A DNA stretch of 64,000 nucleotides from an uncultured Nitrospirota bacterium (lineage in GTDB: Bacteria > CG2-30-53-67), in contig CAMYMF010000008.1 of assembly GCA_947259355.1 (NCBI GenBank), positions 1 to 64,000 on the forward strand, in the 5' to 3' direction. The translations under genes and the position numbers were made by a program. Shown piece by piece: positions 1-64,000 of the stretch; positions within the stretch are counted from its first letter, which is position 1; the number at the start of each line of letters is the position of its first letter. The notes below the pieces were generated by a model, which did no database searches, was not told the DNA's origin, and worked only from the letters and a program-made list of their open reading frames with translations.

Positions 1-229
1 TCAGGAGTGCACCGGCAGGGAGACGAGCGCCCGGCACCCTGCCCGCCTCCGCGAGACGGTACCCTTCCAATCTGGCGATCTCCGTGTATGGATAGCCGTC
101 GAGAGGAAATCCCCGGACGCCGGACGGCACGGCAAGCAGTAACACCATCAGAATGAACGCGCCCTTTATCGTTTGTCTCACGGAACGCGGTGCGACGGGA
201 ACCATCTTCACGTCCTGTTGGTATCTCAT
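1..229 (-). CDS. Exported protein, 3' end outside window (partial)
   Basis: Reading starts at an ATG whose last two bases form the stop of the upstream dikinase gene (ATGA overlap), so the two genes are translationally coupled. About 76 codons are visible with no stop before the window edge. Residues about 22-40 are hydrophobic (KGAFILMVLLLAVPSGVRG) after a basic N-terminus, which looks like a signal peptide. The remaining visible part (FPLDGYPYTEIARLEGYRLA) is not recognisable as a family. The overlap suggests a shared envelope process with the exported dikinase. The function is unknown. Confidence 0.7.
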   Translation of the reverse strand, partial: MRYQQDVKMVPVAPRSVRQTIKGAFILMVLLLAVPSGVRGFPLDGYPYTEIARLEGYRLAEAGRVPGARLPAGALL

Positions 230-3153
230 GAGCCCCCCCGTGGAACCCCGTCCAGATTCCATCTCTTCAAGCGCCCGTCCTCCAGTCGATCGTCCAGTCC
301 ACGAAGATACCGGCTCTGCCGCACCCTGCGGTTTTCCAGGAACGGACGTATCTGAAACAATACGAGCCGGCCTTTGAAAAAACCGAACTCCACGTCCGCA
401 GGCACGGTGTTTCCTGCAGCATCTCGCAGGCGGGGAAACCGCTTGGGGAGGGCGCGCACGAACGTCGTCAGCTGCTCGATCTCATCCCCCTGGAGAACAG
501 GTTCCGCTCGAACGACGGGAACAAGTGAAATGCCGCCTTCAGGATGCAGCATCCGCTGGAACGGCTCCGTGGCCTCCGCCATCAGCCGCCGCTCCCCGGT
601 ACCCAGGCTCAGCCGCAGCTCCTCCGCCCCCTGCCCCTCCACGGCTCCCCCGACCCCGCGGTTCACCGCAATGGTGGCCCACGCCGGATCTCCCAGCTCG
701 AGATCCGCCGTCACCACGACCCCCGATTTCTCAACGGGGACACTCTTCAGGAGAAGAACAGACACGTAAACATGCTCCGGCTGCTTCATGAATGCCTGGC
801 GCCAGCGATAGGCCCGCTCGGTGAAGGGCGACGCCCAAACGCGGGAAATCGCTTCCAGCACCTTCTCATATCCGACGACGTGGGGCACCGTCAAATTCAA
901 GCCCGCGCCCGTGAAGCCCGGAAGATCCTCTATGTTGGTGTCACTCCTGACAAAGACCCCGTAGCTTCCCTCGGGGCCAAAGGTGCGTTTCATTCCGGAT
1001 CGCAGCGCGTCTCTGAACTCTTGGCCCCCGTCGGCATGAACAATCCAGTGCCGAAGCTGATCCAGAAATCGACGCAGAATTTGATCCCGCGTTACGGGAT
1101 CATGGCGCAGACTCTCTACAAGCGCATACTGATCGCGCATCCATTGAAACACGGACGGGCCGCCGGCCTCAATCGGTTGCTCCAACAGCTCCCGAAAAAC
1201 CCCAAAGGGGATGACCAGACCTTCAGTGACAGCCTTGCGATAGCGTTTCTTCAGCTCCCCCAGATTGGCTGCCTTGGGCCCCACACGGCGACCCGAATCG
1301 GTCGCGCGAAGACGACGCAGGGAGATCATTTTGCGCGTTTTCAAATTCAGTTTTTCCAAATCGGGCTGGATCACGACCGGTCCCGACCGCGCTTCCGCTT
1401 GAAAAATAGCGTCCCACTCCCGCCCATCCAAACGCATCTGAACCACGCCCCGGGGACTGACAGCCAGCACCACGTTTCGCCCTTGGGACGCTCGGAGGCG
1501 TCGCAGGTGCCTCCAATCGACGACCACATTCGGGATGCCCAGATTGCGGGCAAGCAGCTGTACGTGGGAAAGTGCGTTGCCCTCTCCGGCCGTGATGATG
1601 CCGGACACCGGTGGCAGGTCCGCCGTGGTCGCCGGCAACACATAGATACCCTCAGAATCAAAGGGCGCTGCCACTTCCGATCCATCCCGGAATCGCAGGA
1701 CCCCCCGTGCCAGCCCCGGGTTCAGTGCGCGCACGCCGCCGGTCACACGCCTGTCAAACAATTGGTGCTGCACCCGAAGCACATCGTTTGCATCCTCCAT
1801 CAGGCTCTCCAGCACAGCGGCATAGAAGAGAATCGGACTTCCCCGGAGTCGGTCGTGCAAGAAACTCCTGGCCAAGGGCTCAATGCCGGCCCAGTGCTCC
1901 ACGGTTGAACCAAAGTAGAAGCGCATCCATCCGTCGGCCCAACCGGGTAGACGAGAGAGGTAGTTGAGCTCCGCTCTGACAGCCAGCAGAGACGGGGCCG
2001 TTTCCGTGAGGTCCATGAGGGTCGTTCGTATCTCGGTGCGCTGTCTGGCTGAAATAAGCCCCGAGCCGTAGATGGCGTCCGTACTTTGTAGCAACCAGTC
2101 GATCCGGCTGCGACGGGTCGCACGGGTCAGGTTTTGCAACAATTCCTGCCCGGCCCGAAACACCTCCTGTTCCAGGCCGAGGGTGACCTGGAGCAGACCG
2201 AGTGCAACGGCGCCGTCCTCCACCCCCGCGAGGTACTCCCGCAGCAGTGCCAGCAGGGAACCGGAAGCGGCCAAGCGCAGCGCGGGGCCCTGCCCCTCGG
2301 TCAGCTGCCCTACCCAGGTCCGCAGGCCCTCTGCCAGCGCGCCGTCTCCGCTCTGCCGCGCGACAGCCATCAGCTGCGGGCCGGCCTCGGGCTTCCGGTG
2401 AACCTGTTCGATGGTCGCGGCAAGATCTCTGTATTCGGCAGCCAGCGCAGTATTTTCCAACCCGTGCGCATAGGCCCGCACGCGCTGGGCGTCACGCACG
2501 TCGGGCTTCACGTGAATTTTCACGCGTAATTTTTCAAAACCTGCATCCTTCTCGGCCAGCGCTCGGGAGCGTTGTCGCATATCCACGATGGGTGAGCCCG
2601 CATGTTCGCCAGGCAGCAGGCGGACTGCTTCCCGGAGTACCGTATAGCGTGACACCCGCCAGGCGCGGTCTTTGGCCAGCGCGGTCAGCAAAGCCTGCCC
2701 TCCTGCGCTCTCATCCTCCGCCTGCAGCGCACCTCGGTAATAGCGCGCCCGACGCATGATCCAACCGTCATCCGAGCTGATGAGGAACTGCTCCAGAACC
2801 ATCTGCCTGAGGATCTCCTCAATCTTGGGGTCCGCGGTGAAATCGTCTCTTGGAAAGTCGGCGAAAACATTTGCAAGGTAGTATCCATGATCGCGCAGGG
2901 TGCGCGTCCGGTCATTCCACTCTCCGTGCTGCACCCCATCGCCCCGATCTTCGCAGGGATAGGGACGGGACGGATGGACTGTCCCGTCGTTACAAAACCA
3001 GCGGATTCTGCTAAAGGGTCCCCGGTCGCTCTCTTTCATTTGCTGAACCCAGCGGCGCAACGTCGCCGTGTCCGGAGCCCCCGCCTCGCTGCCGGCTTCG
3101 GGGGCCGTCATCAGGAGTGCGACCACACAGAAAAGAAAAAGTACTCGTTTCAT
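226..3153 (-). CDS. Exported PEP/pyruvate-binding (dikinase-like) protein, GWD-like domain order
   Basis: The chosen start (MKRVLFLFCVVALLMTAPEAG) has a GGGAG ribosome site just upstream and gives a 975-residue protein with a clear signal peptide. A long helical region of about 480 residues matches nothing I recognise. It is followed by a PEP-utilising mobile domain (residues ~515-570, phospho-acceptor His ~530 in ALSHVQLLARNLGIPNVV) and then an ATP-grasp nucleotide-binding domain (PKAANLGEL at ~626, RSDTNIEDLPG at ~736, VEFGFFKGRLVLFQIRP near 935). In PpsA and PPDK the ATP-grasp comes first. Here the His domain precedes it, as in plant glucan water dikinase. The substrate is unknown. An exported enzyme needing ATP is odd, so regulation or periplasmic glycan chemistry remains open. 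Confidence 0.8.
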   Translation of the reverse strand: MKRVLFLFCVVALLMTAPEAGSEAGAPDTATLRRWVQQMKESDRGPFSRIRWFCNDGTVHPSRPYPCEDRGDGVQHGEWNDRTRTLRDHGYYLANVFADFPRDDFTADPKIEEILRQMVLEQFLISSDDGWIMRRARYYRGALQAEDESAGGQALLTALAKDRAWRVSRYTVLREAVRLLPGEHAGSPIVDMRQRSRALAEKDAGFEKLRVKIHVKPDVRDAQRVRAYAHGLENTALAAEYRDLAATIEQVHRKPEAGPQLMAVARQSGDGALAEGLRTWVGQLTEGQGPALRLAASGSLLALLREYLAGVEDGAVALGLLQVTLGLEQEVFRAGQELLQNLTRATRRSRIDWLLQSTDAIYGSGLISARQRTEIRTTLMDLTETAPSLLAVRAELNYLSRLPGWADGWMRFYFGSTVEHWAGIEPLARSFLHDRLRGSPILFYAAVLESLMEDANDVLRVQHQLFDRRVTGGVRALNPGLARGVLRFRDGSEVAAPFDSEGIYVLPATTADLPPVSGIITAGEGNALSHVQLLARNLGIPNVVVDWRHLRRLRASQGRNVVLAVSPRGVVQMRLDGREWDAIFQAEARSGPVVIQPDLEKLNLKTRKMISLRRLRATDSGRRVGPKAANLGELKKRYRKAVTEGLVIPFGVFRELLEQPIEAGGPSVFQWMRDQYALVESLRHDPVTRDQILRRFLDQLRHWIVHADGGQEFRDALRSGMKRTFGPEGSYGVFVRSDTNIEDLPGFTGAGLNLTVPHVVGYEKVLEAISRVWASPFTERAYRWRQAFMKQPEHVYVSVLLLKSVPVEKSGVVVTADLELGDPAWATIAVNRGVGGAVEGQGAEELRLSLGTGERRLMAEATEPFQRMLHPEGGISLVPVVRAEPVLQGDEIEQLTTFVRALPKRFPRLRDAAGNTVPADVEFGFFKGRLVLFQIRPFLENRRVRQSRYLRGLDDRLEDGRLKRWNLDGVPRGGS

Positions 3154-3413
3154 AAGATCTCTCCCGCCCGCTTTTCTCCACAAACGTAGCATTGTGCCGG
3201 TGTTCTGTCAAACAGTCCAGCTACCTAAGGCACCATGAACAAAGAAGAAATCATCCCACTCGGCCTTGCGCGAGACTCCGAAGCCGCCAGGGTCGACGCT
3301 GTGCGCGTGAAAAAAGTCTCAAGTCCGGCCCGCGGCGATTCGATAAGTAACCTTGGTGGGATGTCTGCCCGTGCACTGTTAGACAGAACTGTATACGTTT
3401 GGAGCGACCGTCC

Positions 3414-4364
3414 ATGGCTCTGCGCCGTCCGCAGGAAGATTTAGTGCTTAAGGTGGGCACAAACGAGATGGAGCTGCTCGAGTTCTACATTGAGCGACAG
3501 GAGGAAGACGGCACTGTCTACACCGGTCGTTATGGAATTAACGTCGCCAAAGTCCTCGAAGTTATCCGGATGCCGGAGCTCACTGAAGTGCCTGTCTCGA
3601 AGCCGTACCTCGTGGGCATCATGAACCTGCGGGGCACGACCATTCCCTTGCTCAGTCTGGCCAAGTGGATGAAGATTCGTGAGCCGGAGCGAAATCCTGC
3701 GAGCAACAAGGTCGTCATCACCGAATTCAACGCCGTGCGAATGGGTTTCATCGTTCATCAGGCAGCGCGAATCCGGCGCGTGGCGTGGAAGGAGATTCAG
3801 ATCCCCCCGGAAATCATCAACCAAAAGTATGGCGGCAGCATTACCGGGACGGTCACTCTGGAAGACCAGCGGCTCCTGCTGATGATCGATCTTGAGAAAA
3901 TCGTGGCCGACATGTGCCCCGGGAAAGAAGCAGCCCTGGAAGCTGTCCCCCCGCCCATTGCAGAGAAAAAGAAAAGGAGCATACTCGTCGCCGATGATTC
4001 CCTGGTGGCGCGAAAACAGATTCTGAAAGTACTTTCCCATGGGAATTTTGAGGTGGACGTGGTCGTGAACGGCCGGCAGGCCTGGGACCGGATGCAGGCA
4101 TACTACAAACGCTCACAAGAAGAGGGCCTGCCGCTGCGCGACCTCGTGCACCTCGTCTTGACGGACGTTGAAATGCCGGAAATGGACGGCTACACCCTCA
4201 CCAAAAAGATCAAGCAAGACGAGCGCTTTCGTCAGATCCCTGTTGTTCTGCACAGCTCTCTCAGTGGAGAAGCGAACGCGGACAAAGCAAACAGCGTCGG
4301 CTGCAACGCCTACTTGGTGAAATTTGATCCCGAACGGCTCTTTCAAACGGTCAGTGCATTCTAA
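3414..4364 (+). CDS. cheV: Chemotaxis coupling/response-regulator protein CheV
   Basis: The protein has an N-terminal CheW-like domain (residues ~20-170, containing VIRMPELTEVPVSKPYLVG and MNLRGTTIPLL), which couples receptors to the CheA kinase. A C-terminal receiver domain follows (~188-316) with acidic pocket D194/D195 and predicted phospho-accepting Asp251 in TDVEMPEMDG. The length of 316 residues is typical for CheV. I preferred the ATG at 3414 to an upstream TTG because a GGAG motif lies nine bases before it. No other chemotaxis gene is nearby, so it probably works with distant chemoreceptors and CheA. The upstream 260 bases carry no convincing gene. Confidence 0.9.
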   Translation: MALRRPQEDLVLKVGTNEMELLEFYIERQEEDGTVYTGRYGINVAKVLEVIRMPELTEVPVSKPYLVGIMNLRGTTIPLLSLAKWMKIREPERNPASNKVVITEFNAVRMGFIVHQAARIRRVAWKEIQIPPEIINQKYGGSITGTVTLEDQRLLLMIDLEKIVADMCPGKEAALEAVPPPIAEKKKRSILVADDSLVARKQILKVLSHGNFEVDVVVNGRQAWDRMQAYYKRSQEEGLPLRDLVHLVLTDVEMPEMDGYTLTKKIKQDERFRQIPVVLHSSLSGEANADKANSVGCNAYLVKFDPERLFQTVSAF

Positions 4365-4413
4365 CCCCCTGCGTGCTCCCTTGTGAAACCCCCTCTATCC
4401 CCCTCGCGCAGCG

Positions 4414-4470
4414 CCACCCCTTACAAGGGGGTGGACAAATAAGACGGACTGTGCCATGTTTGGTGGCACA
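4414..4470 (+). terminator. Two consecutive hairpins between cheV and larE
   Basis: Arms 4414-4422 and 4426-4434 (CCACCCCTT/AGGGGGTGG) form a nine-pair stem with a three-base loop, including one G-T pair. Arms 4450-4456 and 4464-4470 (TGTGCCA/TGGCACA) form a second, seven-pair stem. The first is probably the cheV terminator, although no long T-run follows. The second lies 38 bases before the larE start and could belong to its leader. Confidence 0.45.
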
Positions 4471-4507
4471 CCATTGGATCCGAGACGTCAGGAAACGGGG
4501 GTTTTCC

Positions 4508-5332
4508 ATGCACCCAAAATTAGCCCACTTACAGAAGATCCTCAGGGAGATGGAGTCCGTGCTGGTTGCCTTCTCGGGCGGCGTCGATAGCAGTTTTCTG
4601 CTGCGGGTTTCCAGAGACACCCTGGGCGACAAGGCTGCGGCCTTGACGGCCCTTTCCCCGACTTATCCGGAGCATGAACTGCGGGCCGCAAAGCAATTCA
4701 CTGCGGACTTGGGGGTCACACACATTCTCGTGGAGTCGAATGAACTCAAGATTGAGAACTTCGCACAGAACGACCCTCGCCGGTGCTACTATTGCAAAAG
4801 CGAACTCTTCGGGATTCTTCGCCAGGAGGCGGACCAGCGCGGGTTCAAGACCCTGTGCGACGGTTCCAACGTGGACGACAGGGGGGATTTCAGGCCGGGC
4901 ATGCAGGCAGCCCAGGAGAAGGGAGTGCGTCACCCGCTCATTGAGGCTGGTCTGTCCAAAGAAGAGATCCGTGGGTTGAGCCGGGAACTCGGTCTGGAAA
5001 CCTATCAGAAGGGCTCCATGGCCTGTCTCTCGTCCCGTTTCCCCTATGGTACCGAGATCACCGAATCCCGCGTCCGCCAAGTGGCCCGGTGTGAAGCGCT
5101 GCTTCGCGCCATGGGGTACGATCCTTACCGCGTCCGCTATCATGGTGACATCGCACGCATAGAAATACAACGAACGGACTTCGACAGATTGCTCGAAAAA
5201 GACCACCTCGATCGGGTGATCGAAGCCTTCAAGCAGGCGGGGTTTGTCTACGTGACGCTGGATCTGGAAGGGTTCCGAAGCGGCAGCATGAATGAGGTTC
5301 TGCCTCTGTCTCAGAGATCACGGACGAAATAA
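4508..5332 (+). CDS. larE: ATP-dependent sacrificial sulfur transferase LarE
   Basis: The PP-loop ATP-pyrophosphatase signature FSGGVDSSFLL lies at residues 22-32. The 274-residue length and the later motifs RRCYYCKSELF (residues 91-101) and MACLSSRFPYG (Cys173) fit LarE. LarE adenylates the nickel-pincer nucleotide precursor and donates sulfur to it. Cys173 corresponds by position to the sacrificial cysteine of Lactobacillus plantarum LarE (from memory). The start MHPKLAHLQK was chosen because homology begins there. Genes for LarB, LarC or lactate racemase are not in this window, so the cofactor's client is unknown. Stand-alone larE-type genes are common and some may serve other sulfur insertions. 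Confidence 0.88.
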   Translation: MHPKLAHLQKILREMESVLVAFSGGVDSSFLLRVSRDTLGDKAAALTALSPTYPEHELRAAKQFTADLGVTHILVESNELKIENFAQNDPRRCYYCKSELFGILRQEADQRGFKTLCDGSNVDDRGDFRPGMQAAQEKGVRHPLIEAGLSKEEIRGLSRELGLETYQKGSMACLSSRFPYGTEITESRVRQVARCEALLRAMGYDPYRVRYHGDIARIEIQRTDFDRLLEKDHLDRVIEAFKQAGFVYVTLDLEGFRSGSMNEVLPLSQRSRTK

Positions 5333-5333
5333 G

Positions 5334-5356
5334 AACCCCCCCGGGGCCTGGGGGTT
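5334..5356. terminator. Probable bidirectional terminator between larE and spoVR
   Basis: AACCCCC (5334-5340) pairs with GGGGGTT (5350-5356) across a nine-base loop. It sits between convergent genes (larE ends 5332, spoVR-like gene ends 5403). On the minus strand the stem continues into a short T-containing tail, but neither side has a long T-run. Confidence 0.55.
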
Positions 5357-5402
5357 TGCTGCATGTCAGTTATACAAAGATTGCACTGGGGAGCGTCCGT
5401 GC

Positions 5403-6926
5403 TCAGGAAGGGGCCTCGGCCTTTTCTTTCTCTTCCTCGGCTTCACCGATCTTCTCCTCGACAATCTCTTTGCCGTCGAAGCCGACTCGGACCTCGTCTT
5501 CCCCCACGATCGTTTCCAGATGAACCGGGCGCCGCCAGATACTCTGAAGGTTCTTCAGGGTATCCCGGGCATAATCCTGTTTGAGACCGACCCCTTCGTG
5601 CTGATGTTTGAGCAGCAGCTCTCCCCGATTCCGATAGTTGCCATTCACAACGTAAATAAGAGGCTGCCCGAAGTTAGTCAGACTGAAGAGGAGCTTCGCT
5701 TTCACCTTGCGGTAATCGCGGTCGGCAATTTCGTACATTCCCGTCTGCGAGTTGAAACGATAGGTGAACAGTTTGTGTTTCTCGCAGAATTCTTCGGTTA
5801 GAAAGGTGTCAATGAAAGTAATGTCGTTGTAGATCTTACGGACTTCGAAGATCTTCTCCCGGCCCAGCCCGAGTTGAAGATCCCATTTCTTCTTCTCAGC
5901 AATGTTGTCGCACTCCTCATATTCTTTCCCGAAGCGCCCCTTGTTCCATCTCTCCTCGATATCCCGAAACAGCTCCAGACCCACCTTGTAGGGATTGATA
6001 ACGCCGGGTCTCGTGCCCAGCGTTCCCGAATGGTGGTCGGCGTAATCAATGAGTTCCGAATCCTTCAGGCATTTTTGGGTCATGATGGTGGAGTGCCAGA
6101 ATGTGGCCCACCCTTCGTTCATAATCTTGGTCTGCGCCTGAGGGGCAAAGTAGTAACTCTCCTCGCGAATCAGTGAGAGGATGTCGCGCTCCCAGTTCTC
6201 CAGGGGGGAGTGCTCTATCAGAAATCGCAGGACGTCTTTTTGCGGCGTCTCGGGGAACTGTTTCTTCTTCTCCATGGCCTCCTGGAGCCTGCGTATTTCC
6301 GCATCGATAGCCTCCTGGGGATTGATGAAATCGTTCATGTAGTCTTTGCTCTTGAATCTCTTGGCCCGCAGCGGAATTTCTTCTTCTCCATTGAGCGCAC
6401 GGCTGGTCTGCTTCCCCTTGCGCTGTATAAAGGGCGCATGGTAGTCAATCAGGTTCTCGATCGACAGACTGGCATCGATAAACGCCTCAACCTTCTCCAG
6501 ACCGTAGCGTTCTATGTAGCGCTGAATCCGCACACCATGGTTGGCCATCTCATCCACCATCTTGCGGTTGGTCTTGGAAAACCAGACATTGTTCTTGAAG
6601 AAATCACAATGCCCATAGACATGGGCCATGACTATCTTCTGGTCGACCAGCTGATTGGCACTCAGCAGATAGGCGTAACAGGGGTCATTGTTAATGACCA
6701 TTTCGTAGATCTTTTGTAGGCCGTATTTGTAACCCTTGCTGAGACGGTCATACTCCATCCCGAAACGCCAGTGGGGGTAGCGGGTCGGGAACCCCCCATA
6801 GGCGGCCACTTCATTGATTCCCTTGAAATCGAGAATATGGAAAATAACCTCGAAGAAATCAAGCCCGTAGGCCGCAGCGTGTCCACGAATTTCTTCTCTG
6901 ATCTCGCTCAAATCCGGCGGAAGCAT
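5403..6926 (-). CDS. SpoVR/YcgB family protein
   Basis: This 507-residue protein matches the SpoVR family throughout: a Y-G-L-D-F-F-E-V start, the block FGMEYDRLSKGYKYGLQKIYEMVINN (quoted in part, residues ~56-80), MAHVYGHCDFFKNN (~100-113) and the late NEGWATFWH motif. SpoVR is needed for spore cortex formation in Bacillus. In non-sporulating proteobacteria its homologue YcgB has an unclear stress role. It is the third gene of a prkA-yeaH-spoVR operon; its ATG overlaps the stop of the preceding gene (TAATG), which indicates coupled translation. The C-terminal 25 residues are Glu/Lys-rich. Nothing in the window suggests sporulation. Confidence 0.93.
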   Translation of the reverse strand: MLPPDLSEIREEIRGHAAAYGLDFFEVIFHILDFKGINEVAAYGGFPTRYPHWRFGMEYDRLSKGYKYGLQKIYEMVINNDPCYAYLLSANQLVDQKIVMAHVYGHCDFFKNNVWFSKTNRKMVDEMANHGVRIQRYIERYGLEKVEAFIDASLSIENLIDYHAPFIQRKGKQTSRALNGEEEIPLRAKRFKSKDYMNDFINPQEAIDAEIRRLQEAMEKKKQFPETPQKDVLRFLIEHSPLENWERDILSLIREESYYFAPQAQTKIMNEGWATFWHSTIMTQKCLKDSELIDYADHHSGTLGTRPGVINPYKVGLELFRDIEERWNKGRFGKEYEECDNIAEKKKWDLQLGLGREKIFEVRKIYNDITFIDTFLTEEFCEKHKLFTYRFNSQTGMYEIADRDYRKVKAKLLFSLTNFGQPLIYVVNGNYRNRGELLLKHQHEGVGLKQDYARDTLKNLQSIWRRPVHLETIVGEDEVRVGFDGKEIVEEKIGEAEEEKEKAEAPS

Positions 6927-8032
6927 TACCGCCCCTTTCCAAGAAAGTCCTTGATGGACCGTAGAATATCGTCCTTGCCGTTTATCTCGGAGGTCACGAG
7001 TATTTCCTCCTCCGAGAGATGCTGATTCAAATCCTTGATGAACTGCCCGCTCCCATAATGGCTCTTCACCTGGCCATAGGAGAACTGATTGGACACTGGA
7101 AAGAGCTCTTCCTTGAGCAGTTTCATGCAGCGGGCCGTGTCACCGCCGCTCCAATTGTCCCCATCAGAGAAGTGAAAGGGATAAATGTTCCAATCTTCGG
7201 GGCTGTACTCCTGCTTGATAATTCGGCTGCACAATTCGTAGGCCGAAGAGATCACAGTCCCTCCGCTCTCACGGGTGTGGTAGAAGGTTTCCTTGTCCAC
7301 TTCCCGGGCCGTGGCATCGTGAATGATATAGCGGATTTTAAGCCCATCATACTGGGAGCGCAGCCATGTCTCGATCCAGAAGCTCTCAATGCGAACCAGC
7401 TCCTTCTGTTCATCACCCATGGAGCCCGACACATCCATCATGTAAACAATGACTGCGTTGCTTTCGGGATGCTGCTGCTCCTTCCAGGCCCGGAACCTCT
7501 TGTCCTCCCGTACTGGAATGATCACGGGGCGCTCATGGTTGTATGTGCCCGAAACAATCTGCCGTTTGAGAGCCTCCCGGTAGGTCCGCTTGAAATGGCG
7601 TAGAGACTCGGGGCCCACTCTGCGGATTCCGGTGTAACGTCCTTTTTCGGAAATGATATTCTTTTTTCCGCGGGGTTCTATGCGGGGAAGTTCCAGTTCT
7701 TCACCCAGGATTTCGGCCAGCTCCTCGATGCTGACCTCCACCTCCAGGAGGTGCTCTCCCGGTTGGTTGCCGGCTTCACCGGAGCCGCCGTCCTGATCCC
7801 CCGATCCAATGGGAGTTCCCGGAGGACCATCACCCTGACCGACGCCACCGACTTCTTTTTGTCCGTATTTGAAATGGGGAAGGTCGATCTGAGGGACGGG
7901 GATACTGACAAGTTCCTTCCCCCGTCTCCCGATCATTTCCGTGTGGCTGATATATTTCTTGAGGTTCTTCCGGATCGTACCCTTTACAATCTGCCGGAAC
8001 CTGCTGTGATCCTTCTCAATTTTGATGACCAT
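6926..8032 (-). CDS. YeaH/DUF444 family VWA-like protein
   Basis: The protein has 368 residues and belongs to the UPF0229/DUF444 family, whose E. coli member YeaH is encoded beside the kinase YeaG. The N-terminus ([20 protein letters not shown]) and a Gly-rich linker (residues ~60-95) are typical. A von Willebrand-type metal site is intact as D200-x-S202-x-S204 in [12 protein letters not shown]. The role is not established; the family is induced under nitrogen starvation and stationary phase with PrkA. It lies between prkA and spoVR on the same strand, with a 40-base gap to prkA and an overlap with spoVR. Confidence 0.92.
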
Positions 8033-8072
8033 CGCTGCTCAAAACTCCGGCCCGTCAGACACGTGTCTGCTT

Positions 8073-10133
8073 TCAGCTCTTCACATCGCCCCGTGCGAAA
8101 ATACTGGCCACAAAGTGCAAAACGTCCGTCGCACAGACGTCGCAATAGCCGTAGTTCCGGATCAGCCGGCTCTTGACCACATCGATTTTCTCCTGCGTTT
8201 TGTCGTCAACCACCGCCGTGGAAACCAGGCTGGTCAGCTTGATCGTGTCCTTCTGATCCTCGAAAAGTTTCAGCTCCAAAGCCTTTTGAAGTCTTTCATT
8301 GGTCTTGTAGTAAAACTTCTTTCCTTCGACGGCGAGGGCGCCGATATAATTCATGATTTCACTGCGGAAATCGTCTTTCCGGCTTTCAGGAATTTCTATC
8401 TTCTCCTCAATGGCCCGCATCAGCCGCTCATCGGGCTCTTCGTCTTCACCGGTGTACTTATTCTTCACCTTTTCCTTCTGGGTGTAAGCTTTAACATTGT
8501 CAATATAGTTGGCGCACAACTTGGCAATGGACTCTTCGTCGGCCGATATGGCGCGCTGCACATCATTCTTGACGATATTTTCGTATTCTTCGCGGGACAT
8601 GGCGAGAAGTTCCCGATAGCGCTTTCGCATGTCATCACTGCTGATGAGCGAGTGATGGGCCAGCCCCCCTTCCAGCTCCTTCATGACCATGAAAGGATTG
8701 ATACATCCTTCGTGCTTGTCGCTCACCAACGCATTGGATATCTTGTCCTGTATGTAGCGGGGAGAGATTCCTTCCATGCCTTCTCGCTTTCCTTCCCGGC
8801 GCAACTCAAGGACGTTGTCCTCTGTGAATCCGGGAAGGGACTGGCCGTTGTAAAGTTTCAATTTTTGCATGAGCGTCAGTTGCGCCTTCTTGGGCTCCTC
8901 CAGCCGCGTCAGAATGGCCCACATGGCCGCAGTCTTGATGGTGTGCGGTGCAATGTGCACCTGCGGGATCTTCTCGGCGTTGAAGTCCTTTTCATAGATC
9001 TTCAGCTCGTCTTCCAGACGCGTGATGTAAGGAATGTCGATCTTGACAGTCCTGTCGCGCAGGGCTTCCATGAACTCGTTGTTCTGCAGCTTCTTATACT
9101 CCGGTGCATTGGTATGCCCGATGATGACTTCGTCGATATCGGTCTGAGGAAACTTCTTCGGCTTGATCTTGTGTTCCTGAGAGGCACCGAGCAGATCGTA
9201 GAGGAAAGCCACGTCCAATTTGAGCACTTCGATGAATTCAACCAGGCCGCGATTGGCAACATTGAATTCCCCGTCAAAGTTGAAGGCCCGGGGATCGGAA
9301 TCGGAACCGTATTCGGCAATCTTGCGGTAGTTGATATCCCCAGTCAGCTCCGTCGAATCCTGATTCTTCTCATCTTTCGGCTGAAAGGTGCCGATCCCGA
9401 TGCGATCTTTCTCGGAGAGCGCAATGCGGCGCACGTTGACATGTTTGATGACCTGCGTCCAATCCCCGTGGTGCCGAGCATTCAGTTCCCGATACATCTG
9501 GCGGCAGCTTGGACAGAGTTCCCCTTCAACAAAAACCCGCTCGTCCGGCGCCCGCCCGACGTTCAACTCCTGGAGCACCTTGGGACGCCAGTCCATGGGA
9601 ATCAAATGCAGGGGTTCCTCGTGCATGGGGCACACCAGTTCATCCCCCGCGCGGTTGTGCTGGTCCCCGTTATCGCCCACCGTCCAAGCGATGGTATACA
9701 GGGCACCCTCGTCGGTCTTGGAATAGGTTTCAAGACCCCGCTTCAGCAAACGAACGATCGTGCTCTTGGCACATCCCACCGGCCCGTGCAGAAGGAGCAC
9801 CCGGCGTTCCGTACCGTAGCGGCGGGCGGCGGATTTGAACACGTTGACCATCCGCATCAGCGGTCGCTCCAGGCCGAAGATCGCGTCGGAGCCGTTGCCG
9901 AAGGGATCGTCAAAGAACTTGTAACGCATCAGCTGTTGTTTGTTGTCTTCTACCGATTCCGTGCCATAGGAGAGGATCATGTCGTAGATTCGCTCGAAGG
10001 CACTGCGCGCCACCCTGGGGTTATCACGAACAATTGCAAGATAATCCTCAAAGGATCCCTCCCAGTGGAGGTTTTTGAATTGCGCTGTGTTCTGAAGGTC
10101 GCTTATCAGGGATATGATATTGTTTCCGGCCAT
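8073..10133 (-). CDS. prkA: Serine protein kinase PrkA (YeaG-type AAA+ kinase)
   Basis: The protein has 686 residues, typical for PrkA. The N-terminal AAA+ part contains Walker [10 protein letters not shown] at residues 117-125. The C-terminal part is the PrkA-specific region. PrkA-type proteins phosphorylate serine in client proteins, and an ATP-dependent protease activity has been reported for the Bacillus homologue. The gene heads the prkA-yeaH-spoVR operon, a widespread stress module. A sigma70-like promoter lies 74 bases upstream. A CxxC pair (LCPSCRQ, about residue 207) lies in the ATPase part. Confidence 0.95.
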
Positions 10134-10206
10134 AACTCCCCTCCATGCCTGCCTCTTAAAACGAGGAGCGAAAAACCAATTTTCGTTGTGGATATAATTA
10201 GTTAGA

Positions 10207-10235
10207 AGTTTATCATATTCGAGGTATCAAGTCAA
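10207..10235 (-). promoter_or_regulatory. Predicted sigma70 promoter of the prkA operon
   Basis: On the minus strand TTGACT (10230-10235) and TAAACT (10207-10212) are 17 bases apart. The predicted transcript begins about 70 bases before the prkA ATG. It is divergent from the promoter at 10281-10310. Confidence 0.55.
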
Positions 10236-10280
10236 TTTAACAGCACAGCCCACGCGCGTTCGCGCGCACCGCGCTTTTGC

Positions 10281-10310
10281 TTGACGCGAGGTAACTGCTA
10301 TTGATAAAAT
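10281..10310 (+). promoter_or_regulatory. Predicted sigma70 promoter of dtd and its MBL neighbour
   Basis: TTGACG (10281-10286) and TAAAAT (10305-10310) are separated by 18 bases. The transcript would carry a leader of about 150 bases before dtd. The rest of the 334-base interval 10134-10467 holds no supportable gene. Confidence 0.5.
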
Positions 10311-10467
10311 ATATGCTTTCCTTATCGCCGACAACGTATGCGCGTCCTTACGGCAAAAGCCTGTGGCGCGCCGGAAAATTCGGAGGTCCCCGCATCAGTC
10401 ACTTTTCTTCCGGTATCTTTAATTCGTGCCGTTCCTCAAGACACAGTGCTTGCAGGCGTCGTGCGCG

Positions 10468-10941
10468 ATGATCGCCGTTGTCCAGCGGGTGTCCCAGGCG
10501 TCCGTCGTCGCCGGCAGCTACTCTGCCCACATTGACCGAGGTGTTCTCATCCTGATCGGCGTTGCGAGAAACGATGCGGCCGCGCAGGCTGAAGAGCTGG
10601 CTGCCAAGGTAGCGCACCTGAGGATCTTTGAAGACCCAAAGGGCAAGATGAACTTGTCCCTGCTCGATGTGAAGGGCGCCGCTCTGGTGGTGTCACAGTT
10701 TACGTTGACGGCCAACACCGACCGCGGACGCCGCCCCGGCTTCGATCAGGCGGCACCGGCGGTGCAGGCAAGCGCACTCTACGAACATTTTGTGGCGCAC
10801 CTTCAGGCCGCCGGCGTGCCGACCCAGACGGGCGTTTTTGGTGCCCCCATGGCCGTGCAGTTGACCAACGACGGCCCGGTGACGCTGATCCTGAAGAGCA
10901 AGGGAGTGCCAGCAACGGAAATGAAAGGAAAGCGATCATGA
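10468..10941 (+). CDS. dtd: D-aminoacyl-tRNA deacylase
   Basis: The 157-residue product starts MIAVVQRVSQASV, the conserved Dtd N-terminus. It carries both active-site signatures: SQFTLTA (residues ~77-83) and the C-terminal GPVTLIL, which supplies the cross-subunit Gly-cisPro element. Dtd hydrolyses D-amino acids from mischarged tRNA, acting as a homodimer in the cytoplasm. Upstream in-frame codons do not resemble the family, so the ATG at 10468 was chosen. The stop overlaps the start of the next gene (ATGA). Confidence 0.93.
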   Translation: MIAVVQRVSQASVVAGSYSAHIDRGVLILIGVARNDAAAQAEELAAKVAHLRIFEDPKGKMNLSLLDVKGAALVVSQFTLTANTDRGRRPGFDQAAPAVQASALYEHFVAHLQAAGVPTQTGVFGAPMAVQLTNDGPVTLILKSKGVPATEMKGKRS

Positions 10942-11579
10942 TTCTGGAGACAATGGCCGTTGGTCCGTTAGAGGTAAACACCTATCTCATCACATCGGGG
11001 CCAGGAAAGGAGGCGGTGATCATCGATCCCGGCGATGAAGGTGCGCGGATCATGGGACGGGTCCGGAAGCTCGATCTTTCGGTCCGCTACATCCTGAATA
11101 CCCATGGGCACTTCGATCACATTGGCGCCAACGGCATGCTCAAGGAAGCCACTGGCGCGCAAATCCTGATTCATCCGAAAGACGCGCCACTGCTGAGCAC
11201 TGCCGCCGAACATGCGCGCTCCTTCGGCCTCCGGGCCGTCCCCTCCCCCCCTCCCGATGGCTTCATCGATGAAGGCGACCGGATCGAAGTGGAGGGCTTG
11301 GCTTTGCAAGTCATCGCTACACCGGGGCATTCCGAAGGTGGCGTCTCCTTTATTTTGGACACGCACGTCTTTACGGGAGATACGCTTTTCGCTGGCTCCA
11401 TCGGCCGCACCGATCTGCCAGGCGGCTCTTTTCGGGACATCATGATATCTATCCAGGACAAGATTCTGCCTCTGGGAGACCACATCAGCGTCCGGCCGGG
11501 GCATGGACCATCGTCCACCATCCAGAAGGAAAAGCGGACCAATCCCTTCATTGCAGAGCTGGGCTCGCGCTTCATCTAA
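10938..11579 (+). CDS. MBL-fold metallo-hydrolase (glyoxalase II-like)
   Basis: This 213-residue protein shows the metallo-beta-lactamase metal motif THGHFDH (His56, His58, Asp60, His61), the next ligand region ATPGHSEGG, and FTGDTLF with the bridging Asp. The size matches the YcbL-like class of glyoxalase II relatives, which lack the long C-terminal glutathione-binding helices of true GloB. It is probably a zinc thioesterase or hydroxyacylglutathione hydrolase; the substrate cannot be told from sequence. It is translationally coupled to dtd through the ATGA overlap, a pairing that implies no obvious shared pathway. Confidence 0.88.
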   Translation: MILETMAVGPLEVNTYLITSGPGKEAVIIDPGDEGARIMGRVRKLDLSVRYILNTHGHFDHIGANGMLKEATGAQILIHPKDAPLLSTAAEHARSFGLRAVPSPPPDGFIDEGDRIEVEGLALQVIATPGHSEGGVSFILDTHVFTGDTLFAGSIGRTDLPGGSFRDIMISIQDKILPLGDHISVRPGHGPSSTIQKEKRTNPFIAELGSRFI

Positions 11580-11651
11580 CCCAGAAGCCGGAGATGCACC
11601 TATGCCATAGCCGGGAAGAGCCTGCTTTCCAAAGTTTCGTGGAATTTTTCC

Positions 11652-11680
11652 TTGACACGGAGTGGCATATTCCCTATAAA
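11652..11680 (+). promoter_or_regulatory. Near-consensus sigma70 promoter of rplM-rpsI
   Basis: A perfect -35 box TTGACA (11652-11657) is followed after exactly 17 bases by TATAAA (11675-11680). The leader to the rplM ATG is about 35 bases. This strength fits a ribosomal-protein operon. Confidence 0.8.
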
Positions 11681-11721
11681 TACCGGGATATGCAAAATCA
11701 ACGCCGTTTCGGGAGTGGCGC

Positions 11722-12153
11722 ATGAAAACATATATGGCAAAAAAGGAAGATCAGGAGCGAAAATGGTACGTTGTCGATGCTTCGGGCGCTGTCTTGGGGC
11801 GACTGGCATCCAGAATTGCGCTGATGCTGACCGGTAAGAACACCCCCCAGTACACACCCCATGTTGACACAGGGGCCTTTGTCATCGTGATCAATGCGGA
11901 CAAGATTCGGCTGACGGGACGTAAACTGGACAATAAGGTCTATTACCACTACTCGGGTTATCAGAGCGGCTTGAAACGCACGACCGCGGGACGGCTTCTG
12001 GAAACCCATCCGGAACGGCTCATTACCTATGCCGTTCGCGGCATGCTTCCCAAGAACCGACTCTGCCGGGGTATGATTCGCAAGCTCAAGGTTTACGCTG
12101 GACCGGAGCATCCCCATGCGGCGCAAAAACCGGAAGCGATTTCATTTCAATAG
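11722..12153 (+). CDS. rplM: 50S ribosomal protein L13
   Basis: The 143-residue product has the standard L13 opening (MKTYMAKK, then [18 protein letters not shown]), the [13 protein letters not shown] block, and the [12 protein letters not shown] motif near residue 110. L13 is an early assembly protein of the large subunit, binding 23S rRNA. It pairs with rpsI downstream, the near-universal arrangement, 23 bases apart. A near-consensus promoter precedes it. Confidence 0.97.
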
Positions 12154-12176
12154 GATTGATCGGGAGGTTTGCGGAC

Positions 12177-12572
12177 ATGGATCAGGAGCGAGTCTACGCG
12201 ACGGGAAAACGAAAGAACGCCTCAGCGAGAGTCTATATTTCTTTTGGCAGCGGGCAGATCGTCATCAACCACAAAGAGATGGGCGAATACCTCGGTGGAC
12301 GTGAAACGCTTCGAATGATGATTGAACAGCCCTTTGAGCTGACGGAGACGAGCGGCAAGTTCGATGTCCTCGCCACAGTGCAGGGCGGGGGCTCGTCCGG
12401 TCAGGCGGGTGCCATCCGCCACGGTATTGCCAAGGCCTTGGCTCTTCATGATGCAGCATATCGTGCCACACTGAAGAAGGCCGGCCTGATTTCCCGGGAT
12501 CCGAGAAAGAAAGAACGGAAGAAACCGGGCCAGCCGAAGGCCAGAAAGAAATTCCAGTTTTCCAAACGGTAA
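12177..12572 (+). CDS. rpsI: 30S ribosomal protein S9
   Basis: The 131-residue product shows [14 protein letters not shown] near the start, [17 protein letters not shown] in the middle, and the basic tail ending KKFQFSKR that reaches the ribosomal P site. The final Lys-Arg is conserved in S9. The ATG at 12177 is preceded by GGGAGG nine bases upstream, so a longer reading from 12156 was rejected. A strong terminator follows immediately. Confidence 0.97.
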
Positions 12573-12577
12573 ACTTG

Positions 12578-12607
12578 AAAGGAGGCCTTTCGGCCTCCTT
12601 TTTTTTC
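12578..12607 (+). terminator. Rho-independent terminator of rplM-rpsI
   Basis: AAAGGAGGCC pairs with GGCCTCCTTT around a TTTC loop and is followed by a run of eight T, a textbook intrinsic terminator. Confidence 0.93.
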
Positions 12608-12671
12608 GAGAAATCGTCGTGGGGACCGCTGCCCATCGCGAAGGGCTGTCGGTTTCGGGAGGACAAACCCT

Positions 12672-13712
12672 TTGATCAAAGTGGCAGTGGCCGGTGCCAC
12701 CGGCTACACCGGCTCCGAACTGCTTCGGATACTGCTCAATCATCCCAAGGTTGAGATCGTTCGCATCACCTCCGAGCAGAGCGCGGGGGCGGCCCTGGCT
12801 GGCGTTTTCCCACAGTTCAAGGGGCTCCTGGAGCTGACCTACGAACCGCTCGATCCCGTTTCTGTGGTCCAGGGGGTGGACATCGTTTTCCTGGCCTTGC
12901 CCCATACCGAGTCCATGAAGGTCACCCCCCGCATGGTGGAATCGGACGTGCGCGTCATCGACCTCAGTGCTGATTTCCGGCTGAAGCAGCCAGCCCATTA
13001 CCGGAGGTGGTACCACGTGGAGCATCCTGCGTCGGCGCTTCTGGCCACATCCGTCTACGGTCTACCCGAGCTGCACCGGCAGGCGGTGATCGGGGCAAAA
13101 TTGCTGGCCAATCCCGGGTGTTATCCGACCGCGGCCATCCTCGCGCTGGCCCCGCTTGTACAGGACCGGCGCATCGAACTGACGGGAGTGGTCATCGACG
13201 CCAAATCGGGCGTGACCGGGGCAGGCAAGACCCCGCAGCCCCATCTACACTTTCCCGAAGCCAACGAGTCCCTCATGGCCTACCGGGTCGGTGCGCATCA
13301 GCACACACCCGAGATCGAGCAGGAGTTGGGGCTTCTGGCTGGCACCGAGCTCTACGTCAACTTCACCCCCCACCTGATTCCCATGAACCGGGGCGTCTAC
13401 TGTACAGCTTACGCGGCCCTGCGGGAGCCTGCATCAACGGCGGCCCTCCTCGAACTCTATGGTGTGTTCTACAAAGCCAAGCCCTTCATCCGAGTCTTGC
13501 CGGCGGATGTCTATCCAAGCACACGCCACGTGCGCGGGACGAACTACTGCGACATTGGCCTTAAAGTTGACGAAAGAACTGGAAGGGTGATTGTCCTCTC
13601 CGCAGTCGACAACCTTGTGAAGGGCGCCGCAGGACAAGCCGTGCAGAACATGAATCTCATGATGGGACTCGAGGAAGAAACCGGCCTGCGACTCCCGTCC
13701 CTGGTTCCTTAG
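12672..13712 (+). CDS. argC: N-acetyl-gamma-glutamyl-phosphate reductase
   Basis: The protein has 346 residues. It opens with a Rossmann NADPH site (AVAGATGYTGSELLRIL), has catalytic Cys150 in ANPGCYPTA, and the HLIPMNRG motif near residue 240. It reduces N-acetylglutamyl phosphate to the semialdehyde in arginine synthesis. The start is TTG: GGGAGGA lies eight bases upstream and the conserved N-terminus begins exactly there. argJ follows 11 bases later. The order rpsI-argC recalls several Desulfobacterota genomes. Confidence 0.96.
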   Translation: MIKVAVAGATGYTGSELLRILLNHPKVEIVRITSEQSAGAALAGVFPQFKGLLELTYEPLDPVSVVQGVDIVFLALPHTESMKVTPRMVESDVRVIDLSADFRLKQPAHYRRWYHVEHPASALLATSVYGLPELHRQAVIGAKLLANPGCYPTAAILALAPLVQDRRIELTGVVIDAKSGVTGAGKTPQPHLHFPEANESLMAYRVGAHQHTPEIEQELGLLAGTELYVNFTPHLIPMNRGVYCTAYAALREPASTAALLELYGVFYKAKPFIRVLPADVYPSTRHVRGTNYCDIGLKVDERTGRVIVLSAVDNLVKGAAGQAVQNMNLMMGLEEETGLRLPSLVP

Positions 13713-13723
13713 GGGTCACCACC

Positions 13724-14938
13724 ATGTCTGGGTTTGTCCGGAAGGTTTCGGGAGGCATTACGGCCCCCCAGGGATTTCGGGCCGCCGGCATCGCCTGCGG
13801 CATCAAGCGCACGGCGGACCCGGACCTCGCCTTGATCGTGTCCGAAGCCCCTGCGGCAGCGGTCGGCATGTTCACCCGGAACCGGGCGGTGGCCGCACCG
13901 GTCGTCTGGACGCGGAAGATTCTCCCCACGCCCGCACTCCGGGCGGTGATTGTAAACAGCGGCAATGCCAACGCCTGTACCGGTGTAACCGGCCTGCAGG
14001 ATGCGGAAGCCATGGCCGCGCACACCGCCGATCATCTCTCTGTCCGCAAGCGGGAGGTGGCTGTGGCATCGACCGGCGTCATCGGTGCTCCCCTGCCCAT
14101 GGAAGCTCTACTGCCCGCGATTCCTCGACTGATCAAGGGGCTTTCCCGATCGGGCGGCACCCGGGCCGCGCGTGCGATCCTCACAACGGACACGCGCACA
14201 AAGATCCGTGCGGTGGAAACAACACTGCGCGGAAAACGGGTTCGCATCGGAGGAATCGCCAAAGGCTCAGGCATGATCCATCCGAACATGGCCACCATGC
14301 TCGCCTTTGTGACCACCGATGCCGCTGTGGAGCCCGTATTTCTCAAAGACGCTCTCAAGGAAGCCGTGGAGCAATCTTTCAACCGCATTACCGTGGATGG
14401 TGAGACGAGCACCAACGACATGGTACTGATCCTTGCCAACGGACTTTCGGGGGTACGCTTGGGCGCGCGGGAGCTGCGTTCCTCGGGCTTTCAGACGGGA
14501 CTGAACCAGGTCTGCCAGGAGATGGCTTTCGACATCGTCCGGGACGGCGAAGGGGCCACCAAGTTCGTGACGGTGCGGGTCGTGGGCGGCAAGAACGAAA
14601 ATCACTGCCTGATCGTCGCCCGCCGGATCGCGCAATCAAGCCTGGTGAAAACCGCCCTCTTCGGCGAGGACGCAAACTGGGGGCGCATCATGGCCGCCGC
14701 CGGTGTTGCCGGCATTCCCCTGCAACCGGAAAGACTGGACATCTACTTCGACAAAGTGCAACTCGTCAAACAGGGCGCCGCACGGGGTGTCCGAGAAGAG
14801 CACCAGGCCTCACGGGTACTCAAGAAGAAGCACATTACCATCACCGTGGACCTGCACCAGGGCTCCGCCGCCGCAGAGATCTACACCACCGACCTCTCCC
14901 TCGACTATGTCCGCATCAACGCGGATTACCGCTCCTAA
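13724..14938 (+). CDS. argJ: Bifunctional glutamate N-acetyltransferase / ornithine acetyltransferase
   Basis: The protein has 404 residues. It contains the self-cleavage site between Ala and Thr in HPNMATMLAF (residues ~186-195), which generates the N-terminal nucleophile Thr of the beta chain. NSGNANACTG near residue 75 is also family-typical. ArgJ transfers the acetyl group from N-acetylornithine to glutamate and so recycles it in arginine synthesis. Whether it also uses acetyl-CoA cannot be read from sequence. It is the last gene of the argC-argJ pair. Confidence 0.96.
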   Translation: MSGFVRKVSGGITAPQGFRAAGIACGIKRTADPDLALIVSEAPAAAVGMFTRNRAVAAPVVWTRKILPTPALRAVIVNSGNANACTGVTGLQDAEAMAAHTADHLSVRKREVAVASTGVIGAPLPMEALLPAIPRLIKGLSRSGGTRAARAILTTDTRTKIRAVETTLRGKRVRIGGIAKGSGMIHPNMATMLAFVTTDAAVEPVFLKDALKEAVEQSFNRITVDGETSTNDMVLILANGLSGVRLGARELRSSGFQTGLNQVCQEMAFDIVRDGEGATKFVTVRVVGGKNENHCLIVARRIAQSSLVKTALFGEDANWGRIMAAAGVAGIPLQPERLDIYFDKVQLVKQGAARGVREEHQASRVLKKKHITITVDLHQGSAAAEIYTTDLSLDYVRINADYRS

Positions 14939-14959
14939 CGTAATGGGGGCGACGGGGCT

Positions 14960-15014
14960 AAGCCAATTGAGCAAAGGGGTCAAGGATTCAAGGGGTCGAG
15001 GGCCCAAGTGAAGG
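14960..15014. repeat. Intergenic repeat, family B (CAAGGGGTC/GATTCAAGGG words)
   Basis: The text is a chain of GGGGTC, AAGGATTC and AAGGGGTCGAGGG words ending in CCCAAGTGAAGG. The same words recur at 21656-21765 and, inverted, at 21786-21830. No coding potential is visible. Confidence 0.6.
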
Positions 15015-15104
15015 AGAAGCGTCGATGCTCCCCTCAGCCTTACCCTGGGGGAAATTTTGCAAGGGCCTTGATCTGGAATTCGTACACTGCCCACAGCCAA
15101 CTGC

Positions 15105-15355
15105 CCACCGGTTTTTTTCTCTGTGCCCTCCGTGCCTCTGTGGTAAATCGCTCTTGATCTTGCCTTTAACCCAGAACTGCCTTTCTCTGCGTTCTTCGCG
15201 TTCTCTGCGGTAAGATAGTCTTTGACTTTCGCCTTTCACCTGAAGTGGCCTTTCTTTGTGCCCTTTGTGTCTGGTGAGATCGGTTTTGGGTTCTTGCCTT
15301 TAACCCGATTTGGTTCTTGTCCGCGTCCTCCGCGCCCTCTGCCCCATTAGGAACA
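15105..15355. repeat. Degenerate tandem intergenic repeat, family A (about 68-base period)
   Basis: Three to four imperfect copies of a unit read roughly TTTCTCTGTGCCCTCCGTG, then CCTCTGTGGTAA, then a CTTTAACCC-type linker. Copy starts are near 15116, 15179, 15248 and 15315. The same words occur at 29435-29570. Together with the family B repeat this fills the 461-base gap between argJ and the SRAP gene. Confidence 0.6.
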
Positions 15356-15399
15356 AGAACAGTTTCTAACGGGGGAGCCGGTGAAAAGCTTTTCCCCCT

Positions 15400-16065
15400 T
15401 CATCTCACTGGCTGAATATTTTCCGGGGAGTCGTTCTTCGGCACGTTCACCCGGGTGGACACGGGGTAGGCAACCATTTCGGCGGGAGGATAGGGTTTGA
15501 GCAGGGGTGCCAGAGCGGGGGCTTCCTGCACCGCGGGATCGAGCCAACGGCCGAGCCCCTCTTTCGGCAGGATGACCGGCATCCGGTCATGGATCGGCTC
15601 GAGCAATTCATTGGCGTCGGTGGTGAGGATGGTGCAGGTCGGGATCTTGTCTCCCTCCGGTGAGGTCCAGACATTGTAGAGACCGGCAAAACCGAAGGGC
15701 TTTTTCGATTTGAGATGAATATAAAACGGCGTCTTACCGTTCTTCTCTTTTCGCCACTCGTAAAAACCGTCGGCCACGATCACGGCCCGTTGTTTCCGAA
15801 AAGCACCCCGAAAACTCGGCTTCTCCGCTGCCGTTTCCGCCCGCGCGTTGATCATCTTGTAACCGGTGGACGCCACTTTCGCCCAGGCAGGGATGAACCC
15901 CCAGCGGCAAGCGATGAGGCGTCTCTTGCCGCCATCGACGATCACAGCGATCTCCTGGCCCGGTGCGACATTGTAGCTCGGCTTCAGCGCACAGCTTTCA
16001 ACTGCCAAATCAAAGGCTCTGAGTATTTCGGGAATGGTGCTTTCCCGGACGAACCTGCCGCACAT
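15400..16065 (-). CDS. SRAP-domain protein (YedK/HMCES family), abasic-site DNA-protein crosslinker
   Basis: The product has 221 residues. Cys2, exposed after Met removal (MCGRFVR), is the catalytic residue that forms a thiazolidine crosslink with abasic sites in single-stranded DNA. Other family marks are PSYNVAPGQ, WGFIPAWAK, INARAET, DGFYEWRK and the His in EPIHDRMPVIL. The protein shields abasic sites at replication forks. It stands alone, with no SOS box that I can recognise in the short upstream interval 16066-16136. Confidence 0.94.
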   Translation of the reverse strand: MCGRFVRESTIPEILRAFDLAVESCALKPSYNVAPGQEIAVIVDGGKRRLIACRWGFIPAWAKVASTGYKMINARAETAAEKPSFRGAFRKQRAVIVADGFYEWRKEKNGKTPFYIHLKSKKPFGFAGLYNVWTSPEGDKIPTCTILTTDANELLEPIHDRMPVILPKEGLGRWLDPAVQEAPALAPLLKPYPPAEMVAYPVSTRVNVPKNDSPENIQPVR

Positions 16066-16136
16066 GACGGCTCCCTTCCCTTGGCTTTAGAAAAACAACG
16101 AGGAGTAAACGACCTAAGTTCCGACCGCCCAAGACA

Positions 16137-16171
16137 AAGCGCTCACCCGGCATCAAACCAAGTGAGCGCTT
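16137..16171 (-). terminator. Hairpin after the fadL-like gene
   Basis: AAGCGCTCAC (16137-16146) and GTGAGCGCTT (16162-16171) form a perfect ten-pair stem with a 15-base loop. It lies 29 bases beyond the stop of the minus-strand outer-membrane gene and probably ends the fatty-acid operon. Confidence 0.65.
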
Positions 16172-16199
16172 GAATCGCAAACCTCAGACGCTGTAGCAA

Positions 16200-17519
16200 T
16201 TAGAACCTCCTAGTGACGGTGAACCCCACCAGATGAAAATTGCTCCTGTAAGACGCATTAAAATCTTCGTAGTTCTTGTCGGTGCTCCGATTTTCAAATT
16301 TGGACCACATGTACGCCCCATCCAAGGTCCAGTCGCCCCTCGTGTATCCGCAACCCAGGGAGAAGTTGTGCCGGTCTGAATCGGGAAGGATCGGCCCCAG
16401 CGTTTCATCGGGGATCGGATTGGTATCGTAGAAGTACCCAGCCCTCACGGCGAAGTTGTCTGTGTACTTGTATTCCGTTCCAAAATGAAACCCCCATGTG
16501 TTCGTCCAGTCCTCTTCCAAGACTCTTTCGCTCAAACCGCCCAGCGTGACCAGGCCCGGTTTCAGGTGGATCTCGAGATCATCGAAGTCGTTCCACGTCG
16601 TATATTGCGCGTCAAACTCGAAGGTCCACCGATCGAGCATGGTGGTGGAGATGCCGAAAAGGAAGATTGCCGGAAGACCCAGACTGGTTCTCGCACGGGT
16701 ACGCTCTTTGCCGCCACCCAGCAACTGGTTGCGGGCGAAATCCACCGTGGCTTCCGAGCGGGAAACCTCGACATTTGAATCGGTCCGATAGGAAAACCCA
16801 AAAGTCCAGAATTCATTGAATCGGTACCGAAGGCCGAAATTGACTGCAAAAGCGTCGCCGCGAGCATCGAGCTTAAATCGGCCTGCCTGGTCGGGCCCAA
16901 GTGTTGGCGGAGTGGGAATAAGTACGTTCTGTTCGTAACTCTGAACGGGCGTCAAACCCGGTAGTGCAACCCTCCGGATGATCTGCGCTTTGGCCCGAAC
17001 ATAGTGAACGCCGATCGCCAAAGACAGCTTGGGATCGACCTTAAAGGCAAAATTGGGATTGATATCATAGGTCTTCAGATGCGCTTCGTCCGCCACGGCG
17101 TTGCCCACCGCGCGGTCCGACCAGTTCGTTCCGATGCCAAAGGGGCTGTAGTAGCCGAATCCGAAGGTGACGTTGTCATTGATGCGATGGGTCAGGTAGA
17201 GATGGGGTAAGAAAAACGTCCGGGACTGCATCTCCTCGGTAAAATCCGGCCCCGCCGTAAATTCCCTAGGCACTTCATACTTCTGGTCGTTCCGGATGAA
17301 GGTATTCCCGATGGCCAACTGGGTCCCGGGGAGCTGCGTAATCCCGGCGGCATTGTTAAAGATGGCCGACGGGTCATCGGCGACCGCTGTGAAGGCGCCG
17401 GCCATTCCCATGGCTTTGGTGCCCTGCTCGAAGACCAGAAAGCCCGCCGCACCCGCCGAGGGGATTCGACCAAACTCAATCAACATAAAAAAGAACAATA
17501 CACTGATAGCCCGTTTCAT
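16200..17519 (-). CDS. FadL/OmpP1/TodX-type outer-membrane transport protein
   Basis: The 439-residue protein begins with a signal peptide (cleavage likely after PSAGA). Next comes the FadL-like N-terminal hatch (AGFLVFEQGTKAMGMAGAF, then DDPSAIFNNAAG with the NPA-like motif). The remainder alternates in the beta-strand manner and ends in aromatic Phe (TVTRRF), as expected for a barrel. FadL proteins let long-chain fatty acids diffuse laterally through the outer membrane. As the last gene of the fatty-acid block it is most likely a fatty-acid importer, although relatives take up aromatic hydrocarbons. Confidence 0.92.
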   Translation of the reverse strand: MKRAISVLFFFMLIEFGRIPSAGAAGFLVFEQGTKAMGMAGAFTAVADDPSAIFNNAAGITQLPGTQLAIGNTFIRNDQKYEVPREFTAGPDFTEEMQSRTFFLPHLYLTHRINDNVTFGFGYYSPFGIGTNWSDRAVGNAVADEAHLKTYDINPNFAFKVDPKLSLAIGVHYVRAKAQIIRRVALPGLTPVQSYEQNVLIPTPPTLGPDQAGRFKLDARGDAFAVNFGLRYRFNEFWTFGFSYRTDSNVEVSRSEATVDFARNQLLGGGKERTRARTSLGLPAIFLFGISTTMLDRWTFEFDAQYTTWNDFDDLEIHLKPGLVTLGGLSERVLEEDWTNTWGFHFGTEYKYTDNFAVRAGYFYDTNPIPDETLGPILPDSDRHNFSLGCGYTRGDWTLDGAYMWSKFENRSTDKNYEDFNASYRSNFHLVGFTVTRRF

Positions 17520-17660
17520 GGTCCCCCCTCCCTTTAAAAGTTTCTGCCCCTTCTATCAGAAGCACCACGTCGGATCAAAGCATCTCATCCAGCGCGACGT
17601 CAAAGAATCAGGCCATCCCGGCCGTTTCAACCATAACAACCGTTTTCAACAATCCGGCTC

Positions 17661-19445
17661 CTACTCTTCATAGAGCTTTTCCAGCAGTGCGCCGTATTTG
17701 GCGGTGATTGTTTTTCGGCGTACCTTCATGGTGGGTGTGATCTCACCATTCTCTTGCGTCAATTCCTGATCGAGCAGTGCGATCCTCTTGATCTTCTCGA
17801 AACGGGCCAGATCTTTCTGCAGTGTTTCCACCCGCGACATCATGAAGGCATACGTCCGCGGATCCTCAACCAACTCTTTGTCGGACGCTGCTTGAAGACC
17901 CTGCGCCTTCATTTCCTGTGTCAGTTTTTCGAAATCGGGCACGACCAGCGCGGTCAAGTATTTACGACGATCGCCGTAGACAACAACCTGAGAGATGTAG
18001 GGGTCCATGGTCAGCAGGTTTTCAATATTCTGCGGGGAGACGTTCTTGCCGCCCGAAGTGACGATGATGTCCTTTTTCCGGTCGGTGATGGTCACAAAAC
18101 CATCTTCATCCATGACGCCCACATCCCCCGTGTGAAGCCATCCCGCGTCATCGATCATATCCCGCGTGGCCTGTTCATTTCGAAAATAGCCCTTCATGAC
18201 CGAGGGACTGCGCGTCAAGATCTCTCCGTCCTCTGCAATCTTCACCTCGACACCGTCCAGAGGCAGACCGATGGCTCCGAACTTGATGCGGTCATGCCGA
18301 TTGGCTGTGATCACCGGTGAGGTTTCCGTCAGGCCGTACCCTTCTACAATCGTCACCCCCGCCGCGTAAAAAAACTCGGCGATCTCTTGAGACAGCGGCG
18401 CGCCCCCCGATATGAAGTAGCGCAGCCGTCCCCCCAGCCTCTCTTTGATCTTGCTGAAGACGAGGTGATCGGCCACGGCGTAGCCGAGTTGCAGCAGCAG
18501 AGGTCCCCTCTTACCGGCCAAACGATAGGGGGTCAGTTTCTGGCCGATCCCGATGCCCCAGAAGAAGATCCGCTGCCGGATGGCGGGACTGTCCTTGACC
18601 TTTTCCAGTACCCGCGCATGCATCTTTTCGTAGAGACGGGGCACGGAAATCATAACCGTCGGCCGTACTTCGCCCATGTTCTCGGCCACCGTATCGACCG
18701 ACTCGGCATAGGCAATGGTGATCCCATTGAAGATCATGAAAAACTGCCCTACCGTCCGCTCGAAGACGTGGCTCAGTGGCAGAAAAGAGAGGCAGGTATC
18801 CTTATGGGACACGGGCACCGCCGGGCCGGCCGCGTCGCAGTTGAAAAGGATGTTTCCGTGGGTAAGCATGACCCCCTTGGGGTCTCCCGTCGTGCCGGAA
18901 GTGTAAATGATGGTAGCTGTATCGGAGGTCACCGCCCGCGCCACGTGCTGCTGGAAGAGCTCCGGCTGCTGCTCGTGGAGTTCCTTTCCCATTTGACGCA
19001 GCAGGTCAAAAGGAATGACGTCCCCCTCCGACACGGGATCCATGACGACAACTTTTTCAAGGGAAGTCAAATCGGAACCGGCTTCCGTGATCTTCTGCAG
19101 CTGTTCGGCGGTGGAGACGATGACGGCTTTCGCCTCGGCATTGTTGAGGATGTAGGCAACCTGTCGGGCGGTATTGGTCTGATAGATGGGAACCGTGATG
19201 GCACCTTCCGACAGGATGGCGAGATCCGAGATAGCCCATTCGGGCCTGTTCTCCGACAGGATGGCCACCCGATCGCCCCGCACGACGCCGAGTTTGGAAA
19301 GCCCCAGCGCGACGTCGCGCACCGCATCGGCGAAAGCCCGCCACGAAATGTCCCGATACACCCCTCCTTCCTTGTACTTAAGGGCTGTTTCGTCGCCGTA
19401 ACGCGCTGCGCAGTTAAGAAAGCGGTTGTGGAGTGTGTCCGCCAT
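17661..19445 (-). CDS. Long-chain acyl-CoA synthetase (AMP-forming)
   Basis: The protein has 594 residues. It carries the adenylate-forming P-loop TSGTTGDPKG (residues 182-191), GYGLTETSPV, HTGDVG and DRKKDIIVTSGGKNVSP. The last motif and the length place it with the FAA1/FadD15-type long-chain ligases rather than short-chain ones. It activates imported fatty acids to acyl-CoA at the inner membrane face. It is encoded between etfA (51-base gap) and the FadL-like gene (141-base gap), in line with coupled uptake and activation. Confidence 0.94.
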   Translation of the reverse strand: MADTLHNRFLNCAARYGDETALKYKEGGVYRDISWRAFADAVRDVALGLSKLGVVRGDRVAILSENRPEWAISDLAILSEGAITVPIYQTNTARQVAYILNNAEAKAVIVSTAEQLQKITEAGSDLTSLEKVVVMDPVSEGDVIPFDLLRQMGKELHEQQPELFQQHVARAVTSDTATIIYTSGTTGDPKGVMLTHGNILFNCDAAGPAVPVSHKDTCLSFLPLSHVFERTVGQFFMIFNGITIAYAESVDTVAENMGEVRPTVMISVPRLYEKMHARVLEKVKDSPAIRQRIFFWGIGIGQKLTPYRLAGKRGPLLLQLGYAVADHLVFSKIKERLGGRLRYFISGGAPLSQEIAEFFYAAGVTIVEGYGLTETSPVITANRHDRIKFGAIGLPLDGVEVKIAEDGEILTRSPSVMKGYFRNEQATRDMIDDAGWLHTGDVGVMDEDGFVTITDRKKDIIVTSGGKNVSPQNIENLLTMDPYISQVVVYGDRRKYLTALVVPDFEKLTQEMKAQGLQAASDKELVEDPRTYAFMMSRVETLQKDLARFEKIKRIALLDQELTQENGEITPTMKVRRKTITAKYGALLEKLYEE

Positions 19446-19496
19446 GGCTCGTTTTTGTATCCCCCCTCTGGACCCGCTATTCTTTCAATTTTCCCC

Positions 19497-20477
19497 CTAA
19501 TTGTCCAGCGCTTTTTTCAATTCTTCCGTCAGCAGGGGCACCACGGTGAAGAGATCGCCCACGATCCCGTAGTCCGCCTTTTCGAAGATAGGCGCTTCCG
19601 GATCGTTGTTGATGGCGACGATCGTTCGGGAGGTGCCCATGCCGGCGAGGTGCTGCACCGATCCGGAGATGCCGCAGGCAATATAGAGCTTCGGATTGAC
19701 CACTTTGCCGGTCTGACCAACCTGATCGGTGTGGGGGCGCCAGCCCGAATCGACGGCCACGCGCGACGCGCCGACGGCCGCCCCCAGCACCGCTGCAAGC
19801 TCTTCCAGGATCTTGAAGTTCTCGGCCTTCTTCACGCCGCGACCGCCGGAGACAATGACGGAGGCTTCGGTCAGTTCCACCTTCCCGCCCATCTCTCGGA
19901 TTTCATCGAGCACCTTTGTGCGCACCGCCTCCAGGGCGGGCGCTACTGTCTCCACGGCCGCCTTGCGGGGAGGATCGGACGCTTCAGCGGCAATCACATT
20001 CGGACGGATGGTTGCAAAGTGAGGTTTTTCGCCGATGCATCGGCACTTTGCCCTGGCCTTGCCCCCATAGACCGGGCAAAAACCGGTGAGGTGGCCGTCC
20101 TCGACTGCAATCTCGATACAGTCGGTCATCAGGCCCGAGCCGAGCCGGGCAGCCAGACGGGGCAGCAGATCTCGAGCCAGAATAGAGTTTGCCGCCAGCA
20201 CCGCGTCGGGTGCCTTCTCTTCGATGAGCTTCGCCAGGGCCTCCGTGAACCCGTCCGTCGAATACCGCTCCAATTCCGAATCTTGGACAAGATAAACCTT
20301 GTCTGCACCGTAGGTTCCAAACGCTTCGGCAAGCCCTTCGATTTCATTTCCTGCCAGGGCCACCCCTACCTCTGCACCGGACTGATCGCAAAGACCCCGC
20401 GCCGCAGCCGTCACTTCAAAACTCGATTTCTTGACCCGCCCCTCTTTGACCTCGGCGATCACCATCACACCGCTCAT
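19497..20477 (-). CDS. etfA: Electron transfer flavoprotein alpha subunit
   Basis: The 326-residue product has the conserved C-terminal FAD domain: SGGRGVKKAENF, then HTDQVGQTGKVVNPKLY, GISGSVQHLAGM and the late INNDPEAPIFEKADYGIVGD. EtfA binds the FAD that accepts electrons from acyl-CoA dehydrogenases and passes them to the quinone pool. The second ATG (20477) was chosen because GGAGG lies directly before it. A small membrane-protein gene separates it from etfB, which is unusual since the two ETF genes are normally adjacent. Confidence 0.95.
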   Translation of the reverse strand: MSGVMVIAEVKEGRVKKSSFEVTAAARGLCDQSGAEVGVALAGNEIEGLAEAFGTYGADKVYLVQDSELERYSTDGFTEALAKLIEEKAPDAVLAANSILARDLLPRLAARLGSGLMTDCIEIAVEDGHLTGFCPVYGGKARAKCRCIGEKPHFATIRPNVIAAEASDPPRKAAVETVAPALEAVRTKVLDEIREMGGKVELTEASVIVSGGRGVKKAENFKILEELAAVLGAAVGASRVAVDSGWRPHTDQVGQTGKVVNPKLYIACGISGSVQHLAGMGTSRTIVAINNDPEAPIFEKADYGIVGDLFTVVPLLTEELKKALDN

Positions 20478-20540
20478 GCTTTCCTCCATTGCAGGGTTCT
20501 GCCGTGAATACCCGGCCGGCCATACGGCATGGCTCCGTCC

Positions 20541-20729
20541 TTATTTGAAAATCCACCAGTTGAGGATCTTCTCATTCTCGGTCAACTCGGCAAAGGTGCC
20601 TATGCCCAACAGGATGACGTAAATCATGAGCAACCCGAGCACGATGTAAGACCCGTACCGATTCCAAAAGGAATTCGGATTCTTCGGCTCCCGTTCTTCG
20701 TTTTCGATCTGATTGTTCTCTGCTAACAT
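20541..20729 (-). CDS. Small single-pass membrane protein between etfB and etfA
   Basis: This 62-residue reading has a GAGG ribosome site five bases before its ATG. The N-terminal ~22 residues are acidic and polar (NNQIENEEREPKNPNSFW). Residues ~28-48 (YIVLGLLMIYVILLGIGTF) are a clear membrane helix. A short charged tail ends in WWIFK. I do not recognise a family. Its place inside the etf pair, on the same strand, suggests a role in docking ETF or a dehydrogenase to the membrane. That is inference. A GTG two codons upstream is an alternative start. Confidence 0.75.
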   Translation of the reverse strand: MLAENNQIENEEREPKNPNSFWNRYGSYIVLGLLMIYVILLGIGTFAELTENEKILNWWIFK

Positions 20730-20740
20730 GGCCACCTCGC

Positions 20741-20800
20741 TTGCCTTCAGCCTTCAGTCTTCATTCTTTAGCTTTCCGTCTTCTGCCCTCCGTCTTCCGG
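20741..20800. repeat. CTTC-rich degenerate repeat, family C
   Basis: Repeated words CCTTCAGTCTTC, CTTTCCGTCTTC and CCCTCCGTCTTCCGG fill the gap between etfB and the small membrane-protein gene. The complementary GAGGACAGA-type words occur at 29320-29400. Confidence 0.5.
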
Positions 20801-20802
20801 CC

Positions 20803-21585
20803 TCAGAGTGCCTTCGCCTCCTCCTTCAGCAGCCGGACCAGTTCTTTCACGGCCTGCGCAGGCTCACCCGGAACGATTTTACCGGCCGTGCGCTCCGGAG
20901 CGGGCGACAGCGTTACCGTCTCGACCTTTTGCTTCAGAGCGTCTGCCGACACACCGAGGGCTGCTGCGTCCACCGCTTTGATCTCTTTCTTCTTGGCCTT
21001 CATGATGCCAGGCAGCGAGGCATACCTCGGCTCGTTCAGACCCTTCTGGGCTGTCACGAGCGCCGGCAGGGGCAGATGCAGAACCTCCCGCCCCCCTTCC
21101 ACTTCCCGCTCCACGGTCACCGATTTGGCATCCTCCGCCAGCGCCAACTTAGTGATCACAGTGGCCTGCGGAATGCCGAGGTATTCCGCCAGAGCCGGGC
21201 CCACAAAACACGCATTGTCGTCCACGGCCTGTTTGCCGCAAAGAATCAAGTCATACTCCATTCCCGAGATGACTCTTGCCAGAAGCTGCGCCGTTACGAA
21301 GGGGTCGGCTTCTTCGAAGGCCGGGTCCTTCAGGTGGATACCGCGGTCCGCGCCCATGGCCAGACACGTTCGGATCGCCTCGGTGGTTCGATCCGGTCCG
21401 AGAGAAATGACCACCACCTCCCCGCCGACCTTCTCTTTCAGTCGCAGGGCCTCCTCCACTGCGTATTCATCATAAGGGTTGACGACATAGCTGAGGCCCG
21501 ATGTTTCGATCCCCTTGCCATCGCTTTTAATCTTGATCCGGGCTGCCGTGTCCGGCACCTGCTTCATGCATACGATAATGTTCAT
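20803..21585 (-). CDS. etfB: Electron transfer flavoprotein beta subunit
   Basis: The 260-residue product starts MNIIVCMKQVPDTAARIKI. It has the family motif NPYDEYAVEEALRLKEK (residues ~36-52), then VVISLGPD and LAMGADRGIHL, which form the AMP-binding region. A long hydrophilic C-terminal arm follows. EtfB forms the heterodimer with EtfA and provides the docking loop for acyl-CoA dehydrogenases. The extended second half, with the LALAEDAKSVTVEREVEGG segment, is typical of group I ETF. Repeats precede it (21656-21830). Confidence 0.95.
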   Translation of the reverse strand: MNIIVCMKQVPDTAARIKIKSDGKGIETSGLSYVVNPYDEYAVEEALRLKEKVGGEVVVISLGPDRTTEAIRTCLAMGADRGIHLKDPAFEEADPFVTAQLLARVISGMEYDLILCGKQAVDDNACFVGPALAEYLGIPQATVITKLALAEDAKSVTVEREVEGGREVLHLPLPALVTAQKGLNEPRYASLPGIMKAKKKEIKAVDAAALGVSADALKQKVETVTLSPAPERTAGKIVPGEPAQAVKELVRLLKEEAKAL

Positions 21586-21655
21586 GGATTGCCCTCATAG
21601 TATTGGCATTCGCACATGCCTGTTTGAACCCCGTGAGAACTTGATGCCCAATTTC

Positions 21656-21830
21656 CCATTGCTGCAAGAAGGGTTCGAGGATTCAAGGGTCCGAGGGGTC
21701 CAGTGATAGAAGACCCTAGGGTTCCAGGATTCTGGGGTTCCAGGGTTCAAGTGAGTATAGAACAATCCTTGGTGTAATCGTAGCGCCTTTCACTAGAACC
21801 CTTGACCCCTTGGATCCTTCTATCCTCCTA
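21656..21830. repeat. Family B repeat cluster with an inverted copy
   Basis: Words GGATTCAAGGGTCCGAGGGG, GGGTTCCAGGATTC and GGGTTCAAGTGAG run from 21668 to 21755. An inverted counterpart (CACTAGAACCCTTGACCCC, then TTGGATCC) lies at 21791-21818. The arrangement could fold back on itself. It occupies the 299-base gap between etfB and the acyl-CoA dehydrogenase gene. Confidence 0.6.
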
Positions 21831-21884
21831 CGCTGCACGCCTTCGCTCTTCGCCATTCCACCAGCGAGGAAGCACCCCCACAGT

Positions 21885-23039
21885 TCAATACTCCCCCTTC
21901 TTCAACAGTTCCCTGGCAATGACAATATGCTGGATCTCATTGGTGCCTTCGAATATACGGTTGATCCGGGAGTCCCTGTAAAAGCGCTCAATGGGCATGT
22001 GGGTCATGTACCCCATGCCGCCGTGGATCTGCATGGCCTTGTCGACAATCCAGTCCTGCCAGTCGGTACAGAGGTACTTGACCATCGCCGACTCGCGGGA
22101 GAATCGCTCGCCCCGATCGGCCATGGTTGCGGTGCGATAGACCATGCTCTCCATGGCGTAGATGCGGGCCCCCATCTCAGCCAGGTAGAACTGGATGATC
22201 TGCTGGTCCGCGAGGGGACGGCCGAACTGTTTGCGTTCATTGGCATGGGTGATGGAGAGGCGCAACATCTCCTTGGAGGCCCCCAACGCCGCGGCCCCGA
22301 GACCGAGCCGCCCGTAATCCAGGGTTGCCATGGCATTCCGGAACCCCTCCCCCACCTTTCCCAGCACCTGAGACCGGGGGATGCGCATCTCTTCGAAGAT
22401 CAGCTCGGCCGTGTTGGAGCCCCGGATCCCCATCTTCTCTTCGATGGTCCCCACCGAGAAGCCAGGCGTGTCCGTGGGCACGATAAAGGCGCTGATGCCG
22501 CCCCGGGGCCCCTTGGCGGCATCATTGGCCGCGTAGAGAATGACCACATCGGCGATTCCGCCGTTGGTGATCCAGATCTTGCTCCCGTTGATGACAAAAC
22601 CATCGCCGTCCTCCACGGCCGTTGTGCGTATGGCGCCCGCATCGGAGCCGGCGCCGGGCTCGGTCAGGGCAAAGGCCCCCAGTTTTTCCCCCTGGGCCAT
22701 GGGCACCAGAAACTGCTGCTTCTGCTCCTCCGTTCCATCAAGCAGAATCGGCATGCAGCCGATGCTCTGGTGCGCAGCGATGGTAATGGCAAAGCTTGCG
22801 CATCCGTGGGAGAGCTCCTCCATCATGATGCAGTAGCCGATCTCTCCGAAACCGCTCCCGCCGTATGCTTCAGGAATGGCAATGCCCGTCAGACCGTTCT
22901 CCGCCGCCTTCCGGATGAGGGCCTGGGGAACCTCCTTCTTCTTGTCGATTTCGGCCGCGAGCGGGCGGACCTCCTGATCGGTGAATTTCTTCACCATCTC
23001 CCGGATCATCCGTTGCTCTTCGGTCCATTCGAAATCCAT
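21885..23039 (-). CDS. Acyl-CoA dehydrogenase (short/medium-chain type)
   Basis: The 384-residue flavoenzyme is of standard length. It has the FAD-binding motif LTEPGAGSDAGA and the substrate-side WITNGG. The C-terminal block IFEGTNEIQ carries the catalytic glutamate that abstracts the alpha proton. It introduces the first double bond in beta-oxidation and hands electrons to ETF, whose genes follow. It lies 68 bases after a longer, VLCAD-like dehydrogenase; the pair probably divide chain-length ranges. Exact substrate cannot be read here; other acyl-CoA substrates are possible. Confidence 0.94.
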   Translation of the reverse strand: MDFEWTEEQRMIREMVKKFTDQEVRPLAAEIDKKKEVPQALIRKAAENGLTGIAIPEAYGGSGFGEIGYCIMMEELSHGCASFAITIAAHQSIGCMPILLDGTEEQKQQFLVPMAQGEKLGAFALTEPGAGSDAGAIRTTAVEDGDGFVINGSKIWITNGGIADVVILYAANDAAKGPRGGISAFIVPTDTPGFSVGTIEEKMGIRGSNTAELIFEEMRIPRSQVLGKVGEGFRNAMATLDYGRLGLGAAALGASKEMLRLSITHANERKQFGRPLADQQIIQFYLAEMGARIYAMESMVYRTATMADRGERFSRESAMVKYLCTDWQDWIVDKAMQIHGGMGYMTHMPIERFYRDSRINRIFEGTNEIQHIVIARELLKKGEY

Positions 23040-23107
23040 AGGCCACCTCGTCGGTTTGTTCAGGGTGGGCTACTCGGTCTCTCTGTCAAGACGGCTGCGC
23101 GCCGATC

Positions 23108-24823
23108 TCACACGGGATAGCTTGCTTTTTCGAGGGTGCTCTTTGCGATGTCCACCAGGATCTTGTCGTCGTTCCGGTCGATCATCCGGTTGTTGCGCCG
23201 GATGCGGCGCCACGCAAAGTTGCAGAAAGTCTTGCAGATATGAATCTCCGTCTCCGCCGCGTCCACCCCCTTCTCCTGAATCGCTGAACTTACGCGGGAG
23301 ATCACGCAGGTCATCACATAGAGATCGCTGACCATCTCGGCAATTCTCTCCAGGAGAAACTCTCTCTCGACGATCTTTTTGCGGTGCCGGCGGATCACCT
23401 TCTCCGCCGTATCGGGCAGCTGCCGGGCATACTCCTCGACCCGCCGGTACTCATCCTCCAGCAGGGTGTCGGCCCGGGTAATGCGGTCCCCCGCGAGGGA
23501 CGTGATCTTGCGCACGGCGTAATCGGCAAGCTGGCCGAAGTTTCGCAGCGGATCCTTGATCGCTTGGGCGACTTCCTTGAGCTTCTCACCAGGACCCTGG
23601 AGCCCCGCCAGAGCGATGAAGAGGCGCAGAATCTCATTGGTCCCCTCAAAGATCATATTGATGCGCGCGTCCCGCAGGAACCGCTCGTGCGGGTACTCCT
23701 CCATATAGCCGTTGCCACCCATGATCTGCAGCGCGTCGTTGATCACTTCCCAGAGCCGGTCGGTGCTGAACACCTTGGAAATAGCCGACTCCAGTGAGAA
23801 ATCGATATCCCCGCGATCCGCCAATCCCGCCGTCAGGTAGGTGGCGCTCTCCATGGCGTACGTGTTGACCACCATGCGGGCGATCTTCTCCTGGATCATC
23901 TCGAATTCGGCAATGGGCTTGCCGAACTGCTCCCGTTCCTTCGCGTGGGCCACCGAAGTCTCGATCATGGTACGGGCCGCGCCGACGCATCCGGAGGCGA
24001 GCCCCAGGCGCCCCGAGTTCAGCACTTCCATGGCCACCTTGAAGCCGTTGCCCTCCTCGCCGAGTAGATTCTCAACCGGCACCTTCACATTCTCGAAGAT
24101 AACCGGCGTCGTGGAGGAGCCCCGGATCCCCATTTTCTTCTCCTCGGGCCCGATGATGATCCCTGCCATCTCCTTGGTGACGATGAATGCACTGACCCGC
24201 TTCTTCTTTTCTCCCTTGACGTCGACTTCGGTCTGGGCAAAGACGGTGAAGAAGTCTGCCATGCCGCCGTTGGTGACCCACTGTTTGGAGCCGTTCAAAA
24301 GATAGTGATCTCCCTGCCGCACGGCTGTTGCCTTCAGCCCCTGCGCATCGGAGCCCGCCCCCGGCTCCGTCAGGCAGAAGGCAGCCATCCATTCGCCCGT
24401 GGCCAGCCTGGGAAGATACTTTTGTTTCTGCTCCTCCGTGCCGAAGAGAAGGAGCCCCTTAAACCCGATCGACTGGTGCCCGCCCACCGTCACTGCCACC
24501 GAAGCGTTAAAGCAGGAGAGCTCCTCGATAACGCGACAATACGCACGCTGAGAGAGGGCAAAGCCATTGTAGGCCTCGGGGATGACCATCCCCATCAGGC
24601 CCAGCTCCGCAAGTCCTGTCATCACCGCCTCGGGGATCCGTTTCTCTTTATCGATGGCTTCCCCGTCGACCTTGTCCCGGCAGAATTTGCCGACGGAATC
24701 GATAATGAGATTGAGATTCTCCGCATCCTCCCCGCTGAGATGGGGATAGGGAAAGACAAGCTCTTCGTCGATCTTCCCTTCAAAGAGGGCCTTGCAGAAA
24801 CTCCGTTCGTCCTTTTCGGCCAT
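23108..24823 (-). CDS. Acyl-CoA dehydrogenase, VLCAD/ACAD9-like with C-terminal extension
   Basis: The 571-residue product is about 190 residues longer than ordinary acyl-CoA dehydrogenases. The catalytic core runs from residue ~30 to 420, with FCLTEPGAGSDAQG, QWVTNGG and the Glu-bearing IFEGTNEILRLF. The downstream text (ALAGLQGPGEKLKEVAQAIK) resembles mitochondrial VLCAD and ACAD9, whose extension binds the membrane. The likely substrates are long-chain acyl-CoAs. The ATG at 24823 follows GGGGAGG; an upstream ATG at 24847 would overlap the neighbouring gene. The spacing of 20 bases from the hydratase/dehydrogenase gene indicates one transcript. Confidence 0.93.
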   Translation of the reverse strand: MAEKDERSFCKALFEGKIDEELVFPYPHLSGEDAENLNLIIDSVGKFCRDKVDGEAIDKEKRIPEAVMTGLAELGLMGMVIPEAYNGFALSQRAYCRVIEELSCFNASVAVTVGGHQSIGFKGLLLFGTEEQKQKYLPRLATGEWMAAFCLTEPGAGSDAQGLKATAVRQGDHYLLNGSKQWVTNGGMADFFTVFAQTEVDVKGEKKKRVSAFIVTKEMAGIIIGPEEKKMGIRGSSTTPVIFENVKVPVENLLGEEGNGFKVAMEVLNSGRLGLASGCVGAARTMIETSVAHAKEREQFGKPIAEFEMIQEKIARMVVNTYAMESATYLTAGLADRGDIDFSLESAISKVFSTDRLWEVINDALQIMGGNGYMEEYPHERFLRDARINMIFEGTNEILRLFIALAGLQGPGEKLKEVAQAIKDPLRNFGQLADYAVRKITSLAGDRITRADTLLEDEYRRVEEYARQLPDTAEKVIRRHRKKIVEREFLLERIAEMVSDLYVMTCVISRVSSAIQEKGVDAAETEIHICKTFCNFAWRRIRRNNRMIDRNDDKILVDIAKSTLEKASYPV

Positions 24824-24843
24824 GCCCTTGCCTCCCCTGCTTG

Positions 24844-26991
24844 TCACTCGACCGGATAAAAGCTTTTTCCCTCGTCGGCCATCTCCCGGATGCGCTCCGC
24901 CGGCTCGAAGCGCGCCCCATACCGCTCGGCATAGTCTTCCAGATCACCCAGAATCGATGCCGCCCCCAGAGAGTCTGCGTATCGCAGGAGGCCTCCCCGA
25001 AACGGCGGAAATCCTGTCCCGAAAATCACCCCCGCGTCCACCACGGACGGACGGTCGACAATCCCTTCGGCCAGGATTTTGGCCGCCTCGTTGACCATGG
25101 TGAGCACCAGGCGGCCGGAGATCTCCTTTTCAAGAATGCCCGTCGGCCCTTTCTTGAGCCCCGCGATGATCGCCGTCGTCTCGGGCGCCACCGACCTGTC
25201 CTTCCCCTTGTAGACGTAGAAACCCTTGTTGTTCTTCTTGCCGAGACGCCCCGCCTCAACCATTTTCTCCAGAACCACTGAGGGGCACATACGATCGCCG
25301 TAGGCCTCGTGCAGAATGGCCGCTACCTTGAGAGCAATGTCGAGACCGATCGCATCGAGGAGAATGAACACCCCCATGGGCATGCCGAAGTCGAGCATCA
25401 ACCGATCGACGGTCTCGATGCTGACCCCCTCTTCGAGCAGGAGGGCTCCTTCGTTCAGATAAGTCATGAGGATGCGGTTCACCAGAAAGCCTTCGCGGTC
25501 CCTGACAACAATAGGCGTCTTGCCCAATTTCTTCGAGAGAGCCACGAGGGTTGACACGGTCTCATCGGAAGTCTCCTCGCCCCGGATCACTTCCACCAGT
25601 GGCATCTTGTCCACGGGGTTGAAGAAGTGCATCCCCACAACCTTCTTCGGGTTCCGGGAGGCTGTCGCCAGTTCGGTGACCGAGAGCGAGGACGTATTGG
25701 TGGCGAAGATCGCCTCCGGCCGCAGATGCTCCTCCGCCTCTATCAGAACCTGTTTCTTCACATCCATCTTCTCCAGCACAGCCTCCACCACCAGGTCCAT
25801 CCGCTTGAATCCTGTATAGTCGGTGGTGCCGCTGATCTTGCCGAATTTGCGCTCGAAATCGGTCCGGTCAAGAATCCGCTTCTTGCGCTTAGCGTCGAGG
25901 ACCTTATAGGCCGCCTTCAACCCTCCCGCCACGGCCTCGGTACGGATATCCTTCATCCGTACAGGAATCTCCTTTTCTGCGAAGAGCTCCGCAATGCCGC
26001 CGCCCATGACCCCGGCGCCGAGCACCCCGACTTTTTCAATCGGCAAGGGCGCGACGTCGGCGTCGGCGACACCGGGATCTTTCTTGAACTCGTCCTGAAG
26101 ATAGAAGACGCGGATCAGATTCTTGGAGACCGACGTGATGGCGGTTTCCCCGAAGAACCGGGCCTCCAAGGCCAGCCCCTGGGGCATCCCGAGCAGCAGC
26201 CCCTGCTCCACCACCTCCACCGCCTTGAGCGGCGCGGGGTAGTGACGGCCCACCTGTTTTTCCGTCCGCTCCCGAATCTTCTTGAAGAGAAACTTCCGGG
26301 CCGGGGGAGTCGTCTCGAGCACCAGCTCCATGGCGTTTCGTTTGCGGCGCATCCCCTCGGGGCGCTTCCATCCGCTGCCCATGACTTTGTTCCCCAGGTC
26401 GGAGGCGGCGCGCATCAGTATTTCCCGGGGCACCACGTCGTCTGCCAGGCCGATCTTTTTCGCCTTACGGGGATAGACATTCTTGCCGGTCAGGATCATC
26501 TCCATCCCCTGCTGAATCCCCACCAAGCGGGGAAGCCGCTGGGTTGCGCCAAAGCCGGGAATGATCCCCAGTTTGATTTCCGGCTGACCGAGCACCGTCC
26601 TGGGATGGTCCGTCACGATCCGATAATGACAGGCCAGCGCCAGCTCCATCCCGCCGCCGAGGCAGGCCCCATCGATGGCGGCAATCACCGGCACCGGCAG
26701 ACTCTCGAGACGGTCAAAGATTGCCTGGCCCTTGCGCGCCAGAGTTTCTCCCATCCTCGGATCATCCACCCCCTGAATCTCACGAATGTCCGCGCCCGCA
26801 ATGAAGATGCCCTCCTTGGCACTCTGGATGACGATGGCCTGGACTTTCTGATTCCCTGCGAGCTCATCGATAATTTGCGAGAACTGCTCCATGACCTGTG
26901 TGGTTAGCTTGTTGACCCGCTCCCCCGGCAGGTCGAACGTGAGCATCGCGATCCCGCAGTCCCGAATAGTGTACTTGAAAGCCGATTCCAT
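24844..26991 (-). CDS. fadJ: Fatty-acid oxidation complex: enoyl-CoA hydratase / 3-hydroxyacyl-CoA dehydrogenase (FadJ-like)
   Basis: The 715-residue protein equals FadJ in length. The N-terminal crotonase domain (~1-190) has AGADIREI for the oxyanion hole and GACLGGGMELALAC. The NAD-binding dehydrogenase domain begins near 325 (VGVLGAGVMGGGIAELF) with NTSSLSVTELA and the HFFNPVDKMPLVEVIRG motif carrying the catalytic His. The C-terminal dimer domain contains the NNKGFYVYKG segment. It carries out the middle two steps of beta-oxidation on enoyl-CoA. It is preceded by the thiolase gene with a 26-base gap, matching the fadI-fadJ pairing. Confidence 0.95.
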   Translation of the reverse strand: MESAFKYTIRDCGIAMLTFDLPGERVNKLTTQVMEQFSQIIDELAGNQKVQAIVIQSAKEGIFIAGADIREIQGVDDPRMGETLARKGQAIFDRLESLPVPVIAAIDGACLGGGMELALACHYRIVTDHPRTVLGQPEIKLGIIPGFGATQRLPRLVGIQQGMEMILTGKNVYPRKAKKIGLADDVVPREILMRAASDLGNKVMGSGWKRPEGMRRKRNAMELVLETTPPARKFLFKKIRERTEKQVGRHYPAPLKAVEVVEQGLLLGMPQGLALEARFFGETAITSVSKNLIRVFYLQDEFKKDPGVADADVAPLPIEKVGVLGAGVMGGGIAELFAEKEIPVRMKDIRTEAVAGGLKAAYKVLDAKRKKRILDRTDFERKFGKISGTTDYTGFKRMDLVVEAVLEKMDVKKQVLIEAEEHLRPEAIFATNTSSLSVTELATASRNPKKVVGMHFFNPVDKMPLVEVIRGEETSDETVSTLVALSKKLGKTPIVVRDREGFLVNRILMTYLNEGALLLEEGVSIETVDRLMLDFGMPMGVFILLDAIGLDIALKVAAILHEAYGDRMCPSVVLEKMVEAGRLGKKNNKGFYVYKGKDRSVAPETTAIIAGLKKGPTGILEKEISGRLVLTMVNEAAKILAEGIVDRPSVVDAGVIFGTGFPPFRGGLLRYADSLGAASILGDLEDYAERYGARFEPAERIREMADEGKSFYPVE

Positions 26992-27017
26992 GTTACCCCC
27001 CAGAGGTAGGGATGGGA

Positions 27018-28328
27018 TTAACGGTAAGCCATCGTGTCACGGCGCTCCAGAACCATGGCGCCCCCCTGACCGCCGCCGATGCACAGGGTCGCCAATCCGA
27101 GCGCCAGTTCCCGCCGCTTCATTTCCTTCAAGAGGGTCAAAATCAAGCGGGTCCCGCTCGAGCCGACCGGATGCCCCAAAGCAATGGCACCCCCGTTCAC
27201 GTTGAGGATCTCCCGGTCGATCTGACCGACGGAAATACGGCTGTTGAGATACTCCTTGGCAAAGGCCGGGGAGCCCATCGCCTTTTCGCAGGCCAGCACC
27301 TGGGCAGCAAAGGCTTCATTGATCTCGACCAGCTGCATCTCCTTGAGTTTTAGCTTGGCCCGTTTCAGGGCGAGATGGGACGCAAAGACCGGCCCGAGAC
27401 CCATACGGCTCGGCTCCAGACCGGCAAAGGCATAGGAGCGGATCGTGCCGAGCGCTTCGTAGCCCAACTCTTTCGCCTTGGCCTCGGACATGACGAGTAC
27501 CGCCGCAGCGCCGTCGGTGATCTGGGAGGAGTTGCCCGCCGTGACTGATCCGTGCTTCTTGTCGAAAACCGGTCGCAGCTTGCCAAGGGCCTCCATCGTT
27601 TGCCCCTTGCGGACCCCGTTGTCCTCCGCCACAGCCGCTTTGAACGCCGGCGGAACATAAACGGGAATAATTTCATCGGCCAGGCGGTTCTCCTGCTGTG
27701 CCTTCTCCGCCCGCTGATGGCTGATGAGGGCAAATTCATCCTGTTCTTTTCGGCTGATATCAAACTCCCGGGCCAGCACTTCCGCCGTCTGGCCCATGTT
27801 CAAGCCGCAGGTCGGATCAGTCAATCCTTTGAGGAGGCCTGCCACCGGTTTGAAGTGTGCCGGGCGCAGCGCCGAGAGGACCTTCAGTTTGTCCTGCGGC
27901 TTCTTGGCCCGTTGCAGCGACTGGAGAATGTCCTGAAAACTCTTGGAGAAAAAGAGAGGAATGTTGCTCATCGATTCCACGCCGGCCGCGATGACCACTT
28001 GGGCCTCGCCGAGCATGATCTGTCGATAGGCATTTACCACCGACTGCATCCCGGACGCGCAGTTACGGTGAACCGTGTAGGCGGGAACGCTCTTCGGAAG
28101 GCCGGCCCTGAGCGCAATGACCCGGGCGACATTGGCGGAATCTGCAGGCTGCCCGACATTGCCGACGATCACCTCGTCCACGGTGGCAGGGTCCAGGTCC
28201 GTCCGCTCCACCAGTTCCTGAACGGTGATGCGACCCAGCTCCGGAGCGGACAGATCGTTGAAAAGGGTCCAGGCCTTGATGTACGGAGTACGCACCCCGT
28301 CCACGATCACAACCCGCTTGTCCGTCAT
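27018..28328 (-). CDS. fadI: Acetyl-CoA C-acyltransferase (thiolase, FadI-like)
   Basis: The 436-residue product has the same length as E. coli FadI. Catalytic Cys90 lies in RNCASGMQSV. The C-terminal blocks NVNGGAIALGHPVGSSG and CIGGGQGGAM hold the active-site His and second Cys. It cleaves 3-ketoacyl-CoA to acetyl-CoA and a shortened acyl-CoA. The ATG at 28328 has GGAGG seven bases before it; a longer upstream reading lacks family similarity and was rejected. It heads the fatty-acid block, 234 bases downstream of a strong promoter. Confidence 0.95.
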   Translation of the reverse strand: MTDKRVVIVDGVRTPYIKAWTLFNDLSAPELGRITVQELVERTDLDPATVDEVIVGNVGQPADSANVARVIALRAGLPKSVPAYTVHRNCASGMQSVVNAYRQIMLGEAQVVIAAGVESMSNIPLFFSKSFQDILQSLQRAKKPQDKLKVLSALRPAHFKPVAGLLKGLTDPTCGLNMGQTAEVLAREFDISRKEQDEFALISHQRAEKAQQENRLADEIIPVYVPPAFKAAVAEDNGVRKGQTMEALGKLRPVFDKKHGSVTAGNSSQITDGAAAVLVMSEAKAKELGYEALGTIRSYAFAGLEPSRMGLGPVFASHLALKRAKLKLKEMQLVEINEAFAAQVLACEKAMGSPAFAKEYLNSRISVGQIDREILNVNGGAIALGHPVGSSGTRLILTLLKEMKRRELALGLATLCIGGGQGGAMVLERRDTMAYR

Positions 28329-28561
28329 GGAACCTCCTTCAGCCTTCGCCGGGAAAGTGTGTTGCCACGGTCCACCGGGATGCCCATCCTGTGGCGCCGC
28401 GCTCGGCGAGCTCGGGGGGACTTCACGATAAAGCACCTGCATGATAAAACCCGAGCCGCCAAAAAAGTGCAACTTCAATTCTCGTAAAACTTAAATGGGA
28501 TAGACTCTCCTTCTTTACCGGATAATTGCGAGACATCGCAGCGGATAGTTGATTCTTCATC

Positions 28562-28591
28562 AGTATAGCCCAATCGCTTCGCACCTGTCAA
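28562..28591 (-). promoter_or_regulatory. Strong sigma70 promoter of the fatty-acid operon
   Basis: On the minus strand a perfect TTGACA (28586-28591) is followed after 18 bases by TATACT (28562-28567). The transcript would carry a leader of about 225 bases before the thiolase gene. I see no clear FadR or TetR palindrome around it. Confidence 0.75.
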
Positions 28592-28655
28592 TAATTCCAG
28601 AGAAAAAACGTATAGTTGAACCTTATTGTCTCATCCCCTGCTTGAGATCTGCAAC

Positions 28656-28683
28656 TTGACTTGCATGCAGGAATTCTTATATC
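28656..28683 (+). promoter_or_regulatory. Predicted promoter of the exported START-domain gene
   Basis: TTGACT (28656-28661) and TATATC (28678-28683) are 16 bases apart. It is divergent from the fatty-acid promoter 65 bases away, so one regulator could serve both. Confidence 0.5.
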
Positions 28684-28722
28684 TTAATGACAAAAGAGTA
28701 CGTGTAGCGAATGGGGGAAACG

Positions 28723-29313
28723 ATGCGCTGGTTTTCATACGGGGCGCCGGCTCTTCTGCTGGTGGCCTTTTTCTTGCTGGCACCAACCTCTTCGGGATAC
28801 GCGCAGGCGTCTGCCCCGGAGAAGGAGATCGAGCTTGAGAATGTGACCTATCAATTGTCAGACACGGAGACACCGGGCGTAAAGAAGTACGTTATGGAGG
28901 CGGACTTCAAGGCTTCGAAGGAGCGGGTCTGCGGCGTGATCTGCGATTACTACAATCACCACACCTTTATGCCGAGTGACGTTCGCTCCCGCGTCATGAG
29001 CGGCGACGCCCATCGGATCACACTGGAAGTCATTCTCGATCTTCCCTGGCCCTTTCAAGACTTGGAGAGCATCCTGCTGATCGATTTCGACAAGGAGAAG
29101 GCCCGGGCCCAGTGGGAGAGCATCGGGGGGAACATCAAGCGCAATGACGGCACCATCGAGATCGATCAGCGCGGGGAGTACTCCCACGTCACCCAAACGA
29201 CCTATCTCGACATCGGCCGCTACTATCCGGACTGGTTCATCCGGGTTTACACCCGCACCATGACCTATCGCATCATGCGTGCCATCCGGGACCGGATTGA
29301 GGCGGAAGGGTGA
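28723..29313 (+). CDS. Exported SRPBCC/START-like lipid-binding protein
   Basis: The 196-residue product has a classic signal peptide (MRWFSYGAPALLLVAFFLLA, cleavage probably after the GYAQA segment). The mature part has the feel of a polyketide-cyclase/START fold: an early VMEADFKASKERVCGVICDY block and a long C-terminal helix (RVYTRTMTYRIMRAIRDRIE) that would close the hydrophobic cavity. I cannot identify a ligand. It is divergent from the fatty-acid oxidation operon, so a periplasmic lipid carrier is plausible but inferred. GGGGGA five bases upstream favours this ATG over one at 28711. Confidence 0.75.
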   Translation: MRWFSYGAPALLLVAFFLLAPTSSGYAQASAPEKEIELENVTYQLSDTETPGVKKYVMEADFKASKERVCGVICDYYNHHTFMPSDVRSRVMSGDAHRITLEVILDLPWPFQDLESILLIDFDKEKARAQWESIGGNIKRNDGTIEIDQRGEYSHVTQTTYLDIGRYYPDWFIRVYTRTMTYRIMRAIRDRIEAEG

Positions 29314-29608
29314 AGGCATCCGGAAACCAGAGGACAGAGTCACAGATGACGGAGGACAGCAGGAGCCAGAGGACGGATTAAATAATGACAGAGAAGGGAA
29401 ACAACGAAAGGAATCTTGGAAATGCGTCGACCTTCCCTTGCGGCCTTGGTGCTCTTTCGGTGAAATGGTTTTCGCTCTTGGTCTCAGCGGAAAATAGACT
29501 TTCTCCGCGTCCCCTGCGAGCTCTGCGGTAAAACGCTCTTCGCCCTATCCGTTAACCCAATAGGGCCTTCCTCCGCGCTGAGCTTATCTTCCTGCTATCC
29601 CCACGAAC
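29314..29608. repeat. Gene-free interval with family C and family A repeats
   Basis: At 29320-29400, AGAGGACAGAGTCACAGATGACGG-type words (quoted in part) are family C in the complementary sense. At 29435-29570, CTCTTTCGGTGAAATGG, TTTCTCCGCGTCCCCTGCG and GCTCTGCGGTAAAACGCTC match family A at 15105-15355. No gene is supportable. Confidence 0.55.
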
Positions 29609-30505
29609 TCACGCCGAATCCTGCCGAGCGGGTTTCTCCTCCGCGGCTTCCGGATTTCCCGGAGGAACGGGACACTTCTCCGAGCCCGGAGACTCTCTCA
29701 GATTGCCTCGCACCCAGCGAAAGCCGAAGAGCAGCAAAAAGAGGGCAGCGGCCAGCAGAACGATGGTGGCGCCCGAGGCGGTGTTAAAGCGATAGGAGAG
29801 CGACAGGCCGGCGATGGCCGACACGAGACCGATCACCACGGCTACGATCAGCACCTGCCGATAATGGGTGGTGACTTCGTAGGCCGCGGCGGCCGGGATG
29901 ACCAGCAGGGCCGAGACCAGAATGATGCCAACCACCTTCATGGAGATGACAATGGTCAGGGCCATCAAGGTGAGCAGAAGATAGTAGAGAAAGGTGACCG
30001 GAATGCCGCTCACCTGGGCCGACTCCTCGTCGAAGCTGATGAAGAGAAGCTCCTTGAAGAAGTAGAAAATGGCCCCCAGGACGAGAAGCCCCAGTCCCCC
30101 CACCACCCAGAGATCCTGACGGGTGACCGAGAGGATATTTCCGAACAGATAGCCGAAGAGATCGATATTGTAGCCGCTGGACAGACCAATGATCACAATG
30201 CCGAGGGCCATGGACGCCGCATAGAAGATCCCGATGGTCGTGTCTTCATGGAGCATTCCTTTGCGACTCACCACACCGATCATCCAGGCCGTCAAGACGG
30301 AAAAGATTACGGCCGAGAGGGTCGGACTGATGCCGAGCAATATTCCGAGGGCCACGCCGCCGAAGGCGGCATGCGAAATCCCGACCCCGATAAAGGAAAG
30401 ACGGTTCACCAGCACAAAAAAGGAGATGACCGAACAGATCACACTGACCAGAACGCCCGCGACAAAGGCGTTTTGCATGAAGCTGTAGGAGAGCAGCTCA
30501 GTCAT
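29609..30505 (-). CDS. Zinc/manganese ABC transporter permease (ZnuB/MntB family)
   Basis: The 298-residue membrane protein has about eight hydrophobic segments and the ABC-3 family marks: VNRLSFIGVGISHAAFGGVALG near residue 33 (quoted for location) and a DEESAQVSGIP-type cytoplasmic loop (~175) that contacts the ATPase. The N-terminus (MTELLSYSFMQNAFVAGVLV) is typical for ZnuB. The Pro/Glu-rich C-terminal tail is not conserved. It overlaps the 3' end of the ATPase gene by eight bases. With the ATPase and binding protein upstream it forms a complete importer. Confidence 0.93.
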   Translation of the reverse strand: MTELLSYSFMQNAFVAGVLVSVICSVISFFVLVNRLSFIGVGISHAAFGGVALGILLGISPTLSAVIFSVLTAWMIGVVSRKGMLHEDTTIGIFYAASMALGIVIIGLSSGYNIDLFGYLFGNILSVTRQDLWVVGGLGLLVLGAIFYFFKELLFISFDEESAQVSGIPVTFLYYLLLTLMALTIVISMKVVGIILVSALLVIPAAAAYEVTTHYRQVLIVAVVIGLVSAIAGLSLSYRFNTASGATIVLLAAALFLLLFGFRWVRGNLRESPGSEKCPVPPGNPEAAEEKPARQDSA

Positions 30506-31289
30506 GGTGCTTCCCGATCATCCGGTGCGGGATCTTGCCGTGCATGACCATTTCCACCTCCGAGCCGTAGAGTTTCTTGAAGACATCTTTCTTCAGAATC
30601 TCTTCGGGTCGGCCGTGCAGATGGAGGGTCCGGTTCAGACAGGCAATGGCGTCACAGTGAATCGGCACCACGCCGACATCGTGGGTGGCCATGAACACAG
30701 TGAGCGAATACGCCTCACGCAGCCGGTGCAGGAGCCGGTAAAAACTGTCCTGACCCGCCACATCCACCGCCGCCGTCGGCTCGTCCAGAATGAGCACCTT
30801 CGGCTCGGCACAGAGGGCCCGGGCGATGAAGACCCGCTGCTGCTCTCCGCCCGAGAGGGTGCCGATCAGCTGGCGCGCCACGTGCGCCATGCCGACTTCC
30901 TCCAGACAGGAGAGGGCCATCTCACGGTCCTTCTTTTTCGGCCGTCCGCCGAGGCCGATTTTACCGTATCGCCCCATGACCACCGTATCGAGCACCGAGA
31001 AGGGTGCCCCCCGCTGCACAGCGATCTTCTGGGGCACGTACCCCATGATCCACGCGCGGCTGTCCCCGGTCCCCAGGTGTCTGCCCTGAATCAGAATTTC
31101 ACCGCGCTCGGGACGAATCAACCCGAGCAGGGCCCGCAGCAAGGTGGTCTTCCCGCCGCCGTTGGGCCCGATGAGTCCGGTGAAAGTATTCTCGAGAATC
31201 TGGAGGTTGATCCGCTCGAGCACCGGACACCCACCAATTGAAACGTCCAGGTCCCGGACATCAATGATGATCTTTCTGTCGGATGTCAT
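30498..31289 (-). CDS. Zinc/manganese ABC transporter ATP-binding protein (ZnuC family)
   Basis: The 263-residue ATPase shows Walker A GPNGGGKTT, the Q-loop region GYVPQK, signature LSGGEQQR and Walker B VLILDEPT. The C-terminal His-containing tail (MVMHGKIPHRMIGKHHD) may bind metal, as in ZnuC. The start follows AAGGGGG at short spacing. It lies between the binding-protein and permease genes and overlaps the latter. Confidence 0.93.
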   Translation of the reverse strand: MTSDRKIIIDVRDLDVSIGGCPVLERINLQILENTFTGLIGPNGGGKTTLLRALLGLIRPERGEILIQGRHLGTGDSRAWIMGYVPQKIAVQRGAPFSVLDTVVMGRYGKIGLGGRPKKKDREMALSCLEEVGMAHVARQLIGTLSGGEQQRVFIARALCAEPKVLILDEPTAAVDVAGQDSFYRLLHRLREAYSLTVFMATHDVGVVPIHCDAIACLNRTLHLHGRPEEILKKDVFKKLYGSEVEMVMHGKIPHRMIGKHHD

Positions 31290-31349
31290 ATGCCCCCTTT
31301 GCACTGGCCGTGCCCCATTTCGACAACGATTTCCTGCGGCAGCGCTTCT

Positions 31350-32324
31350 CTACGGGGCCTGCATGCCCCGCCTCATCACGTCGAGATTGTAGCGCATCAG
31401 CTTGAGATAGGTTGAGCGCTCCTCCACATCGGGCGAGCCGATGGGATCGAGCGTCAGGACCTGGGCACCGACTTCCTTGGCCAGCACATGCGCAGCTTTC
31501 GGATTGAGCTGCGGTTCGGCAAAGACAACCTTTGCGCTGCTCTCCCGAACCTGGCGGACGATCTTCATCATTTCCACCGGCGTCGGTTCCCTCCCCGGAG
31601 ACGGCTCGATGACGCCCGCCTCGAACAACCCATAGCGCTCGGCAAAGTAGGTCCACGAGGGATGGATGGCCACAAACGATTTCCGGGCGAAACCGTTGAC
31701 GGCCTCCCGGATTTCCTCGTCGAGACCCTCCAGGTCGCCCAGATAGGCCGCCGCGTTCCGAAAATAAATCTCTCGATGATCGGGATCGAGCCCCGCCAGC
31801 GCGTCGCGGATGGCGCGGACCTGATGCATGGCAATTATCGGATCGAGCCAGATGTGGGGATTTCCCATCGCGTGGCCGTGGGCACCGTCATGCCCGGTCT
31901 CATGAATCACATCCACCCCTTCGGAGGTTTCGACCTCGATGAGATCCTCCCCTGCGCCGGCACGCGCGAGCTGGGCGGACCAGAACTCGAACCCGAGCCC
32001 GATCTGGACAAAGAGAACCGCGCCCCGGAAACGCGCGAGATCCCTTGGCGAGGGCGAGTAGACATGGGGGCTGGCCGCGGGCGGCAGGAGCGTGACGACT
32101 TCCACGCGATCGCCGCCAACGGCTCGGACGAAGTCAGCCAGCGGGTAGATGCTCGCCACCACCTTGATCCGATCGCCCGCAGTGGGTTCGGAGACCTTGG
32201 TGTTCGGCTGCTCACAGCCGCCGACAAGGACCATGAGAAACAGGCAGAAGAGTATCCGCGCACCCACGCGGTGCCGGTGGTTGGCTTCGTTCTCAGCTTC
32301 GTGGAGAAATGCCCTCGCCCTCAT
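31350..32324 (-). CDS. znuA: Zinc/manganese ABC transporter substrate-binding lipoprotein (ZnuA family)
   Basis: The 324-residue protein has a lipobox (LVGGC, Cys37), so it is probably lipid-anchored in the periplasm. Predicted metal ligands are His87 (SPHVYSPSPRDL), His in NPHIWLDP (~158), His near 222 (AIHPSWTYFAERYG) and an acidic residue near 295. A short His-rich loop (HDGAHGHAMGNPH) precedes the second ligand, the pattern of zinc rather than manganese binders. It is first in the operon. The start codon lies only about ten bases from a predicted -10 box, so the message may lack a leader. Confidence 0.92.
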   Translation of the reverse strand: MRARAFLHEAENEANHRHRVGARILFCLFLMVLVGGCEQPNTKVSEPTAGDRIKVVASIYPLADFVRAVGGDRVEVVTLLPPAASPHVYSPSPRDLARFRGAVLFVQIGLGFEFWSAQLARAGAGEDLIEVETSEGVDVIHETGHDGAHGHAMGNPHIWLDPIIAMHQVRAIRDALAGLDPDHREIYFRNAAAYLGDLEGLDEEIREAVNGFARKSFVAIHPSWTYFAERYGLFEAGVIEPSPGREPTPVEMMKIVRQVRESSAKVVFAEPQLNPKAAHVLAKEVGAQVLTLDPIGSPDVEERSTYLKLMRYNLDVMRRGMQAP

Positions 32325-32333
32325 TGGAGTGGC

Positions 32334-32362
32334 ATACTACACAAAACGCCCTGAAAAAACAA
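32334..32362 (-). promoter_or_regulatory. Predicted promoter abutting the znuA start codon
   Basis: On the minus strand TTGTTT (32357-32362) and TAGTAT (32334-32339) are 17 bases apart, and the znuA ATG follows nine bases after the -10 box. A dyad GCTTT-N4-AAAGC lies at 32366-32379, just upstream of the -35, and could be an operator. I see no standard Zur box. The remainder of 32363-32755 holds no gene. Confidence 0.45.
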
Positions 32363-32755
32363 TCGGCTTTACGCAAAGCGCCGGCGTCGGAAAGGGGGGG
32401 GGGAAGGCGGAGAGTCCGGTCGAAGCGTGTCCGCTTCTGCTCTTTCCTCTCGACTTGTCAAATCATGATACGCGCAGTGGCTCTTGCTTTCGCGTGATGC
32501 ACGCCGATCAGACGGAGACCGCATGCAGGACTCATGCAGCACCTCCGGGGTAGGCTCTCACGGACCTGCCATGGCGTGGAGGCATCCGTGTACGAACCAC
32601 TCAGGAAAAGAAGAGATAATCCGGGTAATAAAGAGCGATTTTATACTTTACGAGACGTAAATTATTGTTTATCCTGAAAATACAGATATAAATCACTTAA
32701 AAAGCCAATATAAGGCACATTTACGGTAAGATCTTCGCCGCAAGGATACCTTCAT

Positions 32756-33172
32756 ATGAACAAGATCTGGATCGCCCTCCTTCTCATCGTCGCCTCCACA
32801 GGAGGATATCTCACCTACGACTGGTATGCGAAAACAAACCCGCCCGTGGAAGATCAGTTTGCCTACCTTCACTCCTGGACCGACGAGCAGGGACAGACCC
32901 ACTTTAGCGATCAGAGTCCGCCCCCCGACGCCAAGAACGTCCAGAAGGTGCGCACACGCAAATCGCTGGAGCAGCCGATGGTGAGCCAGATCAGCGTGTT
33001 CTTCACCGGCCTCGTCTGTAAGGGAAGGGAAGCCTTCGCCTCGTGGACAGGCTCCAAACCGGAACCCGCCGTGGCCGCGACCCCCGACTACAGCCAGTAC
33101 GATGATGAGCAGCTGAAAAAGGCCAGTGGCGTGAAACGCAGATGGGGCACGAAGAAGAGTGGAAAATCGTGA
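32756..33172 (+). CDS. DUF4124-like single-pass membrane or exported protein
   Basis: The 138-residue product begins with a hydrophobic helix (IWIALLLIVASTGGYLTY) that may be an uncleaved anchor. It is followed by a DUF4124-type beta motif (YLHSWTDEQGQTHFSDQSPP, residues ~37-56). The middle (VSQISVFFTGLVCKG) may be amphipathic, and the end is strongly basic. The family is periplasmic and uncharacterised. It is transcribed alone, with AAGGATA upstream. It converges with a PEP-CTERM protein gene; the 156 bases between hold no feature I can support. Confidence 0.72.
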   Translation: MNKIWIALLLIVASTGGYLTYDWYAKTNPPVEDQFAYLHSWTDEQGQTHFSDQSPPPDAKNVQKVRTRKSLEQPMVSQISVFFTGLVCKGREAFASWTGSKPEPAVAATPDYSQYDDEQLKKASGVKRRWGTKKSGKS

Positions 33173-33328
33173 CGCCGCAGAAGACGGTAAACCGGTCCGG
33201 TTTACATCTCCCACAGATCAGTGCAAAGTTTTTGTCCCGACAATCCGCACTCTCTGAGCGAATTGTCAAAAGCCTCTTCAAGAAAACCACCGGCGCTCAA
33301 GGGCTGCCGGAGGTTCCGCGAATTCTCT

Positions 33329-33955
33329 CTATGTTTTCTTGCGTCTACTGACAACCAATAACCCCGCTAGGCCCGATCCAATGAGCAGCAGCGAAGCGGG
33401 CTCTGGAATGATGTTTCTCACATGGGCGCTCCCGAACCCCTCATGGCTGAAGCCGGCAATGTGCGCGGCGAAGTGCCCCGGTCCGTTTCCCGCATTCCCT
33501 TCAGAGACGACGAAAAAGTCGGCATCCGTCACGGGTGATGTGTAATCGATGTCAAAGGAGAAGGTATCGGTCCGGCCTTTGCCCCCCCCCATGAATCGAA
33601 TATCGAACCGGCCGAAACCTGCGACATTTTTATTGAGAAAGATCTTCCAGTTATCGGGACTCAGATTCTTGATCATCCCGCAGCTCAGATCGAGCGTCGT
33701 GTTCATGAAGAACTTGTCGATCCCGAAATTGGAACCGGCATTGAGAAATCCGTCCAACCCCGGTGCCAGCGACACTTCCACATGAAAGATGGAGTCGTCC
33801 ACGGCATCCACAGATCCCTTGACCGTGGCATAGGTCATGACCGGCAGGCCGAGCCCATTGGGCGTGGTCAGATCCACCATCAAGGCGGAAGCAGGACGTG
33901 CGGCCGTGAGCAACAAGGTCGTGCCCAGCAGGAACAGGCTCAATTTGTTTTTCAT
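33329..33955 (-). CDS. PEP-CTERM sorting domain protein
   Basis: The 208-residue product has a signal peptide (MKNKLSLFLLGTTLLLTAA) and a C-terminal sorting tag: IIPEPASLLLIGSGLAGLLV followed by SRRKKT. The tag is the cue for exosortase/archaeosortase processing, found in Gram-negative bacteria with exopolysaccharide. The Ser/Gly/Phe-rich central domain (~30-180) is typical of PEP-CTERM cargo and not assignable. GGGGG lies eight bases before the ATG; a longer reading from 34096 has no family support. No exosortase gene is in this window. Confidence 0.88.
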   Translation of the reverse strand: MKNKLSLFLLGTTLLLTAARPASALMVDLTTPNGLGLPVMTYATVKGSVDAVDDSIFHVEVSLAPGLDGFLNAGSNFGIDKFFMNTTLDLSCGMIKNLSPDNWKIFLNKNVAGFGRFDIRFMGGGKGRTDTFSFDIDYTSPVTDADFFVVSEGNAGNGPGHFAAHIAGFSHEGFGSAHVRNIIPEPASLLLIGSGLAGLLVVSRRKKT

Positions 33956-33974
33956 GATTTGACCCCCTTTCCCC

Positions 33975-34210
33975 CTACAAAAAAGAGATTCTGTTTCGTC
34001 GCCAGTATTGTGGGACCCTAACACCGCCCCACGCCTCCGTCCGCGCATCGTTTGAGACCCCACCGGAAGATGACTCAGGGTCTCGATCTTTCTCAAGGCC
34101 CGACGCCCGCTGAACCGTCAAATCCAATCGATGTCTCCTGGTAATCCCGACGAGCCCCAGCATCCCAGACCCAAGCAAGCAGTAGAGGCGCTGGTGCGGA
34201 ACCTATATGG
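33975..34210 (-). pseudogene. Decayed PEP-CTERM tail (remnant of a second cargo gene)
   Basis: One frame reads LLGSGMLGLVGITRRHRL, an exact-looking PEP-CTERM membrane segment with its Arg pair. The preceding PEP part (expected VPEPASLL) appears as APAPLLLAW in the neighbouring frame. One- or two-base indels near 34170-34200 would explain this. No upstream cargo domain, signal peptide or start is visible, and the stop normally found after the Arg pair is missing. It lies just upstream of the intact PEP-CTERM gene on the same strand. Confidence 0.55.
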
Positions 34211-35084
34211 AAGCGCGTATGCTGGCCAATGAGATACCCGCAATCCCTGCTGCTGCAATCTGGGCGCACAGCATCATACCTCCACAACGAAAGATCGCTG
34301 CGCCAAGCGTTTTTCTGATGACCTCCCTTCCCTTTCTGTGCAATGGATTCAACGATATGCCTACCACAGGCTCCAAGAACCGGTTGGAATATAATTCTCG
34401 AATTAAATTCCCTTCTCGGCGATTTATCGCCCTATCTGGTCCGGAATGGACGGCTGTCGCGCCCCTAAATAGCTACCAGCAGACTGGCCATGCCATAACA
34501 GGTAGGTGATCTCACTTGCCGATACAGTCTTTCGAAATGGATTGATGGGTGGTGGTTTCTTGGTAAGAGTTTAGTGGTTTATTAGGCAAGAAAGTCGCGC
34601 TCAATCGGAAAAAAAATGCCAATTTTTGTTTCTGTGCATCAATATACAGGACCCGAAACGGAAATTAATACGAAAAGATCCGTAATGAAGCTATTCTAGA
34701 CACCAGGTCTCGAATGTTGGCTTAATGATTCAAAAAATGCAATTACCGAACATTATCAACTAGTTAACTGCCACTAATCGCGTAGAGAAGCGGAAAACGT
34801 GGAAGTCGTATCGGCCGGTGCTGCACCCCTTCTCAGGCGGCCCCCATGAGAAAAAGCTCCTATTGCCAAAAGCCAGCTGACCCACGCTATGCTTGTAATC
34901 GAGATAACCTCGTGGAGAAATGAGCCTATCTGACTATTTCTCTTTGGATACTCAAATACGGTCAAACTCGGTACTTGACCCGGTGAATGAGTCAGCAACC
35001 GTCAACACAATTCATGACAAATGCTGATTGGAAGTCGCTTCCGTCACGAACTGACCGTTTCCAAGGGTGATAAGGAGGGAAGGT
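34211..35084. other. Gene-free, partly AT-rich interval
   Basis: Short readings on both strands (for example 34207-34509 plus and 34774-34998 minus) lack ribosome sites and family similarity. From about 34540 to 34790 the text is visibly richer in A and T than its surroundings. I see no RNA gene, insertion-sequence ends or direct repeats. Confidence 0.5.
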
Positions 35085-35180
35085 ATGAGCCGCTCATCGG
35101 GTGATCAGACAAAGCGCAGTGATCCCCGGGGAGCGGCTTGCCTTTCTCGCGAGCCATTTACGTCCCACGTTCCATCCTAG
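35085..35180 (+). CDS. Possible 31-residue peptide with a strong ribosome site
   Basis: AAGGAGG lies seven bases before an ATG that opens a 31-codon frame (MSRSSGDQTKRSDPRGAACL...) ending in TAG. The peptide is polar with no membrane helix. Much of the frame sits inside a long hairpin, so the Shine-Dalgarno-like sequence may be chance. No homologue is known to me. Confidence 0.22.
   Translation: MSRSSGDQTKRSDPRGAACLSREPFTSHVPS
35088..35138. other. Long imperfect hairpin
   Basis: Outer arms AGCCGCTC (35088-35095) and GAGCGGCT (35131-35138), then CGGG (35098-35101) with CCCG (35125-35128), then GATCA (35103-35107) with TGATC (35120-35124), give 17 pairs with a small internal loop, one bulge and a 12-base terminal loop. 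No T-run follows, so it is not an ordinary terminator. Confidence 0.6.
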
Positions 35181-35269
35181 CTGGTTCTATACGATTAAAT
35201 CTGCCCATTGACAACAATATCGTTCGCCCGCGGCACCCCCGCTGCCCCTAGCTACGAGAAGTCCCAAAG

Positions 35270-36139
35270 CTAGAACGCCATCTCGCACCCGACCGTGCAG
35301 TACTCAAACTGCTCCGGCATCTGCAGCGACACCTGCTTCATCGCCTCGAATCCCGAGCAGTGAATCGGGATGACCTTCTTGATCTTGAGTTTTCGAAACG
35401 CTTCGATGGTCCGGTCGATTTTCTTCTCCGCCGGTCCGATGAGATGAAAACCACCGATGACACAATAGACCTCGTCTACGCCGGTGACCTCTTTCGCGGC
35501 CTCGATGGTGTTGATGATGCCAGCGTGGCTGCAGCCCTGGATGACCACCAGTCCCTTTTCCGTGTTGATGACGACACCCATATCATCCTTCAGCTTGTCC
35601 TCGACCAGGGCATCGCCCTCTTTCCGCTTGAAAACCTTCAACTCCTCCCAGTCGTGGTTGCGCCTCACCTCGCCGGTGGTCATGACACCCTCGGCCAGTT
35701 TCACCGGCTCTGTGTGAAACTCTATCTTATGTTTCTTGGGGTCCGGCGGAGGACTGGTTAAATTGAATTTGACTCCCTCCTTGGGTGAGAGGTACCGCTC
35801 GTGAAAGGAATCGGGATGCACGATGACTCTGCCCTTGACTCTATCCAATCCGCCGGTATGATCATTGTGGCCGTGGGAGAAAACGACGACATCGATATCG
35901 TCCATGTTCAAGCCGAGGAGTTTCAGATTATGCTCCATGGGGATTCCTGTGACCCCGGTGTCGACAAGCACCTTGGCCTCATCGGTCTCAATGAGCGCTG
36001 AGAAACCGTGCTCGGCAAGGAAATTCTTCTGTGGACCGGAGCGTCGTTTCACCAATTCGCTGTCCGGAATCAGCTCCATAATCGTGTTGTCCACCAATAT
36101 GGTCAGCTTCGCTTTGACGGGTGCCAGTTTTTCAGCCAT
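35270..36139 (-). CDS. MBL-fold hydrolase, COG1237 (dihydropterin RFA-P synthase-like)
   Basis: The 289-residue protein begins with KLTILVDNTI and continues with HGFSALIETDEAKVLVDTG. The metal motif is FSHGHNDHTGGL (residues ~88-99). Later motifs are GCSHAGIIN and the C-terminal HCSGFEA. This matches COG1237, whose characterised relatives make a methanopterin-precursor or act on pterin-like substrates. Function here is unknown. It is the last gene of the nine-gene co-directional cluster, 125 bases after the VWA gene. Confidence 0.85.
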   Translation of the reverse strand: MAEKLAPVKAKLTILVDNTIMELIPDSELVKRRSGPQKNFLAEHGFSALIETDEAKVLVDTGVTGIPMEHNLKLLGLNMDDIDVVVFSHGHNDHTGGLDRVKGRVIVHPDSFHERYLSPKEGVKFNLTSPPPDPKKHKIEFHTEPVKLAEGVMTTGEVRRNHDWEELKVFKRKEGDALVEDKLKDDMGVVINTEKGLVVIQGCSHAGIINTIEAAKEVTGVDEVYCVIGGFHLIGPAEKKIDRTIEAFRKLKIKKVIPIHCSGFEAMKQVSLQMPEQFEYCTVGCEMAF

Positions 36140-36264
36140 TTCCTTATCCTCCGAAAAAAAATTACAGGGCGATTCTTCGCTGCCGCGGCAATACGGGAGA
36201 ACCGCCCCATCTTGTCAACCCTCGCCGGACCATGTCCCCCCGGGCGCTTCCCGGCAATCGCCCA

Positions 36265-37629
36265 TTACCGTTCGAGCGATGTGTAGTCCTTCAACATCTG
36301 ATTCATCAGATCCTCCGCGTTCACCAGGCTGAAAGATCCCCTGCCTACTTCCGCAATCCCCATGGCCTGCTCGAAACTGGCCTCTTCCAGATCGTCCCGA
36401 ATACAGATGACCGAGACGGTAATGCCTGCTTTTCTCATTCGTTCCGTTTGTGCGATGATGGCATCTCCCAGATCCCGCCGGGTGCGCGTGGCATCCAGAC
36501 TCGTCGGCACCCCATCGGTGATGACGATGACATGGGTGACGCCTCCCCCCGCGGAGCGCCGTGTGACGGCTGCTGCCTTTCTCAGCGCATCGGCGATGTT
36601 CGTCTCGTTCTTGGGTCTCAGCAACACGATTCGGCTGAGCAAGTATCCGTAGTTGCGACTCAAGGGCGACAGGATGACCGCCTCGTCCGAAAAGCCAATG
36701 AATGCCACCTGGTCCCGTTTGCCGGCGGCCGCGTAGATCAGCCCGGCAGCGGCCTCTTTAGCATACTGTAGTTTTTTGCTCCGCGCCATCGACCAGGAAT
36801 GATCGACCGCCAATACGAGGCGAAACTTTTTGGAATGCGGAACGTCCTTGACGCGAAGATCCCCGGCACGCGCCTCGGACACGGGCCGCCCTCTCTTCAC
36901 AAGATGGCGCATGGTCCGCCGGGTGTGCACGTCCCTGTAACGGTCCCCCCGCCGATACGTCCGGCTGTCTGCAGAGACGGAGTCGCTCATGCGACGCCTG
37001 GACTGGGTGCGGGACAGTTGTTTTTCGATGTCTTTCAGAAGGCTCTTGAAGCGAACCCGGCTACCATAAGGCGTGAGCGTCACCCCCTCGGGGTCCATTC
37101 GAACCAGACCCCGCCCCTTCAGTTCTTCCAGTGCCCGCCGGTAGCGCTGATAATCGGGCCGTCCACGCGCATCCCGCGACAGTGCGAAGAGCCTCGGCGC
37201 TTCGGCCCGAAAGAGAGTATCCCGACTGATCCTGAAACAGGACTCGCTGGAGAGGTCCATCTCATAGGGCATGGAGTGGATCATGTCCCGCAGCGCGTCC
37301 AGCTCTTTGAGTACCTCCGGGATGCGCTCCGTCGGGATGACGGAAGGCTCGGCCTCGGCTGAAGAGTACCCCTGGGGGTCCAGGTACCCTGCAACCACCT
37401 CTTGGACGATTCTTTCGCGGTCGATGACCGAGTCGGAGACGAGTCGGTGGGGAAGCGTAATCATGGCCGAGGTGAGAACGGGGTTCTCCGCCCCGACCAA
37501 ATCGAGAGACACCATGGTTTCATACATGGCCAGCGCGGCCCGTGAGCCAATTCTGATCTTGGCGAAGGGGTATTTCCGCAGGCGCCCCACGACGCCGGCC
37601 GCGGCCACTCTGCACTGTTGCTCAGTCAT
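36265..37629 (-). CDS. VWA-domain protein (Mg-chelatase D / CoxE-like)
   Basis: The 454-residue product has an N-terminal helical region with no recognised motif and a basic linker (~205-250). A C-terminal von Willebrand A domain carries an intact MIDAS motif D276-x-S278-x-S280 (LVLAVDHSWSMA), the TNIADAL Thr loop and VIVITDGVP. Such proteins pair with MoxR/BchI-type ATPases to insert metals or remodel enzyme complexes. Here it follows the ATPase gene by 12 bases, so the two almost certainly act together. The target is unknown. Confidence 0.88.
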   Translation of the reverse strand: MTEQQCRVAAAGVVGRLRKYPFAKIRIGSRAALAMYETMVSLDLVGAENPVLTSAMITLPHRLVSDSVIDRERIVQEVVAGYLDPQGYSSAEAEPSVIPTERIPEVLKELDALRDMIHSMPYEMDLSSESCFRISRDTLFRAEAPRLFALSRDARGRPDYQRYRRALEELKGRGLVRMDPEGVTLTPYGSRVRFKSLLKDIEKQLSRTQSRRRMSDSVSADSRTYRRGDRYRDVHTRRTMRHLVKRGRPVSEARAGDLRVKDVPHSKKFRLVLAVDHSWSMARSKKLQYAKEAAAGLIYAAAGKRDQVAFIGFSDEAVILSPLSRNYGYLLSRIVLLRPKNETNIADALRKAAAVTRRSAGGGVTHVIVITDGVPTSLDATRTRRDLGDAIIAQTERMRKAGITVSVICIRDDLEEASFEQAMGIAEVGRGSFSLVNAEDLMNQMLKDYTSLER

Positions 37630-37641
37630 GCCATTTCCGGA

Positions 37642-38625
37642 TTAGAGCATCTCTTTCAGCTTGGTGATGTAGGCGCCCGTTTCTGCGTACTCATCGCCTG
37701 CCGCGCTCAGCGACAATCTGCCCGACAGGGCCACGTCCATCGCCGAACGGACATCCTCCAAGGAGGCTTCCTGCGCCCCTCGGAGCCCGGCAAAACTCTG
37801 GCAGAGTTCGTAGATGGCCAGTGTCGCCCGGGGGCTGGCTGCAAAGGCCACATCCTTGTCCTGCCGGGTCCGCTGACACGCGCGGACGATCCTGCGCGTG
37901 ATCTCGTCCGGCACCGCCACGACGCTGCGTCCATATTTCTCGAGTATGGCAAGCTCGTCTTCTTCCGTGGGGTAGGGAATCGTGACACGCTCCAGTCTGT
38001 CCTTAAGCGCCTCCGACAGTGTTTCGATCCCGGCAAGCTCCGATTCGTTCATGGTAGAGATAAAGAGGGTATCTATCTGGAAGTGAACGTCGAAGTTTCC
38101 GATGGTCATTTCGCCTTCCTGCAACACCTGCAGAAGCGTATTTTGAATCTTCTCGGACATCCGGTTGATCTCGTCCACAAAAAGCACCTGTCTGTTGGCT
38201 TTGATGATCCTGCCGGGCGAGAAGACTCTCAGATCAAACCCGCCGTATCGCATGGCCAGCACCGGGTCGATATCCCCGACCAGGTCCTCTGCGCTCAACT
38301 CGGGACTTCCCTGAACCCGGACAAAGCGTTTCGCGCCGTGGACGGTGACAACGGCTCGACTCCCTGCGCGGCACTGGGGACAATCGGCACGCTCGGGATC
38401 GCAGTTGAAACTGCAGTCGTTGGCCTGTATATCCGGAAGAGAGCCGGCCACGGACTTGGCCAGCAATGTCTTACCAACGCCCGGGGGCCCTTCCAAGAGA
38501 AGATTCCGACCCGCCAGCAGGACGGCCAACACCTCTTTTTTCTTGCCGTCGCTACCGATCCACGGATCGAGAATGCCCAAGCCGCGCTCGGCAATGACCT
38601 CCCTTATTTCCGATACCATGCCCAT
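37642..38625 (-). CDS. MoxR/BchI-type AAA+ ATPase with a four-cysteine insert
   Basis: The 327-residue product has Walker A EGPPGVGKT (~45-53), Walker B VLFVDEINRM (~145-155), the sensor region FISTMNESELAG and a lid domain at the C-terminus. Right after the Walker A helix comes an insert with Cys71, Cys75, Cys82 and Cys85 (CSFNCDPERADCPQC), a likely zinc or iron-sulfur site absent from most MoxR proteins but similar to BchI-like ATPases of anaerobes (from memory). The start at 38625 follows GAGG. It is paired with the VWA gene downstream and lies 87 bases after the ferredoxin-carbonic anhydrase gene. Confidence 0.88.
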   Translation of the reverse strand: MGMVSEIREVIAERGLGILDPWIGSDGKKKEVLAVLLAGRNLLLEGPPGVGKTLLAKSVAGSLPDIQANDCSFNCDPERADCPQCRAGSRAVVTVHGAKRFVRVQGSPELSAEDLVGDIDPVLAMRYGGFDLRVFSPGRIIKANRQVLFVDEINRMSEKIQNTLLQVLQEGEMTIGNFDVHFQIDTLFISTMNESELAGIETLSEALKDRLERVTIPYPTEEDELAILEKYGRSVVAVPDEITRRIVRACQRTRQDKDVAFAASPRATLAIYELCQSFAGLRGAQEASLEDVRSAMDVALSGRLSLSAAGDEYAETGAYITKLKEML

Positions 38626-38712
38626 TTCACATGCCTCTGTTCCACGACCGTCCGCGGATAATCTATCACGGGGACGCGTCATCACAACAGCCCGCCGGAG
38701 AACCAACCAGCA

Positions 38713-39495
38713 CTACTCGGCATTTTCGATCGGTCCAAACAATCGGAAAATGTGACCATTGTACTCATCGTACATCAGGCCGGTGATCGGCATTTCCAAC
38801 GGTATCAGCTTCGATTCCCGGAGGATATCGGCCTGCTTTTTGAGACTGGTCTGCGGATCGGAGGAGAGCTGGAGCCATTTCTTGAACGGCCGGCCGAACA
38901 TGTCGCGCCCGTCCGTTTCCATTCGCGTCGCCGCCACTTTCTTGAGTTCTTTGGTGTTGAGGACGCGCATGCCGCACAGGCGGTGCCCGATGAGAATAAT
39001 CTCCTCGATGCCCAAGACTTCGGTGGCCAGAAAGAGCGACCGGATCACGCATTCCGTCGCAGCGGCGCCAGCGTTTCGCAGCACATAGGCATTGTCCCGA
39101 TTCTCCTGAAGTACTTCTTCCACATGCAGCTTGGAATCCAGGCAGGTCAGGATGGCGATTTTCTTGTTCGCGGCCTCCCGCAGGTTGAACTTCTGCTCTT
39201 CTGAGCGCTTCATCAGACCCGCGGGTTGCTTGGTCAGCATCCGCTTGCGCGCATCCTCCACATAGGCGGTCATGTTGATGGCCCCCCAGGTGCAGACCTC
39301 TTCGCACTTACCGCACCCGATGCATGCATCCGGATTGGACAGCCAGGGGATGCTGAAATCAGGATTCTCGGTCTCCCACATCTCCAGGCCATAGACCGGG
39401 CACGCACTGACGCAGTCCGCACAGGCCTCGCAATACTCGGGTATCACCCATGGCAATCGATCACTTTTCTTGGGTTTGGACTGCGAGTCATCCAT
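38713..39495 (-). CDS. Two-[4Fe-4S] ferredoxin fused to a beta-carbonic-anhydrase-like domain
   Basis: Residues 22-32 (CEACADCVSAC) and 58-68 (CIGCGKCEEVC) are two [4Fe-4S] motifs with the usual remote Pro or Thr. From residue 112 the text follows the beta-carbonic anhydrase pattern: ILTCLDSKL with Cys118 and Asp120, RNAG (140-143), and IGHRLCGM with His171 and Cys174, so all zinc ligands and the Asp are kept. The usual Arg after Asp-Ser is Lys122. The remaining 80 residues are unassigned. I know of no characterised enzyme with this fusion. A site joining electron transfer and CO2/bicarbonate or another zinc-bound ligand is plausible but inferred. The start at 39495 was chosen over 39519 because AAGGAG lies ten bases upstream. 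Confidence 0.82.
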   Translation of the reverse strand: MDDSQSKPKKSDRLPWVIPEYCEACADCVSACPVYGLEMWETENPDFSIPWLSNPDACIGCGKCEEVCTWGAINMTAYVEDARKRMLTKQPAGLMKRSEEQKFNLREAANKKIAILTCLDSKLHVEEVLQENRDNAYVLRNAGAAATECVIRSLFLATEVLGIEEIILIGHRLCGMRVLNTKELKKVAATRMETDGRDMFGRPFKKWLQLSSDPQTSLKKQADILRESKLIPLEMPITGLMYDEYNGHIFRLFGPIENAE

Positions 39496-39576
39496 GTGCT
39501 GCATGCTCCTTGAGAGCATCCCGCCCGAGCCGTGTAAATCCCCGCGGAAACGCTGCCGCTGCGGTACCCACCGCCA

Positions 39577-40263
39577 TCAAACCCAGAACTGCTCGTCCGG
39601 CGGCTGGGCAAAAGGCACGCCAATGGATTTGTCGGTCTTAAAAAAGTAGACGCCCGTCCGGCAAGCAATCCAGGCAAAGGTGAACAGCACCACCGTCAGA
39701 CGCAGGAGGGGCACCCAGAGTGGCGACTTCATCAGGATCGTGACGACCGCAATGGCGCCGACGAGGATGGCGACGTGATTCAATATCAGCACGATCTTCT
39801 GATCGTTGGCCATTCTCGTCTCCATGCCGAGCTCGGCGGCTTTGGTGATGGTGGCGTAAAACATGGTCGTGGCCGCGTAAGCACACAGCCCGATGCACAG
39901 CACGGTCAGCGCTAACATGACGTAACTGCCGGGGCCGATCATGAAATGAAAGATGACGCTCAGCCCCGCCAAGGCGATGGCACTCCAGCCGCTGATCATG
40001 ACAATCTTATAATGCCATCCCATCTCCTCGATCGCGTGCGCGCAGGCGGCAAAGAGAAAGAGGGCCCCCACAAACGTGATAAAGGGGGGAAAGGCGTGAT
40101 TCGGTTGCCCCGCGATTTTCAACGCGTACTGTCCGACGAAATCGGGCATCCAGACCCCCAGAATGCATGGGATGGCTCCTATTTCCCAGAAACGAACACA
40201 TTTTGGCTTCATCCAACGGGGATTGATAAATCCCGACATCTGCTTCTTTTCAAGTACGGCCAT
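39577..40263 (-). CDS. Polytopic membrane protein of unknown function
   Basis: The 228-residue product has about six hydrophobic segments (for example near 28-42, 60-78, 88-106, 114-132, 155-175, 180-200). It has few charged residues in the membrane parts. The N-terminus (MKPKCVRFWEIGAIPCILGV) contains two Cys, and the C-terminus is hydrophilic (TDKSIGVPFAQPPDEQFWV). No haem or metal motif is clear, though several His (for example in CAHAIEEMGWHYK and FHFMIG) face membrane edges. It lies between split-barrel flavoprotein genes and the ferredoxin-fusion gene and could be their membrane partner. That is inference. Confidence 0.75.
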   Translation of the reverse strand: MAVLEKKQMSGFINPRWMKPKCVRFWEIGAIPCILGVWMPDFVGQYALKIAGQPNHAFPPFITFVGALFLFAACAHAIEEMGWHYKIVMISGWSAIALAGLSVIFHFMIGPGSYVMLALTVLCIGLCAYAATTMFYATITKAAELGMETRMANDQKIVLILNHVAILVGAIAVVTILMKSPLWVPLLRLTVVLFTFAWIACRTGVYFFKTDKSIGVPFAQPPDEQFWV

Positions 40264-40314
40264 CGTCTCATCTCCACAGTCTTTGGGTTAGAGATGTTGC
40301 GCGTCAGAATCGTC

Positions 40315-40725
40315 TTACTTGGGAGGGCCGATGTCTCGCCACCGACTCTCTTCAAACTTGACCACATGCTCGGGAGGTAAAACGTCCAGCCTGAGGGCCG
40401 CCTCCGGTCCCGGCTTCGTACAGTAAATCTCGGTGAGATCGACTTTGAGCGTGTTGCCCGATAGCGTTGCAGCCCCCTTGAACTGGTAGGCCGCGCGTAT
40501 GCTGGCTATGGCGTGCGGAGCCAAAGCCACGTAGGGATTTTCTTCCATGTTTCCTTTGATCTGATTTGCCTGTGCTTCCGTCAGTTGAAAAACCACGGTA
40601 CTGTCGCCCTCAATGCTCGCCTGTTCCACCACGATGGTCGTTGGAAAGCCTTTCTTCGTGGCTGTTCCGATGTGACAGCCGAATCGCTCCAGCCAACCTT
40701 TCATTCTCGGTGTCAGTGTCGCCAT
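40315..40725 (-). CDS. PNPOx-like FMN split-barrel protein, copy C
   Basis: The 136-residue protein has the pyridoxamine-phosphate-oxidase-like split-barrel pattern: GCHIGTATKKGFPTTIVVEQ early, then a core with NPYVALAPHAIAS and YQFKGAATLSG. The fold usually binds FMN or F420 as a homodimer. It is clearly diverged from the neighbouring copies A and B and lacks their EESGKKIL tail. Its partner and substrate are unknown. It lies 32 bases downstream of copy B and 51 bases upstream of the polytopic membrane-protein gene. Confidence 0.78.
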   Translation of the reverse strand: MATLTPRMKGWLERFGCHIGTATKKGFPTTIVVEQASIEGDSTVVFQLTEAQANQIKGNMEENPYVALAPHAIASIRAAYQFKGAATLSGNTLKVDLTEIYCTKPGPEAALRLDVLPPEHVVKFEESRWRDIGPPK

Positions 40726-40757
40726 GTTACACCCTCCCTATGCGCTATGACGTGAAG

Positions 40758-41237
40758 CTAAAGAATTTTCTTTCCGGACTCCTCGGGTTTCCAGCTGTAG
40801 ACCTCATCCACTTTTAATGTAATCACGCCCCGCTGGCACAGGGCAGGCGGCCGGATGTCGGGCGGAACCTCCGAAGGTGGCTCCTTGGCGGCCCAGTCAC
40901 CCCACTCCCGCAGTACCTCACCTGCCTTGGCGCCGTGAAAGTCGTCATCGTCCTCCGCCCCCCACATGATGATGGTGCACGGCCCCCGAAAGGCCCAGTA
41001 GCGTCCTTTGACCGGGTGCGCGACCGTGATCACTCCCCACGGGTTTTCGTTGAGGTTCACCTTGGTCTTTTGGGCAAACATATCTGCGATCACAATGTGC
41101 TCCTCGCCGAAGGCCGCCACAAACCGCTCACCCACCGTGTTGGGAACCCCGTCGGCGCTGCAGGTTGTCAGATGCACCACCACGCCGCCGGAACCGATGG
41201 TTCTGAGTGCATTGAGCATCTCCTCGTTCATCTTCAT
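40758..41237 (-). CDS. PNPOx-like FMN split-barrel protein, copy B
   Basis: The 159-residue protein is collinear with copy A upstream. Shared blocks include LFAQKTKVNLNENP in the form MFAQKTKVNLNENPWGVITV, YWAFRGPCTII, GEVLREWGDW, QRGVITLKVDEVYSWK and an EESGKKIL end. The fold is a split-barrel flavin reductase-like domain. The match in both order and wording shows tandem duplication followed by divergence. GGAGTGGAT precedes the ATG. The gap from copy A is 14 bases. Confidence 0.82.
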   Translation of the reverse strand: MKMNEEMLNALRTIGSGGVVVHLTTCSADGVPNTVGERFVAAFGEEHIVIADMFAQKTKVNLNENPWGVITVAHPVKGRYWAFRGPCTIIMWGAEDDDDFHGAKAGEVLREWGDWAAKEPPSEVPPDIRPPALCQRGVITLKVDEVYSWKPEESGKKIL

Positions 41238-41251
41238 ATCCACTCCCCCCC

Positions 41252-41731
41252 TTAGAGAATCTTCTTGCCGGACTCCTCGGACTTGTAGCTGTAGACCTCC
41301 TCCACTTTGAGCACAATGACACCGCGTTGCCCCACGGCTTTCGGCTGGATGTCCGCATCCACGCTGTCCAACGCCTCGAGCTGGCCCCAGTCGCCCCATC
41401 TCTCCAAAACCTCGCCCGCAGTCACGCCCTGAAAGTTGAACTTCGGCGGGTGTCCCCATTGAATAATGTTGCAGGGGCCGCGAAAAGCCCACGTCATCCC
41501 TGCCTCAGGATTGGCGACGGTCATCACGCCCACCCTGTTTTCATTAATGTTAATCTTTGTCTTCTGGGCAAATAGATCGGGGGAAAAAATGAATTCGTCT
41601 TTGTAAACGTCGGTGTACGGCTGAAGATAGATGTTGCATTTGCCGGTGGTGTTCGAGGTCGTGAGGTATGTCACAACACTCCTGCTGCTCCCTGCCTTCA
41701 AAACCTCCTTCATCTCATCCGTCAGCTTCAT
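41252..41731 (-). CDS. PNPOx-like FMN split-barrel protein, copy A
   Basis: The 159-residue protein has the same length as copy B and shares LFAQKTKININEN, WAFRGPCNII, AGEVLERWGDW, QRGVIVLKVEEVYSYK and EESGKKIL. The split-barrel fold normally binds FMN between two subunits, so copies A and B may form a heterodimer (inference). The ATG at 41731 follows GAGGAGATCCCC; an upstream start at 41764 would run into the neighbour. Substrate unknown. Confidence 0.83.
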   Translation of the reverse strand: MKLTDEMKEVLKAGSSRSVVTYLTTSNTTGKCNIYLQPYTDVYKDEFIFSPDLFAQKTKININENRVGVMTVANPEAGMTWAFRGPCNIIQWGHPPKFNFQGVTAGEVLERWGDWGQLEALDSVDADIQPKAVGQRGVIVLKVEEVYSYKSEESGKKIL

Positions 41732-41742
41732 GGGGATCTCCT

Positions 41743-41991
41743 CTAAATGAAAGGCCGCTTGCACAGCTTGTTGATCGTCTTACCGGCACGTATCTGGTAA
41801 AAAACGAGGCCTGCGTTCACCAGGACAGCGAAGAGAACCACGGCAGTGCCGCCACCGATACGCAGCATCTCACCAATGGCGCGGATTACATTGGTATAAA
41901 TGAGGAGAATCGCGATGGCCGACACCGCGACGATGATGATGGTGCTTTTTTTTTCGACAGCTTCTGCTTGTTGGAAGGAATCGTCACTCAT
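41743..41991 (-). CDS. Small two-helix membrane protein
   Basis: The 82-residue product has two membrane segments (about 18-37, TIIIVAVSAIAILLIYTNVI, and 50-67, TAVVLFAVLVNAGLVFYQ) joined by a short loop with a Gly triplet. Both ends are hydrophilic: an acidic Gln-rich N-terminus and a basic tail KTINKLCKRPFI. It is first in the nine-gene cluster, 11 bases before copy A, with GGGGG upstream of the ATG. I do not recognise a family. Confidence 0.75.
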   Translation of the reverse strand: MSDDSFQQAEAVEKKSTIIIVAVSAIAILLIYTNVIRAIGEMLRIGGGTAVVLFAVLVNAGLVFYQIRAGKTINKLCKRPFI

Positions 41992-42974
41992 GGTCACCCC
42001 CTTTCTATAAGTCCCATCAGATTAGCATGTGCTTTCTCAACGCATCCCACGGTGCCCCAAAAAGAACGCCTTGTCAAGGCCACACAAGACCGTCTACAAT
42101 TTGACGACAAAATCTTGAGCTGATCCCCCGGTCCAGACTCGGGTAGGGACAGACGCGATTTATGTCATACAACGCCTTGGAGCTTGAGAGCAAAAGAGAT
42201 CGGTACCGTGGTTCATCCTGGATAGGGGGCAAGACACGAAAGCACTGTGGTTTCCTTTATCTTGTTTGTGCCAAGATACGGTCAAAGAAACATGTATCGT
42301 TAAAAGTGCTTGGCTGACCAACCGGTTCCCCCCTTGGGATGAACCTATGCCGGATATTGCATGAGCAAATCTACTCCGAGGCCCGACTTGTCACGGCGTA
42401 GCACTGCGAAGACGGATAAGCTGCCATAGGCGGCGTTGCAGAAGAATTTACTGATCCGGTGGCCTTATACGAAAATGCGATGCTATTCGAGTGCCCTTGG
42501 CACCCTCCTCTGCGTTTTCTTTTCCCCGGCGAAGGCCTTCCATCGCCGGGCCAGTCTCCCGCTTTACTCTGATTCATGCCGCCGGCGACGGCTTATACAT
42601 TGAGGTGTCTTGGGATCCGCTCCCTGCGACCTACCACACGGGTTCGCCTCAGTCGCGCGCCTTGAGGAGACCCCGCTACAACCCTCTCGACACCTCACCA
42701 TATTTGCGAACAGGACCACTTAAATCTCTCAATATGTCTTCAGCCAGAGTATTCTCTGCGCCTGGCCGATGTTGCTTCTACGGCCTGCTCACAATCACTC
42801 ACCCAATATCCGGGCCAGCGCATGCAACAAGAGATAGATTGAGATCGCGAAGGAAACTTTCCGCTGTGAAAACAGATCTTGTCGCTGGTCTCCGGCATGC
42901 ACCTTGCTTTTCCTGCAACGCGGTCCAACCGAAGGCAACGAGTGGAGGGACGATGCGTCCGGATGGAAAAGGAT
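41992..42974. other. Gene-poor interval between the nine-gene cluster and tRNA-Gly
   Basis: No reading frame here has both a ribosome site and family similarity; a 161-codon plus frame at 42491-42976 has none. It contains a possible fold at 42601-42697 and a 17-base word (42349-42365) repeated at 60103-60119. Neither is identified. Confidence 0.5.
42601..42697. other. Possible structured element closed by a nine-pair stem
   Basis: TGAGGTGTC (42601-42609) and GACACCTCA (42689-42697) are perfectly complementary and enclose 79 bases, where GGG (42612-42614) can also pair with CCC (42683-42685). The outer stem resembles the closing stem of 6S RNA, but the element is too short for that family. 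Confidence 0.35.
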
Positions 42975-43004
42975 AAAGGGCCGGCTAATCAGGCCGGCCC
43001 TTTT
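42975..43004 (-). terminator. Terminator of tRNA-Gly
   Basis: AAAGGGCCGGC (42975-42985) and GCCGGCCCTTT (42993-43003) make an 11-pair stem with a seven-base loop. On the minus strand it follows the tRNA by six bases and ends in TTTAT. Confidence 0.8.
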
Positions 43005-43010
43005 GTCTGC

Positions 43011-43085
<75 letters not shown>

Positions 43086-43192
43086 GGATCTATGACATTC
43101 TATCGATCCCGTCGATCAAGTCAAGCCCTTTCCCCCGTACCTGCCGGGCAGCGGGACCTCATGGAGTCCACCGCATCCCGCTCAACGCCTCG

Positions 43193-43729
43193 CTATTTCG
43201 GATGGTCCGTTGGATGCTCCATTGGGGCCGCAGGCGTTGCGGGCAGTTTCTCTTCAAGACTCGGTTGCGGTAGGGCCGGTTTCTGAGCCGCCTCTTGCTG
43301 AACGGCCTCGCCCATCTCTCGGGTCTTGGTCATGACCTGCTGTCCCGCTTCCTGCATTGCCTCTCCCGCTTTCTCCGTCATACCCTGCATGGTCTGGGTG
43401 GCGGCCTCCTTCATTTCTTCCCCGCTCTCGCCCATCTGCTCCGCGATACCCTTGGCGGTCTCGGTGGCCGCCGCCTTCAACTCCCCAGCCGATTCCTGGG
43501 CGGCCTCCTTCATTTCCCCGGCCATCTCCCCGGCCTTTTCAACGGCACCGCTCACGGCTTCGGTGGCTGCCTCCTTCACCTCTCCTGCTACATCGGCCGC
43601 CTTCTCCTCGACGGCCTTGCTCATTTCCTTGGCCTTGTCCGCCGCCTTCTCGGCCTTTTGGCAAGCGGACACAAAGCCGATGAGAAGAACAGCCAGAGCC
43701 AGTGACACTAAACGAAATAGAGTGCTCAT
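43193..43729 (-). CDS. Ala/Glu/Lys-rich LEA-like lipoprotein
   Basis: The 178-residue product has a signal peptide with lipobox VSAC (Cys23). From residue 24 to about 145 it consists of irregular 11-residue-like helical repeats such as AADKAKEMSKAVEEKAADVA, very rich in Ala, Glu, Lys, Met and Gln, without aromatic residues. The tail is Pro-rich (PALPQPSLEEKLPATPAAP). The pattern is that of LEA-like or apolipoprotein-like amphipathic helices and fits a periplasmic membrane- or cell-wall-associated stress protein. Function is inferred from composition only. Confidence 0.82.
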   Translation of the reverse strand: MSTLFRLVSLALAVLLIGFVSACQKAEKAADKAKEMSKAVEEKAADVAGEVKEAATEAVSGAVEKAGEMAGEMKEAAQESAGELKAAATETAKGIAEQMGESGEEMKEAATQTMQGMTEKAGEAMQEAGQQVMTKTREMGEAVQQEAAQKPALPQPSLEEKLPATPAAPMEHPTDHPK

Positions 43730-44035
43730 CTTTACAATCCTCCCCTCGTAAACGGACTCGGATGCGGCGCCCTTTGGCCGACACCCTTGAATCGATGGAA
43801 ACTATACCACGATCTGGGAGGATGTAAAGCGCTTCAAAGTAATCACTGGGGATCACACAGTGGGAGCAATAGACCTTGGAGCGATTTATCGCAGGAAAAC
43901 AGCCAAATAGGCTTTATTTTTCAAATTCTTGATAGGATAAGGGCTGATTCCGGAGAATGAACGTCTCCAAGGCCCCGGACCGGACAGCGAATCGGCCGTG
44001 CGGGTCCTCGTCATCCACCCCTGGCACCCACCGAA
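43730..44035. other. Gene-free interval
   Basis: I see no gene, RNA or clear hairpin in these 306 bases. The stretch 43850-43950 is moderately AT-rich and may hold the promoter of the lipoprotein gene, but no convincing box pair stands out. Confidence 0.4.
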
Positions 44036-44839
44036 TCACCGGTCGAGGGGGGGTATATCCAGGGACGTTCGCTCCTTTAACCGTTCATTCGCGTCTTCCG
44101 CCAGCCGCTTGGCCTCCCGCGCGGATTCGTAAGCCCCATCGACGAGTCGGAGGATTTCTCTGAAATCAAAGGAGTGCCACTTCGCTTTGGAGGCCTGAAA
44201 TCTGGAGATCGCTTCCTGGAGCCGCTCCTCTGCTGCAGCGGTGGGCCGCCCCTCCCGGCGGGCAAGGAGCACGAATTCCCGGCTCCAGTTGATGGTGTTT
44301 CGCGCGTAGTAAATCAGTGAAAGGGTCGCCTGGGCCTCCTCGGGGATACTCGATGGCCCCGTTTTTTCGCGACCGTGACACCGCCGGCAGGCATCGGCTA
44401 TGTTGGCAGGAGACAGAATCGCCGTGTTCATGGCACCGTGACAGGTAATGCAGGTCGGGCTGTCCAGAATGCTGTCTCGCACCTGAAGGATTCGGTAGTG
44501 TTTGCTGCGAGCGAATTCCTCCAACTGCGCTCCATGGCAATTTCCACAAAGTTCTGGGATGTTGCCCGCATAGGTGGGGCTCGCTGGATCCGAGGCGGCG
44601 CGGATGCTCCGGTGGGCCCCATCGAGCGTGCCGCTCGACGAATCGCCGCCGTGGCACCGGTCGCATGTCACACCGGCCTTGTCGTGAACCGTGTTCTTCC
44701 ATTGCAGATAAGCTCGACCGGCCGGTGTCGCTTCGTTAAGTTCGCTGTGGCAAGTAAGACAGGTATTTGGCTCACCCCGAGCCGGGTGAACCATCCCAAG
44801 GCAGAGCAGCACCAGTATAAGGAGTCTGGGGAACCTCAT
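44036..44839 (-). CDS. Periplasmic pentaheme c-type cytochrome
   Basis: The 267-residue product has a signal peptide (cleavage near PARG-EPN) and five CxxCH sites starting at residues 27 (CLTCH), 59 (CDRCH), 98 (CGNCH), 130 (CITCH) and 151 (CRRCH). The C-terminal 110 residues lack hemes and look helical (RNTINWSREFVLLARREG, then a long Glu/Arg-rich helix), as in some nitrite-reductase-like or NrfB-type proteins. It likely moves electrons in the periplasm; partner unknown. A TauE/SafE transporter gene on the same strand lies 48 bases upstream. Confidence 0.88.
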   Translation of the reverse strand: MRFPRLLILVLLCLGMVHPARGEPNTCLTCHSELNEATPAGRAYLQWKNTVHDKAGVTCDRCHGGDSSSGTLDGAHRSIRAASDPASPTYAGNIPELCGNCHGAQLEEFARSKHYRILQVRDSILDSPTCITCHGAMNTAILSPANIADACRRCHGREKTGPSSIPEEAQATLSLIYYARNTINWSREFVLLARREGRPTAAAEERLQEAISRFQASKAKWHSFDFREILRLVDGAYESAREAKRLAEDANERLKERTSLDIPPLDR

Positions 44840-44887
44840 GCGACCACTCCAAATATCTCATAAATCACTTTAATTTTATCCTATATA

Positions 44888-45808
44888 CTATTGAAAATAT
44901 ACGATAATATATCGAAAAGATACAAAGAGCGTAGCTGCACCGAGGATCCCCTTGATGACGCGCGCCGGCACGTGTTTCTGCAGTCGGCTCCCCACGTAGA
45001 TGCCTGCGAGGCCGCCGACGCCAAAGAGGCCTCCGAGCAACCAGTCCGGAGATGTGGCAAGGGTCCCCGGCGCCGGCAACAGACTGTAGAAACCGACACC
45101 CGCCAGAGAGGCCACGAAGGTTCCCATCAGCCCCGCCCCGGCCACAGTGTGCACCGGCAGATGCAATACACTGACGCAGAAGGGCACCATGATCGCGCCA
45201 CCTCCGATCCCGTAAACACCACCGATGACCCCCACCATAAAAGAGACGGCACCGACCATCCCTGTTTGGAAGACGTATCGGTTTCCCTGGAATTCATACT
45301 CGGTCCGTCTGAAGGAGGCCGAGATCGTGCGGACCACGCTTGCTCCGATATGCGTCGACCCCGCAGGCTCACCTGCTCCACGCTGCCCGGGCTGATGCGT
45401 ACTCAATACTTGACGGACCAGGCGCGCCGCCACATAGAGGAGCACACACCCCACGAAGAACTTGAATCGCCGAGGGTCCGGCAGAAAATGGATCCGCAGA
45501 AAATAACCGAACAGGATGCCCGGAAGGGTGCCAAGAACGATGCTCCAGGTCAGAGGCCAGACCATCCGCCCTTCTTTGATGAACCGGTAAAGACCGCTTG
45601 GGATGGCCACAATGTTGTAGACAAAATTCGTCGCACTGACGGAGGGGGCCGTATAGTTGAGAAAGCTCATCTGAAAGGGAAGAAGTAGGAAAGCACCCGA
45701 AACCCCTCCAAGCGACGAGAAGGCGGCGATGACGAGCGCCACCGCCGGCGGCAGGAGAATGGACGTCTCCACTCCCGAAATCGGGAAAAGGTGAGTGAGC
45801 AGCGACAT
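44888..45808 (-). CDS. TauE/SafE family sulfite or organosulfonate exporter
   Basis: The 306-residue membrane protein shows the duplicated TauE/SafE pattern: an early GGVSGAFLLLPFQ, then NFVYNIVAIPSG, and a second half with GVIGGVYGIGGGAIMVPF. About eight helices are predicted. The family exports sulfite, sulfoacetate or related anions. A cytochrome gene follows 48 bases later on the same strand, which would fit sulfur oxyanion metabolism, though this is speculation. A TTG start at 45838 is possible but less supported. Confidence 0.87.
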   Translation of the reverse strand: MSLLTHLFPISGVETSILLPPAVALVIAAFSSLGGVSGAFLLLPFQMSFLNYTAPSVSATNFVYNIVAIPSGLYRFIKEGRMVWPLTWSIVLGTLPGILFGYFLRIHFLPDPRRFKFFVGCVLLYVAARLVRQVLSTHQPGQRGAGEPAGSTHIGASVVRTISASFRRTEYEFQGNRYVFQTGMVGAVSFMVGVIGGVYGIGGGAIMVPFCVSVLHLPVHTVAGAGLMGTFVASLAGVGFYSLLPAPGTLATSPDWLLGGLFGVGGLAGIYVGSRLQKHVPARVIKGILGAATLFVSFRYIIVYFQ

Positions 45809-45907
45809 AGGCTCTCGCAAGAATGGATGCTCCGGCAAGTTAACACGATGGGACCGTGAAGGTCAAGAACGCCGCCCGAAGTCCGGGTCGCGTTTGCGGA
45901 GAATCCA

Positions 45908-47221
45908 TCACGGCGCAGGCACGGGACGGAGCGGATACAAAGGCCGTTTGCGGCAGGGGTTGTAGAGAGGATCTCCGATCAGAATCATCTGCCAGGACAG
46001 ATAGGGACTGGTCATGGCGAACACCTCGGCCAGGGTGTATTGCCCACTCATCAGGAGGGGAAAGAACAACGAGGGCCGGGGAAAGGCTTCCAGATAAGGC
46101 TCCGCCACGGGACCGAGCGTGGCGGTCACGCCGTCCTCGATCATTCGCTTCACCCAGTAATTCCGCTTCGGGTCCCGCAGGGAGCGACCCTCGGCACTGG
46201 CCACATGGTAGCCGACGGCCCCTCGCACCCACTGAAAGGCATCCCGGTATTCGGCCAGGCTGTACCAGCCACAATAGAGGGCGGCTCCCGGCGCTTCACC
46301 GGGCCCGAAGAGCTCCTTCCGGTTGTCCAGGGTTACCGGGATGCGGCTCTCCTGCAGAAGATGAGCGGTTTTTCGGATATCGGCATCGAAACGTCCATAC
46401 GCCCCCCTTGCCGAATCGAGTCCCCGGGCATCCAAGTAGGCGTGTCCCTCTAGCCCGCTGCTCTCAACGGCAACGGCCGTGCGAAGGAGCGTCTCAGCAT
46501 GGGCCGGTGTCGGCGCATCGAGTCGGCTGATCATGAGGGCCTGCGTCTCGGTTGGAGCCGACCGTCGACCCCCTTGATAGTAGGGGTTGGGCTGCCATCG
46601 CGCAATCGAATAAGGACCAGACAGGACCAGGGCCAACTCCGAATCGACGGCGGCTACGGTGTCGCTTCCGAGCAGTCGGGAGAGTTCGGCTCTGAGACGC
46701 AGGCGTTCCGCTCGCAAAGCCTGCGCGTCGGGCGCGTCCCCTGCCCCGCCGGTGTTTGGGAAGGGTCCGCTTTTGGCCACCGAGTCGAGTGCAGCCTGCA
46801 CGTGACCCAGGCGGTCCCGATGGGTCCGAATCTCTTCTGGCGAGCTCGTCGAAGGCCGGACGGCGCCGATGCGAAGGGGGATGCCGTAGGTGGTCAGCAG
46901 GCAGCGGATGCGGATGCCCCGTCGACCCAGCGCCTCAACAGCCTGTCTCACGGGCGTCGCCAGTTTCACCTCATATTCCGCTCGAGTGATCTGCTCCGCG
47001 TCCGGCACGGACACGGGTGCAAGGTTCGCCTCCGGCACTTTCCTGAGCTCCAGATAGAGGCGCCCAAGGCGGATGGAATCAGCGGTAGCCTCGTTCACCA
47101 CAACGAGGACCTGCTCAGGCAAAAGGGCTGTTTCTCCGGATGAGGGTAGCGCGAACACCACCCAGAGGAGCCACAGCAGCCGTCTACCCGCACCGCTTTG
47201 TCTGGCACAGGATCGCTCCAT
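45908..47221 (-). CDS. TIGR03790 family protein
   Basis: The 437-residue product has a signal peptide (residues ~10-30, LLWLLWVVFALPSSGETA). Then comes the TIGR03790 core: VLVVVNEATADSIRLGRLYL, KVPEANLAPVSVPDAEQITR and RIRCLLTTYGIPLRIG. Later blocks GYHVASAEGRSLRDP and ATLGPVAEPYLEAFP also fit. The family is found in planctomycetes and Deltaproteobacteria and has no assigned function; the secreted location is from the signal peptide. An upstream start at 47296 lacks a signal and was rejected. The gene is divergent from the MshEN-type gene. Confidence 0.85.
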   Translation of the reverse strand: MERSCARQSGAGRRLLWLLWVVFALPSSGETALLPEQVLVVVNEATADSIRLGRLYLELRKVPEANLAPVSVPDAEQITRAEYEVKLATPVRQAVEALGRRGIRIRCLLTTYGIPLRIGAVRPSTSSPEEIRTHRDRLGHVQAALDSVAKSGPFPNTGGAGDAPDAQALRAERLRLRAELSRLLGSDTVAAVDSELALVLSGPYSIARWQPNPYYQGGRRSAPTETQALMISRLDAPTPAHAETLLRTAVAVESSGLEGHAYLDARGLDSARGAYGRFDADIRKTAHLLQESRIPVTLDNRKELFGPGEAPGAALYCGWYSLAEYRDAFQWVRGAVGYHVASAEGRSLRDPKRNYWVKRMIEDGVTATLGPVAEPYLEAFPRPSLFFPLLMSGQYTLAEVFAMTSPYLSWQMILIGDPLYNPCRKRPLYPLRPVPAP

Positions 47222-47391
47222 GACCGCATTATACGAGTCGGGGACCCGAAAACCAAGAAGATTCGTGGGAATCCCCGGCCGGGCAGGCCAGATCAATTTA
47301 GGGTCGCCAGATTCCCCCTCTTCCCTATATAATTATAGATAATTAGATAGTGTTGCGGATGTAGCGTACGGGGGATACGGCGTTTGCCTTG

Positions 47392-47509
47392 CAGCGGACA
47401 GCTGGCGCTGTCGCTGAAGTGGTCGGACGCAGGAGTTTTCCTGGCGGATCAATCGAAGACGCTGATCGCGTAGAGAATGCTCTACGCATTGCATCAGACA
47501 AACCTGATG
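47392..47509 (+). ncRNA. Possible structured leader with four tandem hairpins
   Basis: Successive stems are CAGCgGACAGC with GCTGTCGCTG (47392-47416, one bulge), CAGGA/TCCTG (47430-47443), GCGTAGAG/CTCTACGC (47468-47487, AATG loop) and CATCAG/CTGATG (47492-47509). It lies 153 bases upstream of the MshEN-type gene on the same strand, followed by an AT-rich stretch. I could not match it to a known riboswitch family. Confidence 0.42.
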
Positions 47510-47662
47510 GAGGCAGCAAAACCGAAGGGAACGATATGAAGCAAAACAATAAAAAACTTTATTATAATTCACTTACAGTTTTTACTTAACCTAAAACATT
47601 AAGTCGATCAGCGGAGCAAAAGTATCCAAACCAATCGATCACGGAGAGGACCCAGAATCAAG

Positions 47663-48787
47663 ATGCGACCCAAACTGACCCGCTACATTATTGAGAAAGG
47701 CTATGCCACCGAGGAGCAATGCACGGAAGCGCTGCAGCGACAGGTGGTCTTCGGAGGCAAATTCGGCACCAACCTGCTGGAGCTTTTTCACCTAACCGAG
47801 GACCAGCTCCTGGAGGCTTTAAGCCACAGCCACCGCATTGCTGTGGCCGACCCGAAACGCCTCGACAAGATCGATTCGAAGCTGATCGAATTGTTTCCCG
47901 AGTCGCTCGCCGTGAAACATCGGATGATTCCGTTCGAGGAATCGCAGGGCCGCGTGCATGTCGCCGTAATCGAGCCGGGTGATATGGAGGGGATTGACCA
48001 GATCAGCTTTCGCACCGGAAAGGTGGCCGTGCCCTTCATCACCACCGAACTTAAGATGGGGTTTCTTCTGGAGAAGTATTATGGTATTCAGAGAGACCGG
48101 CGGTTCATTTCTATCCCCGAGGAAGAATCGAGACTCCGGGAGGAGTGGATTCGAAAGAAGCAACACAAGCGGGCCCAACAAGGCCGCATCGACGAAATAG
48201 AATTCGAGCAGACCGGAGAAACCGTCCTGGCGCTGGTCGACGAGGCGCCGCTCCCCCCTGATCCCGTCGTGGATGCCACGCTGCCCCTCGACCTGACCAG
48301 TTTCGAGGGCGCCTCTCGCGGGCTTTCAGAAGCTGACGATCGCAACGACATTGCGGGCATCCTAATGGCCTTCGCCGGTTTTCATTTCGAGCGCTCCATC
48401 CTCTTCACCATCAAGGGTGAAACTGTGCACGGATGGAAGGGGGGCGGTATGTGGAAGAACCCGCACATCATCGAGAAGATACGCTTTTCCCTGCCTGATC
48501 CGAGCATCATTCGGGATGTGGCCTATCGTAAAGATGTGTATCGGGGAGCGCTCCAAGATGTGCTCATTCACCGCCGACTGATCAAGGTTTTGGGGGCGCC
48601 CTTTCCGCGGGAGGTTGTGGCGTTCCCCCTGGCAATCCGCGACAAAGTGTTCTGCGTGCTTTACGGAGACAACGCCATCAGCAACGATCCCATTGCACCA
48701 ACAGAGCCGCTTCGCAGGATGGCGGTCAAGGCAGCCCTCTCCTTTGAGATCCTGATTCTCAAAGCAAAAATCGCCTTCTGCGCCTGA
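47663..48787 (+). CDS. GspE/MshE N-terminal domain protein
   Basis: Residues ~1-140 form a GspE/PilB N-terminal domain of the MshEN kind (LTRYIIEKGYATEEQCTEAL; KRLDKIDSKLIELFPESLAVKHRMIPF; then VAVIEPGDMEGIDQISF). This fold binds c-di-GMP in several ATPases, but here the ATPase part is missing. Residues ~225-374 look like a GAF-like sensor domain (DIAGILMAFAGFHFERSILF, then VVAFPLAIRDKVFCVLYGDN). The protein may be a stand-alone regulator of secretion, pili or gliding; not shown. No ATPase domain means it is not an active motor. The upstream 440 bases contain a possible structured RNA. Confidence 0.8.
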   Translation: MRPKLTRYIIEKGYATEEQCTEALQRQVVFGGKFGTNLLELFHLTEDQLLEALSHSHRIAVADPKRLDKIDSKLIELFPESLAVKHRMIPFEESQGRVHVAVIEPGDMEGIDQISFRTGKVAVPFITTELKMGFLLEKYYGIQRDRRFISIPEEESRLREEWIRKKQHKRAQQGRIDEIEFEQTGETVLALVDEAPLPPDPVVDATLPLDLTSFEGASRGLSEADDRNDIAGILMAFAGFHFERSILFTIKGETVHGWKGGGMWKNPHIIEKIRFSLPDPSIIRDVAYRKDVYRGALQDVLIHRRLIKVLGAPFPREVVAFPLAIRDKVFCVLYGDNAISNDPIAPTEPLRRMAVKAALSFEILILKAKIAFCA

Positions 48788-48802
48788 AACAGCCCCCCGG
48801 GA

Positions 48803-49921
48803 TCAGCCCATCACCGAGTGGTTTCTCTGCACCAGTCTTCGGCACTTCTCATCCAGCGTGGCCAGAAGCTTGTCATAGGAATCGGCAAAGGCCTTCACCC
48901 CTTCGTCCTGGAGCCGCCCCGTGATCGTGTAGAGTCCGATGCCGAGCGCGGCCAGCCGGTGCTGCACGTCGATGGCGCCCTCCAGTCCCTGGTCAAGGGT
49001 GGCGGCCGCTTCGCCGTGGTCCCGAAACGCCGCCAGCGTCGCCGGAGGCACGGTGTTCACCGTGTCCGGACCAATCAGCTCGCGCACGTAGTACGTGTCG
49101 GGATAGGCGGGGTTCTTGGTACCCGTGCTCCCCCAGAGGAGCCGCTGCACCCGGGCGCCACGGTGTCGCAATTCAACGAAGGGCGCGCCGTAAAAGATCT
49201 CCCGGAAACGCCGATAGGCCAGCTTGGCATTGGAGACGGCGATCTTCCCCCGCAGGGCGAGAGCCTCCGGCGTACCGATGGCGTCCAGTTCCCGGTCGAC
49301 GGCGGTGTCGACCCTGCTCACAAAGAAGGAGGCCACCGAAGCGACCCGGGTCGGGTCGGGACACCGTTCGAGACCGGCCATGTAGGCATCCGCCACGGCA
49401 TCGTAGTGGGCCAGGGAAAACATGAGGGTCACATTGATGTTGATCCCCTCGGCAGTCAGCGTCTCAAAGGCTGAGACCCCTTCCCGCGTGGCGGGCACCT
49501 TGATCATCAGGTTCGGTCGATCGATGAGGCGCCACAGGTGCCGTACCCGCACCACGGTGCCGTCCCGGTCGTGGGCCAGATGGGGCGAGACTTCCATGCT
49601 CACATAGCCGTCGCTCCCCTCTGTTCGGTCATAGACCGGCCGAAGGATGTCCGCCGCCTGACGAATGTCCGCCACCGCGAGCCGCTCGAATACGTCCGCC
49701 ATGGCGAGATTCGGTTCGCGGGTCACGAGAGCCGTAAGCATCCCGTCGTAGGCGTCTCCCCCGCCAATGGCCTTTTCGAAGATGGACGGATTGCTGGTAA
49801 CACCGCGAATTCCATCCGCTTTGATCAGTCTTTCCAGCTCCCCATTCTCGAGCATCCGCCGATGTATGTAATCGAGCCAGATCGACTGCCCGTATTTGTT
49901 CACCGCTTTGACCCGGTTCAT
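48803..49921 (-). CDS. tal: Transaldolase
   Basis: The 372-residue product is of the long transaldolase type. The Schiff-base lysine is Lys141 in [11 protein letters not shown]. Other marks are [22 protein letters not shown] near residue 40, and [18 protein letters not shown]. Transaldolase transfers a dihydroxyacetone unit between sugar phosphates in the non-oxidative pentose phosphate pathway. The start overlaps the stop of rpiB (ATGA), so the two are coupled. It converges with the MshEN-type gene, 15 bases apart, with no clear terminator between. Confidence 0.94.
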
Positions 49922-50406
49922 CTCTTACTCTCCTGTCCTTCACTCGTACGCTCTGCCGCTCCGCAGCCTCGCTCCAGGTCCCGCACCTTGGCGAGACGCC
50001 GCTGGTGACGGGTGGCGCCCGAAAATCGTGCTGCCATGAAACTGGTCACCAGTTGTCGGGCGAGCTCCGGCCCAATGACTCTTGCACCAAGTACCAGGAC
50101 ATTGATGTCGTCGTGCTCTACGCCCTGGTGGGCGGAGTAAGTATCATGGCAGAGGCCGGCTCGGATGCCTGCTATCTTGTTGGCCGCCACCGAGGCCCCG
50201 ACGCCGCTGCCGCAGAGCAAGATTCCCCGCTCAACCCGACCGTTTAGAATGTCCGTTCCTACGGCACGTGCGATGTCGGGGTAGTCCACCGGATCCTCAT
50301 TGTGGATCCCAACATCCAGCACATCATGTCCCAGATCCTTCAGGGAGCTTACCAGGACTTCCTTCAACTGAAAGCCCGCATGGTCCGCCCCGATGGCCAC
50401 CCGCAT
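49918..50406 (-). CDS. rpiB: Ribose-5-phosphate isomerase B
   Basis: The 162-residue product opens [16 protein letters not shown], the hallmark of RpiB. It has the catalytic loop [13 protein letters not shown] with the nucleophilic Cys and the conserved [12 protein letters not shown]. RpiB interconverts ribose 5-phosphate and ribulose 5-phosphate, complementing transaldolase. The start is fixed by GAGGAGGG nine bases before the ATG. The C-terminal 30 residues are a basic tail rich in Arg and Glu. It is the first gene of the tal operon. Confidence 0.93.
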
Positions 50407-50538
50407 TTTCACAACCCTCCTCTCATGTCGCATCTGCCCATTATTCAACCGCACATCGATGGGGAGCGCAACCGAACCGCCCGGTCCGGCTGAAATGGGG
50501 GTGCGTCGGGGAAATCCCAGTGACGGGCAAAAGGCCCG

Positions 50539-51807
50539 CTAGGTAGCCTGCGCCCCTTCGCCCAACCGGGCCAAGTGGCGAAAATCGCTGCCCGTAGGGC
50601 TCTGGAAGATGCGGAGCTCGAATTCGGGCAGCGCGGCCAGGAGATGATCAAATATGTCGGCCTGGATAGCCTCGTAGTTCGCCCAGACCTGATCGCTGCT
50701 GAAAACGTAGATCTCCAGCGGCAGACCGCGATCCGTGGGAGCCAGCTGCCGTACCAAAAAGGTCATCCCCTGATGCACCTTCGGGTGGTTTCTGAGATAG
50801 GCTTCGAGATAGGCCCGAAAGGTTCCGACATTGGTCAGACGCCTTCCATTGACGGGACTCTCCGCATCGACCCCCTGGTCTCGATTGGACTGCGCAATTT
50901 CGGCCTGCTTCTTCTCGAGATAGGGGCGGAGAAGCTGCATGCGGGAAAAACGCTCCAGCAGGGGCTCATCGCAGAAGCGAATGCTGGTCATGTCGAGGTA
51001 GAGGGCCCGTTTGATCCGGCGGCCCCCCGATTCCTGCATGCCCTGCCAATTCTTGAAGGAGTGGGAGATGAGCGCATAGGTCGGGATGGTGGTGATGGTC
51101 TTGTCCCAATTCTGCACCTTCACCGTCGTCAGCGAGACATCGAGGACATCGCCGTCGGCACCGAATTGGGGCATTTCGATCCAGTCACCCTTGCGCACCA
51201 TCTTGTTCGCAGAGAGCTGAATGCCTGCCACGAAGCCGAGGATGGCATCCTTGAAAATGAGCATGAGCACCGCGGTCAGGGCGCCGAGCCCGCTGAAGAA
51301 GACAAGGGGTGATTTGCCCGTCACCACCGAGAGCACCCAAATGCCCGCAATGAAGAACAGTCCGATCTTCAATGCCTGGACAAATCCCTTCACTGGGATC
51401 TGTTTTGCCACCGAGAACTGATCGTAGATGTCAAGGGCTGCGTTGAGCAGGGCGTCCGCCAACATGAGCACTATGAGAATCAGATAGACGGAGGCCACGC
51501 TGCCCAGCAAGGATGCGAGTCCCGGCGCATCGTGGAAGGCGACCGGGCCGAGCCGCATCAGAACCAGCGCCGGCGCGACATGGGCCAGCCGGCTGAAGAC
51601 CTTGCGCTCCAGAAAGATATTGTCCCAGGCAATGGCGCTCCTACGGACGATCTTTCCAACCAGGGTCACGAGAATCCTTCTGGCAGCAAGCAGGGCCACA
51701 TAGCAGAGCAGCAGAATCAGGCAGAGCAGGACACCGTTGAGAAAGAGAAGGGTTGCCTTTTCCGGCACGCCCTTGGCACCCAGCCATTCGGTGAGCTTCG
51801 TCTTCAT
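50539..51807 (-). CDS. Mechanosensitive ion channel, MscS family (YbdG-like)
   Basis: The 422-residue protein has four or five N-terminal helices and the MscS pore helix (PLVFFSGLGALTAVLMLIF, residues ~168-186, Gly/Ala-rich as in TM3a). The beta domain follows with NKMVRKGDWIEMPQFGADG, then VSLTTVKVQNWDKT and IPTYALISHSFKNW. Large size with extra helices suits the YbdG/MscM branch. It opens on hypo-osmotic shock to release solutes. The C-terminal ~150 residues hold an extended cytoplasmic domain. It lies 132 bases upstream of rpiB on the same strand. Confidence 0.92.
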   Translation of the reverse strand: MKTKLTEWLGAKGVPEKATLLFLNGVLLCLILLLCYVALLAARRILVTLVGKIVRRSAIAWDNIFLERKVFSRLAHVAPALVLMRLGPVAFHDAPGLASLLGSVASVYLILIVLMLADALLNAALDIYDQFSVAKQIPVKGFVQALKIGLFFIAGIWVLSVVTGKSPLVFFSGLGALTAVLMLIFKDAILGFVAGIQLSANKMVRKGDWIEMPQFGADGDVLDVSLTTVKVQNWDKTITTIPTYALISHSFKNWQGMQESGGRRIKRALYLDMTSIRFCDEPLLERFSRMQLLRPYLEKKQAEIAQSNRDQGVDAESPVNGRRLTNVGTFRAYLEAYLRNHPKVHQGMTFLVRQLAPTDRGLPLEIYVFSSDQVWANYEAIQADIFDHLLAALPEFELRIFQSPTGSDFRHLARLGEGAQAT

Positions 51808-51847
51808 GCCTTACCATCCTCAGGACCGTGGTACGGGTCCCTGTGTT

Positions 51848-53533
<1,686 letters not shown>

Positions 53534-53663
53534 TTGAAATCGCATCCTCCGCTGTTGGGTTCACGCATCCCGCAAACTCTGGCCCATCTTACCGGAATTG
53601 AACATCGAGTCAATACCGAAATGTCACAGGCTTGGCGAAGGAGAGGGTCGTCTCCCCTGCCCA

Positions 53664-54488
53664 TCAATCGAGAAAGAGATCCTGCTGCAAGGACTCTCCG
53701 GGACAGACCGCGTAGGGGGTGAAGTCCTCGACCCCCTCTTCCGTGAGGACCGCTTCGTCGATGAAGAAAACACCAGTGCAACGGCGACTCTCCCGGGTCA
53801 GCACGGCCCACCCGGCGTCTGCCATGATTTCAGGCTTGCGGCTTGCGCGGATCATGGCCTCGCCTCCGAGCAGGTTGCGCACAGCGCTCGTGGCAATGGT
53901 GGTTCGGGGCCAGAGCGCATTCACCGCAATGCCGTCCGCAGCGAATTCGGCCGACATGCCGAGCACCCAGATGCTCATGGCATATTTGGCCAACGTGTAG
54001 GCGGCATGGTCGCGAAACCATCGGGGAGATATGTTCAACGGCGGTGAGATGTTGAGAATGTGCGGGTTCGCAGACTTTTTCAGGTGGGGGTGGCACATCT
54101 TCGCACAGAGAAAAGATCCTCGGGCATTGACGTCCTGCATCAAGTCGTAGCGTTTCATCGAGGTGTCGAGGGTTCCCGTCAGACTGATGGCACTTGCGTT
54201 GTTGATCAGAATGTCGATCCCACCGAAAGTGAAGACTGCCTTGTCAACTGCGGCCCGCACCTGGTCCTCGAAACGAATGTCCACCTGGCAAGGCAGGGCC
54301 CGCCCGCCGGCGTCCTCAATCTCCCGGGCCGCTGTATGAATGGTTCCAGGCAGACGGGGGTCCGTCTCCACCGTCTTGGCGGCCACAACGATGTTCGCAC
54401 CGTCCCGGGCCGCCCGAAGGGCAATGGCCTTGCCGATGCCGCGGCTGGCGCCTGTAATGAAAAGTGTCTTTCCGGCAAGGCTGCGCAT
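53664..54488 (-). CDS. Short-chain dehydrogenase (HSDL2-like)
   Basis: The 274-residue product has the NADP-binding TGASRGIGKAIAL (residues ~10-22), NNASAIS, and the catalytic Tyr-xxx-Lys as YTLAK (~167). A Ser is present a few residues earlier. The stretch LNISPPLNISPRWFRDHAAY and the NALWPRTTIATSAV motif resemble HSDL2, a lipid-linked SDR. The substrate is unknown. It follows a flavodoxin-like gene by 28 bases on the same strand. An upstream in-frame start at 54614 would overlap that gene and was rejected. Confidence 0.9.
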   Translation of the reverse strand: MRSLAGKTLFITGASRGIGKAIALRAARDGANIVVAAKTVETDPRLPGTIHTAAREIEDAGGRALPCQVDIRFEDQVRAAVDKAVFTFGGIDILINNASAISLTGTLDTSMKRYDLMQDVNARGSFLCAKMCHPHLKKSANPHILNISPPLNISPRWFRDHAAYTLAKYAMSIWVLGMSAEFAADGIAVNALWPRTTIATSAVRNLLGGEAMIRASRKPEIMADAGWAVLTRESRRCTGVFFIDEAVLTEEGVEDFTPYAVCPGESLQQDLFLD

Positions 54489-54516
54489 ATCGTAAGTACC
54501 GGCACTGCTGTCCGGG

Positions 54517-54993
54517 CTAAGCCAGTCGTTTGCAGAGCTCAGCGACCCGGGCCCCGAGCTTCGCTGCGTTGGTTGATCCCGTCTCATCGGGCGCGCCCAC
54601 ACAGGAGACGCCATAATGGCCGGTGGCGCTCATGGGGTCCCCGACAACCAACATCCCGTAGATCATCATACACTGAAAAATGGAAAAGAGAGTCGTTTCG
54701 TTGCCACCCTGGGGATAGCCCGCCGTGGTGAAGGCCGCACCGACTTTGTTTTCCATCTTCTTTCGCACGCCGACAAAGTCGTCAAAGACCCGTTTCAGAT
54801 CCGCCGCCATGACGCCGAAGTAGACCGGTGAGCCCGCAATGATTCCTGCCGCATTGACGAAGTCTTCCTTGCTCACCTCCTCCGTGCTTCGCAGCACTGC
54901 CTCCGCGCCCCTGGAGACCACCCCTTCCGCCACAGCCTCCGCCAGTTTCTTCGTATTTCCGGTTCGTGAGTAATACAGCACCAACACCTGCAT
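54517..54993 (-). CDS. Flavodoxin-like NAD(P)H:quinone oxidoreductase family protein
   Basis: The 158-residue protein opens with the FMN phosphate loop YYSRTGNTKKLAEAVAEG. Further flavin contacts are IAGSPVYFG and AFTTAGYPQGG, a WrbA-like pattern. It probably reduces quinones or transfers single electrons; the partner is unknown. GGAGGG lies before the ATG; an upstream frame from 55071 is unlike the family. It is the first gene of a two-gene unit with the SDR. Confidence 0.87.
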   Translation of the reverse strand: MQVLVLYYSRTGNTKKLAEAVAEGVVSRGAEAVLRSTEEVSKEDFVNAAGIIAGSPVYFGVMAADLKRVFDDFVGVRKKMENKVGAAFTTAGYPQGGNETTLFSIFQCMMIYGMLVVGDPMSATGHYGVSCVGAPDETGSTNAAKLGARVAELCKRLA

Positions 54994-55147
54994 GTCATCC
55001 CTCCTTCTGTCGTCCCCCCTGCGGCCGCCGTAGACTGGCAGCGGCATTTCATCCAAGCTACTCCATATCAATCCCGGCGCGGAATAGCAAGCAAAATTGA
55101 GCGTTTTACGAGGGCCGGCCTCTGAGGAGAAGGAGCTGAAGACAAGA

Positions 55148-55171
55148 AGGGCCCGCCGGATGGCGGGCCCT
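55148..55171 (-). terminator. Terminator of the FGE-like lipoprotein gene
   Basis: AGGGCCCGCC (55148-55157) and GGCGGGCCCT (55162-55171) make a perfect ten-pair stem with a four-base loop. On the minus strand it ends in TTCTTGTC. Confidence 0.75.
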
Positions 55172-55211
55172 GTTCATCATGATCTCTGGAACATCTACGC
55201 TGTGGGCAGCT

Positions 55212-56054
55212 TTATCTGCTGAGGGCGAGACGAAAACCGAGATAGCGCCATCTGAAATCGGTCGAAATGCTGGCCCGCGTGCTACAGCGAGCATGTTTGG
55301 GCTCGTCCCGGAAACAACCGCCCCGGGCGACGCGGTACGTGCCGCCGTTCTTGTAAACGGGATTGCGTCTGTCGTGGTCCTTGTATGCGTCCACCCCGTA
55401 GTCATCCTCCACCCACTCGAAGAGGTTCCCCGTCATATCATACAATTGCAGTATGTTGGGCTGAAAACTACCCACGGCGATCGTCCGGTCCCGATAAACG
55501 CCGGCCCGTGAATAGGACACCTTGTAACCGGGGTCTCCATTGATGTTCGCTTCGTCGGGACCAATGGTGTCCTTGCCATGGCCGAAGCGTACTTTCCGGC
55601 CGCGCTCACGGCACGCATACTCCCATTCCGCTTCCGTCGGCAGTCGGAAATTGAGACCTGTCTTTTCATTCAGTTTTTGCACAAATAGGTGCGCATCATC
55701 CCAGCTCACCTTCTCGACGGGGCAGTCCTCGCAGTCTTTGTAGACGGCCGGGTTGCCCCCCATAACCGCCTGCCACTGCTTCTGGGTGACCTCATATTTT
55801 CCCAGGTAAAAATCGTCGACGCAGACCGTGTGAACGGGACGTTCGGTCCGCACGCCTTCTCCGAAGACATCTCCCATGTCGTAACACCCGCCCTGTACGT
55901 ACACCAGTTCTCCCGACAGGTTGCTAAAGGGTCCCGTGTCCAGCACAGCCGGTGCCGGTGGACTCGCGGGCGATCGGACAGAGCAGGAGATGGTGGTGAC
56001 GGCCAGCAAGGCCACACTGAAAACGATGGACAGAATCTTTTTCATGTCTCCCAT
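55212..56054 (-). CDS. Formylglycine-generating-enzyme-fold (SUMF1) lipoprotein
   Basis: The 280-residue product has a signal peptide with a possible lipobox (VTTISC). The FGE-sulfatase domain follows: VYVQGGCYDMGDVFGEG, VTQKQWQAVMGGNPA, RLPTEAEWEYACRERG, NLFEWVEDDYG and RGGCFRDEP. It lacks the two close catalytic cysteines of true FGE at the expected site as far as I can see, so a binding or scaffolding role is likely. The C-terminus WRYLGFRLALSR is typical of the fold. A terminator follows. Confidence 0.85.
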   Translation of the reverse strand: MGDMKKILSIVFSVALLAVTTISCSVRSPASPPAPAVLDTGPFSNLSGELVYVQGGCYDMGDVFGEGVRTERPVHTVCVDDFYLGKYEVTQKQWQAVMGGNPAVYKDCEDCPVEKVSWDDAHLFVQKLNEKTGLNFRLPTEAEWEYACRERGRKVRFGHGKDTIGPDEANINGDPGYKVSYSRAGVYRDRTIAVGSFQPNILQLYDMTGNLFEWVEDDYGVDAYKDHDRRNPVYKNGGTYRVARGGCFRDEPKHARCSTRASISTDFRWRYLGFRLALSR

Positions 56055-56187
56055 AGCACGCTCCTCTTCACTGAAAGAATCGTAAGAAATGAGTCCTGCG
56101 GCGGTTTCGATTCGACGCGCAAAAAGTACGGCGCGGCCCTCTTGAGCAGAATGGGAGGCCACCCTTGCCGTCGCTCCCGCCGGCTCT

Positions 56188-56709
56188 TTAGCCCCGATGA
56201 CCCATGGCGCTGAAAAGATTTCTCAGAAAATAGCTCAGTCGTATTCGCCACGGCTCGTGACGCAGTCGATGTCTTATATATTGCCGTATTTGCGCGCGAT
56301 GCTTCCTACTGATCTGGAGAAAGGCGATCCCGAATAGGTCGTTTCCCACGTGCCGGATCTTTCCCGTCAGAAGCAAGTCCTGACGGAACGGCTCGGGAAG
56401 CGAAACGATCAGGGAGACCGGCAAACCAATGTCACATCTGCTGAAGGCATGATTGACCTTCACACTGAGACCACCCTCGCTGAAACTGCTCGCATACATG
56501 ATGTCCAAGAAATCGACGCCGTTGATGTCAACCCGGATAGGACGTCCGGGTTCGGGTACGACCCGGAGATGACGCCGACGATGCTGTCGGGTGCGTCTCG
56601 GCTGGCTGGGCGGAGCAGACAACTCCAAGATCAGTTCCGGTTTCGAACGTTCAACGGCTTTCATGGCTTGGTTACCCTGACGGCTTTTTAGTAATATTTT
56701 AGCAGACAT
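56188..56709 (-). CDS. PilZ-domain protein (c-di-GMP effector candidate)
   Basis: The 173-residue product contains RRRHLRVVPEPGRPIRVDI (residues ~43-61), an RxxxR-like element. It continues with DIMYASSFSEGGLSVKVNH, matching the second PilZ motif (D/N-x-S-x-x-G) in relaxed form. PilZ domains bind c-di-GMP and control motility or polysaccharide. The start is uncertain: no strong ribosome site precedes any candidate ATG, and the frame is open to 57021. It is one of two c-di-GMP-linked domains nearby (with the protein at 47.7 kb). Confidence 0.65.
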   Translation of the reverse strand: MSAKILLKSRQGNQAMKAVERSKPELILELSAPPSQPRRTRQHRRRHLRVVPEPGRPIRVDINGVDFLDIMYASSFSEGGLSVKVNHAFSRCDIGLPVSLIVSLPEPFRQDLLLTGKIRHVGNDLFGIAFLQISRKHRAQIRQYIRHRLRHEPWRIRLSYFLRNLFSAMGHRG

Positions 56710-56981
56710 TCGTTGGATACCCAACGTTTTTCGTTCCCATTCACACAAGATCGACTGCACCGGACCTGTGAGGGCTGGAAGCCTATACCGCAATTCCGGC
56801 GGGGCTCCTCGCCACCATTTGACAGACGATGCCGGAAAGATATACTCGCAATAGATGCACAACAGCTCGTGCGCAACGACCTCTTTTCCGGCGGCCGACT
56901 GAGAGCCACCGTGGAACCCCCAGATGGGTGAGGGAGGTTTGGGCCTTTTGCTTGCGGGGCCCCCGTAACAAGGAGTGCCCC

Positions 56982-57155
56982 ATGAGCGTGGTCGACACAT
57001 TAATCCACATCGACGAAACATTGGATACCAAAGCTCGCGAAGCGATCGAAGCAGAAGGCCGGGACGTGCCCGGTGTCATCTCCTCTCATTTCAACCCGAA
57101 GAAAGAACACCTGCTCACGGTCGTCGGATCCGAGGCACCCTCCCGCCGAGCCTGA
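56982..57155 (+). CDS. Small heavy-metal-associated-like protein
   Basis: The 57-residue product starts after AAGGAG (MSVVDTLIHIDETLDTKARE). It reads like the first two-thirds of HMA-fold proteins that lack the CxxC motif (VISSHFNPKKEHLLTVV). Relatives I remember continue for another 20-30 residues. The ending here (GSEAPSRRA) is abrupt, so truncation by a recent frameshift is possible. Function unknown. Confidence 0.6.
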   Translation: MSVVDTLIHIDETLDTKAREAIEAEGRDVPGVISSHFNPKKEHLLTVVGSEAPSRRA

Positions 57156-57228
57156 TGCAGCAACGCTGAACCGGTGGGCGAGCTTTGTTCATCTGCAATC
57201 CTGTTGACTTGGGCTGCTCTAGTGTAAT

Positions 57229-60102
57229 ATGACGGGCAAGAAGATGTCTGCAACGCGAAATATTCACCGGCAGGAATCGAAACGAAAGGAACCGCTTTTG
57301 GCGAAAGCCACAGAGGCCTCTGAGAAGTTGATCCAGGTTGTCGCTCAGTTTGTGGCGGAACTCCACCGAAGCCGCAAGACCGCCCGACCCGTCAATCTGG
57401 AAAGTTCTCTGGAGAAAGATCTCGGCATCGACAGTCTTGGTCGGGTCGAACTGATGACGCGTGTCGAGCAAGCTTTCCGGGTCAGCCTTCCCACGCAAAC
57501 CTTGGCCGAGGTGGAGACCCTTCGTGAGCTCCTGCAGGCGGTACTGAGTGCCGGACCGGAGGCGGATGCCATGCCGGCCATCGCATCGGTTCCAACCGCA
57601 CTGGCACCGGTCGAGGCCACGCCGGTGGACGCGCAAACACTTCTCGAGGTGCTGCACTGGCACGTTGGCTCCCATCCCGAGAGACCCCACATACATCTGG
57701 TCGCCGAAGCCGGCCCCCATCAAACCATGACCTATGCGGATCTGCTGTCAGGGGCCGAGCAACTTGCTGCAGGACTTCTGGAACGCTCGCTGGAGCCGGG
57801 CCAGACAGTGGCCATCATGCTGCCCACGGGCCGTGACTACTTCTACAGTTTCGTCGGCATTCTTCTGGCTGGGGGCATTCCCGTGCCCCTCTACCCACCG
57901 GTGCGGCTCTCCCAGATCGAGGACCACCTGCGCCGTCATGCGGCTATTCTCGCCAACGCCGAGTCATCCATCCTGATCACCCTGACCGAGGCCAAACCGA
58001 TTGCCAAGCTTCTGAAATCCCATGTGGATAGCCTGCGCCAAGTGCTCACACCGGCGGACCTTGTATCACCGGGCACTTTCTCGGGGAAACCCTCCGCCCA
58101 GGTAAACGAGACCGCCTTTCTCCAGTATACCTCGGGCAGCACCGGAAACCCCAAGGGGGTCGTGCTCACACATGCGAACCTGCTGGCGAACATCCGAGCC
58201 ATGGGCGAGGTCGTCGAGGCCTCTTCCGAATACACCTTCGTAAGCTGGCTTCCCCTTTATCACGACATGGGGCTCATCGGCGCCTGGATGGGGAGCCTTT
58301 ACTTTGCCATGCCGCTCGTGCTCATGTCCCCCCTCTCTTTTTTGGCACGGCCGGAACGGTGGCTCCGGGCGATTCACCAATACGGGGGAACGATCTCGGG
58401 CGGTCCCAACTTCGCCTATGAGTTGTGCCTGCGGCGGATCCCCGACGCTGCCCTGGCGAGGCTCGATCTGAGCTCATGGCGTATCGCCTTCAACGGTGCT
58501 GAACCGGTCAGCCCCGAAACGCTGCACCGCTTTCAGGAGCGCTTCGGACCGTCTGGATTCCGTTCGGAATCGTTTACCCCGGTTTACGGTCTGGCAGAAT
58601 CGTCGGTGGGGCTGGCGCTGCCGCCCCTCGATCGAGGCCCGCGCATTGACAGAATCCAACGGGAGTCGTTCATGCGCTCGGGCCGCGCGGTCCCGGCACC
58701 GCAAAACGATGCGACGGCCCTGCGCTTCCCGGCCTGTGGCGAACCGCTGCCAGGGCATGAAATCCGCATCGTCGATGGCGCTGGACGAGAACTGGGCGAG
58801 CGGGAAGAGGGTTCTTTGGAGTTTCGAGGGCCCTCGGCCACAAGCGGCTATTACCGCAATCCCGAAGAGACAGCCCGTCTTTTCCATGATGGCTGGGTGG
58901 TTTCCGGAGATCTGGCCTATATGGCCGGCGGTGAAGTCCATATTACGGGACGGCGCAAGGACATCATTATCCGTGGAGGACGAAATATCTATCCCCACGA
59001 ACTGGAGGAGGCCGTGGGCAATCTCCCCGGGATCCGAAAGGGGTGCGTTGCGGCTTTCGGCACCCCCGATCCCGTCTCCCAGACGGAACGGCTGATCATC
59101 GTGGCGGAAACCCGCGAGAGCGACGCAGCGCGTCTTGAAACCCTTCGGGACGAGATCCATGCGCTGAGTGTTGATCTGATCGGGGCGCCGCCCGACGACG
59201 TGGTGCTGGCCCCACCGCACACCATACTCAAGACCTCCAGTGGCAAGATACGGCGCGCGGCCAGCCGGCAGCTGTACGAAACGGGTGGCATCGGCCGAAA
59301 ACAGAAGGCCGTCTGGTGGCAGCTCCTTCGCCTGGCGACGGCGGGGCTGGTCCCGCGGCTGCAGCGCACACGCCGGCAGTTGGGTGCCCTGCTCTATGCC
59401 GGCTACGCCTGGACGATTCTCGGCATAATGTCCGTTTTCACCTGGAGTCTGGTGGCTTGCCTCCCCAACGTCCGCTGGGCCCGGGCCCTGAGCCGAACGG
59501 CAGCCCGATTCACTCTCCGGCTTGGCGGGGTGTGGCTGACAGTGGATGGTCTTGAAAAACTGCCGAAAACTCCGTCAGTGCTTGCCGCAAACCACGCCAG
59601 CTATCTCGACGGACTCATGTTAACGGCTGCACTGCCACCGACGCTGGCCTACGTGGCCAAGCGCGAATTGACGGGACAGTTCTTTGCCCGGATTTTTCTG
59701 AATCGGATCGGAACGGCCTTTGTGGAGCGCTTTGACCCGGAGCGCAGCGTCGACGATGCCCGTCGTATCAGCGAGTCCATACGGAGTGGTGCCTCGCTGG
59801 TCTTTTTCCCGGAGGGGACCTTCAGACGGAATCCCGGACTCCGCCCCTTTCATATGGGGGCCTTCGTCTCGGCCGCGAAGGCGGGCGTACCCGTCGTGCC
59901 CGTCACGATCTGCGGGACACGTTCCATTTTGCGGGGCGGCAGCTGGTTTCCGCGGCGAGCGCCGGTGGCGGTCACCATCAGTGAGGCCATTCAACCGGCA
60001 GATACCAGCTGGGCAAGCGCAGTCGCCCTTCATGAGGCCGTTCGCTTAGAAATCCTGCGTCACTGCGGCGAGCCGGATCTTCAGGACAATCCTCTTCCCT
60101 AG
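57229..60102 (+). CDS. Fusion: acyl carrier protein, fatty acyl-AMP ligase-like and PlsC-like acyltransferase
   Basis: The 957-residue protein has three parts. Residues ~35-105 form an ACP with phosphopantetheine Ser69 (GIDSLGRVEL). Residues ~135-690 are an adenylate-forming enzyme with TSGSTGNPKG at 301-310, YGLAESS and GRRKDIIIRGGRNIYPHE. Residues ~755-950 are a PlsC-type acyltransferase with NHASYLD (HX4D, ~787-793) and FPEGTFRR (~859). A hydrophobic segment (~725-745) may anchor it. The ligase probably loads a fatty acid on the ACP, and the third domain transfers it to a lysophospholipid or other acceptor. This would be acyl-ACP salvage like Aas, but with an own carrier domain. Confidence 0.88.
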   Translation: MTGKKMSATRNIHRQESKRKEPLLAKATEASEKLIQVVAQFVAELHRSRKTARPVNLESSLEKDLGIDSLGRVELMTRVEQAFRVSLPTQTLAEVETLRELLQAVLSAGPEADAMPAIASVPTALAPVEATPVDAQTLLEVLHWHVGSHPERPHIHLVAEAGPHQTMTYADLLSGAEQLAAGLLERSLEPGQTVAIMLPTGRDYFYSFVGILLAGGIPVPLYPPVRLSQIEDHLRRHAAILANAESSILITLTEAKPIAKLLKSHVDSLRQVLTPADLVSPGTFSGKPSAQVNETAFLQYTSGSTGNPKGVVLTHANLLANIRAMGEVVEASSEYTFVSWLPLYHDMGLIGAWMGSLYFAMPLVLMSPLSFLARPERWLRAIHQYGGTISGGPNFAYELCLRRIPDAALARLDLSSWRIAFNGAEPVSPETLHRFQERFGPSGFRSESFTPVYGLAESSVGLALPPLDRGPRIDRIQRESFMRSGRAVPAPQNDATALRFPACGEPLPGHEIRIVDGAGRELGEREEGSLEFRGPSATSGYYRNPEETARLFHDGWVVSGDLAYMAGGEVHITGRRKDIIIRGGRNIYPHELEEAVGNLPGIRKGCVAAFGTPDPVSQTERLIIVAETRESDAARLETLRDEIHALSVDLIGAPPDDVVLAPPHTILKTSSGKIRRAASRQLYETGGIGRKQKAVWWQLLRLATAGLVPRLQRTRRQLGALLYAGYAWTILGIMSVFTWSLVACLPNVRWARALSRTAARFTLRLGGVWLTVDGLEKLPKTPSVLAANHASYLDGLMLTAALPPTLAYVAKRELTGQFFARIFLNRIGTAFVERFDPERSVDDARRISESIRSGASLVFFPEGTFRRNPGLRPFHMGAFVSAAKAGVPVVPVTICGTRSILRGGSWFPRRAPVAVTISEAIQPADTSWASAVALHEAVRLEILRHCGEPDLQDNPLP

Positions 60103-60137
60103 GCCGGATATTGCATGAGTGCCTGCCATAACGGGGC

Positions 60138-60162
60138 TGGGAGCGACGCGAAACAGCTCCCA
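60138..60162. terminator. Hairpin between convergent genes
   Basis: TGGGAGC (60138-60144) pairs with GCTCCCA (60156-60162) around an 11-base loop. It lies between the end of the fusion gene and the convergent phosphoesterase gene. No T-run, so termination is uncertain. Confidence 0.35.
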
Positions 60163-60164
60163 TG

Positions 60165-61313
60165 TCACTCCGAATAGGGTGCACGCACAACCTCAATCAA
60201 CGTGACTTCGGGCGGCGCGAGAAACCGTATCGGTGGACCCCAAGTGCCCGTGCCCCGGCTCACGTAGAGATGCGTTCCATTCTCCAGAGGTGTGTGCCCC
60301 GCCCGCACCGGATAAAAGAGCCACGTCAGCAGATTGAACGGAAAGATCTGCCCTTTGTGCACATGGCCCGACAGCTGGAGGTCGAAACCGGCAAGGGCCG
60401 CCCCGTTCACTTGGGGACGATGCTTGAGAAGAAGTGTGAAGTACTCCGGGGAAAGCTTGGCCAGAACCTCCTCTTCGGAAAGATGGGATGACGCACCGTA
60501 GACCTTGGCCGTTGCGTCGTCCACGCCGGCCACGTTGATCCCATGGGCCACGGAGACGCCCTCGCCCCGAAGCACCGTAAAGCCTGCCTTTTCCGTGAAT
60601 GCCACCGCCTGCCGCAGGCCGGCATAGAACTCATGATTTCCCGTCACGGCAAACTTCCCGTATTTGGGGCGGATCTGCTCCAGCAGGCCCGTCAGCCCGT
60701 CGAGATGATCGCTCTGACCATCCACCAGGTCCCCCGTGGAGACCAGTAGATCGGGCTTCACCTCTTTCACGGCTTCGAGGATCTTCGCCAGACGCCGTTC
60801 CCGAACCATCAAACCGAGATGCACGTCCGATATCTGAACGATTCTCACCACGCCGATCTCTTCCGGAATCTTGGCAGAGAGGATGGTCAGCTTTTCCGTT
60901 CGGATATCCCGGGCCTCAAAATAGCCATAGATCATGATCCCCACTGCGAGGAGGAGGGGCACCGAAAAAACCACACCGGGAGTCAGAGAAAGCCAGGCCA
61001 GGTCTCGCCGAAAGAGAAGCCCCGCCACAAAGAGCGTGAACCGATACAGATCCAGTGCAAGGGAAGTTGAGAAAAAAACGAAGAGAATTCCCATCCAGCC
61101 GTAACCGACCCAGGCGAGAAGACGGGGCAGCCCCTCAAGACCCAGGCGTTCTGCCACACGCACCAGGATGGGAGCGAGCACCATTACCAGCATGAATAGC
61201 AGAAGCAGCACGCTCCCGGGCGCGCCGAGTCCCAGCGCCGCTCGGGCCTTCCAGAAGGCATACGCGTGCACCCCCCCGTAGACAAGGAAAAAGGTCAGCA
61301 AGAAAAGAACCAC
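60165..61313 (-). CDS. Membrane-anchored metallophosphoesterase (YaeI-like)
   Basis: The 382-residue product begins with four hydrophobic segments (residues ~1-20, 33-52, 70-100, 110-135). A calcineurin-like phosphoesterase domain follows: QISDVHLGL (~160), STGDLVDG (~193), GNHEFYAG (~223), and C-terminal LQLSGHVHKGQIFPF. All metal ligands are in place. Homologues such as YaeI and LpxH-like proteins act on phospholipids or UDP-sugars, but the substrate here is unknown. It converges with the ACP-ligase-acyltransferase gene, so a lipid link is tempting but unproven. Confidence 0.9.
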   Translation of the reverse strand: MVLFLLTFFLVYGGVHAYAFWKARAALGLGAPGSVLLLLFMLVMVLAPILVRVAERLGLEGLPRLLAWVGYGWMGILFVFFSTSLALDLYRFTLFVAGLLFRRDLAWLSLTPGVVFSVPLLLAVGIMIYGYFEARDIRTEKLTILSAKIPEEIGVVRIVQISDVHLGLMVRERRLAKILEAVKEVKPDLLVSTGDLVDGQSDHLDGLTGLLEQIRPKYGKFAVTGNHEFYAGLRQAVAFTEKAGFTVLRGEGVSVAHGINVAGVDDATAKVYGASSHLSEEEVLAKLSPEYFTLLLKHRPQVNGAALAGFDLQLSGHVHKGQIFPFNLLTWLFYPVRAGHTPLENGTHLYVSRGTGTWGPPIRFLAPPEVTLIEVVRAPYSE

Positions 61314-61811
61314 GACCGGGCCTCTCGAAGGTTCCGCAGCAATTTCTCCATGGGTCCCGGCATCCCCAGTGCCGTATCCGAGCTAGTCTCTGAGGTTTGG
61401 AAACAATTGTCAAGCAATGTCTCGTCTCAAAACATCGGCAGGCGTCCGGCGGGCCCGGAGACCTCCCGCCACAGCGAAGCGTGCCCTTTCCCATTTCCGT
61501 TTGTCCATCATGCCAACACCGTCGCGGCCCGTCAGTTCCATGACAGGCGTCTTTGGGATGACAAAGGCTGGAAGAAGACGGGGGCCAGTGGATGACCTAT
61601 TTTCTGAGTAGATACAAGCGGTTGCACATGCACGGAAGATTGGCATTGATATTGCTGCTCCTTCCCCAATCGCTTCTGGGCGTGACCGGCACCGGCGACT
61701 CTTCGCGGGTCCGCGCAGGGCTGTGGGAACCCACAACAAAGGGGGAGCAGACCGTTGAAGTTTCATGCCACAGGCGGTCTCAGGACCAATCTTGCGAGGG
61801 GGCGCCAAAGG
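61314..61811. other. Interval without a supportable gene
   Basis: A plus-strand frame opens at 61628 with a signal-like MHGRLALILLLLPQSLLGVTG and continues to 61975, but it overlaps the next gene in another frame and its later text is low-complexity. I see no terminator or promoter pair. Confidence 0.4.
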
Positions 61812-62993
61812 ATGGGCAAACCTGTCACCCTAAGGTTCGGACAGCGGGCGGCCTCTTTGTACTTTCATCGAGCCTCTTTGCATGCAGCATATCGTCCAGG
61901 CATTCGAGTCATGCTCGTTCTGGTCGCCCTCATTCTCATCAGCGGCCTTGCAACGGTTTGTTGTGCTGCGGATGAAACGCCACTGTTTCGAGACTACGTG
62001 CTGACCGGCAGCATCCCCAAAGGTCACTGGGAACTATCCGTCGATTTTCTGAGGATGAATGACACGCTGGATATCTTTGATGTTCGCGAGAGCGAGATCA
62101 CGTCCAGTTCCAGGCAATATCAATCCGTCCTCGGGGATCTTACCGGTGGCCGGGCCATCATCAATACAGCCATGACTACCACCACCACCGTCCATTTTGA
62201 ATATCAGTATCTCGATCTGGAGACCGGCCCGGTGGAGGTAGGTGTGAATACTCTGGAGCTTGCCCTGCATCAGCAGATTCCTCTCAGGACCCCGGTCTCC
62301 TTCGCGGTGGCCGGCGGCGGCAGATTCAATGGCGCCGGAGACGAAACGATTCGTAAAGTACGGGCCATTGACAGTTACCTCAAGCGCATTCAGCCCCGCT
62401 ATTCCCTTCGTGAAACGCCCACCCACTACCTGTTCAGCGACGGTACCTTCAATGTCTACGCAGCCAAAACCGGCAGGCCACCCCTGCAGGTGTCCCTTGA
62501 AGATATGCGGGACAGGACCCTCTTCCTGAGGCTCATGGCCGGCCTCAATGGAACCGCCATGAGTTTGAATCTCTTTGTAGAAGCCGGCCTGACACACATC
62601 GACTCGGAGATTGCCAGCAATCTTCCCGTCTTTGTCCCAGCGGAGTTTCACGGGCAGATCGAAGCCTTCCCCATCGATCTTGGCCGACGGGAAGACTACT
62701 GGAAAGCCGGTTTCAACCTCTTGATGCGCGGCCCCTTCGACGTGCTGGCCAACGTTAAATATGAGTATCAGGATCTCAATCGAGACAGTGGACTCGACTA
62801 CGTGGACTACAATCACATTGTGCGGGCGGACCTGTCGTACCCACTCAACCGAAGGCTCGCCATCAATGTCGGCGGGGTTTACTTTCGGCGACAATTCAAC
62901 GGGGTCGTCCCGTATATGTATAACCGCTATACACAGACCACCTTTGATCACGACTACGGCTATGTTCAGATCGGCCTCATCGTGAGACTCTGA
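61812..62993 (+). CDS. Outer-membrane beta-barrel candidate
   Basis: The 393-residue product has a hydrophobic segment (residues ~35-55, VMLVLVALILISGLATVCCA), an unusual long N-region, and then an alternating strand pattern with many Tyr and Gly. It ends in YVQIGLIVRL, which fits a barrel's last strand, though Phe is more usual than Leu. The chosen ATG follows GAGGGGG by nine bases; a start at 61911 would give a standard signal peptide but has a weak ribosome site. No family recognised. It is followed by a lipoprotein gene on the same strand. Confidence 0.6.
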   Translation: MGKPVTLRFGQRAASLYFHRASLHAAYRPGIRVMLVLVALILISGLATVCCAADETPLFRDYVLTGSIPKGHWELSVDFLRMNDTLDIFDVRESEITSSSRQYQSVLGDLTGGRAIINTAMTTTTTVHFEYQYLDLETGPVEVGVNTLELALHQQIPLRTPVSFAVAGGGRFNGAGDETIRKVRAIDSYLKRIQPRYSLRETPTHYLFSDGTFNVYAAKTGRPPLQVSLEDMRDRTLFLRLMAGLNGTAMSLNLFVEAGLTHIDSEIASNLPVFVPAEFHGQIEAFPIDLGRREDYWKAGFNLLMRGPFDVLANVKYEYQDLNRDSGLDYVDYNHIVRADLSYPLNRRLAINVGGVYFRRQFNGVVPYMYNRYTQTTFDHDYGYVQIGLIVRL

Positions 62994-63085
62994 TGCCCGG
63001 GCGGTTCTTTTAGAATCCGGCGTCACTCACAAAGGAAGCTCCCGGTGAGACCTTGTTTACTCAACAAGAAACAGTGGAGGACATC

Positions 63086-64000
63086 ATGAAGCGCTTGAAG
63101 AACTGCATGGATTATTTCTGGTGTACGGTGTTTGTTCTGTGGTCAGTCTGGTTTTCAGCGTGTGGTGGAGGCGGAGGAGGCTCTTCATCGCCCGCCCCGA
63201 CGGTCAGCTCTGGCAGCGTTGTGATGGGGGCCGTTGCGGATGCTCGGGTTTACGCAGATCTGAACGGAAACGGGGTCTGGGACGTGACGGAAGCGTTTAC
63301 ATTTACGGATGCAAGCGGTGCATTTGAACTGACACTCCCCGCCGGCAACTATCTCCTCGCGACGGAAGGGGGCATCGATCTGCTCACGGGACTGCCCGCC
63401 ATTGCCATGCTGGCCCCCAAGAACGCCCGCAACATATCCCTGGTGACCACCCTGGTTGCCCTGGATCCCACTGTGAAGGACGCCATTGAGGCGGCCACGG
63501 GTGCCGCCTACGACGCTGATCTCGCGGCGTCGGCCGGTGTCGATGCCGACCTCCTCAAGGTTGCGCGGTCCGTCGAGGCAATTCTGACAACCTTTGACAA
63601 CGCCGGCTTCGGCGCCGCGGATCAGCAGGCAGTCATCCTGACGTCCATCGCAGCAGATCTCGCCGCCTCCGGCATTGAAACAGCACCCGATTTCAATGCG
63701 GCCCTGGCGGCCAGCCTGGAGACTGCCGTCGGCACTGCGGCCGTCACCGTGTCTGCGGCCAGCCCCGTCCCCATCGATGAAACAACGGCAGGAGATCTGG
63801 CAGACGCTGTGGGCACTGCGGTGGATGAGATCGCCACCGCCGTCGATGCCGGTGCCGTGGGCGGGGTGGTGGATGAGGCAGACGTTCAGGCGGACATCGC
63901 GACGGCTGTCGACAATCTCGCAAGTAATGTGAACGTCATTGATATCCCCAATGCCGCCATTGAAGTTGCCTCCATTGACGGCTTCAACGCATCCGACGTG
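63086..64000 (+). CDS. Gly-rich lipoprotein with a calcium-loop-like repeat, runs off the window (partial)
   Basis: The frame is open from the ATG (GGAGG upstream) to the window edge, 305 codons. The N-terminus has a hydrophobic segment and lipobox SAC followed by six Gly. A DLNGNGVWDVTEAFTFTDAS segment (residues ~59-78) resembles the SdrD B or dockerin calcium loop and a carboxypeptidase-regulatory-like fold. From residue ~105 on the text is Ala/Asp/Val-rich with little complexity. This is a large exposed lipoprotein, probably an adhesin or matrix protein. The next gene is unknown because of the window edge. Confidence 0.82.
   Translation, partial: MKRLKNCMDYFWCTVFVLWSVWFSACGGGGGGSSSPAPTVSSGSVVMGAVADARVYADLNGNGVWDVTEAFTFTDASGAFELTLPAGNYLLATEGGIDLLTGLPAIAMLAPKNARNISLVTTLVALDPTVKDAIEAATGAAYDADLAASAGVDADLLKVARSVEAILTTFDNAGFGAADQQAVILTSIAADLAASGIETAPDFNAALAASLETAVGTAAVTVSAASPVPIDETTAGDLADAVGTAVDEIATAVDAGAVGGVVDEADVQADIATAVDNLASNVNVIDIPNAAIEVASIDGFNASDV

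Follow-up and report, generated by a model that had tools for sequence, protein, structure and literature searches.

The gene set of a nine-gene block in an uncultured Nitrospirota bacterium (positions 35270-41991, minus strand, of a 64,000-nucleotide window, the whole stretch of DNA that we analyzed) is conserved across genomes, and the block co-occurs with LarC2 and with P590, a protein of ~590 residues. We tentatively read the block as an accessory module, spread by horizontal transfer, of an anaerobic one-carbon system not yet described, with P590 as its central unknown. The same genes recur in the same order in a second small phylum and in 10 of 396 Nitrospirota genomes. A sequence-only reading of the window had suggested looking for the gene set as a conserved block, and these findings bear it out; that reading had pointed to Desulfobacterota as the place to search, but the named relatives are Nitrospirota-type genomes.

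Layout and conservation of the block

All nine co-directional minus-strand ORFs described in the sequence-only reading were present on re-examination:

41743..41991, minus strand: g1, small membrane protein of 82 amino acids, with same-position homologues in L050 (59%), L055 (52%) and the L060 locus
41252..41728, minus strand: g2, split-barrel flavoprotein-like protein A (PNPOx_N, E 1.3e-3), aligned with B and orthologues
40758..41243, minus strand: g3, split-barrel protein B, start at 41237 or 41243 (PNPOx_N, E 6.8e-9, and a fold match)
40315..40725, minus strand: g4, split-barrel protein C (PNPOx_N, E 1.3e-3), orthologues 58-83% identical
39577..40263, minus strand: g5, polytopic membrane protein of an unnamed family, with 10 orthologues and a helical model
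38713..39495, minus strand: g6 (FdCA), fusion of a 2[4Fe-4S] ferredoxin and a beta-carbonic-anhydrase (CA) domain (Fer4_7, E 3e-12; Pro_CA, E 3e-11)
37642..38625, minus strand: g7, ChlI-type AAA ATPase with a Cys4 insertion (N-terminal half of TIGR02442)
36265..37629, minus strand: g8, ChlD-type VWA protein with an intact MIDAS motif, DHSWS...T...D (C-terminal half of TIGR02442)
35270..36139, minus strand: g9, metallo-beta-lactamase-fold hydrolase (MBL) with HGHNDH (Lactamase_B, E 2e-14)

The genes are separated by 14, 8-14, 32, 51, 78-81, 87, 12 and 125 bases, the ranges being set by start-codon choice, and plausible ribosome-binding sites lie upstream of most of them; a scan for promoters and terminators returned results at chance level. 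Pfam and NCBIfam confirmed the three PNPOx-type split barrels, the 2[4Fe-4S]-beta-CA fusion and the AAA, VWA and MBL domains, and these matches fit the earlier description of the proteins as redox- and metal-related. Neither membrane protein, g1 or g5, matched a Pfam or NCBIfam family above cut-off. DUF2304, Cation_efflux and DUF3325, considered as families of the block membrane proteins, were rejected on Pfam scores below cut-off.

The predicted model of B (pLDDT 82) resembles FMN, F420 and heme split-barrel structures, with Foldseek E values of 2e-7 to 6e-5 against HupZ, Rv1155 and the Desulfovibrio FMN-binding protein, which places it in the split-barrel fold. By sequence, A, B and C would be expected to bind flavin. 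The model of g5 is a bundle of ~7 helices and nothing else, for which an uninformative fold search returned no PDB match. In FdCA, C119, D121, H172 and C175 are invariant among eight aligned sequences and position 123 is K or R; the Cys-His-Cys zinc ligands and Asp-Arg dyad of beta-CAs are thus in place, although the window protein has Lys for Arg. The closest PDB entries to the MBL protein are 2p4z and TM1679.

Gene set and order are kept in G341, G386 and G387, in loci L057-L060 and in eight further Nitrospirota genomes, the core genes being 50-87% identical (B 85-87% within the G341 family) and the VWA protein 40-48%. With three or more distant lineages sharing this order, the arrangement is not due to chance. 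As far as their contigs extend, the G341, G386 and G387 loci read g1-A-B-C-g5-FdCA-MBL, and in G386 FdCA and MBL flank the ATPase and VWA genes, which is the exact arrangement of the window. Directly after MBL come NuoE-like, NuoF-like and formate dehydrogenase-like genes in G341 and G387, and in G386 the contig ends after the first of these. A scan of named genomes added four genomes labeled Nitrospirota: three have GntR-B-C-FdCA-MBL (L059 being truncated 5′), and the fourth has sigma54 regulator-g1-A-B-C-g5-FdCA-MBL. The conserved order across C-g5-FdCA argues against a break at this junction, which had been proposed as a possible point of failure. An MBL gene lies within or next to the block at most loci.

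A second arrangement is found at eight Nitrospirota loci, which read GntR-A-B-C-g5-P590 with small rearrangements. On the longer contigs P590 is followed by P140-LarC2-LarE-LarB, a carbon monoxide dehydrogenase (CODH)-like gene, NuoEF with a C-terminal ferredoxin, DsrE and MBL, so that in these Nitrospirota blocks the ferredoxin domain is the C terminus of NuoEF. A separate beta-CA follows in L170, and the ATPase-VWA pair follows in L168. The block neighbor varies by lineage, being either an NAD-dependent formate dehydrogenase or a CODH-like protein that lacks the Cys295 loop.

The block is scattered among anaerobic bacteria. A and B homologues occur in ~2.5% of the Nitrospirota sample. Of 386 relatives, one, from a different phylum, has a full-length FdCA, and two more genomes of its family were then found to have it; a query of 60 relatives with FdCA returned ordinary ferredoxins and carbonic anhydrases only. 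B, FdCA and P590 were not found in G001-G007, the seven nearest sequenced relatives (genus, family and class neighbors of the window), an absence that fits horizontal transfer of the block. As its distribution is sporadic, a tRNA-Gly (ccc) gene ~1 kb upstream (window 43011-43085, minus strand) may be an integration site. Most genomes compared are metagenome assemblies, in which contig breaks hide genes. In the FdCA gene of G387 (L055 3438-4205), an in-frame TGA takes the place of a conserved Trp codon and the gene continues into a shortened MBL gene, reflecting either decay or an assembly error.

Elsewhere in the window, a zinc-type uptake operon (ZnuA, ABC-3 and ABC-ATPase; 29609-32324, minus strand) lies ~3 kb past the MBL end of the block, and one cluster holds SpoVR-family and PrkA-family genes (5403-10133, minus strand). 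LarE (TIGR00268, above cut-off) is encoded at 4373-5332 on the plus strand, ~30 kb from the block and without adjacent LarB or LarC.

P590 and its gene neighborhoods

P590 has no match in Pfam or NCBIfam, the LarA family included, and no credible relative in the PDB. It occurs in 10 of 396 Nitrospirota genomes, eight of them shared with A/B (hypergeometric p about 3e-14); G386 and G387 also encode it, and G408 and G409 have fragments of it. The window's own genome encodes it on another contig (C9; 72% identical). Fourteen P590 proteins have 99 invariant residues in common. Three genomes, G341 (estimated 100% complete), G407 and G410, keep the block but lack P590; the link between the two is thus not obligatory, and the block may also work with formate dehydrogenase only.

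In the window's genome (G000), P590 is encoded between LarC2 and an MtaA/CmuA-family protein; the same region holds MtrH, MtaA, a corrinoid protein, cysteate synthase and ComDE (sulfopyruvate decarboxylase). The order MtaA/CmuA-P590-LarC2 is kept in G387, with corrinoid genes nearby, and MtaA/CmuA-P590 in G386. Three genomes of another family (f26) have a second type of P590 together with LarC2, RACo, MtrH, MtaA and a corrinoid protein. Directly 3′ of this second type, two Nitrospirota encode an archaeal thermosome-like TCP-1/cpn60 chaperonin (L205 11422-13041 and L206 7919-9559). Archaeal-type coenzyme M synthesis genes (cysteate synthase and a fused ComDE) are found in a bacterial genome at L187 5888-8250.

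Within the window, genes for P590, formate dehydrogenase, CODH and Lar proteins are not adjacent to the block, the distant LarE excepted. The window's genome has an intact CODH and its own NuoEF and formate dehydrogenase genes on a contig other than that of the block. One region of this genome (L176) holds CODH, NuoE/F, formate dehydrogenase, CooC-like and formate-THF-ligase-like ORFs, a set consistent with the Wood-Ljungdahl pathway. The Cys295 loop of the C-cluster is kept in this CODH and deleted in all six CODH-like proteins examined. CODH-V, in which Cys295 is altered, carries a hybrid cluster and does not act on CO (PMC13240472), so the CODH-like proteins are unlikely to oxidize CO.

Possible roles of the block

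How might such a module work? We infer an electron path, a metal and a substrate for the P590 system as follows. Low-potential electrons from formate or NAD(P)H would enter the 2[4Fe-4S] domain, either free or fused to NuoEF, and move on to g5 and the three split-barrel proteins with FMN; from there they would reductively activate or drive a nickel/corrinoid methyl enzyme. The carbonic-anhydrase domain would interconvert CO2 and bicarbonate where CO2 is made or used, and the MBL enzyme may act on a small molecule of the pathway. Where present, the ATPase-VWA pair could carry out ATP-driven metal insertion or remodeling at the P590/Lar metal site rather than on the flavoproteins. A more specific version, which we consider possible but on the unlikely side, is that P590 represents a new class of nickel-dependent enzyme (with a pincer cofactor or protein-bound nickel, and distinct from LarA, MCR and CODH) in a corrinoid- and coenzyme M-linked bacterial methyl metabolism, for which the block would be the dedicated reductive-activation and CO2-handling module. 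Nickel binding is here a prediction from sequence.

The ATPase and VWA genes had been read as a MoxR/BchI-VWA pair. The AAA and VWA domains stand, but the MoxR assignment does not: g7 matches the N-terminal and g8 the C-terminal half of TIGR02442, a ChlI/ChlD-like "putative cobaltochelatase" (E 2.9e-24 and 9.5e-18), with 85.5 and 64.0 bits against a curated cut-off of 779.45. From these matches, g7 is better read as ChlI-like than as MoxR proper, and g8 as ChlD-like. Both carry the expected motifs: in g7, GPPGVGKT is invariant, Walker B (LFVDEIN) is kept with V/L and I/V changes, and C71, C75, C82 and C85 of the Cys4 insertion are invariant in three orthologues; in g8, the MIDAS residues D276, S278, S280, T343 and D372 are invariant. 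A first scan of genome contigs with the VWA protein found nothing. Orthologues of the ATPase were found in four of the 17 genomes with the block or its partner P590. Across 46 genomes the same count holds (G000, G386, G610 and G673) and all four carry P590, giving 4/13 P590-carrying genomes against 0/33 others (Fisher p 0.004). In three of the four, MBL follows the pair.

These distributions bear on the earlier proposal of a membrane redox complex whose ferredoxin-zinc protein or flavoproteins would be matured by the pair. The location of the pair in the window and in G386, with FdCA on one side and MBL on the other, would suit such a role. However, most genomes with FdCA or the flavoproteins lack the pair, so it is not a general maturase of these proteins; in G673 its neighbors are DsrE and MBL, and the contig has neither FdCA nor flavoprotein genes. 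We therefore consider this proposal very unlikely and reject the block as a MoxR-VWA system, the pair being optional. Slightly less probable still is a block that handles a sulfur-carbon compound, with a CA domain that hydrolyzes COS or CS2. The PDB relatives of the domain include the CS2 hydrolase 3ten and the COS hydrolase 3vqj, and several related loci carry DsrE, but classical beta-CAs score equally well or better and the window block has no sulfur pathway genes.

Of greater weight, though still unlikely, is the possibility that the block is an accessory set of NAD-dependent formate dehydrogenase, in which ferredoxin and CA couple CO2/bicarbonate to formate while the flavoproteins and MBL tune or protect the enzyme. 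This idea is favored by G341 and G387, where formate dehydrogenase genes come directly downstream, and by G386, where the first such gene does; yet none is adjacent in the window, in L057-L060 or at most Nitrospirota loci, and the copy in the window's genome sits with CODH on another contig. The CODH-like proteins suggest a different role, as a nitrosative or oxidative stress reductase whose iron-oxo hybrid cluster reduces NO or hydroxylamine with electrons from NuoEF, ferredoxin, the split barrels and MBL. The loss of the Cys295 loop in six of six proteins and the hybrid cluster of CODH-V agree with this role, which we nonetheless regard as improbable: FdCA-type blocks, including that of the window, have no CODH-like gene, and the Lar, corrinoid and coenzyme M neighbors would be left unexplained.

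Returning to the block as an accessory module of a P590 system, the absence of the P590 family from Pfam, NCBIfam and the PDB, together with its nickel-pincer, corrinoid and coenzyme M neighbors, suggests a bacterial one-carbon chemistry that is missing from pathway maps. The carriers are uncultured Nitrospirota and neighboring phyla, and the block provides a defined gene list for expression and testing.

Comparison with known systems

The sequence-only reading knew of no described system with this gene set, and our search of open-licence papers agrees: none was found there for the gene set, the ferredoxin-CA fusion, CODH with Lar genes or MoxR in Nitrospirota. Like NorQ-NorD, CbbQ-CbbO and CoxD-CoxE, the block has an AAA ATPase beside a VWA protein with an intact MIDAS; it differs in that the closest family is ChlI/ChlD cobaltochelatase-like, the pair is optional and the known client enzymes are not adjacent. 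The two proteins match the two halves of TIGR02442 and BchI-BchD, but as split genes with scores far under the curated cut-off, and no CobN/BchH-like large chelatase subunit is encoded within the block.

As in clusters of NAD-dependent formate dehydrogenase and Ni-CODH, genes for NuoE, NuoF and ferredoxin, together with formate dehydrogenase or CODH-like genes, border the block in relatives. However, the CODH-like protein lacks Cys295, and these genes are not next to the block in the window; surveys of CODH gene context do not mention a carbonic anhydrase partner (PMC6344411, PMC13056359). Corrinoid and coenzyme M methyltransferase systems (MtaA, MtrH, MtbC and RACo) neighbor P590 in G000, G387 and the f26 genomes, although P590 itself matches no substrate methyltransferase family in Pfam or NCBIfam. 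Finally, the nickel-pincer nucleotide (Lar) system is represented by LarB, LarE and LarC2 beside P590 in relatives and by LarC2 in the window's genome; P590 differs from this system in having no match to the LarA family.
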